From: Sipunculus nudus
Lineage: Eukaryota; Annelida; Sipuncula; Golfingiida; Sipunculidae
DNA length: 64,000 bases
Direction: 5' to 3'
NCBI GenBank assembly: GCA_026874595.1
Contig: CM049318.1
Coordinates: 58,190,250 to 58,254,249, forward strand
In this document: piece by piece, positions 1 to 64,000 of the stretch
Position numbering within the stretch: the stretch's first letter is position 1
Layout of the letters: every line of letters begins with the position of its first letter
Position numbers and translations under genes: made by a program
Notes under the pieces: model-generated
Told to the model about the DNA's origin: nothing
The model's database searches: none
The model's input: the letters and a program-made list of their open reading frames with translations, nothing else

Positions 1-513
1 CTGGCGGTCAGAGTGCCATCTCATCTAGGTCTGAGGATGCATTATATGGCCACATGAGGATGCAAATATTTTCATAATTTCTGACAATGCCTCATGGCCT
101 ACAGTCAATTGACATAAACCAGACTTATTTTTGCAGTTTTAGTGTACTTTCTAACAACACCAAACATGAAGGAGAAAAGTTCCATTCTAACTTAGCATAT
201 TGGTAAATCCCTTTGCATGTTTGTTGAATTTCTAACTGCATGAATACAAGCATGGCTCGCACAGGTTACTGGGTGTAGCCAACTTGTACACAATACAGGA
301 AATGACTCTTTACCATAGAGACAGGGTTTCAGTTTCGGTTGTGAGTTAACAAGTATTCTCTTGCATTAATGCATCATTTGTAGCATAATGTTAAGATTAT
401 GGGCTGTTCACAACAAATATGAATGCAAAATGATGGAAGACAACTGCGATGCATTCCTCGATACTGCTTGTATCATGACTCAACTAGGCTTACCAGCTCA
501 TCGGGTTGTCACG

Positions 514-735
514 GCTACCACCTTAGGTTACATGGTTTTTCTGACTGTCAACACTGACACATGTATAGTGTTTACTAACAGCTTGTAGATAAACAAGGTC
601 TTGCATCTGTCATGAAGGCATTACAATTATAACACCTTTTCTCAGCAGAAATTAATTACAGATCATTAATATGTATTCAGAGAAAGCCAGAAATCATATG
701 AATTCTACAGAAAAGTCAACTGAATAGCTGACTTT
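514..735. repeat. Dispersed repeat, copy 1 of 3
   Basis: Begins CTACCACCTTAGGTTACATG and runs through TGTTTACTAACAGCTTG, AGATCATTAATATGTA and AGCCAGAAAT. A diverged direct copy lies at 1196-1390. A short inverted copy lies near 5395-5475, where TCTACAAGCTGTTAGTAAA is the reverse complement of bases near 576-594. No target duplication or terminal inverted repeat could be made out. Confidence 0.6.
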
Positions 736-1195
736 AATAAAGCAAGACACATGCAAAAAGACTTTGACACGGTCCTCACCCATATGGACAAAATTTACTC
801 ATTCTGAATACTGTGGTTGGCTTTATATTTGCAAGGCAGAAATTTCGTGGTTTCTTCTCTTTAAACATTTCACAATGATTTCATTTTCGCGATTGCACCA
901 GATTTGATAAGATTGGAAGATTGTAAGACAGTATTTGTATTTATTAAAGGGGCCCAATCATCAATCTGACCTTTATAAACTAAAGGTAATCCCTTAGAGC
1001 TTTTATAAAAATAGGCCAGCAAATGTGGATATCACTGCACACAGGCTGCTTGTTTTGTTTATATCAACATGTTTAAAATATGCTGGGGCCCGCCAAAATA
1101 ATCAAACAAATTCAACAAGGGCATCTGGCAGCAAGTCAGATAAGCTAGAGCTTTGCAAATGGAGTTTTTGCAACAAGTGACCTTTCTACCACCTT

Positions 1196-1390
1196 AGGTA
1201 ACATGTTTTCCCGTTTGTCAACATTGCTGTGTTTACAAACATGTTGTTAATAAACAAGTTCATACATTCTTTATGGAGGCCTTATGAGCACTTTTCACAA
1301 TCAAAATTACCCTTAGATCATTAATATATACACAGAGGCAGGCCAGAAATGACAAATTCTTTTTCAAAAGGTAGGTGAATGGACACCATT
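1196..1390. repeat. Dispersed repeat, copy 2 of 3
   Basis: Direct, diverged copy of the element at 514-735. It shares CTACCACCTTAGGTAACATG, the AATAAACAAG segment, AGATCATTAATATATAC and GGCCAGAAATGA in the same order, with small indels. It lies in the same putative HAUS5 intron. Confidence 0.6.
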
Positions 1391-1878
1391 ATATTAAAAA
1401 AAATCCACATTTATACCTTACCCATCCCTGTTACAAATTTTACGTTTTCCCCTGTGTCCAGACATATCCCTGGTGATTACTGATTGTTTATACAAGATTC
1501 AATACATGTTTCCATGGGCCATTTCCGATACCAAACACAGATTAGGTTTCTGATTAACAAACCATTTTTTGATAACTTATGCTGTTTGTGCATATGTATC
1601 ATCCCATCTTGTTCACCTTACATGGGGGAGCATCTTATTCCTGAGGGTTTCATGTTCGCAAATATTTCACATCATGAAATTAAAACATATTGAAAATTAA
1701 AACCCTCACGAAATTAAAACCCTCACAGAATTAAAACCCTTGCAAACAAAAAGGCAACCACAGTATATCAAAATCAAGGTGTCTTTGTCAATGAAAAAGA
1801 CCCAAACACTTATAGTGTCAGTCATTGCCAACAGATGTTGCTAATGTGGTGGGAAAAGTCTATTCAAATCAGACTTAC

Positions 1879-1948
1879 CATGCATCTCTCTGTGGCTGGA
1901 CTTTGCATGCCATTTCTGTCCCCCTGGTGTCCCAAACCATCAACAGCT
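1879..1948 (-). CDS. HAUS5: HAUS5 exon 6 (probable)
   Basis: A 70-base interval has a textbook acceptor (GTTGTGTTGGCAG) and donor (GCATG|GTAAGT). Read in phase 2 it gives AVDGLGHQGDRNGMQ and ends in phase 0. One other frame is also open (LLMVWDTRGTEM...). I cannot match either frame to the family, so the exon is supported by its splice sites and by phase with exon 5 rather than by similarity. Confidence 0.5.
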
Positions 1949-4900
1949 CTGCCAACACAACAAAATTATCAATATATGCATATATCGTTATCTAAACCTA
2001 ATGAATCAATTTACAATCTAAGGCTCAAGGCTTCCCCTTTCAAAGATGATAACTGAAACATACAGCCAGTTCATAAATTTAAACACAATCTAAGCTTATG
2101 TACACAGGACAACATATACACATGCAACTGTATTACACACTGAACTGACCACACATTTGTACAATATGACACCTGGGTATTAAATCTTAATTCAAATATA
2201 ACACTTGTATAAGATATAAACAATGTTCACTGACCCTCCAGTTGACCCTTGTGTTAAATGGCCAATTTGAACTTTGACCCTTTTTGCATATTCATCATAT
2301 ACAGCCGACTCATGCTGACATTTTGCAGTATGGCATTTCACGAGAGCAGATCTGCGGCGAGTATCAGCGATGACTGCTGAAGTCTTAGTGGAGGAGATAT
2401 CTGAATAAGAATATATAAAAGAAGACATTTAAAATCAACTTTTTATTGTTTCTACAGTTTATTAATCAATAAGTTACCATTCAGAGAAAATAAACTGCTG
2501 TAAATCTTACTAGATAAATGGGACCAAAAAGGTCCTCAATTAGGTCTCCACCAGCTAATGAAAATGGCAGGCCTATGGACATACCAGATGTTAGATTGAT
2601 CTAATATTTATCACCAAAAATAACCTGGTAATAGGGACCAAGCTTTAGAAAAATGATGGAAGTATACCTACAGGTTATTAACATAATGCATAAGAAAGGG
2701 TTTTAAAAATTTGTCTAGCAGCCATAAGATTTAACACATGTCTGAAATTTGAAAGGACACATTCCTTAATGGATGGTCTTCTTTCAAATTTTTCCCAAAA
2801 ATAAATCACTGATTGTACTCTGGTGGCAATATTTGATTTCCAGTTGGTCTGTAATTTGACAGGGTTAGAGTCCCCAAAAGCACCAATCATCATGATTTCT
2901 GTGAAATACAGGTAGATCAAGCATATTTTCTTTGAGATATTGTGTGCTAAAGAAAATCACTTATTGTGCTCTGGCAGCCAATCTGAATTCAGATAGGTCT
3001 GTCATTTGATAGCTATAGGGATGGTTCTCTCATAGACACTACCCGTCACTATGAATTTGAGAAATATCAAGTCAAATGTATTCTCTTGTAAAAAATAGTG
3101 CTCACTATAAAGAAAGCATCACTGACTGAAGGATGTAAGGAGAGATAATGTGATCACAATAGGGCACCCCTTCTCAAGCGGGGCCCTAATAATATGTGTG
3201 CTAAGTCACTTGTAAAACAAGGGACCCATGGGTCACGGCACTCAGCTGCTATATCTGATCACAAAATATGATTTGGAAGAGGGGGTAGACAAATGCTAGT
3301 TTTGTGTGGTAATATAAGCTGTATTATGATGATGTTGTTTAACTAATGTTATGTAAGATTTGGCCTGTATCTGGTGACCTCTGACCTTATTAACACTCAC
3401 GGATTTTGATGAGAATGTAATTCAGGTGGGCAACACTACCGTAGATCCCCCTTTTGCCACCGCGGCCATAAAATAATACATACAGCTGAAAATCCTGACT
3501 TATATTTCTCGACAAGGGATGTTGCTATAAAACACAGGTTAGGCTAAATTCAAACATGAACAAGAAACCTGACGGACCGCCGAGGCGCAACGGGCGATAA
3601 TAGGCTAAGGAAGGAGGAAGTGAATACTGAGAACGTATATTTAATGATACTGCATATTTGTATATTAATTTTATTAAATGTTAATTTTATAAAATGTAAA
3701 ACTGATATTTTAAACAGGCTTATATGTATTATAAAACTTTTCTGAGTCAGTCATAAACAACAGCCATTTTCATGCAATGATTAATAAAAAATCAATATTC
3801 ACTTGCCAAATTATGCACTTTAACCAGACTAACGGTTGTACCTATATTTGAGTATGGCTGCAATATCCGTAAAACATTATTTTAAGATATTTCTTGAACT
3901 TATCATTTCTTTTAAAATAAACTGTAAAACAAAAGATAACCAAAGACCATATGTTCTTCAGCAATTAAACCTGCGTTTGAGTTCAGCTACTTCTTCGTTC
4001 ATCACATTATCAATAGATGGGGTTGAAAGGTCATATTCTGACCAGCTAGTTCCATAATCTTTAAATACGGCACGTTTTGCTAGCAGAAGGTTCGGGCACC
4101 AGTGTGCATATATTATGAAAAGCAGGACCCTGGGGGTACACATAAAGGCTCGACACGGGATTCGCTTATTCAAAGGTTTTGTCAAGGTTGTTAATTGACC
4201 GACGTTGTATAGAGTGTAAATAAAAGCCATATGTTGGCTTTGATGTCCCATTGAAGTTTAATTAGCCGAGTTAAGGCGCAAGGTACCCCAAGGCCCGCTA
4301 GTTCCGTAATCATTGTATGTGGCATGTTTTTCCGATGAAGGTTCAGACACCATTTGGCATATATTATGATCAGCACAACCTGAGGTGTCCTAGCAATATG
4401 ATCACCCACGCGGGAAATTGTTTATTTAAATGTTTTGTTGTTAAATGACTGATGTTGTATAATGTCTAAATAATATTTAAATTACCGTCCTCCCATACAA
4501 TGCTTTGATGTCCCATTGAACTTTAATTAGCCAAGTAAATGACGCAAGATTCTCTGGCATTCAGTGATGTGTCAAATTAATTCCGTGGCCCTACTAGGAT
4601 TCGTCTTGGATGATTTGTCATAAACTGAACAAATTGTCATCTATTCTAATCGGGTAGATCAGGCGGTTTAACCAATTAATTAATTAATTAATTAGCAACG
4701 CCAATCAACATACACAGTTGCAACTGTTTTCCAAAACTTTTATGCCTGACCACATATCAGCATACTGCAACATACCGCTGCGTCCCCAGCTGCAGCCTAG
4801 CGTTTAAGAAAAGAACCTTTTTTCGCATACACCACCAGGCAATGGAACGTGGTGAGAATGTGGTGCAGCCATTAAGTAAGGTTTTGGGAAATTTTTAACT

Positions 4901-7900
4901 CCAGTAAAGGAGCCTTCCAGATATTTTATGAACATGGGGTGCCGCCATTAGACGACGTGCTGCGGTAAAACGCAGATCTACGGTAGTTGTAAATATGTAT
5001 AATGAGTTTCTTTTGGGCAAGTCACCAAGGTTCCTCGAAGTGCTGTGACCTCTGACCTCATTAAATGTGCATGGATTTCGCTGGACATTTAACTGTATGC
5101 CAAATTTTGGATCTATAGGTCCAACCATTTTAAAATGTGCCAGTTTAACAGACGGACGGGACCATCACCTTAGCTCAGGTGACTTATAGTCAGCTGAACT
5201 AAAAATGTTTATACATGTATATTATAACTAGTGGCAAATTAGAAGTAGATGTTTGTTGTTATTTCAGTGATTAAATTTCAGTTATAAAAAATCTGCAAAA
5301 AACTGAAGTGATTTTTGGCTTGCTCTGCTTACATATGATGGAACTGTAGGAAATTCCTGTTAACAAGGGTCCTTTTAATGTCTCTGTGTAAGATTGTCTG
5401 TCTACAAGCTGTTAGTAAATATGGTACGTGCCCCATAGTTGTAAACAAATTAACTGAAAAGTCACTTATTGCAAAATGACATTGGAAAACTGTGTCTTAC
5501 TTTCTACCAGAAAGTCCTTCTTTGAACTGTCTGGATTATTTTGGTTATAACTACTTGTCCACAAAGTGCAACTAAATGCAGTTTTCTTTTAAAATGTTAA
5601 TACTTTTATTTGCTCATGCAGACATGTTTTCATATGTGTTGCGTATATTTTCTTTGAATAAGGTACAACAGTGTCAATTGTAACCAACAAATGTGGCTGG
5701 TGGGTGTAATGGAAAAGTCCTATGAACTGTACCACTTGTCAACAAGAAAAAATCAACAAAATTTTTTTTTAAAGTAGCAAACTTTGAAAAATTCCCTGAT
5801 TTTTTCTCTGACTTTCAGTTGGTTTTGGACAAGCAAAGATGCCAATTTTGTATTTAGCCTAATAAACGTGATTTTACAGCCAACCCCAACCAAAACTTTA
5901 TTTAAATAAAACAATATATGTAACACAAAAGGAATACTTTAGATCCTGTTGCTCAGTATGAAAATGTATAAAAAATATTTTAAAGAAACAAGTTAATTAC
6001 AGGGGCAGTGAAAGTTCTGCCTAATATTCTGCAGTGAGTAGTGAAAGCTGTGAAAACCTTGATCAGCTGAATGCCACAAGGGATAAAGGTAGACTCAGAA
6101 TAGAATACAGTGGAACCTGTCTGAAGGACCACCTGTCTTATAAGACCACCTGTCTATTAAGACCACCCTTAGGTGAACCAAAAGCATTCACATTGGTTAT
6201 AACTGACCTGTCTCATAAGACCACTTTTGGGCAGCCCCATGGAGGGTCTTATATCACAGGTTTAACTGTGTATAGTGTTTGGGTGGTAGAGAAGGATAGG
6301 GGGATTTAGAATTTTGTATAAATTGCATTGAATATCCAGATGCATCGCATTATTCTGAATGTTATATATTAACCAAATTTTAGGTTTCTGATGAAAATGT
6401 TTACAGTTGGTCTTAACCAGAAATTGTGCATCATAGAGGATGCTGGTCAAAATAATAAAATTAAGTGGGTTTCACGAGTACATTCACTTACAAATATATG
6501 AACTTGATACCTTGAACAGTGTATGAGTTACAGCTAGGAATACAATTTTTAGACTGATAATGATAGTTGCAATAAACAATATTACCTATAATTCCAATAT
6601 TGTATTTAAAACAGTTTTTAATGCACCAGGATTTATTACACATGTACTTTTATCATGAAATAACTAGGGGTGTGCAATATTATCTACCGGTAAATATCAG
6701 TATATTGTGAGACGGTGATTCGCATAATGCGTATCACAAGACAGTTTTCAAATACTGATATTATTCGATATTTTGTTAAAAGTGCTTAAAACTGATTTTT
6801 ATAGTAAAATAATGTTTCAGTTGTAATTTCAGACATCTAATTGAGCTTGGATTAATAATAGGCTTGAAGTGTAAGCCACTACCGTGTCTTCAGACGTTTA
6901 GCAGGAAATGTTCAGTTTGGATTGATATACCAAAGATCACAGGTTTTTTTTACTGCTCCATGACTAATTGGTATACGAGAAATAATACGATAAGAAGTGT
7001 AGAACACTGTCATAATAAAGAAATTATTCATTAATATTCTGTCTTGTCATTTTATGATTACTGCAAGAAGACAAAGAGTCGAGTTTCAGTATTATTGTAT
7101 AAGAATAGCAGCCTTGCCATGTAGTACATGGCTGTGATTGTTCACACCACCTATCTCTCTCTATGCAAAACCACAGTGCAGAATTATCTAATTGACAAGT
7201 TATTTGCACATTTAAGGCTACAGAAAACTTTGATTTTAAATGGTTTTCTTTGGGTATTGCCAACTACTAGTGAGTACTTTATGAAGTGTGCATTTGTTCG
7301 TAATATTTTACCCTTTACTGTGTGCAAATTCAAGAAAGTGCATTCTATTAAAGTGGCACCTAGAACCTTGAATCATGTGGTTAGATATTCTGAGGTTAAA
7401 CATATTTATTTTCAGATCTAAAGATTCCCTCAACCCTAAAGTGAACCCTCTCAGTAGGAACTGTTTAAAATTAGGCAATGATATAACAACTAGAGCAAGA
7501 TATTTACTGTAATGTAAATGTGAAGAGTGTCAAAATTTGTACAAAATTAAAAATAAATGTGAACAGGAAAGGGTAAAACATGATAAAGAATTAATAATCA
7601 CAAAAATATTAATAATCTATATATATTTGTAAAAAAAACCTCACTTATTTACTATAAATTTAATACAAAGATAATACTGCAATGTGCATTGCAATATGTT
7701 ACCACATATCCCTATTTATTGAAAAAAGTATAAACAAAACTCTTGCCTGAAAAAAGTATTGTACTTTAAAAAAAGTATAATGTGGTAGCAGTGCAGTCCT
7801 GTTTCTGTTATGATGTCCATATTTGCCCTGATTAGAGTACAAGTATGGTCATTACCTTGCTCTTGTATCTCCTGTTCTAGCTGTTTAATGTCTTTTTCCA

Positions 7901-10900
7901 GGTGGTTTGTTGCTGATAGCGTGTGTTTTAGTTCATCTAGCAACTGTCTCTTCTTCTCTTGTAGTTCGGCTTTTTCTTGTGAGTACTGCTCTGTCGATCC
8001 AAACCTGACCGTGTACTGTTGAGAAGCTTTCTGGCGAGCGTGTCTGAGTATATGTCAAGGTATAGGGGCTCGATATTAACTTTTGATAGTACTTGCCCAG
8101 TAGGGCAATGAAAGTCTAGATTTTACTTGCCCTGAATGCATGAACGTTTTTTGTCCCACCAAAAATCAGTCATCTAAGCCTCAAACACAAAAAGTCTGTT
8201 CCACATGATTATTGCAAAATGAGCATGTTCAGATTTTTGTATTTTAATAATATTTCATTATAGCATTTACACTGATAAACCTACAGGTAATTTAAGACAG
8301 AAGTATTACAATATATTAAAATCATTTATCAAAGAAAGAAAATGGCTAATTTAAGATTAGTTAAGATTCAGGCCTCTGTGCCTCTATCAAGCAAGTAGGA
8401 CCCTATTTTTGGTTTCCATGTTTCTGGTGTTTCGATCAGTATTTTGCCCGCCTCCATCCCCATGTTTAATACACATGGTTACAACAAAATGAACAGTCTG
8501 TGTGTGGTGGGATCAGCATTTTCTAGCATCAATTTAAAAAAACGGTTCAGGGATTATCTTTAGATTTTAATAGATGTCAGATATCTGAATAAGCCCCTTT
8601 AAGTTGATATACCTGTAAATGATTGAGATGCTACATCAGACAAGGATACATAGCCAAGTTCTGCTTCACCTTCCGAACATACCTGGGAACAGAAATACTT
8701 AAAATAATACAACTGATCTCCATAGTGTTCAGTAATTTATATTAGTTCTGATTAAGTGTCAACTATCCGAAAATTAAATTTTTAACAAACCTGAGTAAAA
8801 GTATAAAATATTACAGCATGAAACAGCTGATACTTTCATTCCTGAATTGAATATTTGATTTCCCAGATCCTGGACTTATTTTTTTTTATCTGTTCCTCTT
8901 AGGCATCTACACTGGAACACAAACATTTGTTGCTTGCCAGAATCAAGGATTGGGCTAGCATACCGGTAAATTCTGAATGTTTGTCTGTTAAGTATGCTAG
9001 ACTAAACTATGCATTAGTTCTAAACACTGTATCTAATGATCAGATGCTAAACCCTTGAATTTTTAGTATTGTATTCCATCCAAACAAGTTAAAGATAAAG
9101 TCGGAGCCACTGGCGAGAGCTCAAGCTCTCGTCATCTTGTTTACTTTGATGAAGGGTTAAAGAATCTCAGCTGACAGGATAGCTAGCACTATTTCGACAC
9201 CCTGACATTTAGAGTGTCTACAGAAAGTGTCAGAAAATGGTATCTCAGGTGGCCCCATAAGCAGGTTAAAACTTCTTGTGATTGGTTCCTTTCGGCTTAT
9301 TTTTATAAAAACAAAAAAATTGGATGCTAGGTGTCCTTGCTGGATTTGTTTGGATTACAATTCGTGGTCATTTTGGCGGGTACCACAAGTTTAACACAAG
9401 GGATATAAACAAAACAGACAGCCTGTACACTGTAGGATTTGCACTAGTTGGGTTATAATAATAAAAGGTTCTACAAATTGTTTATTTTATAAATGTAAGA
9501 TTACAAAATCGACCCCTTAAATGTAGGAACATAGAGCCTGAATATTTGACAAAATAGGAACTAGGTTTAGATCGCAAATCATACATGATATACCCACTCA
9601 GCATGATGGACGTGTCCAATCACCCACTTCCAAACATCAACAGAGGGTCCCCTGCAAATCCTGAAGGAAAAAAAACAGTCAAATGTTACAGCGACACTGC
9701 TTTGTCAAATGAAAAACACAAAGTGTACAAAAATAAAGTATATAAGCATAGCAAGGAATCTTCTGAAGACTGTTTCTGTGACATCATATATACTTACAAT
9801 ATCACCTACAATTCACTGCAAGATAAGCTTAACATGTCATTTAAAGGGCTTTTCAAGATGGCACACCTTGAATGTAAATATTACTTACAACAAGAAATAT
9901 ATATATATATATATTACATAATAAATTCAATATTTTTTCTCAAATTTTTTGTAAGAGACAGAGCAAAAACAATATAATTGTATACATTTGGTGAATGAGT
10001 GCTTTAAACTGAAAGAAAAGCAACTGACTTTGGTAAAACTCAATGCACCATCAATAATCACACCCTCCTCATGCAGCAGGTATTCACTGCAGTCATCTCT
10101 GATTTCCTTTGCTTTAACCGCTGTAATCAGACCACCAAGAGCATGGTATCGCATTGTGCACCCAGCCACAAATTTTAAACCCTGTGACATCTGTTCTAGT
10201 CGGTCTGTTTCTTGGCCCTAGGCCAGAAATGGTGTAATCAGACCAATAAGAGTGAGTGCTGCACACTCTAATTTGGTCTTATTACAATTCTTTGCTCTGT
10301 GTCAGCCCTGGTGGTGGAACCCAGAGAATCTTGTTATACAAAGCTTTCTAGATTAATGCACAGAAGTCATTACTTGTTGTCAAGATACTAGAGTGTAAAT
10401 GAGGTTCCACAGAGGTTTCAATATTTTGGTTGCGAATGCAGAAACAAACTGTCCTACAACCCGTTTTCATGAACATACCAGTAATGGTTGTAAACAAAAT
10501 CTAACTTACCTGTTTAGGTCTGAGACTGTGGGTAGTACAGCATTACTAACCAGTTTCAGGGACTGAAATACTTTGAAATTTTCACCGTTCCAACGGAAAG
10601 GCATTAATATAGATTTGCCTTTCTGCAGAAAAATTTCCCATTCTGCGTAAGATGCATCTAAATATCACATTAGACTTTCAGTCACACTTTGCTCAGTGTA
10701 AACCTTATTCTACCATCTTACATGCCATCCTTCTTGCAGACTAGCAAGAATGGTTTAAATAGTATGACTATTATATCAGAAATAAGACTATGCAGGGAAA
10801 AAATTGAACAATATAGGAGAATGTCAGAAAGCAAAAGAAATTATAGACCATTTTATTGGGAAATACAAGTTGGAGGAACACCACCTATAAAATATTTTGT

Positions 10901-13900
10901 TTTTTTTCTCGTCATGTTTGTTACTATCAGCTACTAATAGGGAAAACATCTAGGTGTTCTTCTTTTCAATGGATTGGTACAAAATGAAAAAGGTCTTTCA
11001 GTGGGGGTGTTTGCCTCTCAGAGACGGGTAGAAAGGCATTATTTTGACTCCTGAGTTTGGGTCCTAGACTGTAGATGGTTAAGCATTACTTACCTGTTTA
11101 GGTCTAAGACTGTGGGTGGTTTAGCATTACTTACCTGTTTAGTTCTAAAACTGTGGGTGGTTTAGCATTACCTACCTGTTTAGGTCTGAGACTGTGGGTG
11201 GTTTAGCATTACTTACCTGTTTAGGTCTGAGACTGTGGGTGGTTTAGCATTACTTACCTGTTTAGGTCTAAAACTGTGGGTGGTTTAGCATTACTTACCT
11301 GTTTAGGTCTGAGACTGTGGGTGGTTAAGCATTACTAACCTGTTTAGTTTTGAGTGGGTTTAGCATCACTTACCCGTTTAGGTCTAATAACTGTGGGTGG
11401 TTTAGCATTACTTACCTGTTTAGGTCTAAGACTGTGGGTGGTTTAGCATTACTTACCTGTTTAGTTCTAAAACTATGGGTGGTTAAGCATTACTAACCTG
11501 TTTAGTTTTGAGAGGGTTTAGCATTACTTTCCTGTTTAGTTTTGAGAGGGTTTAGCATTACTTACCTGTTTAGGTCTGGGACTGTGGGTGGTTTAGCATT
11601 ACTTACCTGTTTAGGTCTGAGACTGTGGGTGGTTTAGCATTACTTACCTGTTTAGGTCTGAGACTGTGGGTGGTTTAGCATTACTAACCTGTTTTGTTTT
11701 GAGAGGGTTTAGCATTACTTACCTGTTTAGTTTTGATAGGGTTTAGCATTACTTACCTGTTTAGTTTTGAGAGGGTTTAGCATTACTTACCTGTTTAGTT
11801 TTGAGAGGGTTTAGCATTACTTACCTGTTTAGTTTTGAGAGGGTTTAGCATTACTTACCTGTTTAGGTCTGAGATTGTTGGTGGTATAACATTACTTACC
11901 TGTTTAGGTCTGAGACTGTGGGTGGTATAACATACTTACCTGTTTAGTTTTGAGAGGGTTTAGCATTACTTACCTGTTTAGGTCTGTGGGTGGTTTAGCA
12001 TTACTTACCTGTTTAGTTTTGAGAGGGTTTAGCATTACTTACCTGTTTAGGTCTGAGATTGTTGGTGGTATAACATTACTTACCTGTTTAGGTCTGAGAC
12101 TGTGGGTGTATAACAATACTTACCTGTTTAGTTTTGAAAGGGTTTAGCATTACTTACCTGTTTAGGTCTGTGGGTGGTTTAGCATTACCTACCTGTTTAG
12201 GTCTGAGACTGTGGGTGGTTTAGCATTACTTACCTGTTTAGTTTTGAGAGGGTTTAGCATTACTTACCTGTTTAGGTCTGAGATTGTTGGTGGTATAACA
12301 TTACTTACCTGTTTAGGTCTGAGACTGTGGGTGGTATAACATTACTTACCTGTTTAGTTTTGAGAGGGTTTAGCATTACTTACCTGTTTAGGTGTGAGAC
12401 TGTGGGTGGTTTAGCATTACTTACCTGTTTAGGTGTGAGACTGTGGGTGGTTTAGCATTACTTACCTGTTTAGGTCTGAGACTGTGGGTGGTTTAGCATT
12501 ACTTACCTGTTTAGGTCTGAGACTGTGGGTGGTTTAGCATTACTTACCTGTTTAGGTCTGAGACTGTGGGTGGTTTAGCATTACTAACCTGTTTTGTTTT
12601 GAGAGGGTTTAGCATTACTTACTCGTTTAGTTTTGAGATGGTTTAGCATTACTTACCTGTTTAGTTTTGAGAGGGTTTAGCATTACTTACCTGTTTAGTT
12701 TTGAGAGGGTTTAGCATTACTTACCTGTTTAGGTCTGAGATTGTTGGTGGTATAACATTACTTACCTGTTTAGGTCTGAGACTGTGGGTGGTATAACATT
12801 ACTTACCTGTTTAGTTTTGAGAGGGTTTAGCATTACTTACCTGTTTAGGTCTGTGGGTGGTTTAGCATTACCTACCTGTTTAGATCTGAGACTGTGGTGG
12901 TTTAGCATTACCTACCTGTTTAGGTCTGAGACTGTGGGTGGTTTAGCATTACTTACTTGTTTAGGTCTGAGACTGTGGGTGGTTTAGCATTACTTACCTG
13001 TTTAGGTCTGAGACTGTGGGTGGTTTAGCATTACTTACCTGTTTAGGTCTGAGACTGTGGGTGGTTTAGCATTACTTACCTGTTTAGGTCTGAGACTGTG
13101 GGTGGTTTAGCATTACTAACCTGTTTTGTTTTGAGAGGGTTTAGCATTACTTACCTGTTTAGTTTTGAGAGGGTTTAGCATTACTTACCTGTTTAGTTTT
13201 GAGAGGGTTTAGCATTACTTACCTGTTTAGTTTTGAGAGGGTTTAGCATTACTTACCTGTTTAGGTCTGAGATTGTTGGTGGTATAACATTACTTACCTG
13301 TTTAGGTCTGAGACTGTGGGTGGTATAACATTACTTACCTGTTTAGTTTTGAGAGGGTTTAGCATTACTTACCTGTTTAGTTTTGAGAGGGTTTAGCATT
13401 ACTTACCTGTTTAGTTTTGAGAGGGTTTAGCATTACTTACCTGTTTAGTTTTGAGAGGGTTTAGCATTACTTACCTGTTTAGGTCTGAGATTGTTGGTGG
13501 TATAACATTACTTACCTGTTTAGGTCTGAGACTGTGGGTGGTATAACATTACTTACCTGTTTAGTTTTGAGAGGGTTTAGCATTACTTACCTGTTTAGGT
13601 CTGTGGGTGGTTTAGCATTACCTACCTGTTTAGATCTGAGACTGTGGTGGTTTAGCATTACCTACCTGTTTAGGTCTGAGACTGTGGGTGGTTTAGCATT
13701 ACTTACCTGTTTAGGTCTGAGACTGTGGGTGGTTTAGCATTACTTACCTGTTTAGGTCTGAGACTGTGGGTGGTTTAGCATTACTTACCTATTTAGGTCT
13801 GAGACTGTGGGTGGTTTAGCATTACTTACCTGTTTAGGTCTGAGACTGTGGGTGGTTTAGCATTACTAACCTGTTTTGTTTTGAGAGGGTTTAGCATTAC

Positions 13901-16018
13901 TTACCTGTTTAGTTTTGAGAGGGTTTAGCATTACTTACCTGTTTAGTTTTGAGAGGGTTTAGCATTACCTACCTGTTTAGTTTTGAGAGGGTTTAGCATT
14001 ACTTACCTGTTTAGGTCTGGGACTGTGGGTGGTTTAGCATTACTTACCTGTTTAGGTCTGAGACTGTGGGTGGTTTAGCATTACTTACCTGTTTAGGTCT
14101 GAGACTGTGGGTGGTTTAGCATTACTAACCTGTTTAGTTTTGAGAGGGTTTAGCATTACTTACCTGTTTAGTTTTGAGAGGGTTTAGCATTACTTACCTG
14201 TTTAGTTTTGAGAGGGTTTAGCATTACTTACCTGTTTAGGTCTGAGATTGTTGGTGGTATAACATTACTTACCTGTTTAGGTCTGAGACTGTGGGTGGTA
14301 TAACATACTTACCTGTTTAGTTTTGAGAGGGTTTAGCATTACTTACCTGTTTAGTTTTGAGAGGGTTTAGCATTACTTACCTGTTTAGTTTTGAGAGGGT
14401 TTAGCATTACTTACCTGTTTAGGTCTGAGATTGTTGGTGGTATAACATTACTTACCAGTTTAGGTCTGAGACTGTGGGTGGTATAACATTACTTACCTGT
14501 TTAGTTTTGAGAGGGTTTAGCATTACTTACCTGTTTAGGTCTGTGGGTGGTTTAGCATTACCTACCTGTTTAGATCTGAGACTGTGGTGGTTTAGCATTA
14601 CCTACCTGTTTAGGTCTGAGACTGTGGGTGGTTTAGCATTACTTACTTGTTTAGGTCTGAGACTGTGGGTGGTTTAGCATTACTTACCTGTTTAGGTCTG
14701 AGACTGTGGGTGGTTTAGCATTACTTACCTGTTTAGGTCTGAGACTGTGGGTGGTTTAGCATTACTTACCTGTTTAGGTCTGAGACTGTGGGTGGTTTAG
14801 CATTACTAACCTGTTTTGTTTTGAGAGGGTTTAGCATTACTTACCTGTTTAGTTTTGAGAGGGTTTAGCATTACTTACCTGTTTAGTTTTGAGAGGGTTT
14901 AGCATTACTTACCTGTTTAGTTTTGAGAGGGTTTAGCATTACATACCTGTTTAGGTCTGAGATTGTTGGTGGTATAACATTACTTACCTGTTTAGGTCTA
15001 AGACTGTGGGTGGTATAACATTACTTACCTGTTTAGTTTTGAGAGGGTTTAGCATTACTTACCTGTTTAGTTTTGAGAGGGTTTAGCATTACTTACCTGT
15101 TTAGTTTTGAGAGGGTTTAGCATTACTTACCTGTTTAGTTTTGAGAGGGTTTAGCATTACTTACCTGTTTAGGTCTGAGATTGTTGGTGGTATAACATTA
15201 CTTACCTGTTTAGGTCTGAGACTGTGGGTGGTATAACATTACTTACCTGTTTAGTTTTGAGAGGGTTTAGCATTACTTACCTGTTTAGGTCTGTGGGTGG
15301 TTTAGCATTACCTACCTGTTTAGATCTGAGACTGTGGTGGTTTAGCATTACCTACCTGTTTAGGTCTGAGACTGTGGGTGGTTTAGCATTACTTACCTGT
15401 TTAGGTCTGAGACTGTGGGTGGTTTAGCATTACTTACCTGTTTAGGTCTGAGACTGTGGGTGGTTTAGCATTACTTACCTGTTTAGGTCTGAGACTGTGG
15501 GTGGTTTAGCATTACTTACCTGTTTAGGTCTGAGACTGTGGGTGGTTTAGCATTACTAACCTGTTTTGTTTTGAGAGGGTTTAGCATTACTTACCTGTTT
15601 AGTTTTGAGAGGGTTTAGCATTACTTACCTGTTTAGTTTTGAGAGGGTTTAGCATTACCTACCTGTTTAGTTTTGAGAGGGTTTAGCATTACTTACCTGT
15701 TTAGGTCTGTGGGTGGTTTAGCATTACCTACCTGTTTAGATCTGAGACTGGGTGGTTTAGCATTACCTACCTGTTTAGGTCTGAGACTGTGGGTGGTTTA
15801 GCATTACCTACCTGTTTAGATCTGAGACCGTGGGTGGTTTAGCATTACCTACCTGCTTAGGTCTGAGACTGTGGGTGGTTTAGCATTACTTACCTGTTTA
15901 GGTCTGAGACTGTGGGTGGTTTAGCATTAACATATCTTCCATGAGGTCTAAACCTCATCTGATTTATCAGCCAGTCATGAAGATCTGTGGCCAGATCACC
16001 AGCAGCCTTTCTCTCCAT
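1879..16018 (-). CDS. HAUS5: HAUS augmin-like complex subunit 5, 5' part (exons 1-6 of a longer gene)
   Basis: Augmin is an eight-subunit complex that binds spindle microtubules and recruits gamma-tubulin to nucleate branches; HAUS5 is one of its long coiled-coil subunits. I assembled six minus-strand exons from splice sites and frame. The joined product starts MERKAAGDLATDLHDW, then SDLNR joins ICRGPSVDVWKW, then HVHHAE joins YVRKVKQNLAMYP. That order and spacing match my recollection of the vertebrate HAUS5 N terminus, where an arginine and a Cys-Leu precede a D-x-W motif, then HVH, then a V-K-K-x-x-x-N-L motif. Exon 4 adds a heptad-rich coiled coil, as expected next in the family. About 220 residues are present, against roughly 630 in vertebrates; the remainder must lie left of position 1. 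Intron phases agree at every junction (2, 2, 2, 1, 2). Exons 1-4 are well supported, 5 and 6 less so. Confidence 0.8.
2235..2400 (-). CDS. HAUS5: HAUS5 exon 5 (probable; left edge uncertain)
   Basis: The acceptor TTATTCAG opens in phase 1, matching the end of exon 4. The peptide begins ISSTKTSAVIADTRRRSALV and continues through a basic, helical-looking stretch ending VYDEYAKR. This resembles the region after the first HAUS5 coiled coil, where a T-R-R motif also occurs. Two donors are possible: AAAAGG|GTCAAA at 2279, or GGAGG|GTCAGT at 2235. The second keeps phase with exon 6 and was chosen. Neither is a strong donor. Confidence 0.55.
4045..4550. repeat. Approximately 250-bp tandem duplication
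   Basis: Two diverged copies start at CTAGTTCCATAATC (4045) and CTAGTTCCGTAATC (4298). Each runs through a GGTTCRGRCACCA segment, a GCATATATTATGA segment and TTGATGTCCCATTGAA, and ends in TTTAATTAGCC. The spacing is about 253 bases. Overlapping minus-strand reading frames of 72-97 codons across it have no coding character. Confidence 0.6.
6106..6272. mobile_element. Small inverted-repeat element, Tc1/mariner (pogo)-like MITE
   Basis: About 167 bases bounded by TACAGTGGAACCTGT on the left and an imperfect inverted copy, ACAGGTTTAACTGTGTA, on the right. The interior carries repeated GACCACCTGTCTTATAAGAC motifs. Ends of the CAGTGGAACCTGTC type flanked by TA are widespread in animal genomes and are generally attributed to pogo/Tigger-derived non-autonomous elements. 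No transposase is present. Confidence 0.55.
7856..8043 (-). CDS. HAUS5: HAUS5 exon 4, coiled coil
   Basis: This is a 188-base exon with acceptor ACTCAG and strong donor GCAAG|GTAATG. It encodes 62 codons beginning HARQKASQQYTVRF and ending HLEKDIKQLEQEIQEQ. It is rich in Glu, Lys, Gln and Leu with heptad spacing, as expected for the first coiled coil of HAUS5, which packs against other augmin subunits. The start phase needs a preceding exon ending in phase 2, which exon 3 supplies with the GTAGCA donor. Confidence 0.75.
8044..9597. other. HAUS5 introns 2 and 3
   Basis: Introns on either side of the 48-base exon 3. I see no further exons, tandem repeats or inverted repeats of note. The exception is a small perfect hairpin near 9113-9130 (CGAGAGCT, 2-base loop, AGCTCTCG). 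Confidence 0.45.
8635..8682 (-). CDS. HAUS5: HAUS5 exon 3 (48-base microexon)
   Basis: The acceptor TTCCCAG is clear. Read in phase 2 it gives YVRKVKQNLAMYPCL, which corresponds in length and spacing to the V-K-K-I-R-G-N-L stretch after the HVH motif of vertebrate HAUS5. The donor is GTAGCA, weaker than consensus. It is preferred because it ends the exon in phase 2, as exon 4 requires; a GTATAT donor 23 bases further downstream would break the frame. The left edge is therefore less certain than the right. Confidence 0.65.
9598..9660 (-). CDS. HAUS5: HAUS5 exon 2
   Basis: This is a 63-base exon of phase 2 at both ends. A pyrimidine-rich acceptor (TTTTTCCTTCAG) precedes it, and a GTGGGT donor follows. 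It encodes ICRGPSVDVWKWVIGHVHHA plus split codons. The C-x-G-x-x-x-D-x-W core followed by H-V-H is the best family match in the window and is what identified the gene. The small plus-strand reading frame across it is a shadow. Confidence 0.8.
10029..10217 (-). CDS. Orphan 63-codon exon candidate inside HAUS5 intron 1
   Basis: The minus strand carries a 189-base open interval of phase 0 at both ends, between an acceptor (TCTGGCCTAG) and a GTCAGT donor. The peptide begins GQETDRLEQMSQGLKFVAGC and continues through HALGGLITAVKAKEIRDD to LLHEEGVIIDGALSFTK. Its composition looks protein-like, with mixed helix-forming residues and no low complexity. It does not belong to the HAUS5 chain: exon 1 to exon 2 joins in phase 2 and is complete without it. 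It may be an exon of another gene, a relic of a duplication, or a chance opening. I do not recognise the family. Confidence 0.35.
10502..10555. repeat. Solitary outlying unit of the HAUS5 splice-junction minisatellite
   Basis: One complete unit and part of a second (ACTTACCTGTTTAGGTCTGA onward, then CAGCATTACTAACC) lie about 500 bases left of the main array. They are more diverged than the array units and are separated from them by unrelated sequence. This suggests that the motif was duplicated locally before, or independently of, the big expansion. The coding-strand donor GTAAGT is intact in the first unit. Confidence 0.7.
11060..15929. repeat. Minisatellite of HAUS5 exon 1/intron 1 splice-junction units
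   Basis: About 4.9 kb of head-to-tail units in two main lengths. The 41-base type reads, on the minus strand, GTAAGTAATGCTAAACCACC then CACAGTCTCAGACCTAAACAG. The 34-base type reads GTAAGTAATGCTAAACCCTC then TCAAAACTAAACAG. Variants with TATAAC or TTGTTGG substitutions recur. Nearly every unit contains CAG|GTAAGT on the minus strand, the HAUS5 coding strand. The right-most unit is the last 38 bases of HAUS5 exon 1, so coding exon and array are continuous. A higher-order period of about 1,690 bases is visible. The identical plus-strand 67-codon frames at 12784, 13534, 14474 and 15224 are by-products of the repeat. Not a CRISPR array: there are no unique spacers. Confidence 0.95.
15894..16018 (-). 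CDS. HAUS5: HAUS5 exon 1, with start codon
   Basis: The ATG at 16018-16016 opens 41 codons plus 2 bases, ending at a perfect donor (AAACAG|GTAAGT). The upstream in-frame acceptor TTACAG at 16034 implies a 5' UTR exon further right. The start was chosen because MERKAAGDLATDL aligns with the vertebrate HAUS5 N terminus at the expected distance from the D-x-W motif. The last 13 codons (from VNAKPPTVSDL on) come from sequence that is also the minisatellite unit. The exon therefore ends inside the first repeat copy, with only the splice site separating coding from non-coding copies. Confidence 0.8.
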
Positions 16019-16033
16019 CTTACAGTAAGGATC

Positions 16034-17520
16034 CTGTAACATGACATGACATTACACACTTACACATTTTATTAAACACTTGCACTTTACTATTCTTGCA
16101 TTCAGACATGTCTGCACAAATTCATTAGGGATGAGTTTTCCATGAGTTGAGTTGACTGGTAGGCCAGGTTGACGTAATTAGCTTCTAATAGATGAAAGCT
16201 GCAAAAGACCCTTCATGAAACTAGGGAACCATGGGCCTTGATGCTCAGCTGAAATTGTCTATAACTAAGGATATTTTATGAACTTTTTTCAAGTTTGCCA
16301 TGTTTCAACTGTAAACCATATTCTGAACATCTGCTGGGGAATTCAATAACATTTCGGTAATTTCAAGGAAATAACATATTTTGTGACCCCCTTTGAGATA
16401 TTTTGTCTAGAACATTCAAATCTATTTTTAGTGACTAAAGGGGAATTTCCATTAGTTTAAAATAAAGTAGGGTGGGGAGTAGCTATATATGTGGCCTTAA
16501 CTAAGTCTTACTCCAGCCAGGGCCCCATGTGAGCACCCGGTTCTTGGGCTAGGTACAGGGTAGCCCTGGCTCCTGTGCTCTCCCTATGATAGACTGTCTG
16601 AGAGCCCTAGGTGATCCTTTCAGAAAACTAGAGACATTCCATTAGACAATAAAATTCTGATATTTCTGCAATATCCCCACTTGACAATAAAATTCTGATA
16701 TTTCTGCATTGTCTCCACTTAACAACAAATTCTGATATTTCTGCCAAAAGTGTTGTATTCATCATGAAACAAAGATATTTTATCAAATCATTTGACAAAT
16801 GTGAGTATGTGACATAGCACTTCAACATTTTCCACTTTTAATGTCATTCAAAAAAATATTGTCCTTATAAATATAAGGGGTGACAAGCTGTGAACAATGT
16901 CTGTTCTGGGTTTCTCCCAGCCTCAACTGGTGCCTTAGTACAATGTATTAATTGTAGGCATTGTGGCATGGTGAGCAAAGGTCACACAGGTCATTGTTTC
17001 AGATTCTGAGACAGTTTCAAGCAAAAGGATTACAAAGTTTTAAAAGTTAGTCTTTTTTTTCATACCTGAATAAAAAAATTTCCCAAAATTTTGGTCATTC
17101 AAATTAAGTACTATTTCTGCCTTTGATTACTTAAGGTTCCCTTTCATAAAAGCAATATTTGATTTTATACAATTTTTTTCCTGAAAGGGGTTTTAGGTAC
17201 TTGAAGTTTTCAATGCGGCAGTATCCAGTTTCTTAAACTGTCAGAATATTCACCAAAAACCATTGAAAACCAACCAAAAACACTGAAAAACCAATGTTTA
17301 AACTGAATTTAAAAGAAAATAATGCCAAAACATTGCATCTTCAAGATTATTCATTGAACCACTTTTAAAGTTTTGTACACAGTTTTCAGTACATGCTTTT
17401 AAATTTTATTCACTGAAACAAAAGATTTAGTTAATTTTATAAAATAAAACATCTTTTCAGATAAAGTTTACACACTGTTGGTTGAATGACAGATAAACAA
17501 TATCATTATGTTACCTACTA
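16034..17520. other. Non-coding stretch upstream of HAUS5 exon 1
   Basis: This should be a HAUS5 5' UTR intron, since exon 1 has its own acceptor at 16034. A short tandem triplication lies at 16640-16744: three copies of about 45 bases with the core AATTCTGATATTTCTGC. A weak relative of the GACCCATGGGTC repeat occurs near 16216-16250. Otherwise I see nothing. Confidence 0.5.
16640..16744. repeat. Approximately 45-bp tandem triplication
   Basis: Three diverged copies with the core AATTCTGATATTTCTGC separated by ATATCCCCACTTGACA-type linkers. Confidence 0.6.
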
Positions 17521-19131
17521 TCTGAGCTATAATTGTATCCGCCAAAACGAAGTTTTGCGGATACTATGTTTTTGACCGGGTTCCGCCGCCGCCGCCGCCG
17601 CCGCGTTCGTTTCCGGAGAACTCCTCTGAGACTACTGGACAGATTTTTCCGAAACTTACACAAATTATCGGGTCACATGTGAACTGGTGCCTAACCAAGT
17701 GACCTTGACCTCTGACCTTTCGTCTCTGCCCAGCGTCCGTTTGTGCGTCTGTTTCCACACATAAACCCATATATCTCGGGAACCGTTTGACCAATCCGGA
17801 AAAAATTTTTTACACAAATGTAGCCCTGGGAAAGCTTTATAACATACACAACAAAAGGTGGCGCCACCTGCAACCATGTTTGCACAGTGTCCATCTGTTC
17901 ATCTGCCTAGGGTTAAAATCACTCATATCTCTGCAGTGATTTGACTAATTCACCTAAAATTCGGCATGCATATACATCCTAGATAGCTTTCTCGATTTTG
18001 TGACAGGTGGCGCCACCTACATTCACGTTAAAGCTCCACACATAATCCCATATATCTCGGGAACCATTTGACCGATCCAGAAAAAATTTTTACACAAATG
18101 TAGCCCTGGGATAGCTTTATAACATACACAACAAAAGGTGGCGCCACCTGCAACCATGTTTGCACAGTGTCCATCTGTTCATCTGCCTGGGGTTATATCA
18201 CTCATATCTCTGCAGTGGTTTGACTAATTCACCTAAAATTCGGCATGCATATACATCCTAGATACCTTTCTCGATTTTGTGACAGGTGGCGCCACCTACA
18301 TTCACGTTAACGCTCCACACATAATCCCATATATCTCGGGAACCGTTTGACCGATCCGGAAAAAATTTTTACACAAATGTAGCCCTGGGATAGCTTTATA
18401 ACATACACAACAAAAGGTGGCACCACCTGCAACCATGTTTGCACAGTGTCCATTTGTTCATCTGCCTGGGGTTAAAATCACTCATATCTCTGCAGTGGTT
18501 TGACTAATTCACTTAAAAATCAGCATGCATATACATCCTAGATAGCTTTCTTGATTTAATGACAGGTGGCGCCACCTACATTCACGTTAACACTCCACAC
18601 ATAAATCCATATATCTCAGGAACCGTTTGACCGATCCGGAAAAATTTTTTACACAAATGTAGCCCTGGGATAGCTTTATAATATACACAACAAAAGGTGG
18701 CGCCACCTGCAACCATGTTTGCACAGTGTCCATTTGTTAATCTGCCTGGGGTTAAAATCACTCATATCTCTGCAGTTGTTTGACTAATTCACCTAAAATT
18801 CGGCATGTGTATACATCCTAGATAGCTTTCTTGATTTTATGACAGGTGGCGCCACCTACATTCAAGTTTATGCTGCAGACATCCAAGCTCATATCTCGGG
18901 AACCGTTTGACCAATCAGGAAAAAAATTTTACACAAATGTAGCCCTTGGATAGTTTCTCGTTCAAATAACAGGTGGCGCCACCTACAATCATGTTTATGT
19001 GGCAGAGATCCATTCTAATATTTAACACGTAACTCTATATCCCCTTGCCACTCAATCAATGCCTTACTTCACCCGTCCTTCTCTGATTTTGGCGGATACA
19101 CGTAGTCGCTTGTCGACTACCCGTATTCTAG
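17521..19131. mobile_element. Non-autonomous Helitron/Helentron-like element with internal tandem repeats
   Basis: The 1,611-bp interval fits the Helitron end rules. It starts TC after a host A and ends CTAG before a host T. A perfect 7-bp hairpin (GTAGTCG, loop CTTGT, CGACTAC; 19102-19120) lies 7 bases before CTAG. Just inside both ends are perfect 14-base subterminal inverted repeats, TGTATCCGCCAAAA (17534) and TTTTGGCGGATACA (19087). These, together with the internal tandem array, are features described for Helentron-associated elements (DINE-1/pearl type) in insects and bivalves. A GCC-repeat tract lies at 17581-17603. No Rep/helicase is encoded, so transposition would rely on an autonomous relative. 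Confidence 0.65.
17755..18985. repeat. 280-bp tandem array inside the Helitron-like element
   Basis: TGTTTGCACAGTGTCC recurs at 17877, 18157, 18436 and 18716, a period of 279-280 bases, giving about four and a half copies. Each unit carries two copies of the palindrome AGGTGGCGCCACCT and the phrases ATATCTCGGGAACCGTTTGA and GTAGCCCTGGGATAGCTTTA. Copies are 90-95% alike by eye, so the array is fairly young or homogenised. Confidence 0.85.
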
Positions 19132-19139
19132 TTTATTAC

Positions 19140-20860
19140 TGGAATTAATATTCAATTTCACACCTGGTGAAGTTTTTACTCTTCTGAAGTAAGGAATTCC
19201 TTATTTGATAAACATTCACACTTTCACAGCAATACACCACTTTGTGGATACAACAAAATGTGCACTTTAACCATTGTAACCCTGGTGGTATAATACAAAA
19301 TCTAACAAGTGACCCGTGGGTCATGACGCTCAGCTGACTGGGAAGAGATTTTCAAAAGGAAATTTTATCATCTGAATGGTAGTATATACCCATTCAACTG
19401 AAGCATCAAACAGATTAAAGAATAAGCCAAGATTGTATCTGAATTTATATATCTCAAAATATGGGAAAAAATGCGTAAACTTTAAAAAAAAAATACAGGT
19501 GGTTCCACCAGTCTGCAGAAACTAATAACAAGTGACCCATGGGTCATGACGCTCAGCTGCCAAGCATGACCTGTGACATCATGGACTGAGATTCACAACT
19601 TCCAGTCAAATTTTGAAGAACCAATTTGCGAATTTGTTGAAAATTTTCTATGACAACAGAAATATATATCACCTATGTCTGGTTAAAACACAGTGAATTG
19701 ATGGTCTGAGGAAAATGCATGATTGTTAAGCTATCAGGAACTATTCCAACAGCTTGCTTGAAACCTGTCAGTCTCAAAAGGAACACCACAAAGGGCAAAT
19801 ATAAGATCAAAATATATAGCAAAAATCAAGGAAATACATGCAAGAATTATTGAGAAACAGGTGCTTCTGTATGAATTTTTATTCAATACAAGCCAACTGT
19901 ACTGCACTTTTATAAATGATGGTAATATTTATTCAGAAATTGACCCAATCCTTTACAAGATAACATAAATATACATCCAACTGCATTCACTTTAACTGTT
20001 CTTGAGATAATATGATCAAAAGGAATTAAAAGATGGTTGCCTGGTGGCCATATTGGACTTCTGACAAGTCTGAAATCAGACAACAAACATTCTCTAAATC
20101 TGACCAAACATTAAAGAAAAATTACTGAAACTGCCCTGAAGAAAGAATTTCTAAGATGGCTAACTGGCAGACATAATGGATTTCTGACAAGTATGACATT
20201 TGATATCACACATTCTCCAATAAGAGACCAAACTTGGGGCAAATTATCCAGTAATAAATGCCCAAAATAATTCAAAAGGCATGTCCAGGCCCTCATATCA
20301 GATTTATAGATATGCAATTGTAAAAAGTGTAAGTCCAATATTTTTTATTATCACTCTGCTTTTCAATGGGGTCAGCAGGGTAGGTAAACTGCCAAACCTG
20401 AAAGAAAAGAAATGCAGAAAGCATGACTAAGAGTCTTGAAATAAAACAAAAAGCCATCTTAAATCAAGCTACACATCCACATATTATGAGAACAAACACT
20501 TGCTTTTATATGTGGTGATATATATTAAAATATTCAGATATCTAGGAAACTAAGTTTATTGCTAGGATTCCATAAAATAAACTGCAAAATGTTCCCATCA
20601 TCTTATAAATCAGTAGCTAAACCTTAATACTATACTCTCATAGTCTTAATGCCTGGCTGAAGCATTCTGACAACAGTGTTTTTGTTATGAAGTAACTAGG
20701 TACTTATCACTGAGCCTTATCTCTTTATAGGCTGATACAAAAGGGAGTCATATGTCACCAGTGTCACTCACAATTACAGCCACACAGGGAGATGTACCAG
20801 CTGGAGTGGGATGGTTATATATACAAGAAAAAATAGAGATGGTCTATAAAATAAGTACTT
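19140..20860. other. Intergenic/intronic sequence with GACCCATGGGTC repeat copies
   Basis: No gene seen. Two copies of ACAAGTGACCCRTGGGTCAT followed by GACGCTCAGCTG occur near 19309-19337 and 19529-19560. The same leader occurs at about 3220 and 26553. The core GACCCATGGGTC is a 12-bp perfect palindrome. The remaining sequence is AT-rich and unremarkable. Confidence 0.5.
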
Positions 20861-20867
20861 GTGAACA

Positions 20868-21872
20868 TCCCTGACCTATGACCTTGGCCTTTTGCCCATA
20901 TATCAACTGGATTCTTTCTAAATGATGGGTAACTACTGACCACTTAAATCTGGTGTAATAACTTGGTAACCAATGGGTGAATAACTTTGACCTGCAACCT
21001 TTAACCTGCTGACCAGCTGACCCCAAAATCAATAAGTTATTTATTCAAGCAAAAAGACCCATAAATATGAAGTTTGAGTCAAACTGAGTGATGCATAGAT
21101 GTGGCATATGTGAAAGACTGAAGGTTTGGGTTGAACAGTTACACTTGAAATATGCTCACAAGCATTTAGAACAATTAAATATTGTGACCTTGACCTTTGA
21201 CTTTTTGACCTCAACATCAATAGGCTTCTTCCCTTATTGGTAGGTAAGCCATATATGACAGATGGAAGGTACAGATTGAAAAGTTTGCCTAAAAATAACT
21301 CCACGCAAGAAGTGGGTGCTGTGAACTTGACCTTTGACCTCAAAATCAACAGGTCTTTTCCCCTGTTGGCAGAGAAGCGATATCAGTGCTGGAAGGTTTG
21401 GAATGAAAAGTCTAGCTTGAAATGTGTCCACTACCTTTTCAAAGAAGTGGATCCTGTGACCCTGACCTTTGACCTTGTGACCTCAAAATCTATAGGATTC
21501 TTCTCCAACTTAGTATGTGAGCTATATGTGAAAGATCAAGGAATTGGGATGAAAGGGTTGGCTTGAAATGCATCCACAGGCTTTTTTTTAAAGAAGAGGC
21601 TCCTGTGACCTTGACCTTTGACCTTTTGACCTTAAAAAAATTATGGTTCTTCCCCTGTTGGTAGGTGAGCTGTATGTGAAAGATGGAAGGTTTGGGATGA
21701 AAATTTTGTCTCAAAGAGTTATTTCTGGGGGGTGCAAACACACCCCATAACTTCGAGAATATAGGTCGCAGTGACCTAATTTCAGGTTTGCAAGGAGATC
21801 TTTTTATAACCTCTAAGACTGCATAGGGTTCATGGCCCTAGCCCCTAAGGTTACGATTTGTGCCCTGCTAAC

Positions 21873-21903
<31 letters not shown>

Positions 21904-21958
21904 TGCCGGACAAAGACCCATCGCTATAGCCCAGCATGACTGAAAGTCAGCTGAGCTA
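20868..21958. repeat. Approximately 140-bp tandem repeats with TGACCTTTGACC motifs, ending in an AGCTGAGCTAAAAA terminus
   Basis: GTGACCTTGACCTTTGACC recurs near 21184, 21324, 21456 and 21606, with a weaker unit near 20875. Units are spaced 130-150 bases and share CTTCCCCTGTTGGTAGGTGAG and GGAAGGTTTGGGATGAAAAG segments. The right end is a GGACGGACGGCC-rich tract and a conserved terminus: CATCGCTATAGCCCAGCATG, then ACTGAAAGTCAGCTGAGCTA, then AAAA. The same terminus closes the next elements. The small reading frames here have no coding support. Confidence 0.75.
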
Positions 21959-21959
21959 A

Positions 21960-24290
21960 AAACACTTAATGGTCAACATCCATGCAAAGAATCATAGTGA
22001 TTTCTGCATTAATTGTTCAGATACTTCAGCTTTTGAATCAAATTTTCCATTATTCTGAGGGATACTTCGGAGTCCTATAGCGTGAAGGATATGGGTAACA
22101 GAGACCTAATTTCAGATTTCCAAAGACACTCTCACGGGCCTCCTTGCATGACAAGAATGATGATTCTAGGTCCAGTTGTTACAATTTGTGCCATGTTAAC
22201 AGATGACAGCATCCTTAAAGGTCTCAAAAATAGAGAAAAAAATTCAAAAAAATTTAATACAATAAAGGTTGCATCATAAGTCTGAAGAAACTGATGAAAC
22301 ACTCCATAATCAATATGCATGTAAAGAATCATGGTGACCTCTGCATTAGTTGGTCAGATACTTCAGCTTTTGTATCAAATTGTCCATTATTCTGAGGGAT
22401 ACTTCGGAGTCCTATAGCTTGAAGGATATGGGAAACAGAGAACTAATTTAAGGTTTCCACAGACACTTTTCATGGGCCTCCTTGCATGACAAGAATGAAG
22501 ATTCTAGGTCCAGTTGTTACAATTTGTACCCTGTTGACACATAACCAAATCCTTAAAGGTCTTAAAAATAGAGAAAAAAAATTGTAAAAATGTGTAACAA
22601 GCCCCATAGCTTGAAGAATATAGGTAACAGAGACCTAATTCCAGGTTTCTAGGGAGTCTGCAGAAACTGATGAAACATCTCATGATCTCTTTGTATGAAA
22701 TTTTTGACTATTCTGGGGGGTACTTTGGGGCCCTACAGCATGAAGGATATGGGTAACAGAGACCTAATTTCAGGTTTCCATGGAGACTTTTCATGGGTCT
22801 CCCAGTGTGTCAAGAATGAAGATTCTAGGTCCAGTTGTTATGATTTGTGCCCTGTTAACAGATGTTCATATCTTTAAAGGTCTCGAAAATAGTGAAAAAA
22901 ATTTGTAAAGAATCGAAAAATACAGGTGGCGCCACCAGTCTGCAGAAACCTATGAAACACTCCATGATCAATATCCATGCAAAGAACCATGGTAATCAAT
23001 GCATTAGTTGTTCAGATATTTCAGTTTTTGTATCAAATTTTCATTATTCAGCGGGGGTATTTCAGAGCCCCATAGCTTGAAGAATCTGGTTAACAGAGAC
23101 CTAATTCCAGGTTTCCAAGGAGACTTTTCATGGGCCTCCCCCAATGTCAAAAATGAAGATTCTAGGTCCAGTTGTTATGATTTGTGCCCTGTTAACAGAT
23201 GACTGCATCTTTTAAGGTCTCAAAAATTGAGAAAAAAATCGTAAAAAATCGAAAAAATACAGATGGCGTCCGCAGTCTGCAGAAACTGATGAAACATCTC
23301 ATGATTAATATGTATGCCAAAAATCATGACCATCAGTGATGTATTTAATGAGATATTGAAGTTTTTGTATGAAATTTTTCACTATTCTGGGGGGTACTTT
23401 GGGGCCTCATAGCTCGAAGGATATGGGTAACAGAGACCTAATTTTTTATTTCCATGGAGACTTTTCATAGGTCTCTCAGAATATCAAGAATAAAGCTTCT
23501 AGATCCAGTCTTAACGATTTGTGCCCTGTTAACAGATGTCCACATTTTTAAAGGTCTCAAAAATAGAGAAAAAAATTTGTAAAAAATCAAAAAATATAGG
23601 TTGCGCAACCAGTCTGCAGAAACTGATGAAACATCGCATGATTAATATGTATGCCAAAAATCATGACCATCAGTGATGTAGTTAATGAGATATTGAAGTT
23701 TTTGTATGAATTTTTCACTATTCTTGGGAGTACTTTGGGGCCCCATAGCTTGAAGGATATGGGTAATAGAGACCTAATTTCTAGTTTCCATGGAGACTTT
23801 TCATAGGTCTCTCAGAATGTCAGGAATGAAGATTCTAGGTCCAGTCTTTACGATTTGTGCCCTGTTAACAGATGTCCACATTTTTAAAGGTCTCAAAAAT
23901 AGAGAAAAAAATTCGTAAAAAATCGAAAAATACAGGTGGCGCCACCAGTCTGCAGGAACTAATGGAACATCTCATGATCAATATGTATGCCAAAAATCAT
24001 GACCATCAGTGTTGTAGTTAATGAGATATTGAAGATTTTGTATGAAATGTTTTACTATTCTGGGGGGGTACTTTGGGGCCCCATAGCTTAGAGGATATGG
24101 GTAACAGAGACCTGATTTCTGGTTTCCAAGGAGATTTTTCATGGACCTCTCAGAATGTCAAGTTACAAGATTCTAGGTCCAGCAGTTACGATTTGTGCCA
24201 GGTTAACGGACAGACGGACGGACAAACGGACGGACGACGGACAAAGAGTGATCGTTATAGCTCAGATGACTTACAGTCAGCTGAGCTAAA
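21960..24290. repeat. 335-bp tandem array, element 1
   Basis: About seven diverged units of roughly 335 bases. Landmarks in each are CAGTCTGCAGAAACTGATGA, ATCATGACCATCAGTGATG, TATGGGTAACAGAGACCTAA, GATTCTAGGTCCAG and CAGGTGGCGCCACC. The array ends at a GGACGGACGAC-rich tract followed by the conserved terminus at 24243-24290, the same terminus as at 21915-21960. Confidence 0.8.
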
Positions 24291-25286
24291 AACTGATGAA
24301 ACACTCCATGATCAATATCCATGCAAACAATTATGGTAATCTCTGCATTAGTTGTTCAGATACTTCAGCTTATGTATCAAATGTTCCATTATTCCGAGCT
24401 GTACTTTGGAGTGCCATAGCTCTAAGGATATGGGTAACAGAGACCTAATTTCAGGTGTCATGGAGACTTTTCATGGGTCTCCCTGTGTGTCAAGAATAAA
24501 GATTCTAGGTCAAGTCATTACAATTTGTACCTTGTTGACAGATAACTACATCCTTAAAAGTCTCATAAATAGAGAAAAAAAATTGTAAAAATTTGAAAAA
24601 ATACAGGTGGCGCCACCAGTCTGCAGGAAATGATGGAACACCTCTTGATCAATATGTATGCCAAAAATCATGACCATCTGTATTGTAGTTATTGAGATGT
24701 TGCAGTTTTTTTTAATCAAATTTTCCATTATTCTGGGGGGTAATTGGGAGCCCCACAGCTCAAATGATATGGGTAACGGAGACCTTATTTCAGGTTTCCA
24801 TGGAGACTTTTCATAGGTCTCTCAATGTGTCAAGAATGAAGATTCTAGGTCCAGTCTTTACGATTTGTGCCCTGTTAACAGATGTCCACATTTTTAAAGA
24901 CCTCAAAAACAGAGAAAACAATTCGTAAAGAATCGAAAAATACAGGTGGCGCCACCAGTCTGCAGAAACTGATGAAACATCTCATGATCAATATGTATGC
25001 CAAAAATCATGACCATCAGTGATGTAGTTAATGAGATATTAAAGTTTTTGTATGAAAATTTTGACTATTCTGGGGGGTATTTTGGGGCCCAATAGCTCGA
25101 AGGATATGGGTAACAGAGACCTAATTTCTGGTTTCCAAGGAGATTTTTCATGGACCTCTTAGAATGTAAAGTTACAAGATTCTAAGTCCAGCGGTTACGA
25201 TTTGTGCCAGGTTAACGGACAGACGGACGATGGACAAAGAGTGATCGCTATAGCTCAGCATGACTGAAAGTCAGCTGAGCTAAAAA
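24291..25286. repeat. 335-bp tandem array, element 2
   Basis: Starts at AAACTGATGAAACACTCCAT directly after the terminus of the previous element and holds three more units of the same family. It closes with its own GACAGACGGACG tract and the ATCGCTATAGCTCAGCATGA terminus. Two elements are thus abutted head to tail. Confidence 0.75.
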
Positions 25287-27927
25287 TGTAGCAAAAGCCT
25301 AGAATAAGAATGAATCAAATACAGTAAATTATAACATTTATCTAGTCTATGCACCACCGGGGGGGGGGGGGGGGGGGGGGGGAGGGGGTGCAGGGCAGAG
25401 GGGAAGCCTGCCAGCAGTAGCCAAGCTGAGCCAATGCAAGCTGCCCTGAGTGGGTTACATAACACAGGTGAAGGCTGTATTAGGTGGGCTTGATGTAAAC
25501 AACACTTGACATGGTGTATGTAAACTTGAATAAAATCTACTCTGTTCCATCAATTCCTTTGAAATTTCAGAATTAAAAAGATTTTATAAAATCCTAACGT
25601 ATATATGCTGTGAAAATTAAATCAACAGTGCTTACAGGCAAAATGTGCCATGGCCAAAATTGGACATAATATTTAAGGTTTTGATTTTTTATTTATGCTA
25701 ATAACTTAAAAGATTTGCAAAATTCAGATCTAATTTTGGGTAAACAATTGAATCTTGATTAAATAAAGTTATATCCCTGAAAAAAATCTCCAGATTCAGC
25801 AATTCTCATGTTAAAAGAGTAAATATACTTCCTGATTTTTTAAAAAGTGCCTTGTGTTTGGTCCATGACTTCAACACATTATGCAATACTGACCTAATTT
25901 TTGGTATGTACACAGAAAATGTATGGAAGAAAATGCATACTAAATATAATCAAAAACAGCTCAGTGGTTTTGATATTAGGCAGTCTTGAACTGTAACAAT
26001 GGGTTTTTAATGAAAAACAAAGGTTTTTCCATAATTACTGTCCATGGGCCAGGTGGCAAATTTTGGAATTTTAATAATCAGAAAGGTGGCAAATTCTATC
26101 ATACCTTTTAGAAAAGCTTATTACCTCTGCTTTACAATTTCTGTATGATAGCAGTGCTGAATGAGTAGCTTAATGTATATTAAAGGCCTCTGAACCCGGC
26201 AAACAAAAATGTCATTTTGACAAAATTGTTGGCAAAGGAAATCAGGTCCTAATCAGGTGAGGGAAAGAGAAATAATAACAGATTAGCTTCCACTGGTCCG
26301 AACTTCCCTCTCGATACGGCAAATGAAATCACAAAAGGTTAAGATTGCATTTAATGTCACTGCAGGTTTACATAGAATATATTAAGGCTATATGACTTCA
26401 ATATACCATTTGACCAATTTGATTTTAAAAGTTTTACTTGTGTGGCAGCCACCAATAGTTCATTGGTAGAAGAGGTTCCTGTGTGCATGAAATGTCCCTG
26501 ATATAACTACCCACATTCGTGAACTAGACCATTAGACGTAACAACAAGGGACCCATGGGTCATGTCACTCAGCTGAATATTGGAAAATATTAGTAACTGC
26601 AAAAATTTTATTTCTTTTAGCTTTTCATGTATATAACCATTTGAAAAGCTAAGAGAAAATGGCCCTGCTAAAATGAAACTATAAATTATAGAATAATTGG
26701 CATGAGCAAAGCAAATGCACTGTGTAATAAATGAACCGTTTGCCTGAAACCATTTAGTGATGCACCAAGGGAAAAAATGGGCCTACAGTAAGTGTTATAT
26801 AAAAAGTACATTTCATAAACAAATAACGTGTGAAGGTAATTAAGTTTTCAAAAGTTAAATATATGGCCATTTTCCTGATTTTAAAACTAACTTTAACAGT
26901 GTTATTCACACCTAGGCCTGGCCAACTTTAAGAGATATGAATGAAATGCTACAAAGTATCACATTTGAATATTAGGATTAAATTCCTGAACAATTTTTTT
27001 CTTTAAAAAAAAATCAAAATTGTCCAAGTATCAACAAAAAAAAATTTTTGTTTAACTTTAAAATTATAAGATTTGTCTTGTTAATTAGTCCTGTGTATTT
27101 AAGGGGTTGGTGGGGGGAGGGGTCTCCGTTGTTACTGCTTGTTGCTGAAAAAAAAATGTAAAATTATAAGATTCATCTTGTTTATAGTACAGGTCTGTCA
27201 ACAGAATCAACAGAATAGGGGGGGGGGGGGGGGGGGGGGAAAGGCTCCCTGTTGTATCTACTGCAGACAGCCTGATCAAGCTCAACAAGAGAGAGGGCTT
27301 GCCCGAGTGATGGAAATCACATAACAGCCCGAGGAGCATAGAGAGCTGTACTGAATGACCTACAGTGACCAAAGTGGACTGCTTGACAATGTAAGGGAAT
27401 ACAACAAGAGCCTCCAAAAAAATCAATAACTAGCCTAATTTTGCAGCTTTTATTTTCAAATTTCATATTTTAACAGATTAAATCCTTATGTGTACATGCT
27501 GTGAAAATTAAATCCACAGTACATACATGAAAAAAAAAACGTGCCATGGCCAAAGTTAGGCAAGATTTAAGGTACTGATTTTATATTTATGCTAATAACT
27601 TAAAAAAATTGCAAATTCAGATCTAATTTTCGGTATACAAATAAATCTTGATTAAATGAATCTATATCCCTGATAAAAAGTCCCTAGCATCAGCAATTCT
27701 CATGTTAAGTGAGTAAATATATTTCCTGATTTTCTACAATGTGTATTATGTTTGGGCCCATAAGTACAACAAATTAAGCAATACTGACCTAATTTTTTGT
27801 ATGTACATCGGAAATGTATGGAAGAATATGAAATTTACTATGATCAAATTCAGATCAGTGGTTTTGAGATTAGGCAGTCTAGAACTGTAACAATGTGTTT
27901 TTAATGGAAAACAGAGGTCTTTCCTTA

Positions 27928-27958
<31 letters not shown>

Positions 27959-28130
27959 TTTATATATATATACAAAATATTGACAGCAGATATGACACTG
28001 AAAGTATAGTAGGTCTGGAAACATAACCATACATTCAGGAAGCATGACTGGATAATTCCTAAAAAAATTGTTTTTGTAATAAAAGGTATACTTAATATTC
28101 AAACTTAATTAAAAAGCTAATAAATTCAAT
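25287..28130. repeat. Duplicated block with G tracts (two direct copies)
   Basis: Copy 1 is about 25287-26040 and copy 2 about 27150-27935. Each starts near a long G run (25359-25382, 24 bases; 27218-27239, 22 bases). About 480 aligned bases follow, including TGCTGTGAAAATTAAATC, GTGCCATGGCCAAA, TTTATGCTAATAACTTAAA and GATTAGGCAGTCTTGAAC. Divergence is perhaps 15% by eye. Between them is unremarkable AT-rich sequence with one AACAAGGGACCCATGGGTCA motif (26552). A TA microsatellite lies at 27928-27952. No coding sequence seen. Confidence 0.65.
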
Positions 28131-28314
28131 CATGTTCCTCCAAAGCAAAGTTTACATTTATCAAAATGTAGAAAATCTTTTTTGCTTTCAGAAAATTTCC
28201 TTCAAGGGGTCCTTAGGCATTAGATGGTTCAAAGCAAAAAAGGAAAAACTGAAATAAAGTCAGGTCATGTGGGGGGACCAGTCCTGCTACCTTAAATCAG
28301 AATGGACAATATTT

Positions 28315-28542
28315 TTATATTTGCGGCCACCATGCACACATGCATATAAGTACAAGGTATGTGTTTTTTACTTCAGGATTAAATGACTTATTAGAACACC
28401 GCTTCTTAAGTCCAAGCAATGGTTTTTGAATCCCATTTCTATAATTTGACCGTTGACATGATGGGACTTTTGTTACAGATTTAACTTTTCTCCAAATCAC
28501 AAAAGAGGGAAATTCAACCCCAACAGAATAGTTGACTGCCAT
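28315..28542 (-). CDS. Hypothetical short frame with strong start context
   Basis: A 75-codon minus-strand frame starts in an ideal Kozak context (CAGCACCATGGCA) with MAVNYSVGVEFPSFVIWRKV and has a basic, Ser/Lys-rich continuation. It could be the first coding exon of an unrecognised minus-strand gene, ending at a GTTAAA donor after WRK. It could equally be chance. I cannot connect it to HAUS5, whose start codon is accounted for. Confidence 0.2.
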   Translation of the reverse strand: MAVNYSVGVEFPSFVIWRKVKSVTKVPSCQRSNYRNGIQKPLLGLKKRCSNKSFNPEVKNTYLVLICMCAWWPQI

Positions 28543-28549
28543 GGTGCTG

Positions 28550-30120
28550 ACAAGCCACTATTTACTATCCTTGATTTCAAACCTTTATTCTATCCTCAAG
28601 CCCTAAAGACTAACATATATTCAGTATCTACTCACTCACTACTCACCAGGAACTCAGAAACTGCTCTCTCACCACTATTGACCTATGAAATCATTTATGT
28701 AACTGATTGCCAATCCATGATGCTAAAAAATACCAACAATAACATCAATGGATCATCAAAGGGGTCTAGTGCAAAACAAACATACAATAAACAGTGTGTA
28801 CACTGCATTTATCATCTGACCTGGTCAGTCAGTGAAATGCAAATACATGCTTATGAAATACATGTAGTGTAGGTGTATGTATTCTAGTGCATAAGAATAA
28901 ATTTGTTTACCATAATTTCTTTACTTGTATAACATGAAATATGAGCTGCATTTTGGTGTTTTCATTTTCCAACCCAGTTACCTGTTTTTAATTCAGCAAC
29001 ATTTTACTAACTATTACTACTAGGTCTAGAATGTCACACACCTGGGCAGCTGACACTTAGTGATATCAGTTAAAGCATTTTTGGCTGTGCAGTGGATGGA
29101 GTGTGGACTGTCTAGGCAGCCGACAGTGTAGACATTGTCGACTGCCAAGACAGTCCAGGGGTTAGCCGCCGACGGCGACGCAACAGGTTTCAGGTTTCTG
29201 CTGCCTCGCCGGCCCACCAAAGGTGCTCACTGGGGTTATAGCACGATACGATCTGTTACTCTTAGAAAGGAAATTGAATAAAAATATTTCCTATGGTTTT
29301 AACAAACCAATGTTCACATAATGTTGTATGTCGAAAGGCCTGTAATAAAAAATAACCATTCTGGAAAGCATGAAGCACCTGCAACATCAACAACTGATAT
29401 TATTTGTCCAGAGAGGATTGAAGCATTAACAGCGGCGGTAGACACCTTTCATTTGGTGGGAGTCCTGTACAAGGCTTTAGGCCTGTGTACTATTATGTTC
29501 ATATTTTAACTTCCTTGGTGCAAAATAGGGCTGAGAACAGAACAGTAATTTTTTCTAGTGGTCAAATATACAATACACATAGATGTGCTGAACATTTATC
29601 AATGGATATATGTTATATCTCACAGTTGTGTATGGAGTGTTATAATCACAGTTAACTGCAGGTGCAATCTATGGACTCCACATTGCATCAGTCACTGAAA
29701 AAGCAATTGAGGAGTTCATTCTTATGGGCTATCCAGGGGTTAGTCCGCGACGTACGGATTCCATTTATCTGTGATATGGAGTCCGACCGTCTGGCGGTGA
29801 GAGTTCACCCTGTGGTACATGGAGGGACCTGTAACATGAAATACCACTGCTTGTTGTGCGATAGAGAAGCAATCTTGTATTTATATATAGAAATAAACTT
29901 ATTAAGTATCAAATTAAATCAATAAATCACCTTTATGTGCACCTGTAAATGTTTTTTATCCTTTGAACTGCCGGGGTTCAGTTGTTGCATGCGCAACACG
30001 ACACCGCCGGAAAAGGAATCCTATGCAAATTAGGTGGGCAATCTATGCAAAAGAGGAATTCAGGGGGGCTTTTCCCAGGAATCCCAGTGCTGTGCACTAG
30101 GACAGACCATCTTTTCATAA
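28550..30120. other. Unassigned stretch with a small GC-rich island
   Basis: Bases 29140-29220 are locally GC- and CpG-rich (GCCGCCGACGGCGACGC). They include a GCAGCCGACA motif shared with a palindrome at 31922. A possible plus-strand exon at 29662-29738 is listed separately. No promoter can be proven. Confidence 0.35.
29662..29738 (+). CDS. Possible 77-base exon, unknown product
   Basis: Between an acceptor (AGTTAACTGCAG) and a GTTAGT donor lies an open phase 1-to-0 interval encoding AIYGLHIASVTEKAIEEFIL and MGYPG. The peptide looks helical and protein-like, but no family comes to mind. An overlapping longer frame (29662-29925) is less protein-like. Low confidence. Confidence 0.2.
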
Positions 30121-30134
30121 GCATCCTTCCCATC

Positions 30135-30824
30135 TAGACCCAGTTGTGGCTCTGTTATAAAAACAGAGCCACAGGTCCCTGCCTTCATTTATCTAGCGGA
30201 CTGGCTGTAGGCTTTACTTGATGTTGGGTGCCTAACCCAGTGGCCCAGTGCGATTGTTTCAAGCAGTACATGCATGTGTTACATCATCACTGGTGCATGG
30301 TGTGAGTGTCCTGTAACTCCACCACTGGACACAGGACCACTGCCTACAGGCTGCGTTGTTACCAAGGTAGCACACTGGATTGTTTCAGTTGGCCAGGCGC
30401 GTGAATCACATTTCAGCTGGATGGGCAGTGATGACTTAACACGTGCAGTGCACATGGCCAGCCTGAAACAATCACCAGCCAATTACCCAGGGCTTAATCA
30501 CAGGCTTAATCAGGGGCGGATCCAGGATTTAGGAAAAGGGGGGGTCCAACCCAGGAGGACTTATGAAAATCCTAAAAAAAAAGGTCATCACGTCTGGAAA
30601 AGGGGGGGGTCCAGGCTGCAAAATTACGTCTAAAACCCCTTAAAAAAGGTTGCTTCGGGTGAAAAAGGAGGGGTCCGGACCCCCTGGACCCCCCCCTGGA
30701 TCCGCTTCTGTTAATGTACCCAAAGTGGGTACAACGTCGTCACCTGCATGCGCTCCTGTCCGCTAGATAAATGAAGGCAGGGACCTGTGGCTCTGTTTTT
30801 ATAACAGAGCCACAACTGGGTCTA
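30135..30824. mobile_element. 690-bp terminal-inverted-repeat element (Mutator-type target duplication)
   Basis: The two 67-base ends (30135-30201 and 30758-30824) are identical inverted repeats by eye. Each starts TAGACCCAGTTGTGGC and itself contains a hairpin (GTGGCTCTGTT, AACAGAGCCAC). The element is flanked by a perfect 10-base direct duplication, CCTTCCCATC, at 30125-30134 and 30825-30834. Duplications of 9-10 bases are typical of Mutator-like transposons. No transposase lies inside. The identity of the ends suggests recent insertion. Confidence 0.85.
30511..30712. repeat. GGGGCGGATCCAGGATTT family repeat nested in the 690-bp element
   Basis: Opens CAGGGGCGGATCCAGGATTT and closes with the inverted CCTGGATCCGCTTCTG, with several G runs and GGGTCC motifs between. 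The same opening is fused into the 61-bp minisatellite at 43964. A degraded copy appears near 41693-41840. Confidence 0.6.
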
Positions 30825-31523
30825 CCTTCCCATCATACATCGCGTGTTGTCAATGATGCCAATTTCCTATTGGCTGTTCCAACATGAAGGCTCCAGCAGC
30901 CCGATGGAGATAAAGTTATATCGGACTTTATTCAGAGTAAGTGCCCATACTATATTATATACTGATCATTCAGCAAAAGTTTTGGTCCCAACGGAGTCCA
31001 AGCATCTGTAACAATAACAATATGTGGGGTTTGACTGGTGTCCTCACGTTACACAAGGCATATACATATCTTAGGGGTTGTACGGATCCGTACAACCTTG
31101 GATAGTATAGACTCTCCCCGCCAGAGGCTGCAGCGCTTGATCAGTGTTTACTATATATGTCAGCGTTGTCGTGGTCACGAGTTGACATTCCTTTCCCAAG
31201 TTACATCAATACAACGTCGTGGACGAGTGAACCAGTAATGTATCTGCAGGCGCCCGCTCAAACCAGGAGCGGAATGACTGGAAACAAGTCTTATCTGGTG
31301 CACAAAATAAACAAAAAATATCAAATATGGCTTTAATAAATATCATAAAACACACTACATGAGTGTGTACTTCGAAACTCCCGTGAATCCTCGATCATTG
31401 TACACATAAACAGAGGACCTGTGTATGGGGAGTTTGCACAATAAGTGACACGATAATATGCTAGACATGTCTTGTATTCTAGGTAATTATCTAAATACTG
31501 CGTTATATGAAGACGTTTTTAGC

Positions 31524-31685
31524 CACAGGCACTCGTTTCCAGCACTAAAATGGCCTGGAAACCGTAAACACATGTCGTATGGGCGATATACCAGTTATAA
31601 AAGTTCTTTTATAAATGGTATATCGCCCATACGACATGTGTTTACGGTTTCCAGGCCATTTTAGTGCTGGAAACGAGTGCCTGTG
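31524..31685. mobile_element. 162-bp foldback MITE with 8-bp target duplication (hAT-like)
   Basis: Two 80-base arms, 31524-31603 and 31606-31685, are inverted copies with one mismatch by eye and a 2-base loop. The ends are CACAGGCACTCG and its complement. A perfect 8-base duplication TTTTTAGC flanks it (31516-31523, 31686-31693). Eight-base duplications and an A at position 2 and a G at position 5 of the end fit hAT elements. Removing one duplication and the element restores a continuous leader in front of the ATG at 31701. Confidence 0.85.
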
Positions 31686-31700
31686 TTTTTAGCCGCCAAA

Positions 31701-31730
31701 ATGTCATATTTCATTTGGTCTTTCCTCGCA
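31701..31730 (+). CDS. Putative first coding exon (start of a signal peptide)
   Basis: GCCGCCAAAATGTC is a near-ideal start context. Ten codons (MSYFIWSFLA) follow, then a perfect donor GTAAGT at 31731. The hydrophobic run suggests the beginning of a signal peptide of a secreted or membrane protein. I could not find the second exon, so the gene is unproven. The foldback element at 31524-31685 would lie in its 5' leader. Confidence 0.4.
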
Positions 31731-31921
31731 GTAAGTTATCCAGTCTGAACGGTTCAGAATTTTCGGTTTTTCCTTTCATTATGCGCGACACTGGTTTTGG
31801 GTCGCGCTGCAGATACTTTTCGTCACGTAGCGTGCGTGACTGAATAGGGGCCCGTCTCAGTCATGGTACAGGACTAATGTCAGCGGTGCAAGCATGCAGC
31901 AATCCAGGGGTTTGACACTCC

Positions 31922-31942
31922 GCAGCCGACATTGTCGGCTGC
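31922..31942. repeat. 21-base perfect palindrome
   Basis: GCAGCCGACA, T, TGTCGGCTGC: ten-base stems with a single-base centre. A relative (GCAGCCGACAGTG and GACTGCC) lies near 29110-29140, suggesting a dispersed family. Confidence 0.7.
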
Positions 31943-32226
31943 CTAAACACTTCCTATGAGGAAAACGTCTTCAGCTGTTGACGTGTTCCTCAAATACCCC
32001 CTTCAAGTTGGAATTGCATTTAAATAATACGGAGCGAAGTTTATTTGTTTAGCCATCAAAAAATTATGCACACACACACAATTAAAAGGGGTACCTGAAA
32101 CGATCCAGTTGTCACTCCACTTGTTTTGATCTGGCCGCCTTCCTCTTGATCATGCGTAGTCGCCACAAGCATGAACTAAAACCCAGAGGTCTTATGTCTG
32201 ATGACAGATCAGCATATAGACCGTTA

Positions 32227-32555
32227 AGCTGCGTGTCCACTTATGCGGTACGGATACGGATGCGGATGCGGACGCGTTTTAAATCGCGCATATGGAATAA
32301 AGGAGTGTGTCCACTTATGCGGTGCGGAGTGCGTGCGGCGTGCGGAAACGGATACGTTTTTTTGAAAACCGGACCATGTAGCCGCGGGTACGGAAACGCA
32401 TGCGGAAAGGGCCTTTATGTAGAGGTGAAAGAGGGTGAAAGACCTAAAAACGCACTGAAAAACGTATCTAATGGACACGTGTGTACACGCACAAAATATC
32501 CGCATACGTATCCGCACCGCACACGCACCGCATCCGTACAAGTGGACACGCGGCT
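32227..32555. mobile_element. 329-bp MITE with TTA target duplication (PIF/Harbinger-like)
   Basis: Ends are AGCTGCGTGTCCACTTATGC and, inverted, AGCCGCGTGTCCACTTGTAC. They sit between TTA (32224-32226) and TTA (32556-32558). Subterminal regions are full of TGCGGA/ACGGAT repeats on the left and the complement on the right, and an internal GTGTCCACTTATGCGG copy lies near 32309. A 3-base TWA duplication is typical of PIF/Harbinger. Reading frames of 105 and 138 codons across it are by-products of the repeat. Confidence 0.7.
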
Positions 32556-33493
32556 TTATTAATAATGAGATGTGGCAAAGATATTCTATATCGGATATCC
32601 TAATTATCCTAGTTTAAAATGTAATAGGAATGCCTCGCGAAAGTTAAATTACATATATTTTGCTTAGCTTGAAGGACCATTCTCCGTTAAAGTTTTCAAA
32701 CATGCTCTTATATTGAGTCGCCGGGGAGGTTAACTTTTTTTCACGTACTGCGTACTGGCAGCTTCCATTAAAACATTTCACTGACCCGATAAGTTACTTA
32801 GTTCTTTGGGTTAAAAGACATATCCAGGTCGTAAAATAATTCTGAACTCTGCATTCTAGGGAATGCAAGCCACCGGTCGCCATGTGCTTGATTGCATTCA
32901 ATTATATTCCACCCATATATTTTCAGGTTCATTCGTACATAATTAAGTTACTGTTCATATTTATTGATGATGTTCCTGAAATTTGATCATGTAACGGATT
33001 CACACACAAAATTAACAATTCTTCCTTTGCCTATTCCCGAAATGCCCTGAAAAATGTCATGTGGGATTCCATCATGATTGCAAGTGAGATATAGGTGGCA
33101 GTCCTATATGGAGAGAAAAGGTACGAATGTAGGCCTACCTATCGACACAGGTATGTGCTACAAGTATTTAAGACCAATTTTGTTATACACGAAATGTAAG
33201 GTCCTGAAGAAATATAGGTTAATTTGATTGTATCAGTTAATATTACAGAGTAAAGCAGCATAAACTGGATGTATGGAGATACAGTTCAGTGTGCTAACTG
33301 CTAAGTTTACATAAATGTAGACGTTTTGTGCATAGGTACTGAAGCTACAGATAGTTGCCATGACATTATTTTAAATGAGAGAAAGAAATATGGGACATGG
33401 GTAAGTTGTTTTCAAGTTAAAGTATATTCATTCTATCGAAAATTTATGAATTGATGTTTTAGTCTGTATCTTACAAAAAAAGTAATGTTAATT

Positions 33494-33681
33494 GTTGATA
33501 CTTTTTTCAAGACTAGCTGTGTGAAGACTCTATTACTAGGTCAACTGCAACAACATAATCTTAGTCAACTGATCAACACTGTGAACACCTACAAGAGTCT
33601 ATTCACACCTGAGGTAGGGGCCGAGCACACGAAAGCTTGTGTAATAGACACTTCACACAGCTAGTCTAAAAAAGTGTCAAC
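33494..33681. mobile_element. 188-bp inverted-repeat element
   Basis: The left end GTTGATACTTTTTTCAAGAC and TAGCTGTGTGAAG and the right end CTTCACACAGCTAGTC and TAAAAAAGTGTCAAC form imperfect inverted repeats of about 38 bases. The interior contains GTCAACTG and GATCAAC motifs. No clear target duplication. Confidence 0.6.
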
Positions 33682-35270
33682 CATTTACATTATATTCATT
33701 TTAATAAGACAGTGGTGAATCAGTCGACTTAATATGTAACATAGCACAGTATCAATATAGCCAAGTTGTATGATCTTAATATATAAGAAAGCAAAAATTA
33801 AAAATAATATTAGCACGTAAACCCCTCCATTTGGATACTGGTGATTAGATTAATTAATTAATCATATCCGTGTCGTGTTCACAGTTAATGGGCTCATCTC
33901 TAAATATACAACCGCAAACATTGAACATAGAAGACTCCCTGCCGCTAAAGCCGGAATAACGTATCACTTAAATCCATGTCATATCCAGTTTATACAATGG
34001 ATCTTTATTTATTTGGCAGCTCTACTGATATGCTGCTGAGCATGACAAGTTACTACAAAATATATAAAGTATATCCTCTGAATCACGGACCTGTTTTGGT
34101 TGTTACGGAGTGTTTGCGGTCTCTTTCACTGTAAAAGTGAAATCACAGCTAATGTTGACAGCAGTCAAACAAAGTGTTATAGTTAAACTGGATTCAAATA
34201 ACTTTGTGATCTTTATATCCTTTATATATAGGTCCATGAACAACTGACCTCATTATCCACTGCTACTATAGCTTACACGCCACTATCATCCACACTGAAT
34301 GTTCATAACTAACTGCATTCTGTGAACAGTGTCAAACCCAAATTAACAAAGTTGCTAACAAAAATTGCTACACCCGTGTTATTACAGAAGCTTCGGCAAA
34401 CTGATGAAACCTACATTTTGGCAACATTTTGGGGGCTTGATTTCGTGCATGATGTACTTTGGCTGGGTCAATAACAAGGTCCATAACAATCCGGTTTCGG
34501 ACTACGTGACAGGGGCTTATACCCGGTTATCCTGGTGTCTACCAGGCTCGGTGTACCACTCCTGCCGGTTCTGGGTGTGTCATCCCCATTGCTGGGTCAT
34601 AACATCGAGGAACCCACGGGGACCTATGGAATCATCGACGCAGTGGAAAGTATTGTTCATTTTTTGGCAGTTAATTTGATATATGCCATATCATTATATA
34701 AAAAAGCAATCTTTGAACATACAAGATATATCATCGTTATTCATAATATACATCTCTGACCTATCGACTTGCCTTCGACGAAGGGATTTCGTATTTTCGC
34801 GAAAATTCCCATTCCACGAATATTACGAATCTGAAACCACGCAAATAAAAATATCATGTCTCTTGAATGTCTCTTGTAACAGTTTGCAATGTACGTTGGT
34901 TTAGGGAAATAAAGGGTCACTGTGTTTACAGTATGTCAGATTATCTGCTTTGATCATTGATTCTACTTTCACGTTAAGGTGTACTGAAAATTTTGCGGTT
35001 GTAGGGTAACCGATACTTGTAAAGATACGATAATTACAGGTATTTCAGTTGTTGGCTATCCTTTGATTTCATTTAATCTGCTATATATCTGTAAACATCA
35101 AAAGGATATGATTTGTCCGAGCATCAGATGTCAGCGTAGGGGATTCTAAAGCAGAAATACAAGTCCAGACGGCAATGTTCCTGCTGTATGATTTATAAAC
35201 CAAACTTTGAGGGAAAGATTAATTGACTATATTTTTAAAGACGTACATACTTGATAGTTTCCTCTTCATA
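33682..35270. other. Unassigned stretch with a possible decayed coding fragment
   Basis: At 34365-34760 two overlapping plus-strand frames read FGKLMKPTFWQHFGGLIS and, one base out of register, TRLGVPLLPVLGVSSPLLGH and TGTYGIIDAVES. The hydrophobic, Gly-rich character and the shift between frames suggest a pseudogene fragment of a membrane protein. I cannot name the family, and chance is possible. The rest shows nothing recognisable. Confidence 0.3.
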
Positions 35271-35279
35271 TGTCCTACT

Positions 35280-37220
35280 TCTCAGGAACAGTCCACTAAT
35301 TTGTAATTTTGTATTTTTAACTGTCCATAGCACCCAGTTACCAAAATAATCTCCTTACAATATGGGCGCTGGTGGGTAGTAAGCTGCAGGGACTTGTGAG
35401 GTCAGCTATTTATGTACCTATTTACGAGAGAAAACTCACAAACATTTTAATATAGTGTAAACGTAACACTTTGTCTGACTTATGTTAACATCTGCTGTGA
35501 ATCACAGAAGACCATTAACCCTAAAAAAATGAACACCATAAATTCAACACAATAGATTATAGACATACTGTATATATGTTATGGTAACTTCTCAAGCAAA
35601 CTAGCAATATATTATCGCTGCCTATTCGATAAAGACCCTTGTATAATCAGGATTTAGGTTGGCCTTATCGGATTATTTATTTCAGTTTTAGCGACAGGAT
35701 TTCAATTCCGAAAGTGCGCGGTTGTAAATTACCAGGCACTTTGGAGCTACGCCCAATGGCTGATCGCTTACACTGAGATCTCTGTGTGCTGCTTTTCTCA
35801 CAGTTCTATAGCCGTAAACATGAACCGGATGTGCTTTGATCAGGTCACCACATATAAAATTGTTGCAACAAAATGGAGTTTTTTCCTGCTGCATGATGTA
35901 AAAAAGATTTGCCTGCTTTGGCTCTATTGATGACTCATTAAATTACATGACTCACCGATTCACCACCATGCCTTACTAACATAGACATACCTTAACGAAA
36001 CTGCAACTTACTCATGCTTCCTTACTCTTCCGAATATATGTAAACGTTTTCTTTTTCCGACAAAACCATCAAAATTGCACGTGAACCAATTTCGCCCCAA
36101 AAACATGGTTCCACATGAATAAACTTTTCCAATAATGTCTGACATAATGGAATCAAATACATTTATACAGGTCGTCGTATCTGATATTTACTCTAGCTTT
36201 CAGGGACAATGAGTCGTCAATAACAAAAGTTTGCTGTTGTACAGTAAAATAATAAGTAAACATTGTCAAAAATGTGACTTACGTCGGATATAATGTGACT
36301 TGGATATTAGGAATATTTCAGAGTTGGACTTTCAATGTGATATAACGTTACGTTTCAGTTTTAAATGATCTGAAAACGTGTTTTCCTTCAAGATTTCTTT
36401 GTAAAGAAATGGTTTATTTACTTAGATACTTTGCTAGCGGTTCAGTAGTTTATAACCATCCAAGAAGATTTAAGAGATCAAGATGTTATAATACATTAAT
36501 TTTAGTAACTTTTGACAAATGTCCTTTTGTTGTTTTAAATAAAGGAAATCTTAATAGCAGTGTTATTCTGTTTCCTTAACAGGCTTTCTACCGAATGTCA
36601 TTACACCGAAATGACTGCCCATACTATTACAACGTATATCTGTTTATCCATGAACATATTTGGTAATCTTAGAATAAAGATTTGATTTAGAAATAATGAA
36701 ACCAATGTATAAATTCTTTCTTTATGGCATTCGACAACGGTTCATACTAAAGACGTTTAAATAGTAGAACAACTTTCAACAGTTGCCTTATTTGTAACTT
36801 TGATTTGTATCATTTCTATCAATGCCCTTCCAGACAGTTCTTAGCAATAAATTTTTGATATTAAATGATGACGCTTAATTTAATGTGAATTACTTTGGGG
36901 TGGAAGTTTTATCAAATGTTTAATTTGGAATGAATAGTAAACATTTAGAAATTTAAATTAACCACAGATCTGCAACTACTTATAAATGAGAGAAAAAAAT
37001 ATCCGAGTTAATGCAGCATAGCTTTAAAACAAAAGGCCAGGGGAAAAATGTTTGAGTTCTCCCTCATTTCGTTACTTGTATGAGCTGAGCTCGGTTACTA
37101 TATCAATACTATAACAACGCATCCATATAATAGTTAATAACTGTCTCCTGCACAGTCATCAAATCATGAGCTTTTTTTCATGAAGTAACTCTAGTACATC
37201 CTTTTCACGGCCAAAATAGT
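35280..37220 (+). promoter_or_regulatory. Conserved 5' flank of receptor copy 1
   Basis: About 1.9 kb upstream of the first exon aligns in order with 56560-58570. Shared landmarks include TGTCCATAGCA, GCGGTTGTAAATTACCAGG-type sequence, TCGCTTACACTGAGA, CATGAACCG and GGCCAAAATAGTG. The first landmark recurs at 63945. Homology over this length without any reading frame shows a segmental duplication including the promoter. Whether it is functional is inference. Confidence 0.6.
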
Positions 37221-37230
37221 GTATATAAAC
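37221..37230 (+). promoter_or_regulatory. TATA-like box of receptor copy 1
   Basis: GTATATAAAC follows the conserved GGCCAAAATAGT and lies about 32-40 bases before the start codon at 37262. The paralogue at 58581 has GTTTAAACCT instead, so the TATA element is lost or weakened there. Confidence 0.45.
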
Positions 37231-37261
37231 CAGTGAGAGAATGGGTCTCCTGAAGGACAGC

Positions 37262-37322
37262 ATGACGACTTCAGTGGTCGGACTGTTTATACTGGCATGC
37301 TCGCTTTCCATGCAAGGGCAAT
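37262..37322 (+). CDS. Signal-peptide first exon, receptor-like gene copy 1
   Basis: MTTSVVGLFILACSLSMQGQ is a textbook secretory signal peptide, followed by a phase 1 donor (CAAT|GTGAGTG). An in-frame ATG at 37241 would add seven residues (MGLLKDS). The paralogous exon at 58636 starts at the equivalent of 37262, so I prefer that start. Phase 1 introns after signal peptides are usual in modular extracellular receptors. A possible second exon with acceptor AACGCAG at 37875 reads CPSIYISKTYDG but soon stops. The ectodomain exons expected next are absent, and a gypsy remnant occupies the space. Confidence 0.65.
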
Positions 37323-38595
37323 GTGAGTGTGTTTTTTTAGATGTATATATTACATTACATGCACACCACATTGTATAAAGCTTATACCTATACCACTAGG
37401 AACATACTTAACTATATATGGATAAAAAGGGTCGAATGAGGATAATAGCTCCTTTGTCGTCTCTGATATAATTTCCACTATGTTCACCTTACTATGCGCG
37501 ATTTATTTAAAAATCGAATATTTCAGACTTCGTATTACTAATAGTTTTAACAAATTAACAATAACACATTTAATAGTTTTCAAATGGTACTTGAATCATA
37601 AATTAAATATTGACCATAGTGGTTAATAATTTGCATGTACAAAATGTGCTATACAAGCAAATACAAATTTGGACGTAAGACAAAAAAGAATTGCGGACCT
37701 TGAAAGTTTCTTCATACTTAATAAGGAAAGGCATGTTCATAAATTCTAGATACGTTAGGGATTTGTTAACTACGTCTTCTCAGTTTTTCTTCGGAAGTAT
37801 TAATGCCTCGCCTATGACCTTCATTTTACACTTCATTTTATACAGTTAAATATACAATACTTTCTTTAACGCAGGCCCTAGTATCTATATCTCCAAAACA
37901 TATGACGGTTTTATACATTGTCATATTCACATGCACTCTCTATTTGAAACTATGAACAAAATATCGATGTTCTTTAACTGAATAATAATTTAAAGACCGT
38001 CTGCATGGGCAATGCATTTATTGATCATTAGCTGTTTGATAAATGATTTTGTCAATTAAAATCAGTCCTTTGGCTAAAGTGTCTTTCCTTGCCTCCACCG
38101 ATCAATTAGCAAATCTTGCATTTACTGAATACGTAATGCTTATTATCCTTAAATTAAGGGCGTTAAAACTAAAAAAAACTAGGAATAAATATTTGATCCA
38201 AGGTGTTATTTGCACTAGTACACTTGAAACTTTTTATTACAATTGCAGGGGTAGGTAAAATTAGATGTACCATAAATCCAACCTTTTTGTCATAGAGCAA
38301 CAATGATCTACCACATTGTTACATTTGCTCACCTGCTCAGGTGATATATCAAATATGCAAATGAAGTCAGTATTGAAAGACGTGATTAAGAGGTGATCAG
38401 ATATTCGTCTCTACCAAAATCTGAAAAACCTCTAAAGGACTAATCATTAATCTATTTGCTGGAGACTAAATGAACAAATATGGTCTTGGAAAAAAGCTTT
38501 GAGAAAGCCTAATATCATTGCCAAAATCATGCAAGATCTAGTTAGCAAAAGTTTTATTGAAGAGAGTGAAGTGGAAACATAAAATAAATGACAGC
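37323..38595. other. Intron 1 of receptor copy 1
   Basis: Homologous to 58700-59330, sharing AAGGAAAGGCATGTTCA and GTTAACT...TCTCAGTTTT segments. It diverges at about 37.9 kb. No exon was confidently identified. Confidence 0.5.
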
Positions 38596-38599
38596 TTGC

Positions 38600-40865
38600 T
38601 ATGCAGTTAGAATTAACGTATCCACTGTGTCTGAGTCTAACAAAGACCAGTCATTTTCAAAGAAAATCTGTAAATACTGCCAAAAAAGAAGATCATCTAA
38701 TAACTAACTGCTGGAAACTTGCAAATAAACCAAAGAGCAAACCTTCTGGTTTTGTTTCAAAATCTATGCATAGCATAGTACAAGAGCCATGCTTTTTTCA
38801 TGTAAACAATGGGTACAACTCCTTTATTGACTCTAAAAAAGAGCTCGATGCTACGGAGGCCAACGTGCCGTCCAAAAAGGAATCCGTAACCTGCGGGGTA
38901 AAACCTCATTTGATTCCTGCGGGGAATTTAATAAGGCCAGGTCCTTTCAAGACTCCTGCGAGGAGTATCCACTAAATAAGGCTAAGTCCTTTTATGGCTC
39001 TTGCGAGAGTATTTCAAATGAAGCCAGGTCCTTTTATGACAAACAAAAGTTTGTCTTTGCTGAAGAAAATTCCTCTGTTGACTCCCATGAGGAGTTTGAT
39101 TGTAAAATGGATATAGATTCCTTAAATGACTCTGAAAAAGAGTTTATGACTGACACTGTCAATGTCAGTTCTTTGTTTGACGAAACAGAGGTAGGAGATT
39201 CCTCTCCTGACTCTGAAATGGAGTTATTTGAGCCATTCATACATGCTGGTTTTGTATCACTTTCAAGTGATTCTTCAGATTCTTCCCCTATTAGAAGTTT
39301 GAGGGACACTGGTTCAGGCCGGACTCTCATGTTACAAAGCACTTTGCCATTTTCTAGTAGGTCTTTTACTGGTGCACATGCACTTGTTAATGGTGTGTTT
39401 TCGAAAAAGCACACTTCAGTTCCGCTTCACAGTTTCCATTTTAAGTCAGATTTGATTTCTGGGACTATTACTGTGGGCATAATAACTACTTTAACCTTTA
39501 AGGGAATTCAGTAGCTGCTAGGCAATGATGTTGCAGGTGACAAAGTACAGCCAGTACCAAAAGTGACAGAAAAGCCGTCACTTGATCAGGACACTGGTTA
39601 TGAAAATCAGGAAATTCCTGGTTTTTATCCTTCACGTGCTGTAACTAGATCTATAGCCAAGAAAAACACACATGAGAATAATGGTCCAGATAATAACACT
39701 CTGGGAGTCACTAGTCTCGCCCGTACAGGATGCGGCATTTTCAACGTCAGAAATTATCTCGGAACAGCATAAGGACCATGATATTTCATGTTTGTTTCCC
39801 AGTTCATGTTGTTACGCTTATGCGTAAATAGCGACCACCTGATGTATGCGCTGATGATGAGTGGACCATCAAACCTCAAATAGTAATGCCCAAAACTATC
39901 GCAATGAAATTCTAAGCATGGCACATGAGGCTCCTTTGTCTGGCCATTTAGGTATAAATAAAACTTATCAGAAAGTTAGTACACATTTCTGTTGGCCTAA
40001 CCTCAGGACTGATGTTGTACAATATTGTAAATACATGCCAGATGGTAGGCAAGCCCAATCAAAATCCTCCTAAAGCCCCACTTAGGCCTATTCCTGCTTT
40101 TGAGGAACCATTTAGTAGGATTATTGTTGATTGGGTTGGACCTCTGCACAAAACAAAATCTGGACACAAATACTTGCTGACAATTATGTGCGCATCTACT
40201 AGGTTCCCTGAGGCAATACCATTGCTGCGAAAAGTGCTGTCAAGGCTCTGACCAAGATTTTTACAACTTTTGTATTACAAAAATCAGTCCAGTCTGACCA
40301 AGGGTCTAATTTTATGTCTGGCTCATTCCAGCAAGTTATGCTTGAGCTAGGTATAAAACAGTACAGCTCTTTGCCATACCATCCTGAAAGTCAGGGCGTC
40401 CTCGAGCGTTTTCACCAGACATAAAAAAAACATGATTAGGACTTATTGTTATGACACACAGAAAGACTGGGATGATGGAATCCACCTATTGCTGTTTGCT
40501 GTCAGAGAATCTTTTCACGAGTCCTTGGGTTTCAGTCCTTTCGGACTAGTTTTCGGACACTCAGTTTGAGGTCCGTTAAAACTACTTAAAGAGAAACTCT
40601 TGTGTGAACATCTTCTTGTGTGACAATTCTCTTAGTTTATTTCAGTATGTCTCAGACTTTCACACTAAACTACAAAATTGCTTCTGAGGTTGCAAAGTCT
40701 AATCTAAAATCTGCACAAAGTAAAATGAAAACAAAGTATGACAAGCACTATGTAAGTAGGACAGTTGAGCATGGGAAAAGGTCCTTGTCTTACTACCCAT
40801 CCCTGGTAGACCAGTGCAAGCTAGGTATTTTGGTCCTTTCACTGTGACAAGTAAGTCAGTCATTT
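38600..40865 (+). pseudogene. Ty3/gypsy retrotransposon remnant lacking reverse transcriptase
   Basis: Pieces occur in the normal gag-pol order. First is a frameshifted CCHC zinc knuckle (CKYC... then DHLITNC, about 38668-38725). A retropepsin follows with D-T-G active site (RDTGSG, about 39303) and a downstream LLGND motif cut off by an in-frame TAG at 39512. Next is a linker (VTRSIAKK, 39640). Reverse transcriptase and RNase H are missing: the linker passes directly into the integrase zinc-binding domain. The deletion is inside the element. Several frameshifts and stops make it inactive. No LTR pair could be identified, although 40870-41340 may be 3' untranslated or LTR sequence. It sits between the head and tail exons of the receptor gene. 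Confidence 0.8.
39861..40616 (+). pseudogene. Gypsy integrase fragment, multiply broken
   Basis: The zinc-binding part reads GHLGINKTYQKV...FCWPNL. The catalytic core has its first Asp in IIVDWVGPL, second Asp in VQSDQGSNF and the Glu in HPESQGVLERFHQ, i.e. D-D-E in the expected order. Breaks include a frameshift after PEAIPL (about 40230) and a stop after the Glu motif (about 40423). Downstream, at about 40822, remains of a GPY/F module (RYFGPF) can be read. Integrases insert element cDNA; this copy cannot be active. Confidence 0.8.
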
Positions 40866-40869
40866 AAAT

Positions 40870-41930
40870 TAGATACTATTAAAACCAGATAGGGGTTAGA
40901 AAAAACAATTGTGCCAGCGGACACAGAAAAGTGTGAGTCAGTTTGTAGACCTTTCCGATAATTGCAGCACTTATAGATATTCTTCGAACAATATTTTAGA
41001 TAACAGATTTTATTAAGTCTTCAGTTTGCCTTTGGGACTATTACCTGAAATTTACTTATGAATAACGACAGAATGATTCTGAGATAACATTGGACTATTA
41101 TTCTCTGGGAAGATTTATGTGAACTGTTCATCTGAATTATGTTTTAAAGGACTTGTTGAGCTGTGACAGTGGTGGTATCCAGAATCAAAGCCTGGGATCC
41201 GGACACTCTTGTACTGTACATTTTTATTGTTTTACTGTGTAACTGAATTGATTTACTGTTACACCGTTGTTATACTGTATAATTGTATTAATTTAGTGTA
41301 TTGTTATGTTAGGATTGTTCTAAGAATAAATTATAATAATTGGTTAACAAAAACCACTGACTTCTTAATTCTGACTAGCAACCTACTGTCCCTATGTACA
41401 CGCTTGCTGTGGCATTTGAAATTTCATTTTTGTTGCTCCTTGTGTTTGGTGCATCGGGAATGTTCTGCTTTCGCAGATGCTATAAACAATATACACGGTT
41501 CGCATTTTTACATTATCAGTTCAATGAAGGATAAATATTTTGAATAAGACGTAATTTTTTTTAATTTTCTTTCAAACCTAGGGTTCCAGTGTCTGAATAT
41601 AGATTTATGTGAGCTTACATAAAATAGAAAAAATTAATGAAAATTTAAATTATATTTAAAATTTTTGCCGTGAAGAATCAATTCAGACATAGGCTGATCC
41701 ACTATTTAAGGAAAGGAGGGTTCCAACCCAGGAGGACTAATGACAAAAAAGGTTTCCAGGTCCGGAAAGAGAAGGGTATCCAAGCGGGAAAAAATGGTCC
41801 TAAACCGTTTAAAAAGTTGAAAAAAGGGAGGTCAGGGTTTTAACAAGTTTGAAAATTGAAATTGTTTTATGAAAACAAGGTTGTTCATTACATTATTGTT
41901 AAAAAAATAACACGTTTCATATACAAAAGA
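40870..41930. other. Stretch between gypsy remnant and receptor tail exons
   Basis: T-rich sequence at 41195-41340 may be gypsy 3' end or LTR, unproven. A degraded GGATCC/GGAGGACTAATGA repeat relative lies at 41693-41840. No exon seen. Confidence 0.4.
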
Positions 41931-41939
41931 GAAGTAGTT

Positions 41940-42037
41940 CTATTCACAACGCATCAAATGGATGATATAGAAAGTGATGAATACGCAACGATAGCCACAC
42001 GTCCTCAGAACGGAAAGGAATACAGTGATGTCGTGAT
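41940..42037 (+). CDS. Receptor cytoplasmic-tail exon A
   Basis: Reads THQMDDIESDEYATIATRPQ then NGKEYSDVV and ends at a GTAAGA donor (GAT|GTAAGA). It has two tyrosines in ITIM/SH2-type settings (DEYATI, KEYSDVV) within an acidic context, characteristic of signalling tails of immune or engulfment receptors. The upstream acceptor is ambiguous, so the left edge is approximate. A paralogous exon was not found in the second tail copy. Confidence 0.5.
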
Positions 42038-42588
42038 GTAAGATGTTATATATTTTTATTTACCCTTTATGATAATATATCTGTTTGTATTTCATGGTGA
42101 TTGATCCGAAACGTCGCATCATATGTAATTCTAATGTATGACAGGTATGACATAACGCGTAGAATGTCTGAAACATCTTCTGTGGTTGCCTTTTTGTTCG
42201 CGAGTTTTCATATTCGCGAAAAGCGAAAATTAAACTTTCATGAATAAAAGGTGCTTTCGTCGAGGTCAAGTTGAAAGGTAAAAAACAATTTTATGAATAA
42301 AAATAGATATAGTATGTGTTAAGATTGCTATTATGAATCATATCAGATCTTTCAAATTATCTTTGGGGAACAATAATTTCCATTCGGTAAATATTCCATT
42401 TGGTTTAGATGCAACTGTTAAGATTTTGCCAACATGTTATTTGATATAATTTATTTATAATTTGTGTGTTTTGTATGGCAAGATCGCGAAAATAAAAGCA
42501 TCATTAAACGCTGAAAATGAAAAAAGTATCCCCATAAATATAAATCTTAAATGTTTGAAACAAAATGACGCATATTTTTTTTTTGCAG

Positions 42589-42643
42589 TCACGAAATAGG
42601 GTTTATCCGACACCTGCGCAATCAGACCTTTCTCAAACCGAAG
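42589..42643 (+). pseudogene. Receptor tail exon B, copy 1 (phase broken)
   Basis: After a strong acceptor (TTTTTTTTGCAG), the frame conserved with copy 2 (49709) reads SRNRVYPTPAQSDLSQTE. It needs phase 0 here but phase 1 in copy 2, because copy 1 is 2 bases shorter near GGGTTTATCCG. The copy 2 donor (GGCAC|GTGAGT) is destroyed; the nearest alternative is CGAAG|GTAAAT. The tail is probably no longer translated correctly through this exon. Confidence 0.45.
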
Positions 42644-42872
42644 GTAAATCTCGCGATACTTACATTTTTATTGTTAGATCCGTAAATACATCTTAATACT
42701 CTTAAGATACCGTCTATTAATGGGCGGAATATGAGCTTTATTGTAGACATGAGAGGGGTGTGTCGACGTGGGAAAATGTACATGACGTGGTGGCGGTTTA
42801 CAATCACAGAGTGAACAAAGCAAAAGAGTTTTTATAACTTTACTAAAAAAAAATTAGCTATATTTATTTTAG

Positions 42873-43077
42873 GCAAGGGAATGAAGAGTATCTAGTTCCC
42901 GTGAAATCACGCGATTATCCCACACTGGTAGTGTCAGCTGATGATATGGAACTAGAGATTTCGGATTACCTGACAACTCTGCACTCATCCAACAACTTGA
43001 TACCTGGGCTTTATTTTAAACGAACAAGACAGAGATGATTTTTTAAAATCTAAAAGTGAAATGTGCGGCATGGACAC
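42873..43077 (+). pseudogene. Receptor tail exon C, copy 1 (stop-containing)
   Basis: TTTTAG acceptor, GGACAC|GTAAGC donor. The frame shared with copy 2 reads QGNEEYLVPVKSRDYPTLVV, with two SH2-type tyrosines (EEYLVP, RDYPTL), then runs to TGA before the donor. Its length is out of phase with copy 2, so at least one frameshift has occurred. Frame conservation over the first 32 codons shows that it was once coding. Confidence 0.5.
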
Positions 43078-43220
43078 GTAAGCATCTCTGTAAAATTGAA
43101 AACTTAGAATTAACGAGGGAGATAAGAGGTGATCTAATACATACTGTGCTTGTTTTATGGTTATAACATCTCATTTGGGTCCGGTTATTGGATATTTTCA
43201 AATAATGTTTTATCTTTCAG

Positions 43221-43334
43221 AGGAGACGGGCATGATACCGGTGAACAAATGTCAGTTATCGAAACTGAAAGTGACGCTGCGGACTCTAAATCCACGAACC
43301 CTGACTATATCTGCGAATACCAGGAGACAATTGT
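43221..43334 (+). CDS. Receptor tail exon D, copy 1
   Basis: A 114-base exon of phase 2 at both ends, acceptor TCTTTCAG and donor TTGT|GTAAGA. It encodes GDGHDTGEQMSVIETESDAA then DSKSTNPDYICEYQETI. NPDY is an NPxY-type motif (PTB-domain/endocytosis signal), and EY is a second candidate phosphosite. The exon joins in frame to exon E. The paralogue at 50498 has lost a base. Confidence 0.6.
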
Positions 43335-43893
43335 GTAAGAATTATTTAAAATATCTGATGTGGAACCCAGATGGTTTTGTGAAATGCAAGAACGGCATAT
43401 TACAGAATTTGTTAATTTCAGAGATGAGCCCAACCTAATCCATATTATCTACGCTGTGCTATGACTGGAAAATGGGAGACACGTGGAGTAATATTAATGG
43501 CTTATAAAATAAACACGGATAAATGGGCCTGTGATTTGATTATAATAATGTGTTTTCTGTCTTTGCATGTTACTGTCTGTAAAAATGGACAAGAGAGCGG
43601 ATAAGCAAGCAACATGTGTATCACCTCCTGGTATTAAAGTTATTATTGTTCGCCTTGTAGATTACTGTCTGTCAATGTAATCTCAATCATATTTATGTAT
43701 TAGAGACTATATATCTGAAACAAAACAATACAATATATCTAGATTTTCTGTTGGCATTTAAGATCCCTTGAGATTGTTGAATTAGGGTCCATATCACTAA
43801 AATATATAGTTACTTCGTCGGTAATATTATTGCAGTCCATGACACCTGAGGACTCTCAGGGTGATAGAACAAATAAAATATTAACTTTTCCAG

Positions 43894-43984
43894 AGAAGAT
43901 AAGCCTGTGCATGGAGAGATCACAGCGCATCCTTATGAGGACGAAGATCGTGGTGCCGATCTTCCACAGACCATAGACGGCTGA
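43894..43984 (+). CDS. Receptor tail exon E with stop codon, copy 1
   Basis: Acceptor CTTTTCCAG, phase 2, encoding EDKPVHGEITAHPYEDEDRG then ADLPQTIDG and a TGA stop at 43982. The last seven codons (PQTIDG-stop) lie inside the first unit of the 61-bp minisatellite that follows. Repeat expansion therefore starts within the coding sequence but does not lengthen the protein. Confidence 0.6.
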
Positions 43985-44690
43985 AACTCAACGTGGCTTA
44001 GTTCCAGGGGCGGATCCAGGATTTCCACAGACCATAGACGGCTGAAACTCAACGTGGCTTAGTTCCAGGGGCGGATCCAGGATTTCCACAGACCATAGAC
44101 GGCTGAAACTCATCGTGGCTTAGTTCCAGGGACGGATCCAGGATTTCCACAGACCATTAACGGCTGAAACTCAACGTGGCTTAGTTCCAGGGGCGGATCC
44201 AGGATTTCCACAGACCATAGACGGCTGAAACTCAACGTGGCTTAGTTCCAGGGGCGGATCCAGGATTTCCACAGACCATAGGCGGCTGAAACTCAACGTG
44301 GCTTAGTTCCAGGGGCGGGTCCAGGATTTCCACAGACCACAGACGGCTGAAACTCAACGTGGCTTAGTTCCAGGGGCGAATCCAATATTTCCACAGACCA
44401 TAGACGGTTGCGACTCAATGTGGATTAGTTCAAGAGGCGGATCCAGAATTGCAGTAGACTCTAGACGGCTACGACTCAAGCTGGTTTAGTTCCAGGGACG
44501 GGTAAAAAATATTCATAAACCATAGATGGCCAAAACTCGATGTGGTTTAGTTCCAAGGCGGATCCTGGATTTCCATAGGCCATAGACGGATACGACTCAA
44601 CGTGGCTTAGTTTCAGGGACGGATCCAGGACAGCCATAGACCATCGACTCGACATGGCTTAGTTCCAGGGGCAAGTTCAGGATTTAGGAA
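43964..44690. repeat. 61-bp minisatellite seeded by the receptor's last exon
   Basis: About twelve units of exactly 61 bases in the first half (starts at 43964, 44025, 44086, 44147 and so on), decaying to the right. Unit: CCACAGACCATAGACGGCTG, AAACTCAACGTGGCTTAGTT, CCAGGGGCGGATCCAGGATT, T. The first third is coding sequence of exon E including the stop. The last third is the start of the dispersed GGGGCGGATCCAGGATTT repeat. The unit is thus a fusion of exon end, 3' UTR and inserted repeat edge. Confidence 0.95.
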
Positions 44691-45600
44691 AAAAGGGGTG
44701 CAATTTTCCCTCGAAATGAATGTGTGGGACACATGCGCTTGTAACTGGCTATACTATGTTCAGCAACATCATCAATCCGTTTTCTCAATATAGGGTAGCA
44801 CGTAATAATAATGTCATTAAAGATGGATCCATAACCCATTTCTCGCACAGAGCAGACTCCGACTGACAAGTGTACGATTGTACTTTCTGGATTCAATGGC
44901 GTCACAATGTAACCATATATATGCACTGCAACTTTCAAATACACCAGTTTTGTAGGTAAAGTATAGGGTGATGTAGTATGTTCAAATATGTTAGATTATA
45001 ATTTCGAAGCAAATTACATAAATGTGGATTTTCTTACGTTAAGGACTCCACGGAATAAGTTATATTTTGTAACCAAACGCATGAAATACAAACAGAAAAT
45101 GTTTACTTGAAATGTTACAAATTTCGATTTTGAAGTTTGACAGTCGAATGAAGTATGGGGGGGGGGGGGGGGGGGGGCTAGTAACCCACCGTCCTACAGT
45201 GCCAACCAGGAAGAGATTAGTTTGGAATAGAAACAATATCCGGTGGAAGGGAGCCTCCGCAGCCTTTTTATAGAGGGAACACCCTTTCTCTAGACATGGT
45301 GACTTTTTTTTATTTCATTCCTTCCTGGTTTGTACCCCTCCCTCTCCAAAATCAAGGATCCGCCCCTGACCAGGAACATTTATCATTTACACCACATCAT
45401 AACCGCAAGCGAAAATATAGATGGCAACTACGGGCGCATTTTCCTCTCGCCATTTTGGGGGACTACCATGGGTATACAATGTTTAACAAGAACAGCAAAC
45501 CCGTTCCCCTCCACGATTTTCTCAATATAGTGTAACAAGTAATAAAGTGTCGTCAATGAATCCGGAACGCATTTCTTGGGAGAAACGTATTTTCAAGGAA
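44680..45600. repeat. G-tract repeat, copy 1 of 3
   Basis: Contains ACATGCGCTTGTAACTGG, TAATAATAATGTCATTAAAG and TTTGACAGTCGAA. A G run follows (45157-45177, 21 bases), then CAACCAGGAAGAGATTAGTT. Copies at about 51150-52000 and 54050-54830 share all landmarks in order. It may be the body of the transposon that begins with the GGGGCGGATCC motif. Reading frames on either strand are repeat by-products. Confidence 0.65.
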
Positions 45601-46516
45601 GTGGGGGAGGCCGTGGAGGTAGGCGGGTGAGAGGGTGCAATCATCCAAGTGAATTGTACAAATGTGAAAATCTAATTCAAATATAAGTAATATAAAATTG
45701 GTGCAATATAGGTATAAAACAAGAGTTAATAGTTTTGCTTCAGACACGAATAAGAAAAACAAAAACAAAAAAAAGCAACCTTGCACCTCAATATGATTTT
45801 GAGCCTGCATTTTTTTTTTTTCAATTTGAGCCTGCATTGGCCGGGAATGCAATAATGTTGTGAACACGGATAAATCATCATATCATATGTCATTTTTTTT
45901 ATTTAAATCTTAAAGACAGCAGGTTAATACTTGTGGGCACCCCCACAAAATTACGCCCATGATTGCAACATCATATATCATAACTTTTTGCTAAAGATGT
46001 CGCGTGCTCGTGTCTGGGACCACAGTGAAACAGTATTTTATCTGTGTTCTCTCACTTCGAACCTCCGCTACTAGTTGCAATTTGTTTTCCTTTCTCCCAA
46101 TTTTGCACAGGTATATAAATTTAAAAGAGCTATGAATCATCAATAACAAAAGTTATGTTTTTTTAGTAAATCGAAAGCGGCATTCAAATGAATGCAAGCC
46201 TCCGCTATTTACTTATTCGGTCCAAATTACAAGGTGCATTCGTGCATAAGTGATTGTTTCTGTGTGACCCAATCCCGAAATGCCCTGACAATTATAAAAA
46301 GATTCCGTTCAAGATTCCCCAGCGGCCGAAAAGGGGTCTGGACCCCCTTCCACACCCACGAACCACTCGTTGGTGTTGTACACGTGGAGGAAATTACGAC
46401 GAGGTAGATAAGCTTTTGCCAAATGAAAGACTGCCTTAAAATTACTAGTCTCACGGAGATTCATTATGATATGCCCAAGGTGTAATTGATTAGTGATGAC
46501 AAAATTCAAAATCAAC
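45600..46516. other. Diverged duplicated sequence left of the Mutator-like element
   Basis: Segments near 45660-45870 resemble 48900-49100, including a TTTTGCTTCAGA block and an AACACGGATAAATCAT block. Segments near 46180-46330 resemble 32861-33075 (CCCGAAATGCCCTGA). No gene. Overlapping 60-75 codon frames at 46192-46515 look like chance. Confidence 0.4.
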
Positions 46517-48809
46517 TTAAGGTCTAATCATCGTCAAACAACCTTGGGTTAATTTAGCTTTAGAATTCATATTAATAATAATTTTAGACACAGTGATGTA
46601 TATATATTTAGAATCCTCAGAAAATTCTCTATCAGATGAGGTATATTTAAAAAGTGTAACAGTGTCCACTTTGAAAATTTAAAACTTGAAATGATTTAAA
46701 ATAATTTTTTTTAATTGGATATATCTCAAAATTGGCATAGGGTATGTGTGTGGAAATAGTATCATTTGAAACTACATACAAATATCTCCAGGCGTTTTCT
46801 GGTTATATATTTAAAGTCTTTTTTTTCATAATTAAATTTAAATTTTAAAAAAATGTGTGATGTTTACAATACTTATTTTGTTTAAATAACGTATTTCTAC
46901 TCTACTAAAATTGATATAGGAAAAAGAAAAAATCGCATTTTAGAATACTTGTTGATTTACCTATATTCAAAATTTGAAGACTCTATATTTGATGGTTTTT
47001 GAGAAATATCGCTCTGAAGACCGTACAGTCTCCTGAAATACTGTTTTGAGAAAACGGCCAAAAACTGTTTGGGAAGAGAAATTTCGTTTTGAGTGGAAAA
47101 CAGGGATATAAGCGCAAGTGACAGTTGTATTTTTTTCACTAAATGTTCCGATGAGAATAGGTTTCAATATATAAATTATAAAATTTAATGGTTTATCAAT
47201 GTTAAAAAAGGATTTTGTTAGGCATCATGACAACTGGAGAACTGTCAAAGTAGGCGGAGCTTACTGGTCCGGGGGCCGGTCATCGGTAATCAGGTCATTG
47301 GCTACCGCGCCGTGGCACGCGTCAGGTGTGAAGTGACTGATAAGAACGATCACTCTGTTTACTCTGCGCTCTCATTCAAACTACCATGCATATGCCCTAA
47401 TCCAATTAACAACTTGTCTCTCCCTCTCACAATTATATATGAGACACTACATAGCTAGCAGCAACACGCATCTCTCTCTCTCATTAGATTTATATACACC
47501 ATTCATATATACCAGATATATACCACACACAAATAAATGCAACCCCCGATACCGTGCAGTCAGCCGAGTCGTGTTGTCCCCTCAATGATCGTCCTACCTC
47601 CGATAGATGTTTGTCGCACACTTCAGTTGTCACTTCAGAGAGTACCTTGGAATGTCGTAACCAGCTGTTGGATAAAACGGGAGGAGGAATGTTCATAAAC
47701 GCGCTAAATCGTGCTGCGGCCGCTCTTCCTTTACCGATCGCTCTCATAGCTAAGACTCCGGCGCGGTTCACTTTGCAAAATTTGTTAGCAGGCGACGTGG
47801 TGGTGTAACTTGGTGCCGCGTTCCTTTCACTTAATTCATTCGTGCAACGCAGTCCCATATTGCTGCACCACCCTCGGCGTTTATCTACATCCTCCACTAA
47901 CGATAAATTTCCTTCTCGGCATATGGCACACACTGCTGCGGTAGCCAACAACATAGCAGGTTGGCCGCACTGCCAAAGACGGTAGGTGGCTGATTCTGGA
48001 ACTCCCGGTTGTACTGATTCCATGTTTTCGTCACTTGACGACTCAGAATCGTCATCTCTGTGTAGTTTCGTTACGGACACAGGGACCTTGTGATCAGCAG
48101 TATGTGATTGTCTCTCGTTCAAATAGCGAATTTTATCTTCGCTCATTCTACTCTTTTTTCTTCGACCCATGACGTTTAGTTTGAGGATAGTGTATATTAT
48201 ATAAGAAGGAACGATGTATTCGGTAATTGTTTTGGCGATGTATTGATGGACCCTGGGAGAAAATGTTATATTGTATAGCAGGGTCAATATTACAGAAATA
48301 ACAATCGGTAAATTTATATTTCTGGGTATATTCTTGGTGCCAGGACCATTATTGGGTTACACTAACATATTTTAGGGCAGTGACAAAGACATTATTCGGC
48401 GACTGGAGGAGTACGATGTACAGTTTACTTCTGGGTTAGGCGTATAGGGGAACGTGTTTGTATTAATTAGTTCCAATTAGTAAGTACCGGTAATAAAGAT
48501 TAACTCTTACCCGGCTGACTGACCGCGGCTTCCCCACGCCTGTAAATCAACCATTTGCCTAACGCCACGACCGCATGGTTAACCAATAAGCAACTGACAC
48601 GCTGCTAACTCTCGCCGATCTGACAGTTGGTCCTGTTTGCATCCCACGTGGGGTTGACATCTGAAATAAAATACTTATTTTTCTAACTGATACAATATAA
48701 CCCCAGGAACGTGTTTTTGTGAAAAGATAGATATAGCAATCATCTAAAAAACCAGATGTTTTTCAGAAAAATGTAATTTTCATGATTTTTGACGATGATT
48801 AGACCTTAA
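46517..48809. mobile_element. 2.3 kb Mutator-like DNA transposon
   Basis: Perfect 22-base terminal inverted repeats: the left one starts TTAAGGTCTAATCATCGTCA at 46517, and its exact complement ends at 48809. They enclose a minus-strand transposase fragment. I could not see a convincing 9-base target duplication (flanks ATCAAC and CCAACC only). The left half is AT-rich and non-coding. The encoded protein is too short for a complete transposase, so the copy is internally deleted or part of a split gene. Confidence 0.75.
47490..48170 (-). CDS. Mutator-like transposase, N-terminal fragment (226 residues)
   Basis: The frame is open upstream to 48287, but I choose the ATG at 48170 (MGRRKKSRMSEDKIRYLNER), which gives a basic N terminus typical of these proteins. 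Order: basic head; acidic Ser-rich linker (DDDSESSSDENMES); Cys-containing segment (CAICREG, GWCSN); then the most conserved block, NRAGVLAMRAIGKGRAAAAR followed by FSAFMNIPPPVLSNSW. That block matches what I recall of the Mutator-like transposase N-terminal domain common in bivalve and cnidarian genomes. The DDE catalytic core is missing. A donor-like ACG|GTATCG after SADCT (about 47553) hints that it once spliced to more exons. Confidence 0.75.
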   Translation of the reverse strand: MGRRKKSRMSEDKIRYLNERQSHTADHKVPVSVTKLHRDDDSESSSDENMESVQPGVPESATYRLWQCGQPAMLLATAAVCAICREGNLSLVEDVDKRRGWCSNMGLRCTNELSERNAAPSYTTTSPANKFCKVNRAGVLAMRAIGKGRAAAARFSAFMNIPPPVLSNSWLRHSKVLSEVTTEVCDKHLSEVGRSLRGQHDSADCTVSGVAFICVWYISGIYEWCI

Positions 48810-49708
48810 CCAACCCAGTTCCTTGTTATTTCAGTTCCTATAACATAACACACATTAATTTGCATGAGTGTGCCCTCCCTCCCCCAGTGGCGTATAGGAT
48901 TATTTTTAAAAATTTTAATTCAAAGTATAAGAAATATTTAAACAGTATGGGTATAAAATAAAAGGAAATAATTTTTGCTTCAGAAAAAAAAAACACGAAG
49001 AACCATAAAATTTACACTATGTGAAACTACATGATATTTCCTTCTTTATTTTGCAATTTGAGTGGTTATTGGCGGGGTATAACATTATAATTGGGACACG
49101 GATGAATCATGATATTTTTATCCGTCATTTTGGTATAGACATCAGTTCACAGATACACTTTTTTGGGGATAATTGCAACACTATGATACGACTTCGATAA
49201 TAACTTACGGATAGCAGTTAAACTCTATTTCAAAAACAATATAATATTCATTTTATTCGCCAAATGGTAGGGACGGTGGACAGAACATGGTGTGAACCGC
49301 ATGGATGAAAAAGATAGGCGGGGGGGGGGGGGTACCATACAAAATTACGTCCATGATGACATCTTCAAGGTAAAATACTGATTTAATGAATAATAATAGA
49401 TCTTGTGTGTGCAAAGATTGCTTTTATGAATCATTTCAGATCTTTCAAATTATCTTCCGCGAGGTCAATGTTTCCTTGTGTTCTTAACGTTTCCTTGGAG
49501 TCAGATGCAATTGTTCAGATTTTGCACACAGGTTATTTGAAATAATTAATTTATAAAATAATTCTAATGCTTTGTGAAGGCTTTTCTATGACGAGATCAT
49601 CGAAAGAAGCATGGTAAAAGCTGAAAATTAAATATTGCGAGATTGTATACCCTCGAATAGAAAGCGTATTTCCTTAAAAAAATTTTTGGAATAAAATAAT
49701 ATTTGCAG
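48810..49708. other. Stretch right of the Mutator-like element
   Basis: Related to 45660-45870, and from 49387 to the intron before tail exon B of copy 1 (TTGCTTTTATGAATCAT, CAGATCTTTCAAATTATCTT, both also at about 42327). Contains a 13-base G run at 49320. No exon equivalent to tail exon A was found. Confidence 0.45.
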
Positions 49709-49787
49709 TCAGGAACCGAGGGATTTTTCGGACACCTGTGCAATCAGACCTTTTTCAAACCGGAAGTGAATCTCGTGACACCGGCAC
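49709..49787 (+). pseudogene. Receptor tail exon B, copy 2
   Basis: A 79-base exon, phase 1 in and phase 2 out, with acceptor ATTTGCAG and strong donor GGCAC|GTGAGT. Reads RNRGIFRTPVQSDLFQTGSE then SRDTG. The tyrosine of copy 1 (VYPTP) is replaced by Phe (IFRTP). It joins exon C of the same copy in phase. The gene as a whole is broken because exon C stops. Confidence 0.5.
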
Positions 49788-50090
49788 GTGAGTTTATTAT
49801 TTCATCAGTAAATGCATGTTGGTACTCTTAAGATATCGTCTATTTATGAGCGGAATAAATAAAATGATGTTTATTGTAGGCATGATGTTTGTTGTCTGAC
49901 AGCTGTGGCGACTTTGGAAAATGTACTTAACCTTAGGAATGGCTTACAATAACAGAGCGCTAAAATCGGCATTGAATCCAGCTACATGGACATGCAAGCA
50001 TCTTAAAACATCCCAATTGTTTTTACTTAATAATTTATTGAAAACGAGTGTATATAATGGTACTGTATAAAACTAGCCATTTTTATTTAG

Positions 50091-50288
50091 GCATAGAAAT
50101 GATGGGTATCTAGTATCCGTAAGGTCACACGATTATCTAACACGGGTGGTGTCGCCAGAAAACATGAAACCCGAAATTTCGTAATACTTAACACCTCTTC
50201 CCTTATCAACCAATTGATATCTGTACTGTCTTTGGAAATAAACAAATGGTATTTCGCAAACCGAAAGTAAATTCTACTCCATGAACGT
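50091..50288 (+). pseudogene. Receptor tail exon C, copy 2 (premature stop)
   Basis: A 198-base exon, phase 2 at both ends, acceptor TTTATTTAG and donor AACGT|GTAAGC. Reads HRNDGYLVSVRSHDYLTRVV, SPENMKPEIS, then TAA. The first 32 codons align without gaps with copy 1. SH2-type tyrosines GYLV and DYLT are kept. Confidence 0.5.
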
Positions 50289-50497
50289 GTAAGCACCTCT
50301 GTAAAATTGATATCTTAGAATTGACAGTGGATGTAAAAGGTATTCTAATATTTGCTGTAATTGATTACGAGTTAGAATAGTTCTTTACTTGGTTATTTAT
50401 ATACCTTTTAAGTATCGAATCCAGTTTAACCTGAAATTTGGGGACCGTTGTTTGTAGATTTTTAAATATTTTTATTATTTTTTTTTCTTCAAAATAG

Positions 50498-50605
50498 AGG
50501 GGCACGAAAGTAATGAACAAATTCAGATATTGAAACTGAAAATGACGGAGCAGACTCTAAAGCAACGGACATTGACACTGGTTACGAATACCAAGAGACA
50601 AACGT
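50498..50605 (+). pseudogene. Receptor tail exon D, copy 2 (frameshifted)
   Basis: Aligns with exon D of copy 1, but a base is missing at GAACAAAT-TCAG and the 5' part is shorter, so the frame is broken. The 3' part still reads ETENDGADSKATDIDTGYEY then QETNV and ends at a GTAAGA donor. The NPxY motif of copy 1 is absent here. No exon E follows. Confidence 0.5.
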
Positions 50606-50609
50606 GTAA

Positions 50610-51100
50610 GAATCATTAAAACCATAATCACTCACCAAGTTTTGTATTTTATTTGTGTCATTGCATGTGTAGGTACTATTTGAGTCAGTGTACATGCTAC
50701 CAATTATCACCACTTTATAAATAGGTATAGCAGTCTTACAAATTGGGGGGGGGGGGGGGGTTATTGTAGTTCTGCCCCCTCTCCACCCCTAACCTCTATA
50801 TTGTCTAGTCCTAAATTTGAATAGTGTCAAATAAACTGAAAAATCTATTTTTCTCTTTAATATATCAATAATTCATTGGCCACAATGGTATAAAGAAATG
50901 TGTCTATTTAAAAAAAAAGTATTTTCCACAGAGTGAGACCCCCTCAGCACCCTTCCCCTCATATGTCTTTTTCCTTCCCCCAGGTAAGCTCCCTTCCACA
51001 TAGCGATTTCCCATAGGTCAAAGCCCCAATGTATATATATATATAACCAACCAGATGTAACTCCCTTCCCCGCCCAGAAAAGAGTGTTCCCAAGCCTATG
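50610..51100. other. Non-coding stretch with G run
   Basis: A 16-base G run at 50745-50760 and a short TA repeat near 51031-51044. No gene; minus-strand frames with CVCVCV-type residues come from the ACAC repeat near 51178-51196. Confidence 0.5.
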
Positions 51101-51149
51101 TGTGCCATACTGACGGTAGGACAATGCAAAAACATGGTGGCAGATAGGG

Positions 51150-52000
51150 GTGGGGGACTTGTATACCCTCCCCCCAGAACACACACACACACACACCCTC
51201 ACACACATACATGCGCTTGTCACTGGGTATACCGTGTTTAAAAAGAATAACAACCTAATTTCTCAATCTCGGTAAGCATATAAAAATAATGTCATGATGG
51301 ATTCATGACTCACTTATCACTCTGCACATAAGCCCACTCACAAGAGTAATGCTAAGGGTTAAAAGGCCTCGGAACAGACCCCGACAATGCATCGCGTCTC
51401 TTTATTACACCGGCGGCGTAGGTAAATGAAGTAAGAGGCTCATGTATGGTCTGTTCAAATATGTTTCAAGACAAATTACATAAACATTGGTGCCTTAGAG
51501 TAAGGAATTCACGGTAGAAGAAATATTTTGCAGGCATACACATGAAATATAAATAGATGCCAGTTACCAAAAAATGTTTCATATTTTGATTTTGAACTTT
51601 AACAGTCGAAAGAAGTGGCGGGGGGGGGGGGGGGATGAAATCGCGGATATCATCCTGTGTCAACCAGGAAGAGATTAGTTTCTATAAGAAACGACATCTG
51701 GCCGAAGGTTGCCACTGTAGCCTTTTGATAAAGAGATTTAAATAAATGTTTAGGCTTGCGTCCTCCCCCTCTCTGGACAAGAGAACCTTTCTCTTATCAT
51801 TCTTCCAGGTTTAGACCACTACCTTTTCACATTTATGAATGGATACCCTATCCAGCAGTCCTTGATCCTATCAACCACATGCATCATAACCGCAAGCCAA
51901 AACATAGATTGCAACCAGGGGCGTATTTTTCTCTCGCTTTTTGGGTAGCGACAAACGCACACACAATGAAGCCCTTGTAACTGATAATACCATGTTTAAG
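51150..52000. repeat. G-tract repeat, copy 2 of 3
   Basis: Same landmarks as the copy at 44680: CACTGGGTATACCGTGTTTA, AATAATGTCATGATGGATTC and TTTAACAGTCGAAAGAAGT. A 15-base G run (51620-51634) and CAACCAGGAAGAGATTAGTT follow. Confidence 0.65.
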
Positions 52001-52876
52001 AACATCAGTATTAGACCTGTGTACATAAAATGTATGTAAGCATTTGTACATTCACTCAACACATGATACATTTAACAAAATTCCAATCTCTACAAAAGTG
52101 CAAACCCATAATGATGTATGTAGAATCTTTCTTCAGAATTTTGGAGATACACCTTACAATAAATTGTTGGAATGCATTATAATTGGTATCTTCTTATTTT
52201 TTTTATTTATCAACCCGTTTTCGAATAATCATTCGTATTTTGCATAACGGATGCACCTGGCGGGGATAAATTGATGGGTTCAAATAGATATGCACAAATA
52301 GACATACTATGGGAACAATTAGCTTTAGAACGGCATGCATAGATATAGTGCTGCTGATAACATACTGCGATGTTTATGTAATTTGCCTTGAACCCCTTTC
52401 CATAGACTCGGTTTATGTATAAATAAGTAAGTCTGTCCCGCTTTTACATCCAAGCGTACTGGCTCACCAGTAGCCGGGATTTAGCCCGGTTTCGATAGCG
52501 TGAACTCCTCCTGGATGTGACGCTAGTCCATCGCAGGTAGTCCTCCAAGTATTTACTGGTACCCATGCTCTATGTTTTGAAACAAAGCATGATATGCTAA
52601 TAATCTATCAAAGTTAAGATAAGCGTCAAAAGAAAACAAACAAGCACTCGGCAATCACGAATAAAAGCATAAAATCAATTACACCGTCCCAGTAGAAGCC
52701 GCCGCAAAAACCGTGCCAGAAATATGACCTGCTCTAACACTTCCTACAGTGCTATCTTAAAGAAAACTTGTAGCACAACACATTAATGAAAACACGCATT
52801 CTACAAAATATTTAAAAAAACAACCTGAAAATCAGCTACAGTTACATGAAGATCCTTAAGTCAAAAATCCAAAGCC

Positions 52877-52929
<53 letters not shown>

Positions 52930-53060
52930 CCATCCAGATATAACAATCCTCTGACCTAATGCCCGAAAATGTTCGCCCACTCCCCCTCCCATTGAAAAGG
53001 ATGTTCCCCCACCTATGTGTGCCATAATAGCAGTAGGACAAGGCAACCAACCAAACAAGA
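52001..53060. other. Non-coding stretch with a dispersed repeat fragment and TA microsatellite
   Basis: Bases 52455-52575 (CACCAGTAGCCGGGATTTAG and CTGGATGTGACGCTAGTCCA, then TCGCAGGTAG) look like a conserved dispersed repeat, family not named. A TA microsatellite of about 21 repeats lies at 52880-52922. No gene seen. Confidence 0.45.
52880..52922. repeat. TA microsatellite
   Basis: Uninterrupted (TA)n of about 43 bases. It produces the YIYIYI runs in minus-strand frames. Confidence 0.95.
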
Positions 53061-53065
53061 GAGGT

Positions 53066-53900
53066 GCTGTCAGCAAATGGCTAGAGAGTTGCTGCCACCC
53101 AGTGTCTAGAGAGATGTCTAGAGAGATGCTGCCACCCAGTATCGTGAGAACCATCCATAAAAGTGATGGACCCTCTGTCCAGAGAGGTGCTGCAACCCAG
53201 TGTCCAGAGAGGTGCTGCAACCCAAAGTCTGGACAGGTGCTGCATTTTTTAGTGCCCAGAGAGATGCAGCAACCCTGTGTCCAGAGAGAAGCTGCTACCG
53301 AGTATCCATAGAGCTGTACATGTTAGTGCTGCAACCCAGTGTCCAGAGAAAGGCTGCAACCAAGTGTCCAGAGAGGTGCTTAAAATCAGAGATGTGCTGC
53401 CACCCATTGTCCAAAGAGGTGTGTAGCGAAGCGCTGCAACCCAGTGTCTAGAGAGATGCTGCACACAGTTTCAAGAGAGGTGCTGCAACCAAATGTCTTG
53501 AGAGGTGGTGCCAGCCAGTGTCTGGAGAGGTGCTGCAGCCCAGTGTCTGGAGAGGTGCTGCAACCCAGTGTCTAGAGAGGTGCTGGAACCCAATGTCCAC
53601 AGACGTGCTGGAACCCAGTTTCTAGAGAGGTGCGGTAACCCAGTGTCCAGAGAGGTGTTCCCAGCCAGTGTCCAGAGAAGTGCTGCAATCCTGTGTCCAG
53701 AGAGGTGCTGCAATACATTCTTACGAGATTGGTCCAGAAATGTGCTGCTACCAAGTGTGCAGAGAGGTTTTGCCATTCAGTGTCAAGTGAGAAGCCGCAA
53801 CCGGTGGACAGTGAGGTTACGACAGCCGGGGTTCAGAGGGCTGCCACCAGCCAGGGTCCAGAGAGGTCCTGCAAGCCGGGGAACAGTATCGCTAGTTCTG
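53066..53900. repeat. 25-bp minisatellite
   Basis: Irregular head-to-tail units of GTGCTGCAACCCAGTGTCCA then GAGAG, about 33 copies with many substitutions and a few insertions. Because 25 is not a multiple of three, all frames rotate; the several 60-134 codon frames here, full of CCNP/QRGAA or LSGHW-type repeats, are by-products. The array is followed by the left end of the third G-tract repeat. Confidence 0.9.
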
Positions 53901-54049
53901 GATATCTAGAAACTGTTTAACTTGACTCTGTACTTATACGTCAAGAGCGCCATCAAAAACCACACAATCTCTATTTAACACGTAAAACCAAAGGCAATCT
54001 GGTCGTCAAATGGTAACAGCAGCCTTTTCCAAGGGCACCAGAAAGGGGT

Positions 54050-54830
54050 AACTTTAATTGAGTGAAACCAGTGGTGGGAAACTTGTATACCCCCACACAC
54101 ATGCCTTTGTAACTGGGTATACCGTGTTTAACAACGACTCAATATCTCATTATAGAGAAACATGTAATAATAATGTCATTAGTGGACGGTCCATAACTCA
54201 TTTCTCACACTGCGCAGATGCAGGCACGAATACTGCCTAGGGTTTAAAGTCCTCACAACCTGACCCCCACAATTCACCGCGGCTTCAGCATATACCAGCG
54301 GCATAGAAAAATGTAGTGAGGAGGGTTATGTAGCCTAGTCCATTCAAATATGTTTCAAGGTAAATTACATTAACATGGGTACTATTGGGTAAGGAATACA
54401 TGGTTGAAGTAATATTATGAAAGCAATTATATATGAAATATAAACAGATGCATGTTTCCTTGAAGTGTATCAAATTTTGATTTTGAGGTTTGACAGTCGA
54501 TAAAAGTACGGGAGGGAGGATGGTCACACAGTGTCAACCAGGAAGAGACAAGTTTCAAGTAGTAACGACATCTTGCAGAAGGGTGCTCCCGCGTTTTTTA
54601 TAAAGCGTCCTTCCCTTCTCTGGACGAAAGGGGCTTCTTTCTCTGATTTAGAACACTCTCACTCCAAAATCCTAGATCTGCACCTGTCCAGACACCCCAT
54701 GGACCTGTCAACCACATGCATGATAACCCGAAGCCAAAACATATAATGCAAACAGGGGCGAATTATCCTCTTATTTCCGGGGATGGGGGGGGGGGGGGGT
54801 GGGGAATCCCCCCACACACACATATATACA
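54050..54830. repeat. G-tract repeat, copy 3 of 3
   Basis: Same order of landmarks as the copies at 44680 and 51150: GTAACTGGGTATACCGTGTT, AATAATAATGTCATTAGTGG, TTTGACAGTCGATAAAAGT and CAACCAGGAAGAGACAAGTT, with a 15-base G run at 54785-54799. Confidence 0.65.
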
Positions 54831-55940
54831 CACTGAGAGACATCTTACAAAGAAAGCAGGGACATAATACATGTGCTAACATATCTGTTTTCATTAAATG
54901 GTTTTTTCATTCAGTTTGCAAACCATATGCACATAGAATTGATTCTGGTTAAAACAATAGTAAACTTTTTAATTTATTCATGGTGTAGTGACAGTGACAG
55001 TGTAGACCACAGCACCTGATATCAACGGCGGCCGATATGCCCATGTCCCTATACCCCCTGTACTCTATTGACGTTTGATATAAAAGGAATGCTTGTGTAA
55101 CAATCGCCAGTTTCCATTGCTATGTGATGCAGGGTACTCAGGTTCACATCTTCACCCTCTAGTTCAGTCATAAAAAGTCTGTCACCCTTAGCTCTTTCAG
55201 TGTGCTGGGGCTTCTCTTAGGACACAAGATTTTATTTAGGTAGCATTCGACAAGCTGTGACAAAGGTTACCTCACACAATAGGTCCGCTAATAATAATAA
55301 CAATAATAAAAACAATAAAATAATAATAATAACAGTTAAAATGATAATACATGTGTAATAATAATAGTTTAATAATATTAATAATTGTAATTATAATAAT
55401 GTAGGTGTACTACTACTAATAATAATTATAATGATAATAATACATGTGTACTTCTTCTAATAATAATAATTAAAATAATAACAATTATATAGCAATAATA
55501 ATAACAAAAATTATAAAACCATTATAGAAAAGGAAGGAAAATGGTTATCGTCTACTTAGAAAGAAAATGTGGTATCACATTTCTCGCTGATACACAAGTC
55601 ACACAGTCACCAAACTTAGAGCTTTCACGAACCCCAAAACAAGGGCTAGGTAGGGTGCGAACATTGATTACCTTGAAGCATTTTTCAAAGTCACAGCGCC
55701 ACAGAGATCTTGTAGGTTACATTACCCCGTCTCAAAATTCATACAGGCATTCTTGTTTTTTTTTCAGCTACTTCCACAAAAATTTTATATTGATAACAAT
55801 ATTCTGACCTCCCCGTTCTGAAATACTCATAGATATTATTTCCATATAAGGTGATCATGTTGTTGAAGTTTCACCATAAAATATCAGATAACTGTTGTCA
55901 ATAAAACCACTGAAAAAAATTAATAGTCCTACTGAATCCA
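54831..55940. other. Non-coding stretch with AAT-rich tract
   Basis: Bases 55288-55515 are dominated by AAT/ATA/AAC trinucleotide repeats with interruptions. The frame at 55541-55807 (MVIVYLERKCGITF...) has no recognisable features. Confidence 0.5.
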
Positions 55941-55949
55941 ATATGACAA

Positions 55950-58635
55950 ACCGAAATATACCCTAAACCCCTAGTAGATGGTCCTTACAAAGTTTCCAGT
56001 TTTATTATTGCATTTCTGAGTTTTGTATAATGATTCGTTCTAGTCACATGCTTCAAGGAAATAAAAATGTCTCCGGTCAGCCCTGCAATTTTCTATGTAT
56101 ATTCTTGTGTATGGGTTGGAATGTGCAATTTATGTTCCCATAAAGTTCATCCATCACATAATAAAAATCACTAAATGTAAATATAAGAGCTACTTTCATT
56201 GAAAAAAAAACATTAAAGATAGAACTTCATGCAAATAAAACTTAATCAAGTGAATGCCCGATAGTAGTTTGGCATGAATGACTATTAACATAAATTAGTC
56301 ACAGTTGAAATATCAGTGTGAAGTATGTTTTATCTATTTTAAATTCTCTGTAGATTGATTCTGATTCAAGTCAAATAATTTACGTATTCACTTTGTCTTC
56401 TCAATTATTGATGCACACATTATGGTTCATGGTTATGGGCCAAATCCGAAATAAATTATGAAAGACATATAGTCAATTAAATTTTATACTATTACATTCC
56501 AAGCCTTGCCAAAAAGGCGTTCCATTATCTCGGTGTGCGTGTAGCTTATAAAATGGATGTAATTTGTAAATTTAGCAATTTTGTCATTTTGTTTTGGCAT
56601 TGTCCATAGCATTTATTTATCAAAATATTTTCCATACAATACGAGTACTGGTGGGTCGCGAGCCACAGGAGATTATGAGGTCATTAAGCATTTGATAATG
56701 ATAGAATTAGCTAATTGACATTTTAATTTAGTTTAACTGTAACACTTTGTCCAATTTTAAAATATGCTGTAATATCACAGAGTAATAGAGAATATAACCT
56801 TAAAAAACAAACATCAGAAGTCCCAAAATACTTTGGAGCATATACTGTGTATATTTTTTTCATGTATAGTAGCTTGATAGTAGGGCTGCCTATTTGATAA
56901 AGACCGATTGTTTATCAGGATTTGGCTTAGTTTTATCTGATCACAAATTCCATTTTTATCGACAGGGTGTCAATCCCAAAAGTTTGCGGTTGTATATTAC
57001 CAGGAACTTTGGAGTTATGTTCGGTCGCTTACACTGAGACCTCATTGTTCTGCGTTTCTATCAGTTCTACTGCCGAAACATGAACCGAATGTGATTAATC
57101 AGTTCATCAGATTTAAGCTTGCAGGAACAAAATGGAGAATTTTTTTTTTATTTCTTGCTGATGTGAAAAAAATATGTATGCTTTGGCTCTGTTGATGACA
57201 CGGTGAATTACATGATTCACCGATTCACTTCCATGCTTACAAACATGGACAAACCTTAACGACATGGCTCATGCATCCTAGTTCCTGCGATCATATGTTA
57301 ACGTTTAGTCGTTCTGTTTCTGGTACAACCGCCAAAATTGTATGTGAAGCGATATCAGCCGACTTCTATTCAGGTGTTACACTCAGTTAACAGATATCCC
57401 CAAAACATGTTTTGTATCTAAAGGCAGAGTTTTAATTACTGGTGATCGTATGCTGCCGCATAATGTGTAAAATTCCCATGACTTGGCATTATCGAGGAAA
57501 CATATAGATGGCTGATTAACCTGTATGTCTAATGAACATGAAAACGTGACATGACAACGTGAAAACACCTAACACATGTTTATTATTAAACGTTTACGTA
57601 TATTCTTTCTAATGCTGGACCGATACATAGTACATTTACATCACTGTCAAAGGACTCGCATTCATGGGTTCCTCTGATTACACATATTAAAGAAACACCC
57701 GAATCACTGCCAGGAAACTACATGTATGTCAAAAGCATCAGAGATAATAAAATCAATTACATGTATGTAGATAAAATTGAAATAATATATGATCTTTTCC
57801 GATATTAATAATTAAATATCTATCAGGCTTGAATGTCCAAAGCAGAAACAGACACAAATATATGTGACGAAACCTACGGTGGGGAATTACACCGATTATC
57901 AAAGTACTTATATATCATATGCTGACACATATAATATTCTTTTACATTCTTTAACTTATTAACATGCATTTCTGATAAAGTAAATTAGAAACAAGAGCTT
58001 GATTCAATATGGCGAACCATTAAAAAGGGATTAATAATTTTATTAATTAAAAATCTGTTCGAAGCATAAACAAAAACAAATGGATATGACAAAAATTATA
58101 TGGAATTGTTCCGATTTGCTATGTATTCATCGTATGATTCTGACAGATGTGACACGTTTTACATAATTTATCTAAGGAAGAGGCATTTCTGATAGACCCA
58201 TAAAGTAATTTTGAAACCAGGGTCTGACTCGGTATGGGAAAAACATAATTTCATTTAGTAAAATATGGGAAACAGGATTTTAATTGAATTGTGAAGTTTT
58301 GGAATTTCTAAATTAACCCCGGCTCGGCAACTATTTATAACTGACAGATTAAAACAACTGAATTGAGGAAGCAATGCGTTAAATAATAGGCCAGGAAAAA
58401 GAAAATGAAAGCGTTCTGCTACATCTCGTTTTTGCTAGGACCTGCGCTCACTTTCTTTATCAATTTATTTCTTTATCAAAATTATGCAAATTATTCACTG
58501 TGTCCTGCAAAGTCATCCAAATGATAAACATCATTTTTCATGACGTAGGTTTAGTACATTACTTTAACGGCCAAAATAGTGTTTAAACCTAGTGACACAC
58601 TGCGTGATCCTGCTTGCAGTCTCCTGTAGAGAAAC
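55950..58635 (+). promoter_or_regulatory. Conserved 5' flank of receptor copy 2 (duplicate of 35.3-37.2 kb)
   Basis: From 56560 it aligns with the flank of copy 1. From about 56030 it also aligns with 63380 onward, so at least three copies of this flank exist in the window. The core promoter keeps GGCCAAAATAGTG, but the TATA box of copy 1 has become GTTTAAACC (58581). Confidence 0.55.
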
Positions 58636-58699
58636 ATGGCGACTTCAGCGGTCGGACTGTTGTGTATACTGGTATGCACGCTTTCTGTGCAAGGACAAT
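58636..58699 (+). CDS. Signal-peptide first exon, receptor-like gene copy 2
   Basis: MATSAVGLLCILVCTLSVQGQ-type signal peptide (21 codons plus 1 base), in a good start context (GAAACATGGCG), with the same phase 1 donor as copy 1 (CAAT|GTGAGTG). It differs from copy 1 by conservative hydrophobic changes and one extra codon, so the reading frame is preserved. The following intron aligns with that of copy 1 to about 59330. No ectodomain exon was recognised before the window ends. Confidence 0.65.
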
Positions 58700-59334
58700 G
58701 TGAGTGAATGTTAGTGTATTTTTTTTTCTCTAGGTGTATATATTAAAACTGACAAAATAAACACCACATTCTTTGCATTGGTAAAAAACTGACACCTTTA
58801 TAATTATATATGGATAAAACAAATAAACAATAATATAATAATTATTCTTTAAATGATACTTGGATCACAACAAAATGAGCCTAGTGGTTAACACTATGCA
58901 TGTACAAACCGAGTTCGCAACACACAAATCATTTTGTCTGGAGCTTCTAGCTCTACCACACGACTTGTTTAATAATAAAATATTACAGACTTTGATGTAT
59001 TGATAATGTTTTAACATATTAACAATAACACAACTAAAATATTTCGTAATGTACTTGGATCACTAAAAGAATGTTGGTTAAAAAGTTGCAATTGCAAAAT
59101 GGGTTTTACATGCAAATATTAAAAAGGATGTTAGACAAGAAAAACACTGATAACCTAGAATGTATCTCCATACTTGGTAACAGGGTAATAAGGAAAGGCA
59201 TGTTCAAAAATATTAGATACATAAGGGCTTTGTTAACTTCTATGTTTTTTCTCAGTTTTACTTCAGAACCACGAAAGCATCACTTATGATCTCCAGCTGT
59301 CACTTCATTCTAACAAATAAATATATACCGTCAA

Positions 59335-60840
59335 AATTGGCCAAGACAGTGCAATTTAGATTGATATACTCAGATAATAAAAAATACAAAACTTCCGTTA
59401 ACTCCTGCCATGGCATCTCTAAAACATCAGTTCCATACATTTTTAGCTAAGTGGACTGAAAGACATCATAGCTATAGTGATCATTCTTTTTCCATCGGCC
59501 GTCCCTCCGGTCTTTCCTTCGTAAAAAAGGCAAAAATCGTAACTGACAGGCTTTGAAATTTCTAACTTAACACCCTTGGAGATCCATAAAAATCTTCTTG
59601 GAAACCTGATATAAGATCACTGCGAGTTTTAATGGAGTTAAAATCACTGCGACTGATATTTTCGGAGCTATAGGGCTCGAAATACCCCCCCCCCCCCCAC
59701 TAGAAAAAAAATATATGATACAAAAAAATCCAGATGCTGAATAACTAATGCATTGATTGCCATGATTTTTTATTGCCTTGTTTCATTATTCCTGAAGTCT
59801 AGAGGCGCCACCTGTATTTTTTTAATGTTTCCGCATATTTTTAAATACGGTCTCAGTGTCCAATATTTTTGCCAACTATGAGCCGAAAACATAACTGTGT
59901 CAGAGGGGGCGCAAATCATAACCGGTGGACCTAAAAATTTCTAACTGCAGACAAATTGAGGTCCTCTGTAGGTCACTGCAACATCTACCCTCCGAGTTAT
60001 GAGGCCCGAAAGTATCCCCCAGAATAATAAAAGCATGATACAAAAACAGTATCTAATAACTAATGCATTTAATACCATGATTTTTTCCATACTTATTGAT
60101 AATTGAGTTTTTCATCACTTCCTAAGGATTGGTTGCACCATCTGCATTACGCATTTTTTCTCTCTATTTTTGACATTTTAAAATCAAGTAGTCTTTTCGT
60201 TATCAGAGCACAAACCGTAAGAATTAGACCTAGAAGCTTTTAGACGTATATCTAGGGGAGTCCATGGCAAATCTCCTTGGAAACCTGATATTAGGTCATA
60301 GTGACCTATATTTTCCGTACAACGGGCTGAAAACATTATTTCGGGCAACAAGTGAATCAATGGGCAAAGATTGTATCCATGACATTCAGGGAGTTCCTGA
60401 GTAAATCTCTGTGAAAAAATAAAATTGTCATGTTGACTATATTCTGTAAGATATGTTTTAGAACATAATATAAGCACCCTATATGACAATTTTTCATTGT
60501 TAGTTACAGTTGGTCATAGAAACGTTTTATTAAATTCGGATCAAGGGAGGTTCCTGTTTAATTTCTTGGAACCCTGAAATAATGTGACTGCGACCTATAT
60601 TCTGCAAGCTATGAAAACGAACATGATTTAAGCACTCTGCCAGTCAGATGGGCAAAAATTTGCAGCAGTTGGACAAAGAAACTTCAAATTTAGAATCAAG
60701 GCAGTTCCTAGAAAAATCTCTTTAGAACCCCTAAGTAAGGTCACTGTAACCTATTTCTAAAGACTTTTGGCAAAATGCATGATTTTGAGCACTCCTGAGT
60801 TACTTGGAGCCAACCCGATTGGAGAATTTCTTTCAATTAA
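59335..60840. repeat. Inverted copy of the AGCTGAGCTAAAAA/335-bp repeat family
   Basis: Reads on the minus strand like the elements at 21.9-25.3 kb. The terminus appears inverted at about 59446 (TAGCTAAGTGGACTGAAAG). GGCGCCACCTGTATTTTT occurs near 59804, and ATATTACTAGGTC-like blocks recur near 60200-60300. A 14-base C run at 59685-59698 corresponds to the G runs elsewhere. Strongly diverged; the frame at 60184-60489 is not coding. Confidence 0.6.
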
Positions 60841-63290
60841 TTTGAGTCTTTACAAACGGAACTTTTCGGTACCATTATTTGTCTGTGCAAAATCTAGATT
60901 TGTTGGTGATCCTTAATTTTACAAAATAACACTTTGGATATAAAAGGAATAAGAAAAAAATGGCTGCACGTTTAGCAACCGTTCGACCTACGAATCCAAA
61001 ATTCAACATAGGGATAGATGTTATTACATCAGAGTCATATTGTGACACTTACAGACTGACTTAAAGACTGTCAAAACCACTGGTGTTGATTTGTTCATAA
61101 CTATTTCTCTATACTTTTTCTATGTTCACACCAGAAATAAGATTTATATCAGGTTTATTGTTTTAAAGAGTCCCAGCAACAGGTATATTGTCGAAAAACA
61201 GGAAAGTTTTAACCCACTTTACATGTTAAACATTGAAGATAGAGAGACTTTCTCAAGTTTATAACTGTGTCCAATTAGGATTCAATTGTATACCAGAAAT
61301 AGGTCAATATTTATAAAGATTTTTTATTTAAATGTATAATAATTACCTCGAACTTTGTAAACATTTCAATGGGCGAGGTGACCCATGGGTCCTTTTAAAG
61401 CATATAAGACTGATAGAAAGACTTAAATGTAATCGCAAAAACACTTCTATCAAGGGACAGTAATTGCTTTAAAATATGTTAAAGTATATATTTTTACAAC
61501 ATTACGACCACACCTCCCCTTCGTTGTATATTTTCCATTACAGTCACCAACCTCAGAGTTTATTATTAGTATTCTTAATACGCAGGGTTTCCACAGACAC
61601 GCCCTTTCTTGACTGGGTTTTATTTACATATTTTCAACTTGGACCATGCCATTGTTCCACCAAAGGCAATAGTATTTTAATTATTTTCATTCTTTGTGTA
61701 ACAACCGACATATTTATCTTTTATTTCTTCTGACAACGATCTCATGACAATTTCATTAACTCTTTCCAAAATACCTTAATTTTTACTCTTACTTCACATA
61801 CACACACAGTTTTAATTGCATCATTTACACCATAGGGAATCTGCAAGGATCATCTAAAATAAAGGCTGTCGTTATTTTTAAAAAAAAAAGGTGATTGAGT
61901 TTAAACTAAGTATCCCCTGCCTGGCTTTGCATCTGTTATAATCTATTGATTCCCCTCGTCTCACATCAATAATATCCCTTTTTATTCCCTGTCGGGCTTC
62001 GCTTTTATCATAGTATATTTATTCCCTCTCTGGCCACGCATCTGTTATAAAACAATTATTCCCTGTTTCACCTTGTATCGATTATGGTCCATTCATTCGC
62101 TCTCTGGCATCACATCTGATATAGACATCCCTCATAGGACAGTTATTCCCTGTTGGTCGCTTTGGATAAAGACTTCAGTCAGGGAAAGACTACCGACTGG
62201 CTAATTATAGCTGCAACAGAAAATTACAATATCTGACCTCACTGCTCAACTCATTTCTCTGGAAAAAACAAAATTTTCATATATAAAGGTACTGGACGTC
62301 TCGCCTAACTGCTTTACTCGGTTTAGGAATGTTTCGGCTACAGGGCCCCATACATTAAACATTTTTCAGTCCAAGCATCCTATCTTTTGGTCTGTTTGAA
62401 AAATGTCTAAAATGCGCTGCAAAGGTTTATCAATCGTCCTGAGGGGAAAAAAGAGCCCAACTCTAAGGTTGCTCAAAATTAATTAAACTAATTGACTTGT
62501 GTTTTTTTTTAAATCGCAGGGTACGTATCCATTGATCTATTTATACGTGATTGTTAGAGAACATACATATCTAAAGGAATCAGGTTTGACCAAAACAACT
62601 GATCCATTTCATGTACATGTAACTGTGAACACACGTTCAATTGAAAAGGACACCAAGCCATTGAGAGCATGGATATTATAGGAACGTTTCATTCGTATTT
62701 CCGTCCGTATTCCCTACGTTTCTTACATAAAAAATCGCATCATCTTGATAATTTCTTCAAACAGGTCAATAATGCCTCATAAATGGACATTTACAAACTG
62801 TTTAAGTCTCACGTGGTTTGTTGATATTTTACAGTCTTTTAGTCAACAGCTTCGGTTGTTGTTCTTTTAAATCGCAGGTGAATATATGTTTTCCTTTCAA
62901 ATACTGTAAAGGATTCAGGAGTTATATTAAATTACCGGTCTTTACACTTACAAATAACAAAAGTAAATCACTATATATTTCATTCAAGCAGACATAGTGA
63001 CCTTAATCAGAAATATAACGGAAAGTTATGCTGCTATCAAATATCAAACAGTATCTGACCGTATAACAACAGCAATTTAATATTTAGTAAAAAAAATCAA
63101 AGGAGGTCCTGCTGGAGTTCATTACAAAGGATGTTCAATGTATACTACGGCTGACTTCATATTCGAGGGTTTAAATTTAAAAAAAAATCGTATATCGGGA
63201 CGCAACCTCTGCGCCGAAGATAGACTCCAAAGTTGGTGCTCTGGAATGTTTATTAAACCTTTGTTATTCGTAAGTTATTAACCAAAAAAA
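60841..63290. other. Non-coding stretch with a short tandem repeat
   Basis: Four to five diverged units of about 60-65 bases at 61905-62165, sharing TTATTCCCTGTCTGGC and GCATCTGTTATAA-like phrases. A GTGACCCATGGGTCC motif lies near 61379. No exon could be supported. Confidence 0.45.
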
Positions 63291-63299
63291 AGAAAGTTG

Positions 63300-64000
63300 A
63301 GTTGTCATTAAAGGGACAATGGTCTCTACAAAGCCTTCAGCATAACACTGCATTATGTTATACATAATAATTCATTGTAAGCACAAGCTTTAAGGATGAA
63401 GTAGGAATAGAAGATATCTCCCGTCAGCTCTGTAATTGTCTACATTTACACGTGTGTATGGGTAGGAGTATACTGTTTAAGTCACCATGAAGTTTATCCA
63501 CCATCTGAAAATTCTCAGAAGAAAGTATATTAAATAGTTTAATACTCTCATTCAAATATTTAATATATATAAATAGAACCCTATGCATAAAAAAAATCTG
63601 TCAATGGAATTGCTGTTGGCAGTTTTAGGCAAATAAGTATTAAAATTATAATCGGTCAACGACAAAAGATCAGTTTGAAATATTGTAAATTCTAATTAGA
63701 TTTTTTCTTATTCAAGCCAAATAATATGCGTATTCATTATTTTTTCTCTATTCTCGGTACACACATTATGGTTCTTTGTTTAAGTCAAGAAATCAAGTCT
63801 ATAAAATTGTTTTTACTATACAATTCCAAGCCTTGCCAAATGAGTGTTCTAACATATCGATCTGTGTGTGTGCAATTTCTGTAAAAACATGAATGTGTCA
63901 ATTTGTTTACTCAGGAAATTTGTCATTTTTATTTTCACACTGTCCATAACACCCAGTTACCAAAATAATTTCCGTACAATATGGGTGCTGGTGTGTCGTT
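63300..64000 (+). promoter_or_regulatory. Start of a third copy of the receptor 5' flank (cut by the window edge)
   Basis: CCCGTCAGCTCTGTAATTGT, GTGTATGGGTAGGAG and, at 63945, TCCATAACACCCAGTTACCA and AATATGGGTGCTGGTG match the flanks at 56.0-56.66 kb and 35.33-35.39 kb in order. At the spacing of copy 2, a first exon is predicted about 2 kb beyond the right edge. Confidence 0.55.

Follow-up and report, generated by a model that had tools for sequence, protein, structure and literature searches.

A minisatellite made of the exon 1 splice junction of HAUS5 in Sipunculus nudus

Introduction

How did one intron come to begin with more than one hundred copies of its own donor site, and do those copies have any role? 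This question is raised by a gene of Sipunculus nudus in a 64,000-nucleotide stretch of DNA (hereafter the window), in which an earlier reading of the letters without database searches (the sequence-only reading) noted a long minisatellite behind the first exon of HAUS5. Here we describe the gene, the array and its distal end, the other places in the genome where donor-bearing arrays occur, and the known systems with which they can be compared.

Results

The protein encoded on the minus strand is HAUS5. The profile search matched Pfam PF14817 with 63.1 bits against a cut-off of 25.6, and all 5 PDB matches with an E-value below 1e-5 were to augmin subunit 5, the next match having an E-value of 0.27, so the identification made in the sequence-only reading was borne out. 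The first coding exon (15894..16018, minus strand, 125 nt, phase 2, placed by translation and by the Pfam and PDB matches) ends in ...GACCTAAACAG|GTAAGT / ...GTCTCAGACCTAAACAG|GTAAGT. Exon 2 (9598..9660, minus strand) has a strong acceptor, TTTTTTTTCCTTCAG|G, and was placed by its in-frame join with exon 1 and by protein match; joining the exon 1 end at 15894 to the acceptor at 9660 yields ...VSDLNRICRGPSVDVWKWVIGHVHHA, in translation VSDLN-R-ICRGP. Exon 3 (8650..8682, minus strand, 33 nt), included in the query matched by PF14817, and exon 4 (7856..8043, minus strand), at the match C13:58198106-58198324, have inferred borders flanked by CAG and GT. Exons 1 to 4 can be read through without a stop, and CAG and GT flank all their inner borders. 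A later exon at 2222..2401 (minus strand) matches positions 111-170 of the profile weakly, with 14.4 bits, which is below the cut-off, but it is in order with the other exons. Later exons were also found with the Pfam model at C13:58181350 and C13:58155260, and their order and strand agree. The exons are thus spread over about 51 kb, so the gene is not a mere fragment. Immediately upstream of the ATG, 16019-16048 contains an acceptor-like TGTTACAG; the gene may therefore have a transcribed exon ahead of the first coding one.

The sequence-only reading had allowed that a HAUS5 transcript from elsewhere in the genome would make this gene a pseudogene. The N-terminal HAUS5 query, run against the 1.43 Gb genome with E-values up to 10, returned three pieces of the HAUS5 locus and two weak places with E-values of about 4, and the genome search with PF14817 gave one further place, on C4, with 17.2 bits, below the cut-off. 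No second HAUS5 copy was found by protein and Pfam search of the 1.43 Gb genome (G000), within the limits of its gaps and withheld stretches, and judging from these searches HAUS5 is apparently single-copy.

Tandem Repeats Finder (TRF) reports one main array on the minus strand at 11055..15929 (41 bp x 128.8 copies, score 5205), which we also followed by word counts and by comparing the sequence with shifted copies of itself. In the 41-bp unit, 36 bases from the very end of HAUS5 exon 1 are followed by GTAAG. The first unit (15889..15929, minus strand) is the exon end itself, recognized by its 36-base identity to the 41-bp unit, and holds the predicted productive donor at 15894/15893. The exon end and the intron start are therefore the repeat unit, as had been proposed, but 36 exon bases are identical rather than 38.

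The donor word CAGGTAAGT occurs 96 times in the window, every time (96/96) on the minus strand, compared with 0.61 on average and at most 4 in 100 shuffles. All but one of these copies (95/96) lie within the array; the remaining one is isolated at 10504-10512. Counting as donor-like any GT-centered 9-mer with at least 7 of 9 bases matching CAGGTAAGT, we found 127 such sites in the array: 95 exact CAGGTAAGT, 16 CAGGTAGGT, 9 CAGGTTAGT, and 7 others. The claim of more than 100 decoy 5' splice sites behind exon 1 thus holds. The statement that nearly every unit of 34 or 41 bases ends in CAG|GTAAGT comes to 95 exact sites of 127. Measured from anchor to anchor (n=127), 63 units are 41 bp long, 48 are 34 bp, and 16 have other lengths. 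In the 34-bp type, CCCTCTCAAAACTAAACAG replaces part of the exon copy. A genome search with the HAUS5 unit, which skips very common words, gave 52 matches in G000, all of them at the HAUS5 locus.

Reading on in the exon 1 frame through the first donor gives ...VSDLNR-stop, that is, AGG TAA, so each later donor would carry a stop. Frame translation therefore agrees with the earlier proposal that only the donor nearest to exon 1 is productive, giving VSDLN-R-ICRGP, and that the later ones run into AGG TAA. The immediate TAA is automatic, however, because this phase-2 exon ends AG|GTAA.

The PDB match also bears on the origin of the array. The AUGMIN5 sequence VPSIDAIRKICRG (AUGMIN5 being presumably the plant name) aligns with the HAUS5 exon end PPTVSDLNRICRG. 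This match to augmin subunit 5 of other organisms means that the end of the exon is the ancestral sequence, from which the array was derived. Together with the 36-base identity, this upholds the view that the unit is HAUS5's own splice junction.

Shift comparison shows that the array contains large internal repeats. A block of 1428 bp is found again 1690 bp further on (98.4% identical), and blocks of 680 bp and 831 bp recur at an offset of 750 bp with 96.9% and 97.4% identity. There are 33 distinct unit types among 128 units, and, judged by eye, types recur in the core and are mostly single-copy at the distal end. The block repeats at 750 and 1690 bp are the mark of past copy-number change and of ordinary minisatellite turnover.

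Between the array and the isolated distal copy of the donor word lies a dispersed repeat of about 470 bp (10585..11054, minus strand), with 40 scored places in G000 (from 1507 first-look candidates), the other 39 being 70-78% identical to it. Beyond it, word and sequence comparison recovered an isolated and diverged unit with CAG|GTAAGTT (10504..10556, minus strand), which is probably the former distal end of the array. From the order of these parts, the dispersed element seems to have split off the old end of the array, and it could serve to date the array.

By TRF there are other tandem arrays in the window, at 17754-18996 (280 bp x 4.5), 22031-25216 (337 bp x 9.5), 43962-44648 (61 bp x 11.3), and 53419-53713 (25 bp x 11.8).

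A genome pattern of three CAGGTAAGT at a spacing of 20-50 bases gave 406 matches, which on C1-C4 fall into 14 separate loci. Among the matches listed, we examined 18 loci: these 14, one on C5, and three from the single-word listing. At five of the 18 the array starts at an exon supported by a database match, namely L029 (thioredoxin domain, E 5.3e-11), L019 (3HCDH_N, E 9e-6), L017 (ABC transporter membrane region, E 4.5e-6, with 27 bits just under the cut-off of 28), L070 (TPR, E 1.1e-5, below the cut-off), and L026 (XPD helicase, E 3.6e-7 in PDB and no Pfam match). Weak matches were obtained at L016 (PH domain, E 0.016) and at L028 (DNA-PKcs, E 0.17 and no Pfam match, with 6/6 PDB matches being to DNA-PKcs). 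Four loci (L014, L015, L018, L027) have an open frame with no convincing match, at five (L022, L024, L025, L071, L072) no exon was seen by eye, and two (L021, L023) were ambiguous by eye.

At L026 (C3:48564200-48566400) the end of an XPD/ERCC2 exon is repeated as a 44-bp unit in 8 copies into its intron. At L019 and L020 (C2:37217000-37223700), 53-bp copies of the end of a 3-hydroxyacyl-CoA dehydrogenase-like exon extend over about 5 kb, as judged from the two ends of the tract, which makes this array similar in size to that of HAUS5. At L028 (C4:88722600-88726400, minus strand), a DNA-PKcs-like exon lies between two tandem arrays: a repeat upstream of the exon (39 bp x 3.8) that ends TTTAG|GGTGGGCATGA, and a donor-side array (37 bp x 54.5) whose unit contains both CAGGTAAGT and CAGGTATGT. 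Given the end of the upstream repeat, the acceptor side seems to have been duplicated too. Minisatellites abound in this genome, and exon ends other than that of HAUS5 have likewise become part of one, so the HAUS5 array is a large member of a recurrent class.

Are donors preferred as seeds of such arrays? On C1-C2 the donor word has 7 array loci, within the range of three control words of equal composition (2, 9, and 4), so by array count donors are no special seeds; of the nine loci of one control word, one coincides with the array counted for the donor at L014, and another two, separated by 25 kb, are nearly identical. Over the whole pattern search there were 406 matches for the donor, 166 for the reversed word, 561 for GATGACAGT, and 648 for AGTGACATG. 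Genome frequency, measured for the donor and reversed words of the four compared, is 15,332 occurrences of CAGGTAAGT vs 12,946 of its reversal. An excess of donor arrays, 14 loci vs 5 for the reversed word on C1-C4, had at first looked positive, and the two further control words removed it. At C1:5580370-5609849 and C3:21184501-21291059, control-word arrays are present as two and three nearly identical copies, separated by tens of kb, as if they had been segmentally duplicated together with their minisatellites.

A Pfam-recognized exon is present at 4/18 array loci vs 2/57 solitary CAGGTAAGT sites (one-sided Fisher p 0.027), with 11/18 array loci and 38/57 solitary sites scanned and the rest (L021-L025, L071, and L072, and 19 solitary sites with frames of less than 25 codons) counted as misses by default. 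In this comparison the two solitary hits were taken as two sites, and some of the "solitary" sites, for example L044, are in short repeats themselves. Upstream frames are also more open at array loci, with a median of 42.5 codons vs 32 at solitary sites (p 0.022). A mild preference of arrays for genes or real junctions is possible.

To look for selection on the donors, we ranked each 9-base window of the repeat unit by conservation (1 = most conserved). In HAUS5 the donor 9-mer ranks 16/41 in the 41-bp units and 31/34 in the 34-bp units. For nine arrays at eight other loci, the ranks are 23/29, 27/44, 11/42, 36/53, 12/53, 18/44, 3/38, 21/37, and 30/48; the rank of 3/38, close to the top, belongs to L027, and a tenth array, L018, gave no rank as its consensus has no full donor word. 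Across HAUS5 and these nine arrays, there is no consistent pattern of lower variation in the donor 9-mer. The likely coding frame past the first donor is open in 3/9 other arrays (L029 for 62 codons, L017 for 125, L018 for 71), and in the other 6/9 a stop comes within 20 codons in the guessed frame or, for L015 and L027, whose phase is uncertain, within 16 codons in all frames. With three of nine open for at least 62 codons, a premature stop is not a common design of these arrays.

Discussion

Arrays of this kind are known from lancelets. The lancelet "mirages" are minisatellite-like tandem duplications of exon-intron boundaries, hosted by Adh3, the globins BflGb6 and BflGb9, and troponin C, with similar repeats in PGBD5; many units have AG/GT signals, both 5' and 3' boundaries are affected, the edges of the clusters escape homogenization, and length is unstable, with BflGb6 haplotypes of 3 and 6 units (PMC3087553, PMC3902484). 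By RT-PCR, splicing is seemingly undisturbed (PMC3087553). The HAUS5 array resembles the mirages in that its unit spans the exon-intron boundary (36 exon bases plus GTAAG, the boundary being placed by frame and consensus), its units carry AG/GT signals (127 donor-like sites, 95 of them exact CAGGTAAGT), and, by eye, it has a homogenized core and diverged edge units. It differs in being from a non-lancelet, in having about 127 units rather than 3 and 6, and in being known from the DNA of one assembly, whereas the mirages were followed by RT-PCR. In searches bearing on a lancelet source, the muscle myosin exons of this genome scored best, with 176-178 bits, against the PDB chains 1dfk, 1dfl, 1b7t, 1kk7, 1qvi, 2ec6, 2os8, and 3i5f, which are from scallop and squid, and reached at most 151 bits with the chains that follow, a pattern that points to a probably molluscan genome; a GFP family search gave no hit, which is weak evidence, as its controls were silent too.

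In human CBS, a 31-bp VNTR, c.1444_1467+7(16_21), spans a donor and has 16-21 units, and in the 844ins68 allele, splicing of the duplicated junction eliminates the additional copy of the exon (PMC2630376). A donor junction is repeated in both genes, with a unit of 24 exonic plus 7 intronic bases in CBS, going by its name, vs 36 plus 5 in HAUS5. The CBS exon is internal and has 16-21 units, while the HAUS5 array is behind the first coding exon and has about 127, with a stop at every decoy. Tandem duplication of AGGT-containing segments is also said to give birth to introns (Rogers in 1989 and Zhuo in 2007). There, as here, tandem AG|GT copies create competing splice sites, but in HAUS5 the copies are located within an intron that was already there, and there is no sign of a new one with a copy at each end: exon 1 joins exon 2 in frame, and by eye no exon lies between them. 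Intron gain of that type is reportedly described for potato RdRp (PMC4974935). The sequence-only reading knew of no description of a coding splice junction amplified in this way; the lancelet mirages (PMC3087553, PMC3902484) and the human CBS repeat (PMC2630376) are close precedents. Our literature search found none in an augmin gene, and among the open-licence papers listed for bivalve minisatellites at exon-intron boundaries, none is a mollusc case by its title or the start of its abstract.

We therefore consider it likely that the HAUS5 array is a mirage-type minisatellite, tolerated since the first donor is taken, with the decoys passive. It would have begun when the 3'-terminal 36 bases of exon 1 were duplicated in tandem along with some 5-8 bases of the intron, a step for which GTTA, common to the exon and the distal intron copy, would suffice as microhomology. 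Unequal exchange or slippage could then have brought it to about 127 units, and the repeats at offsets of about 750 and about 1690 bp may reflect later block duplications. Since every copy lies beyond the first donor, within the intron, and that donor is intact, its use would leave the mRNA unchanged. Splicing would pick the first donor after the exon, by exon definition or by the order of transcription, and the decoy donors would then be passengers. First-donor use in HAUS5 is an expectation carried over from other animals.

The sequence-only reading had suggested that the array might sponge U1 or tune the level of HAUS5 through copy number, and neither role is supported, since conservation within the unit does not consistently favor the donor, unrelated genes bear such arrays, and the stop is not general. 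If the copies formed a rheostat, decoys used at some rate would lead through the TAA to nonsense-mediated decay, and more copies would mean less HAUS5 protein. The immediate stop at every decoy in the exon 1 frame and the 95 perfect donors among 127 are what one would expect of this. The human CBS repeat reportedly goes with reduced activity, to judge from the title of Lievers 2001. Lancelet mirages, however, seemingly leave splicing undisturbed (PMC3087553, PMC3902484). The stop is automatic in any phase-2 exon ending AG|GTAA, frames stay open for at least 62 codons in 3/9 other arrays, and the donor is not consistently conserved, so we regard a rheostat as unlikely. A related thought is that the array acts as a platform, its more than 100 intron 1 sites holding U1 snRNP on the nascent RNA and so blocking premature polyadenylation, or titrating U1. 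The full CAGGTAAGT, which 95/127 donors have, pairs fully with U1, and in vertebrates protection by U1 from premature polyadenylation is established. On the other hand, an abundant snRNP is unlikely to be titrated by a single locus, arrays occur in unrelated genes and 5/18 other loci have no exon by eye, and the donor again lacks consistent conservation; we find such a platform highly improbable.

Some units, notably the 34-bp type, might be zero-length recursive exons that regenerate the exon-donor junction, making a ladder of ratchet sites. In the 34-bp unit the pyrimidine stretch leads to AG|GTAAGT without an intervening AG, while in the 41-bp unit, whose pyrimidine tract is weak, two further AGs precede the 3' AG, at -18 and -12. 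We give this little credence; if it were true, the HAUS5 array would be a self-healing ratchet ladder instead of a minefield. Inflation of the copy number by the assembler seems very unlikely to us, even though assemblers err at long near-identical blocks such as the one here (98.4% over 1428 bp): each pair of block copies shows 21-23 mismatches, there are 33 unit types among 128, and the distal end is diverged. The copy number of the array may nonetheless be inexact. The 36-base identity between exon and unit could also have arisen if exon 1 had been captured from a foreign satellite, but this is contradicted by the alignment of the exon end with augmin subunit 5 of other organisms and by the restriction of the unit to the HAUS5 locus in G000, and it is almost certainly wrong.

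With a mirage-type minisatellite as the preferred reading, such arrays would then be no oddity of lancelets, as they are recurrent here at real exon ends, for example those of HAUS5 and XPD, and probably DNA-PKcs. The main-type units of HAUS5 share 36 bases upstream and several bases downstream of the donor, which makes the contributions of position and of local sequence testable by RNA. The HAUS5 array is thus a natural experiment on how a choice is made among identical 5' splice sites.
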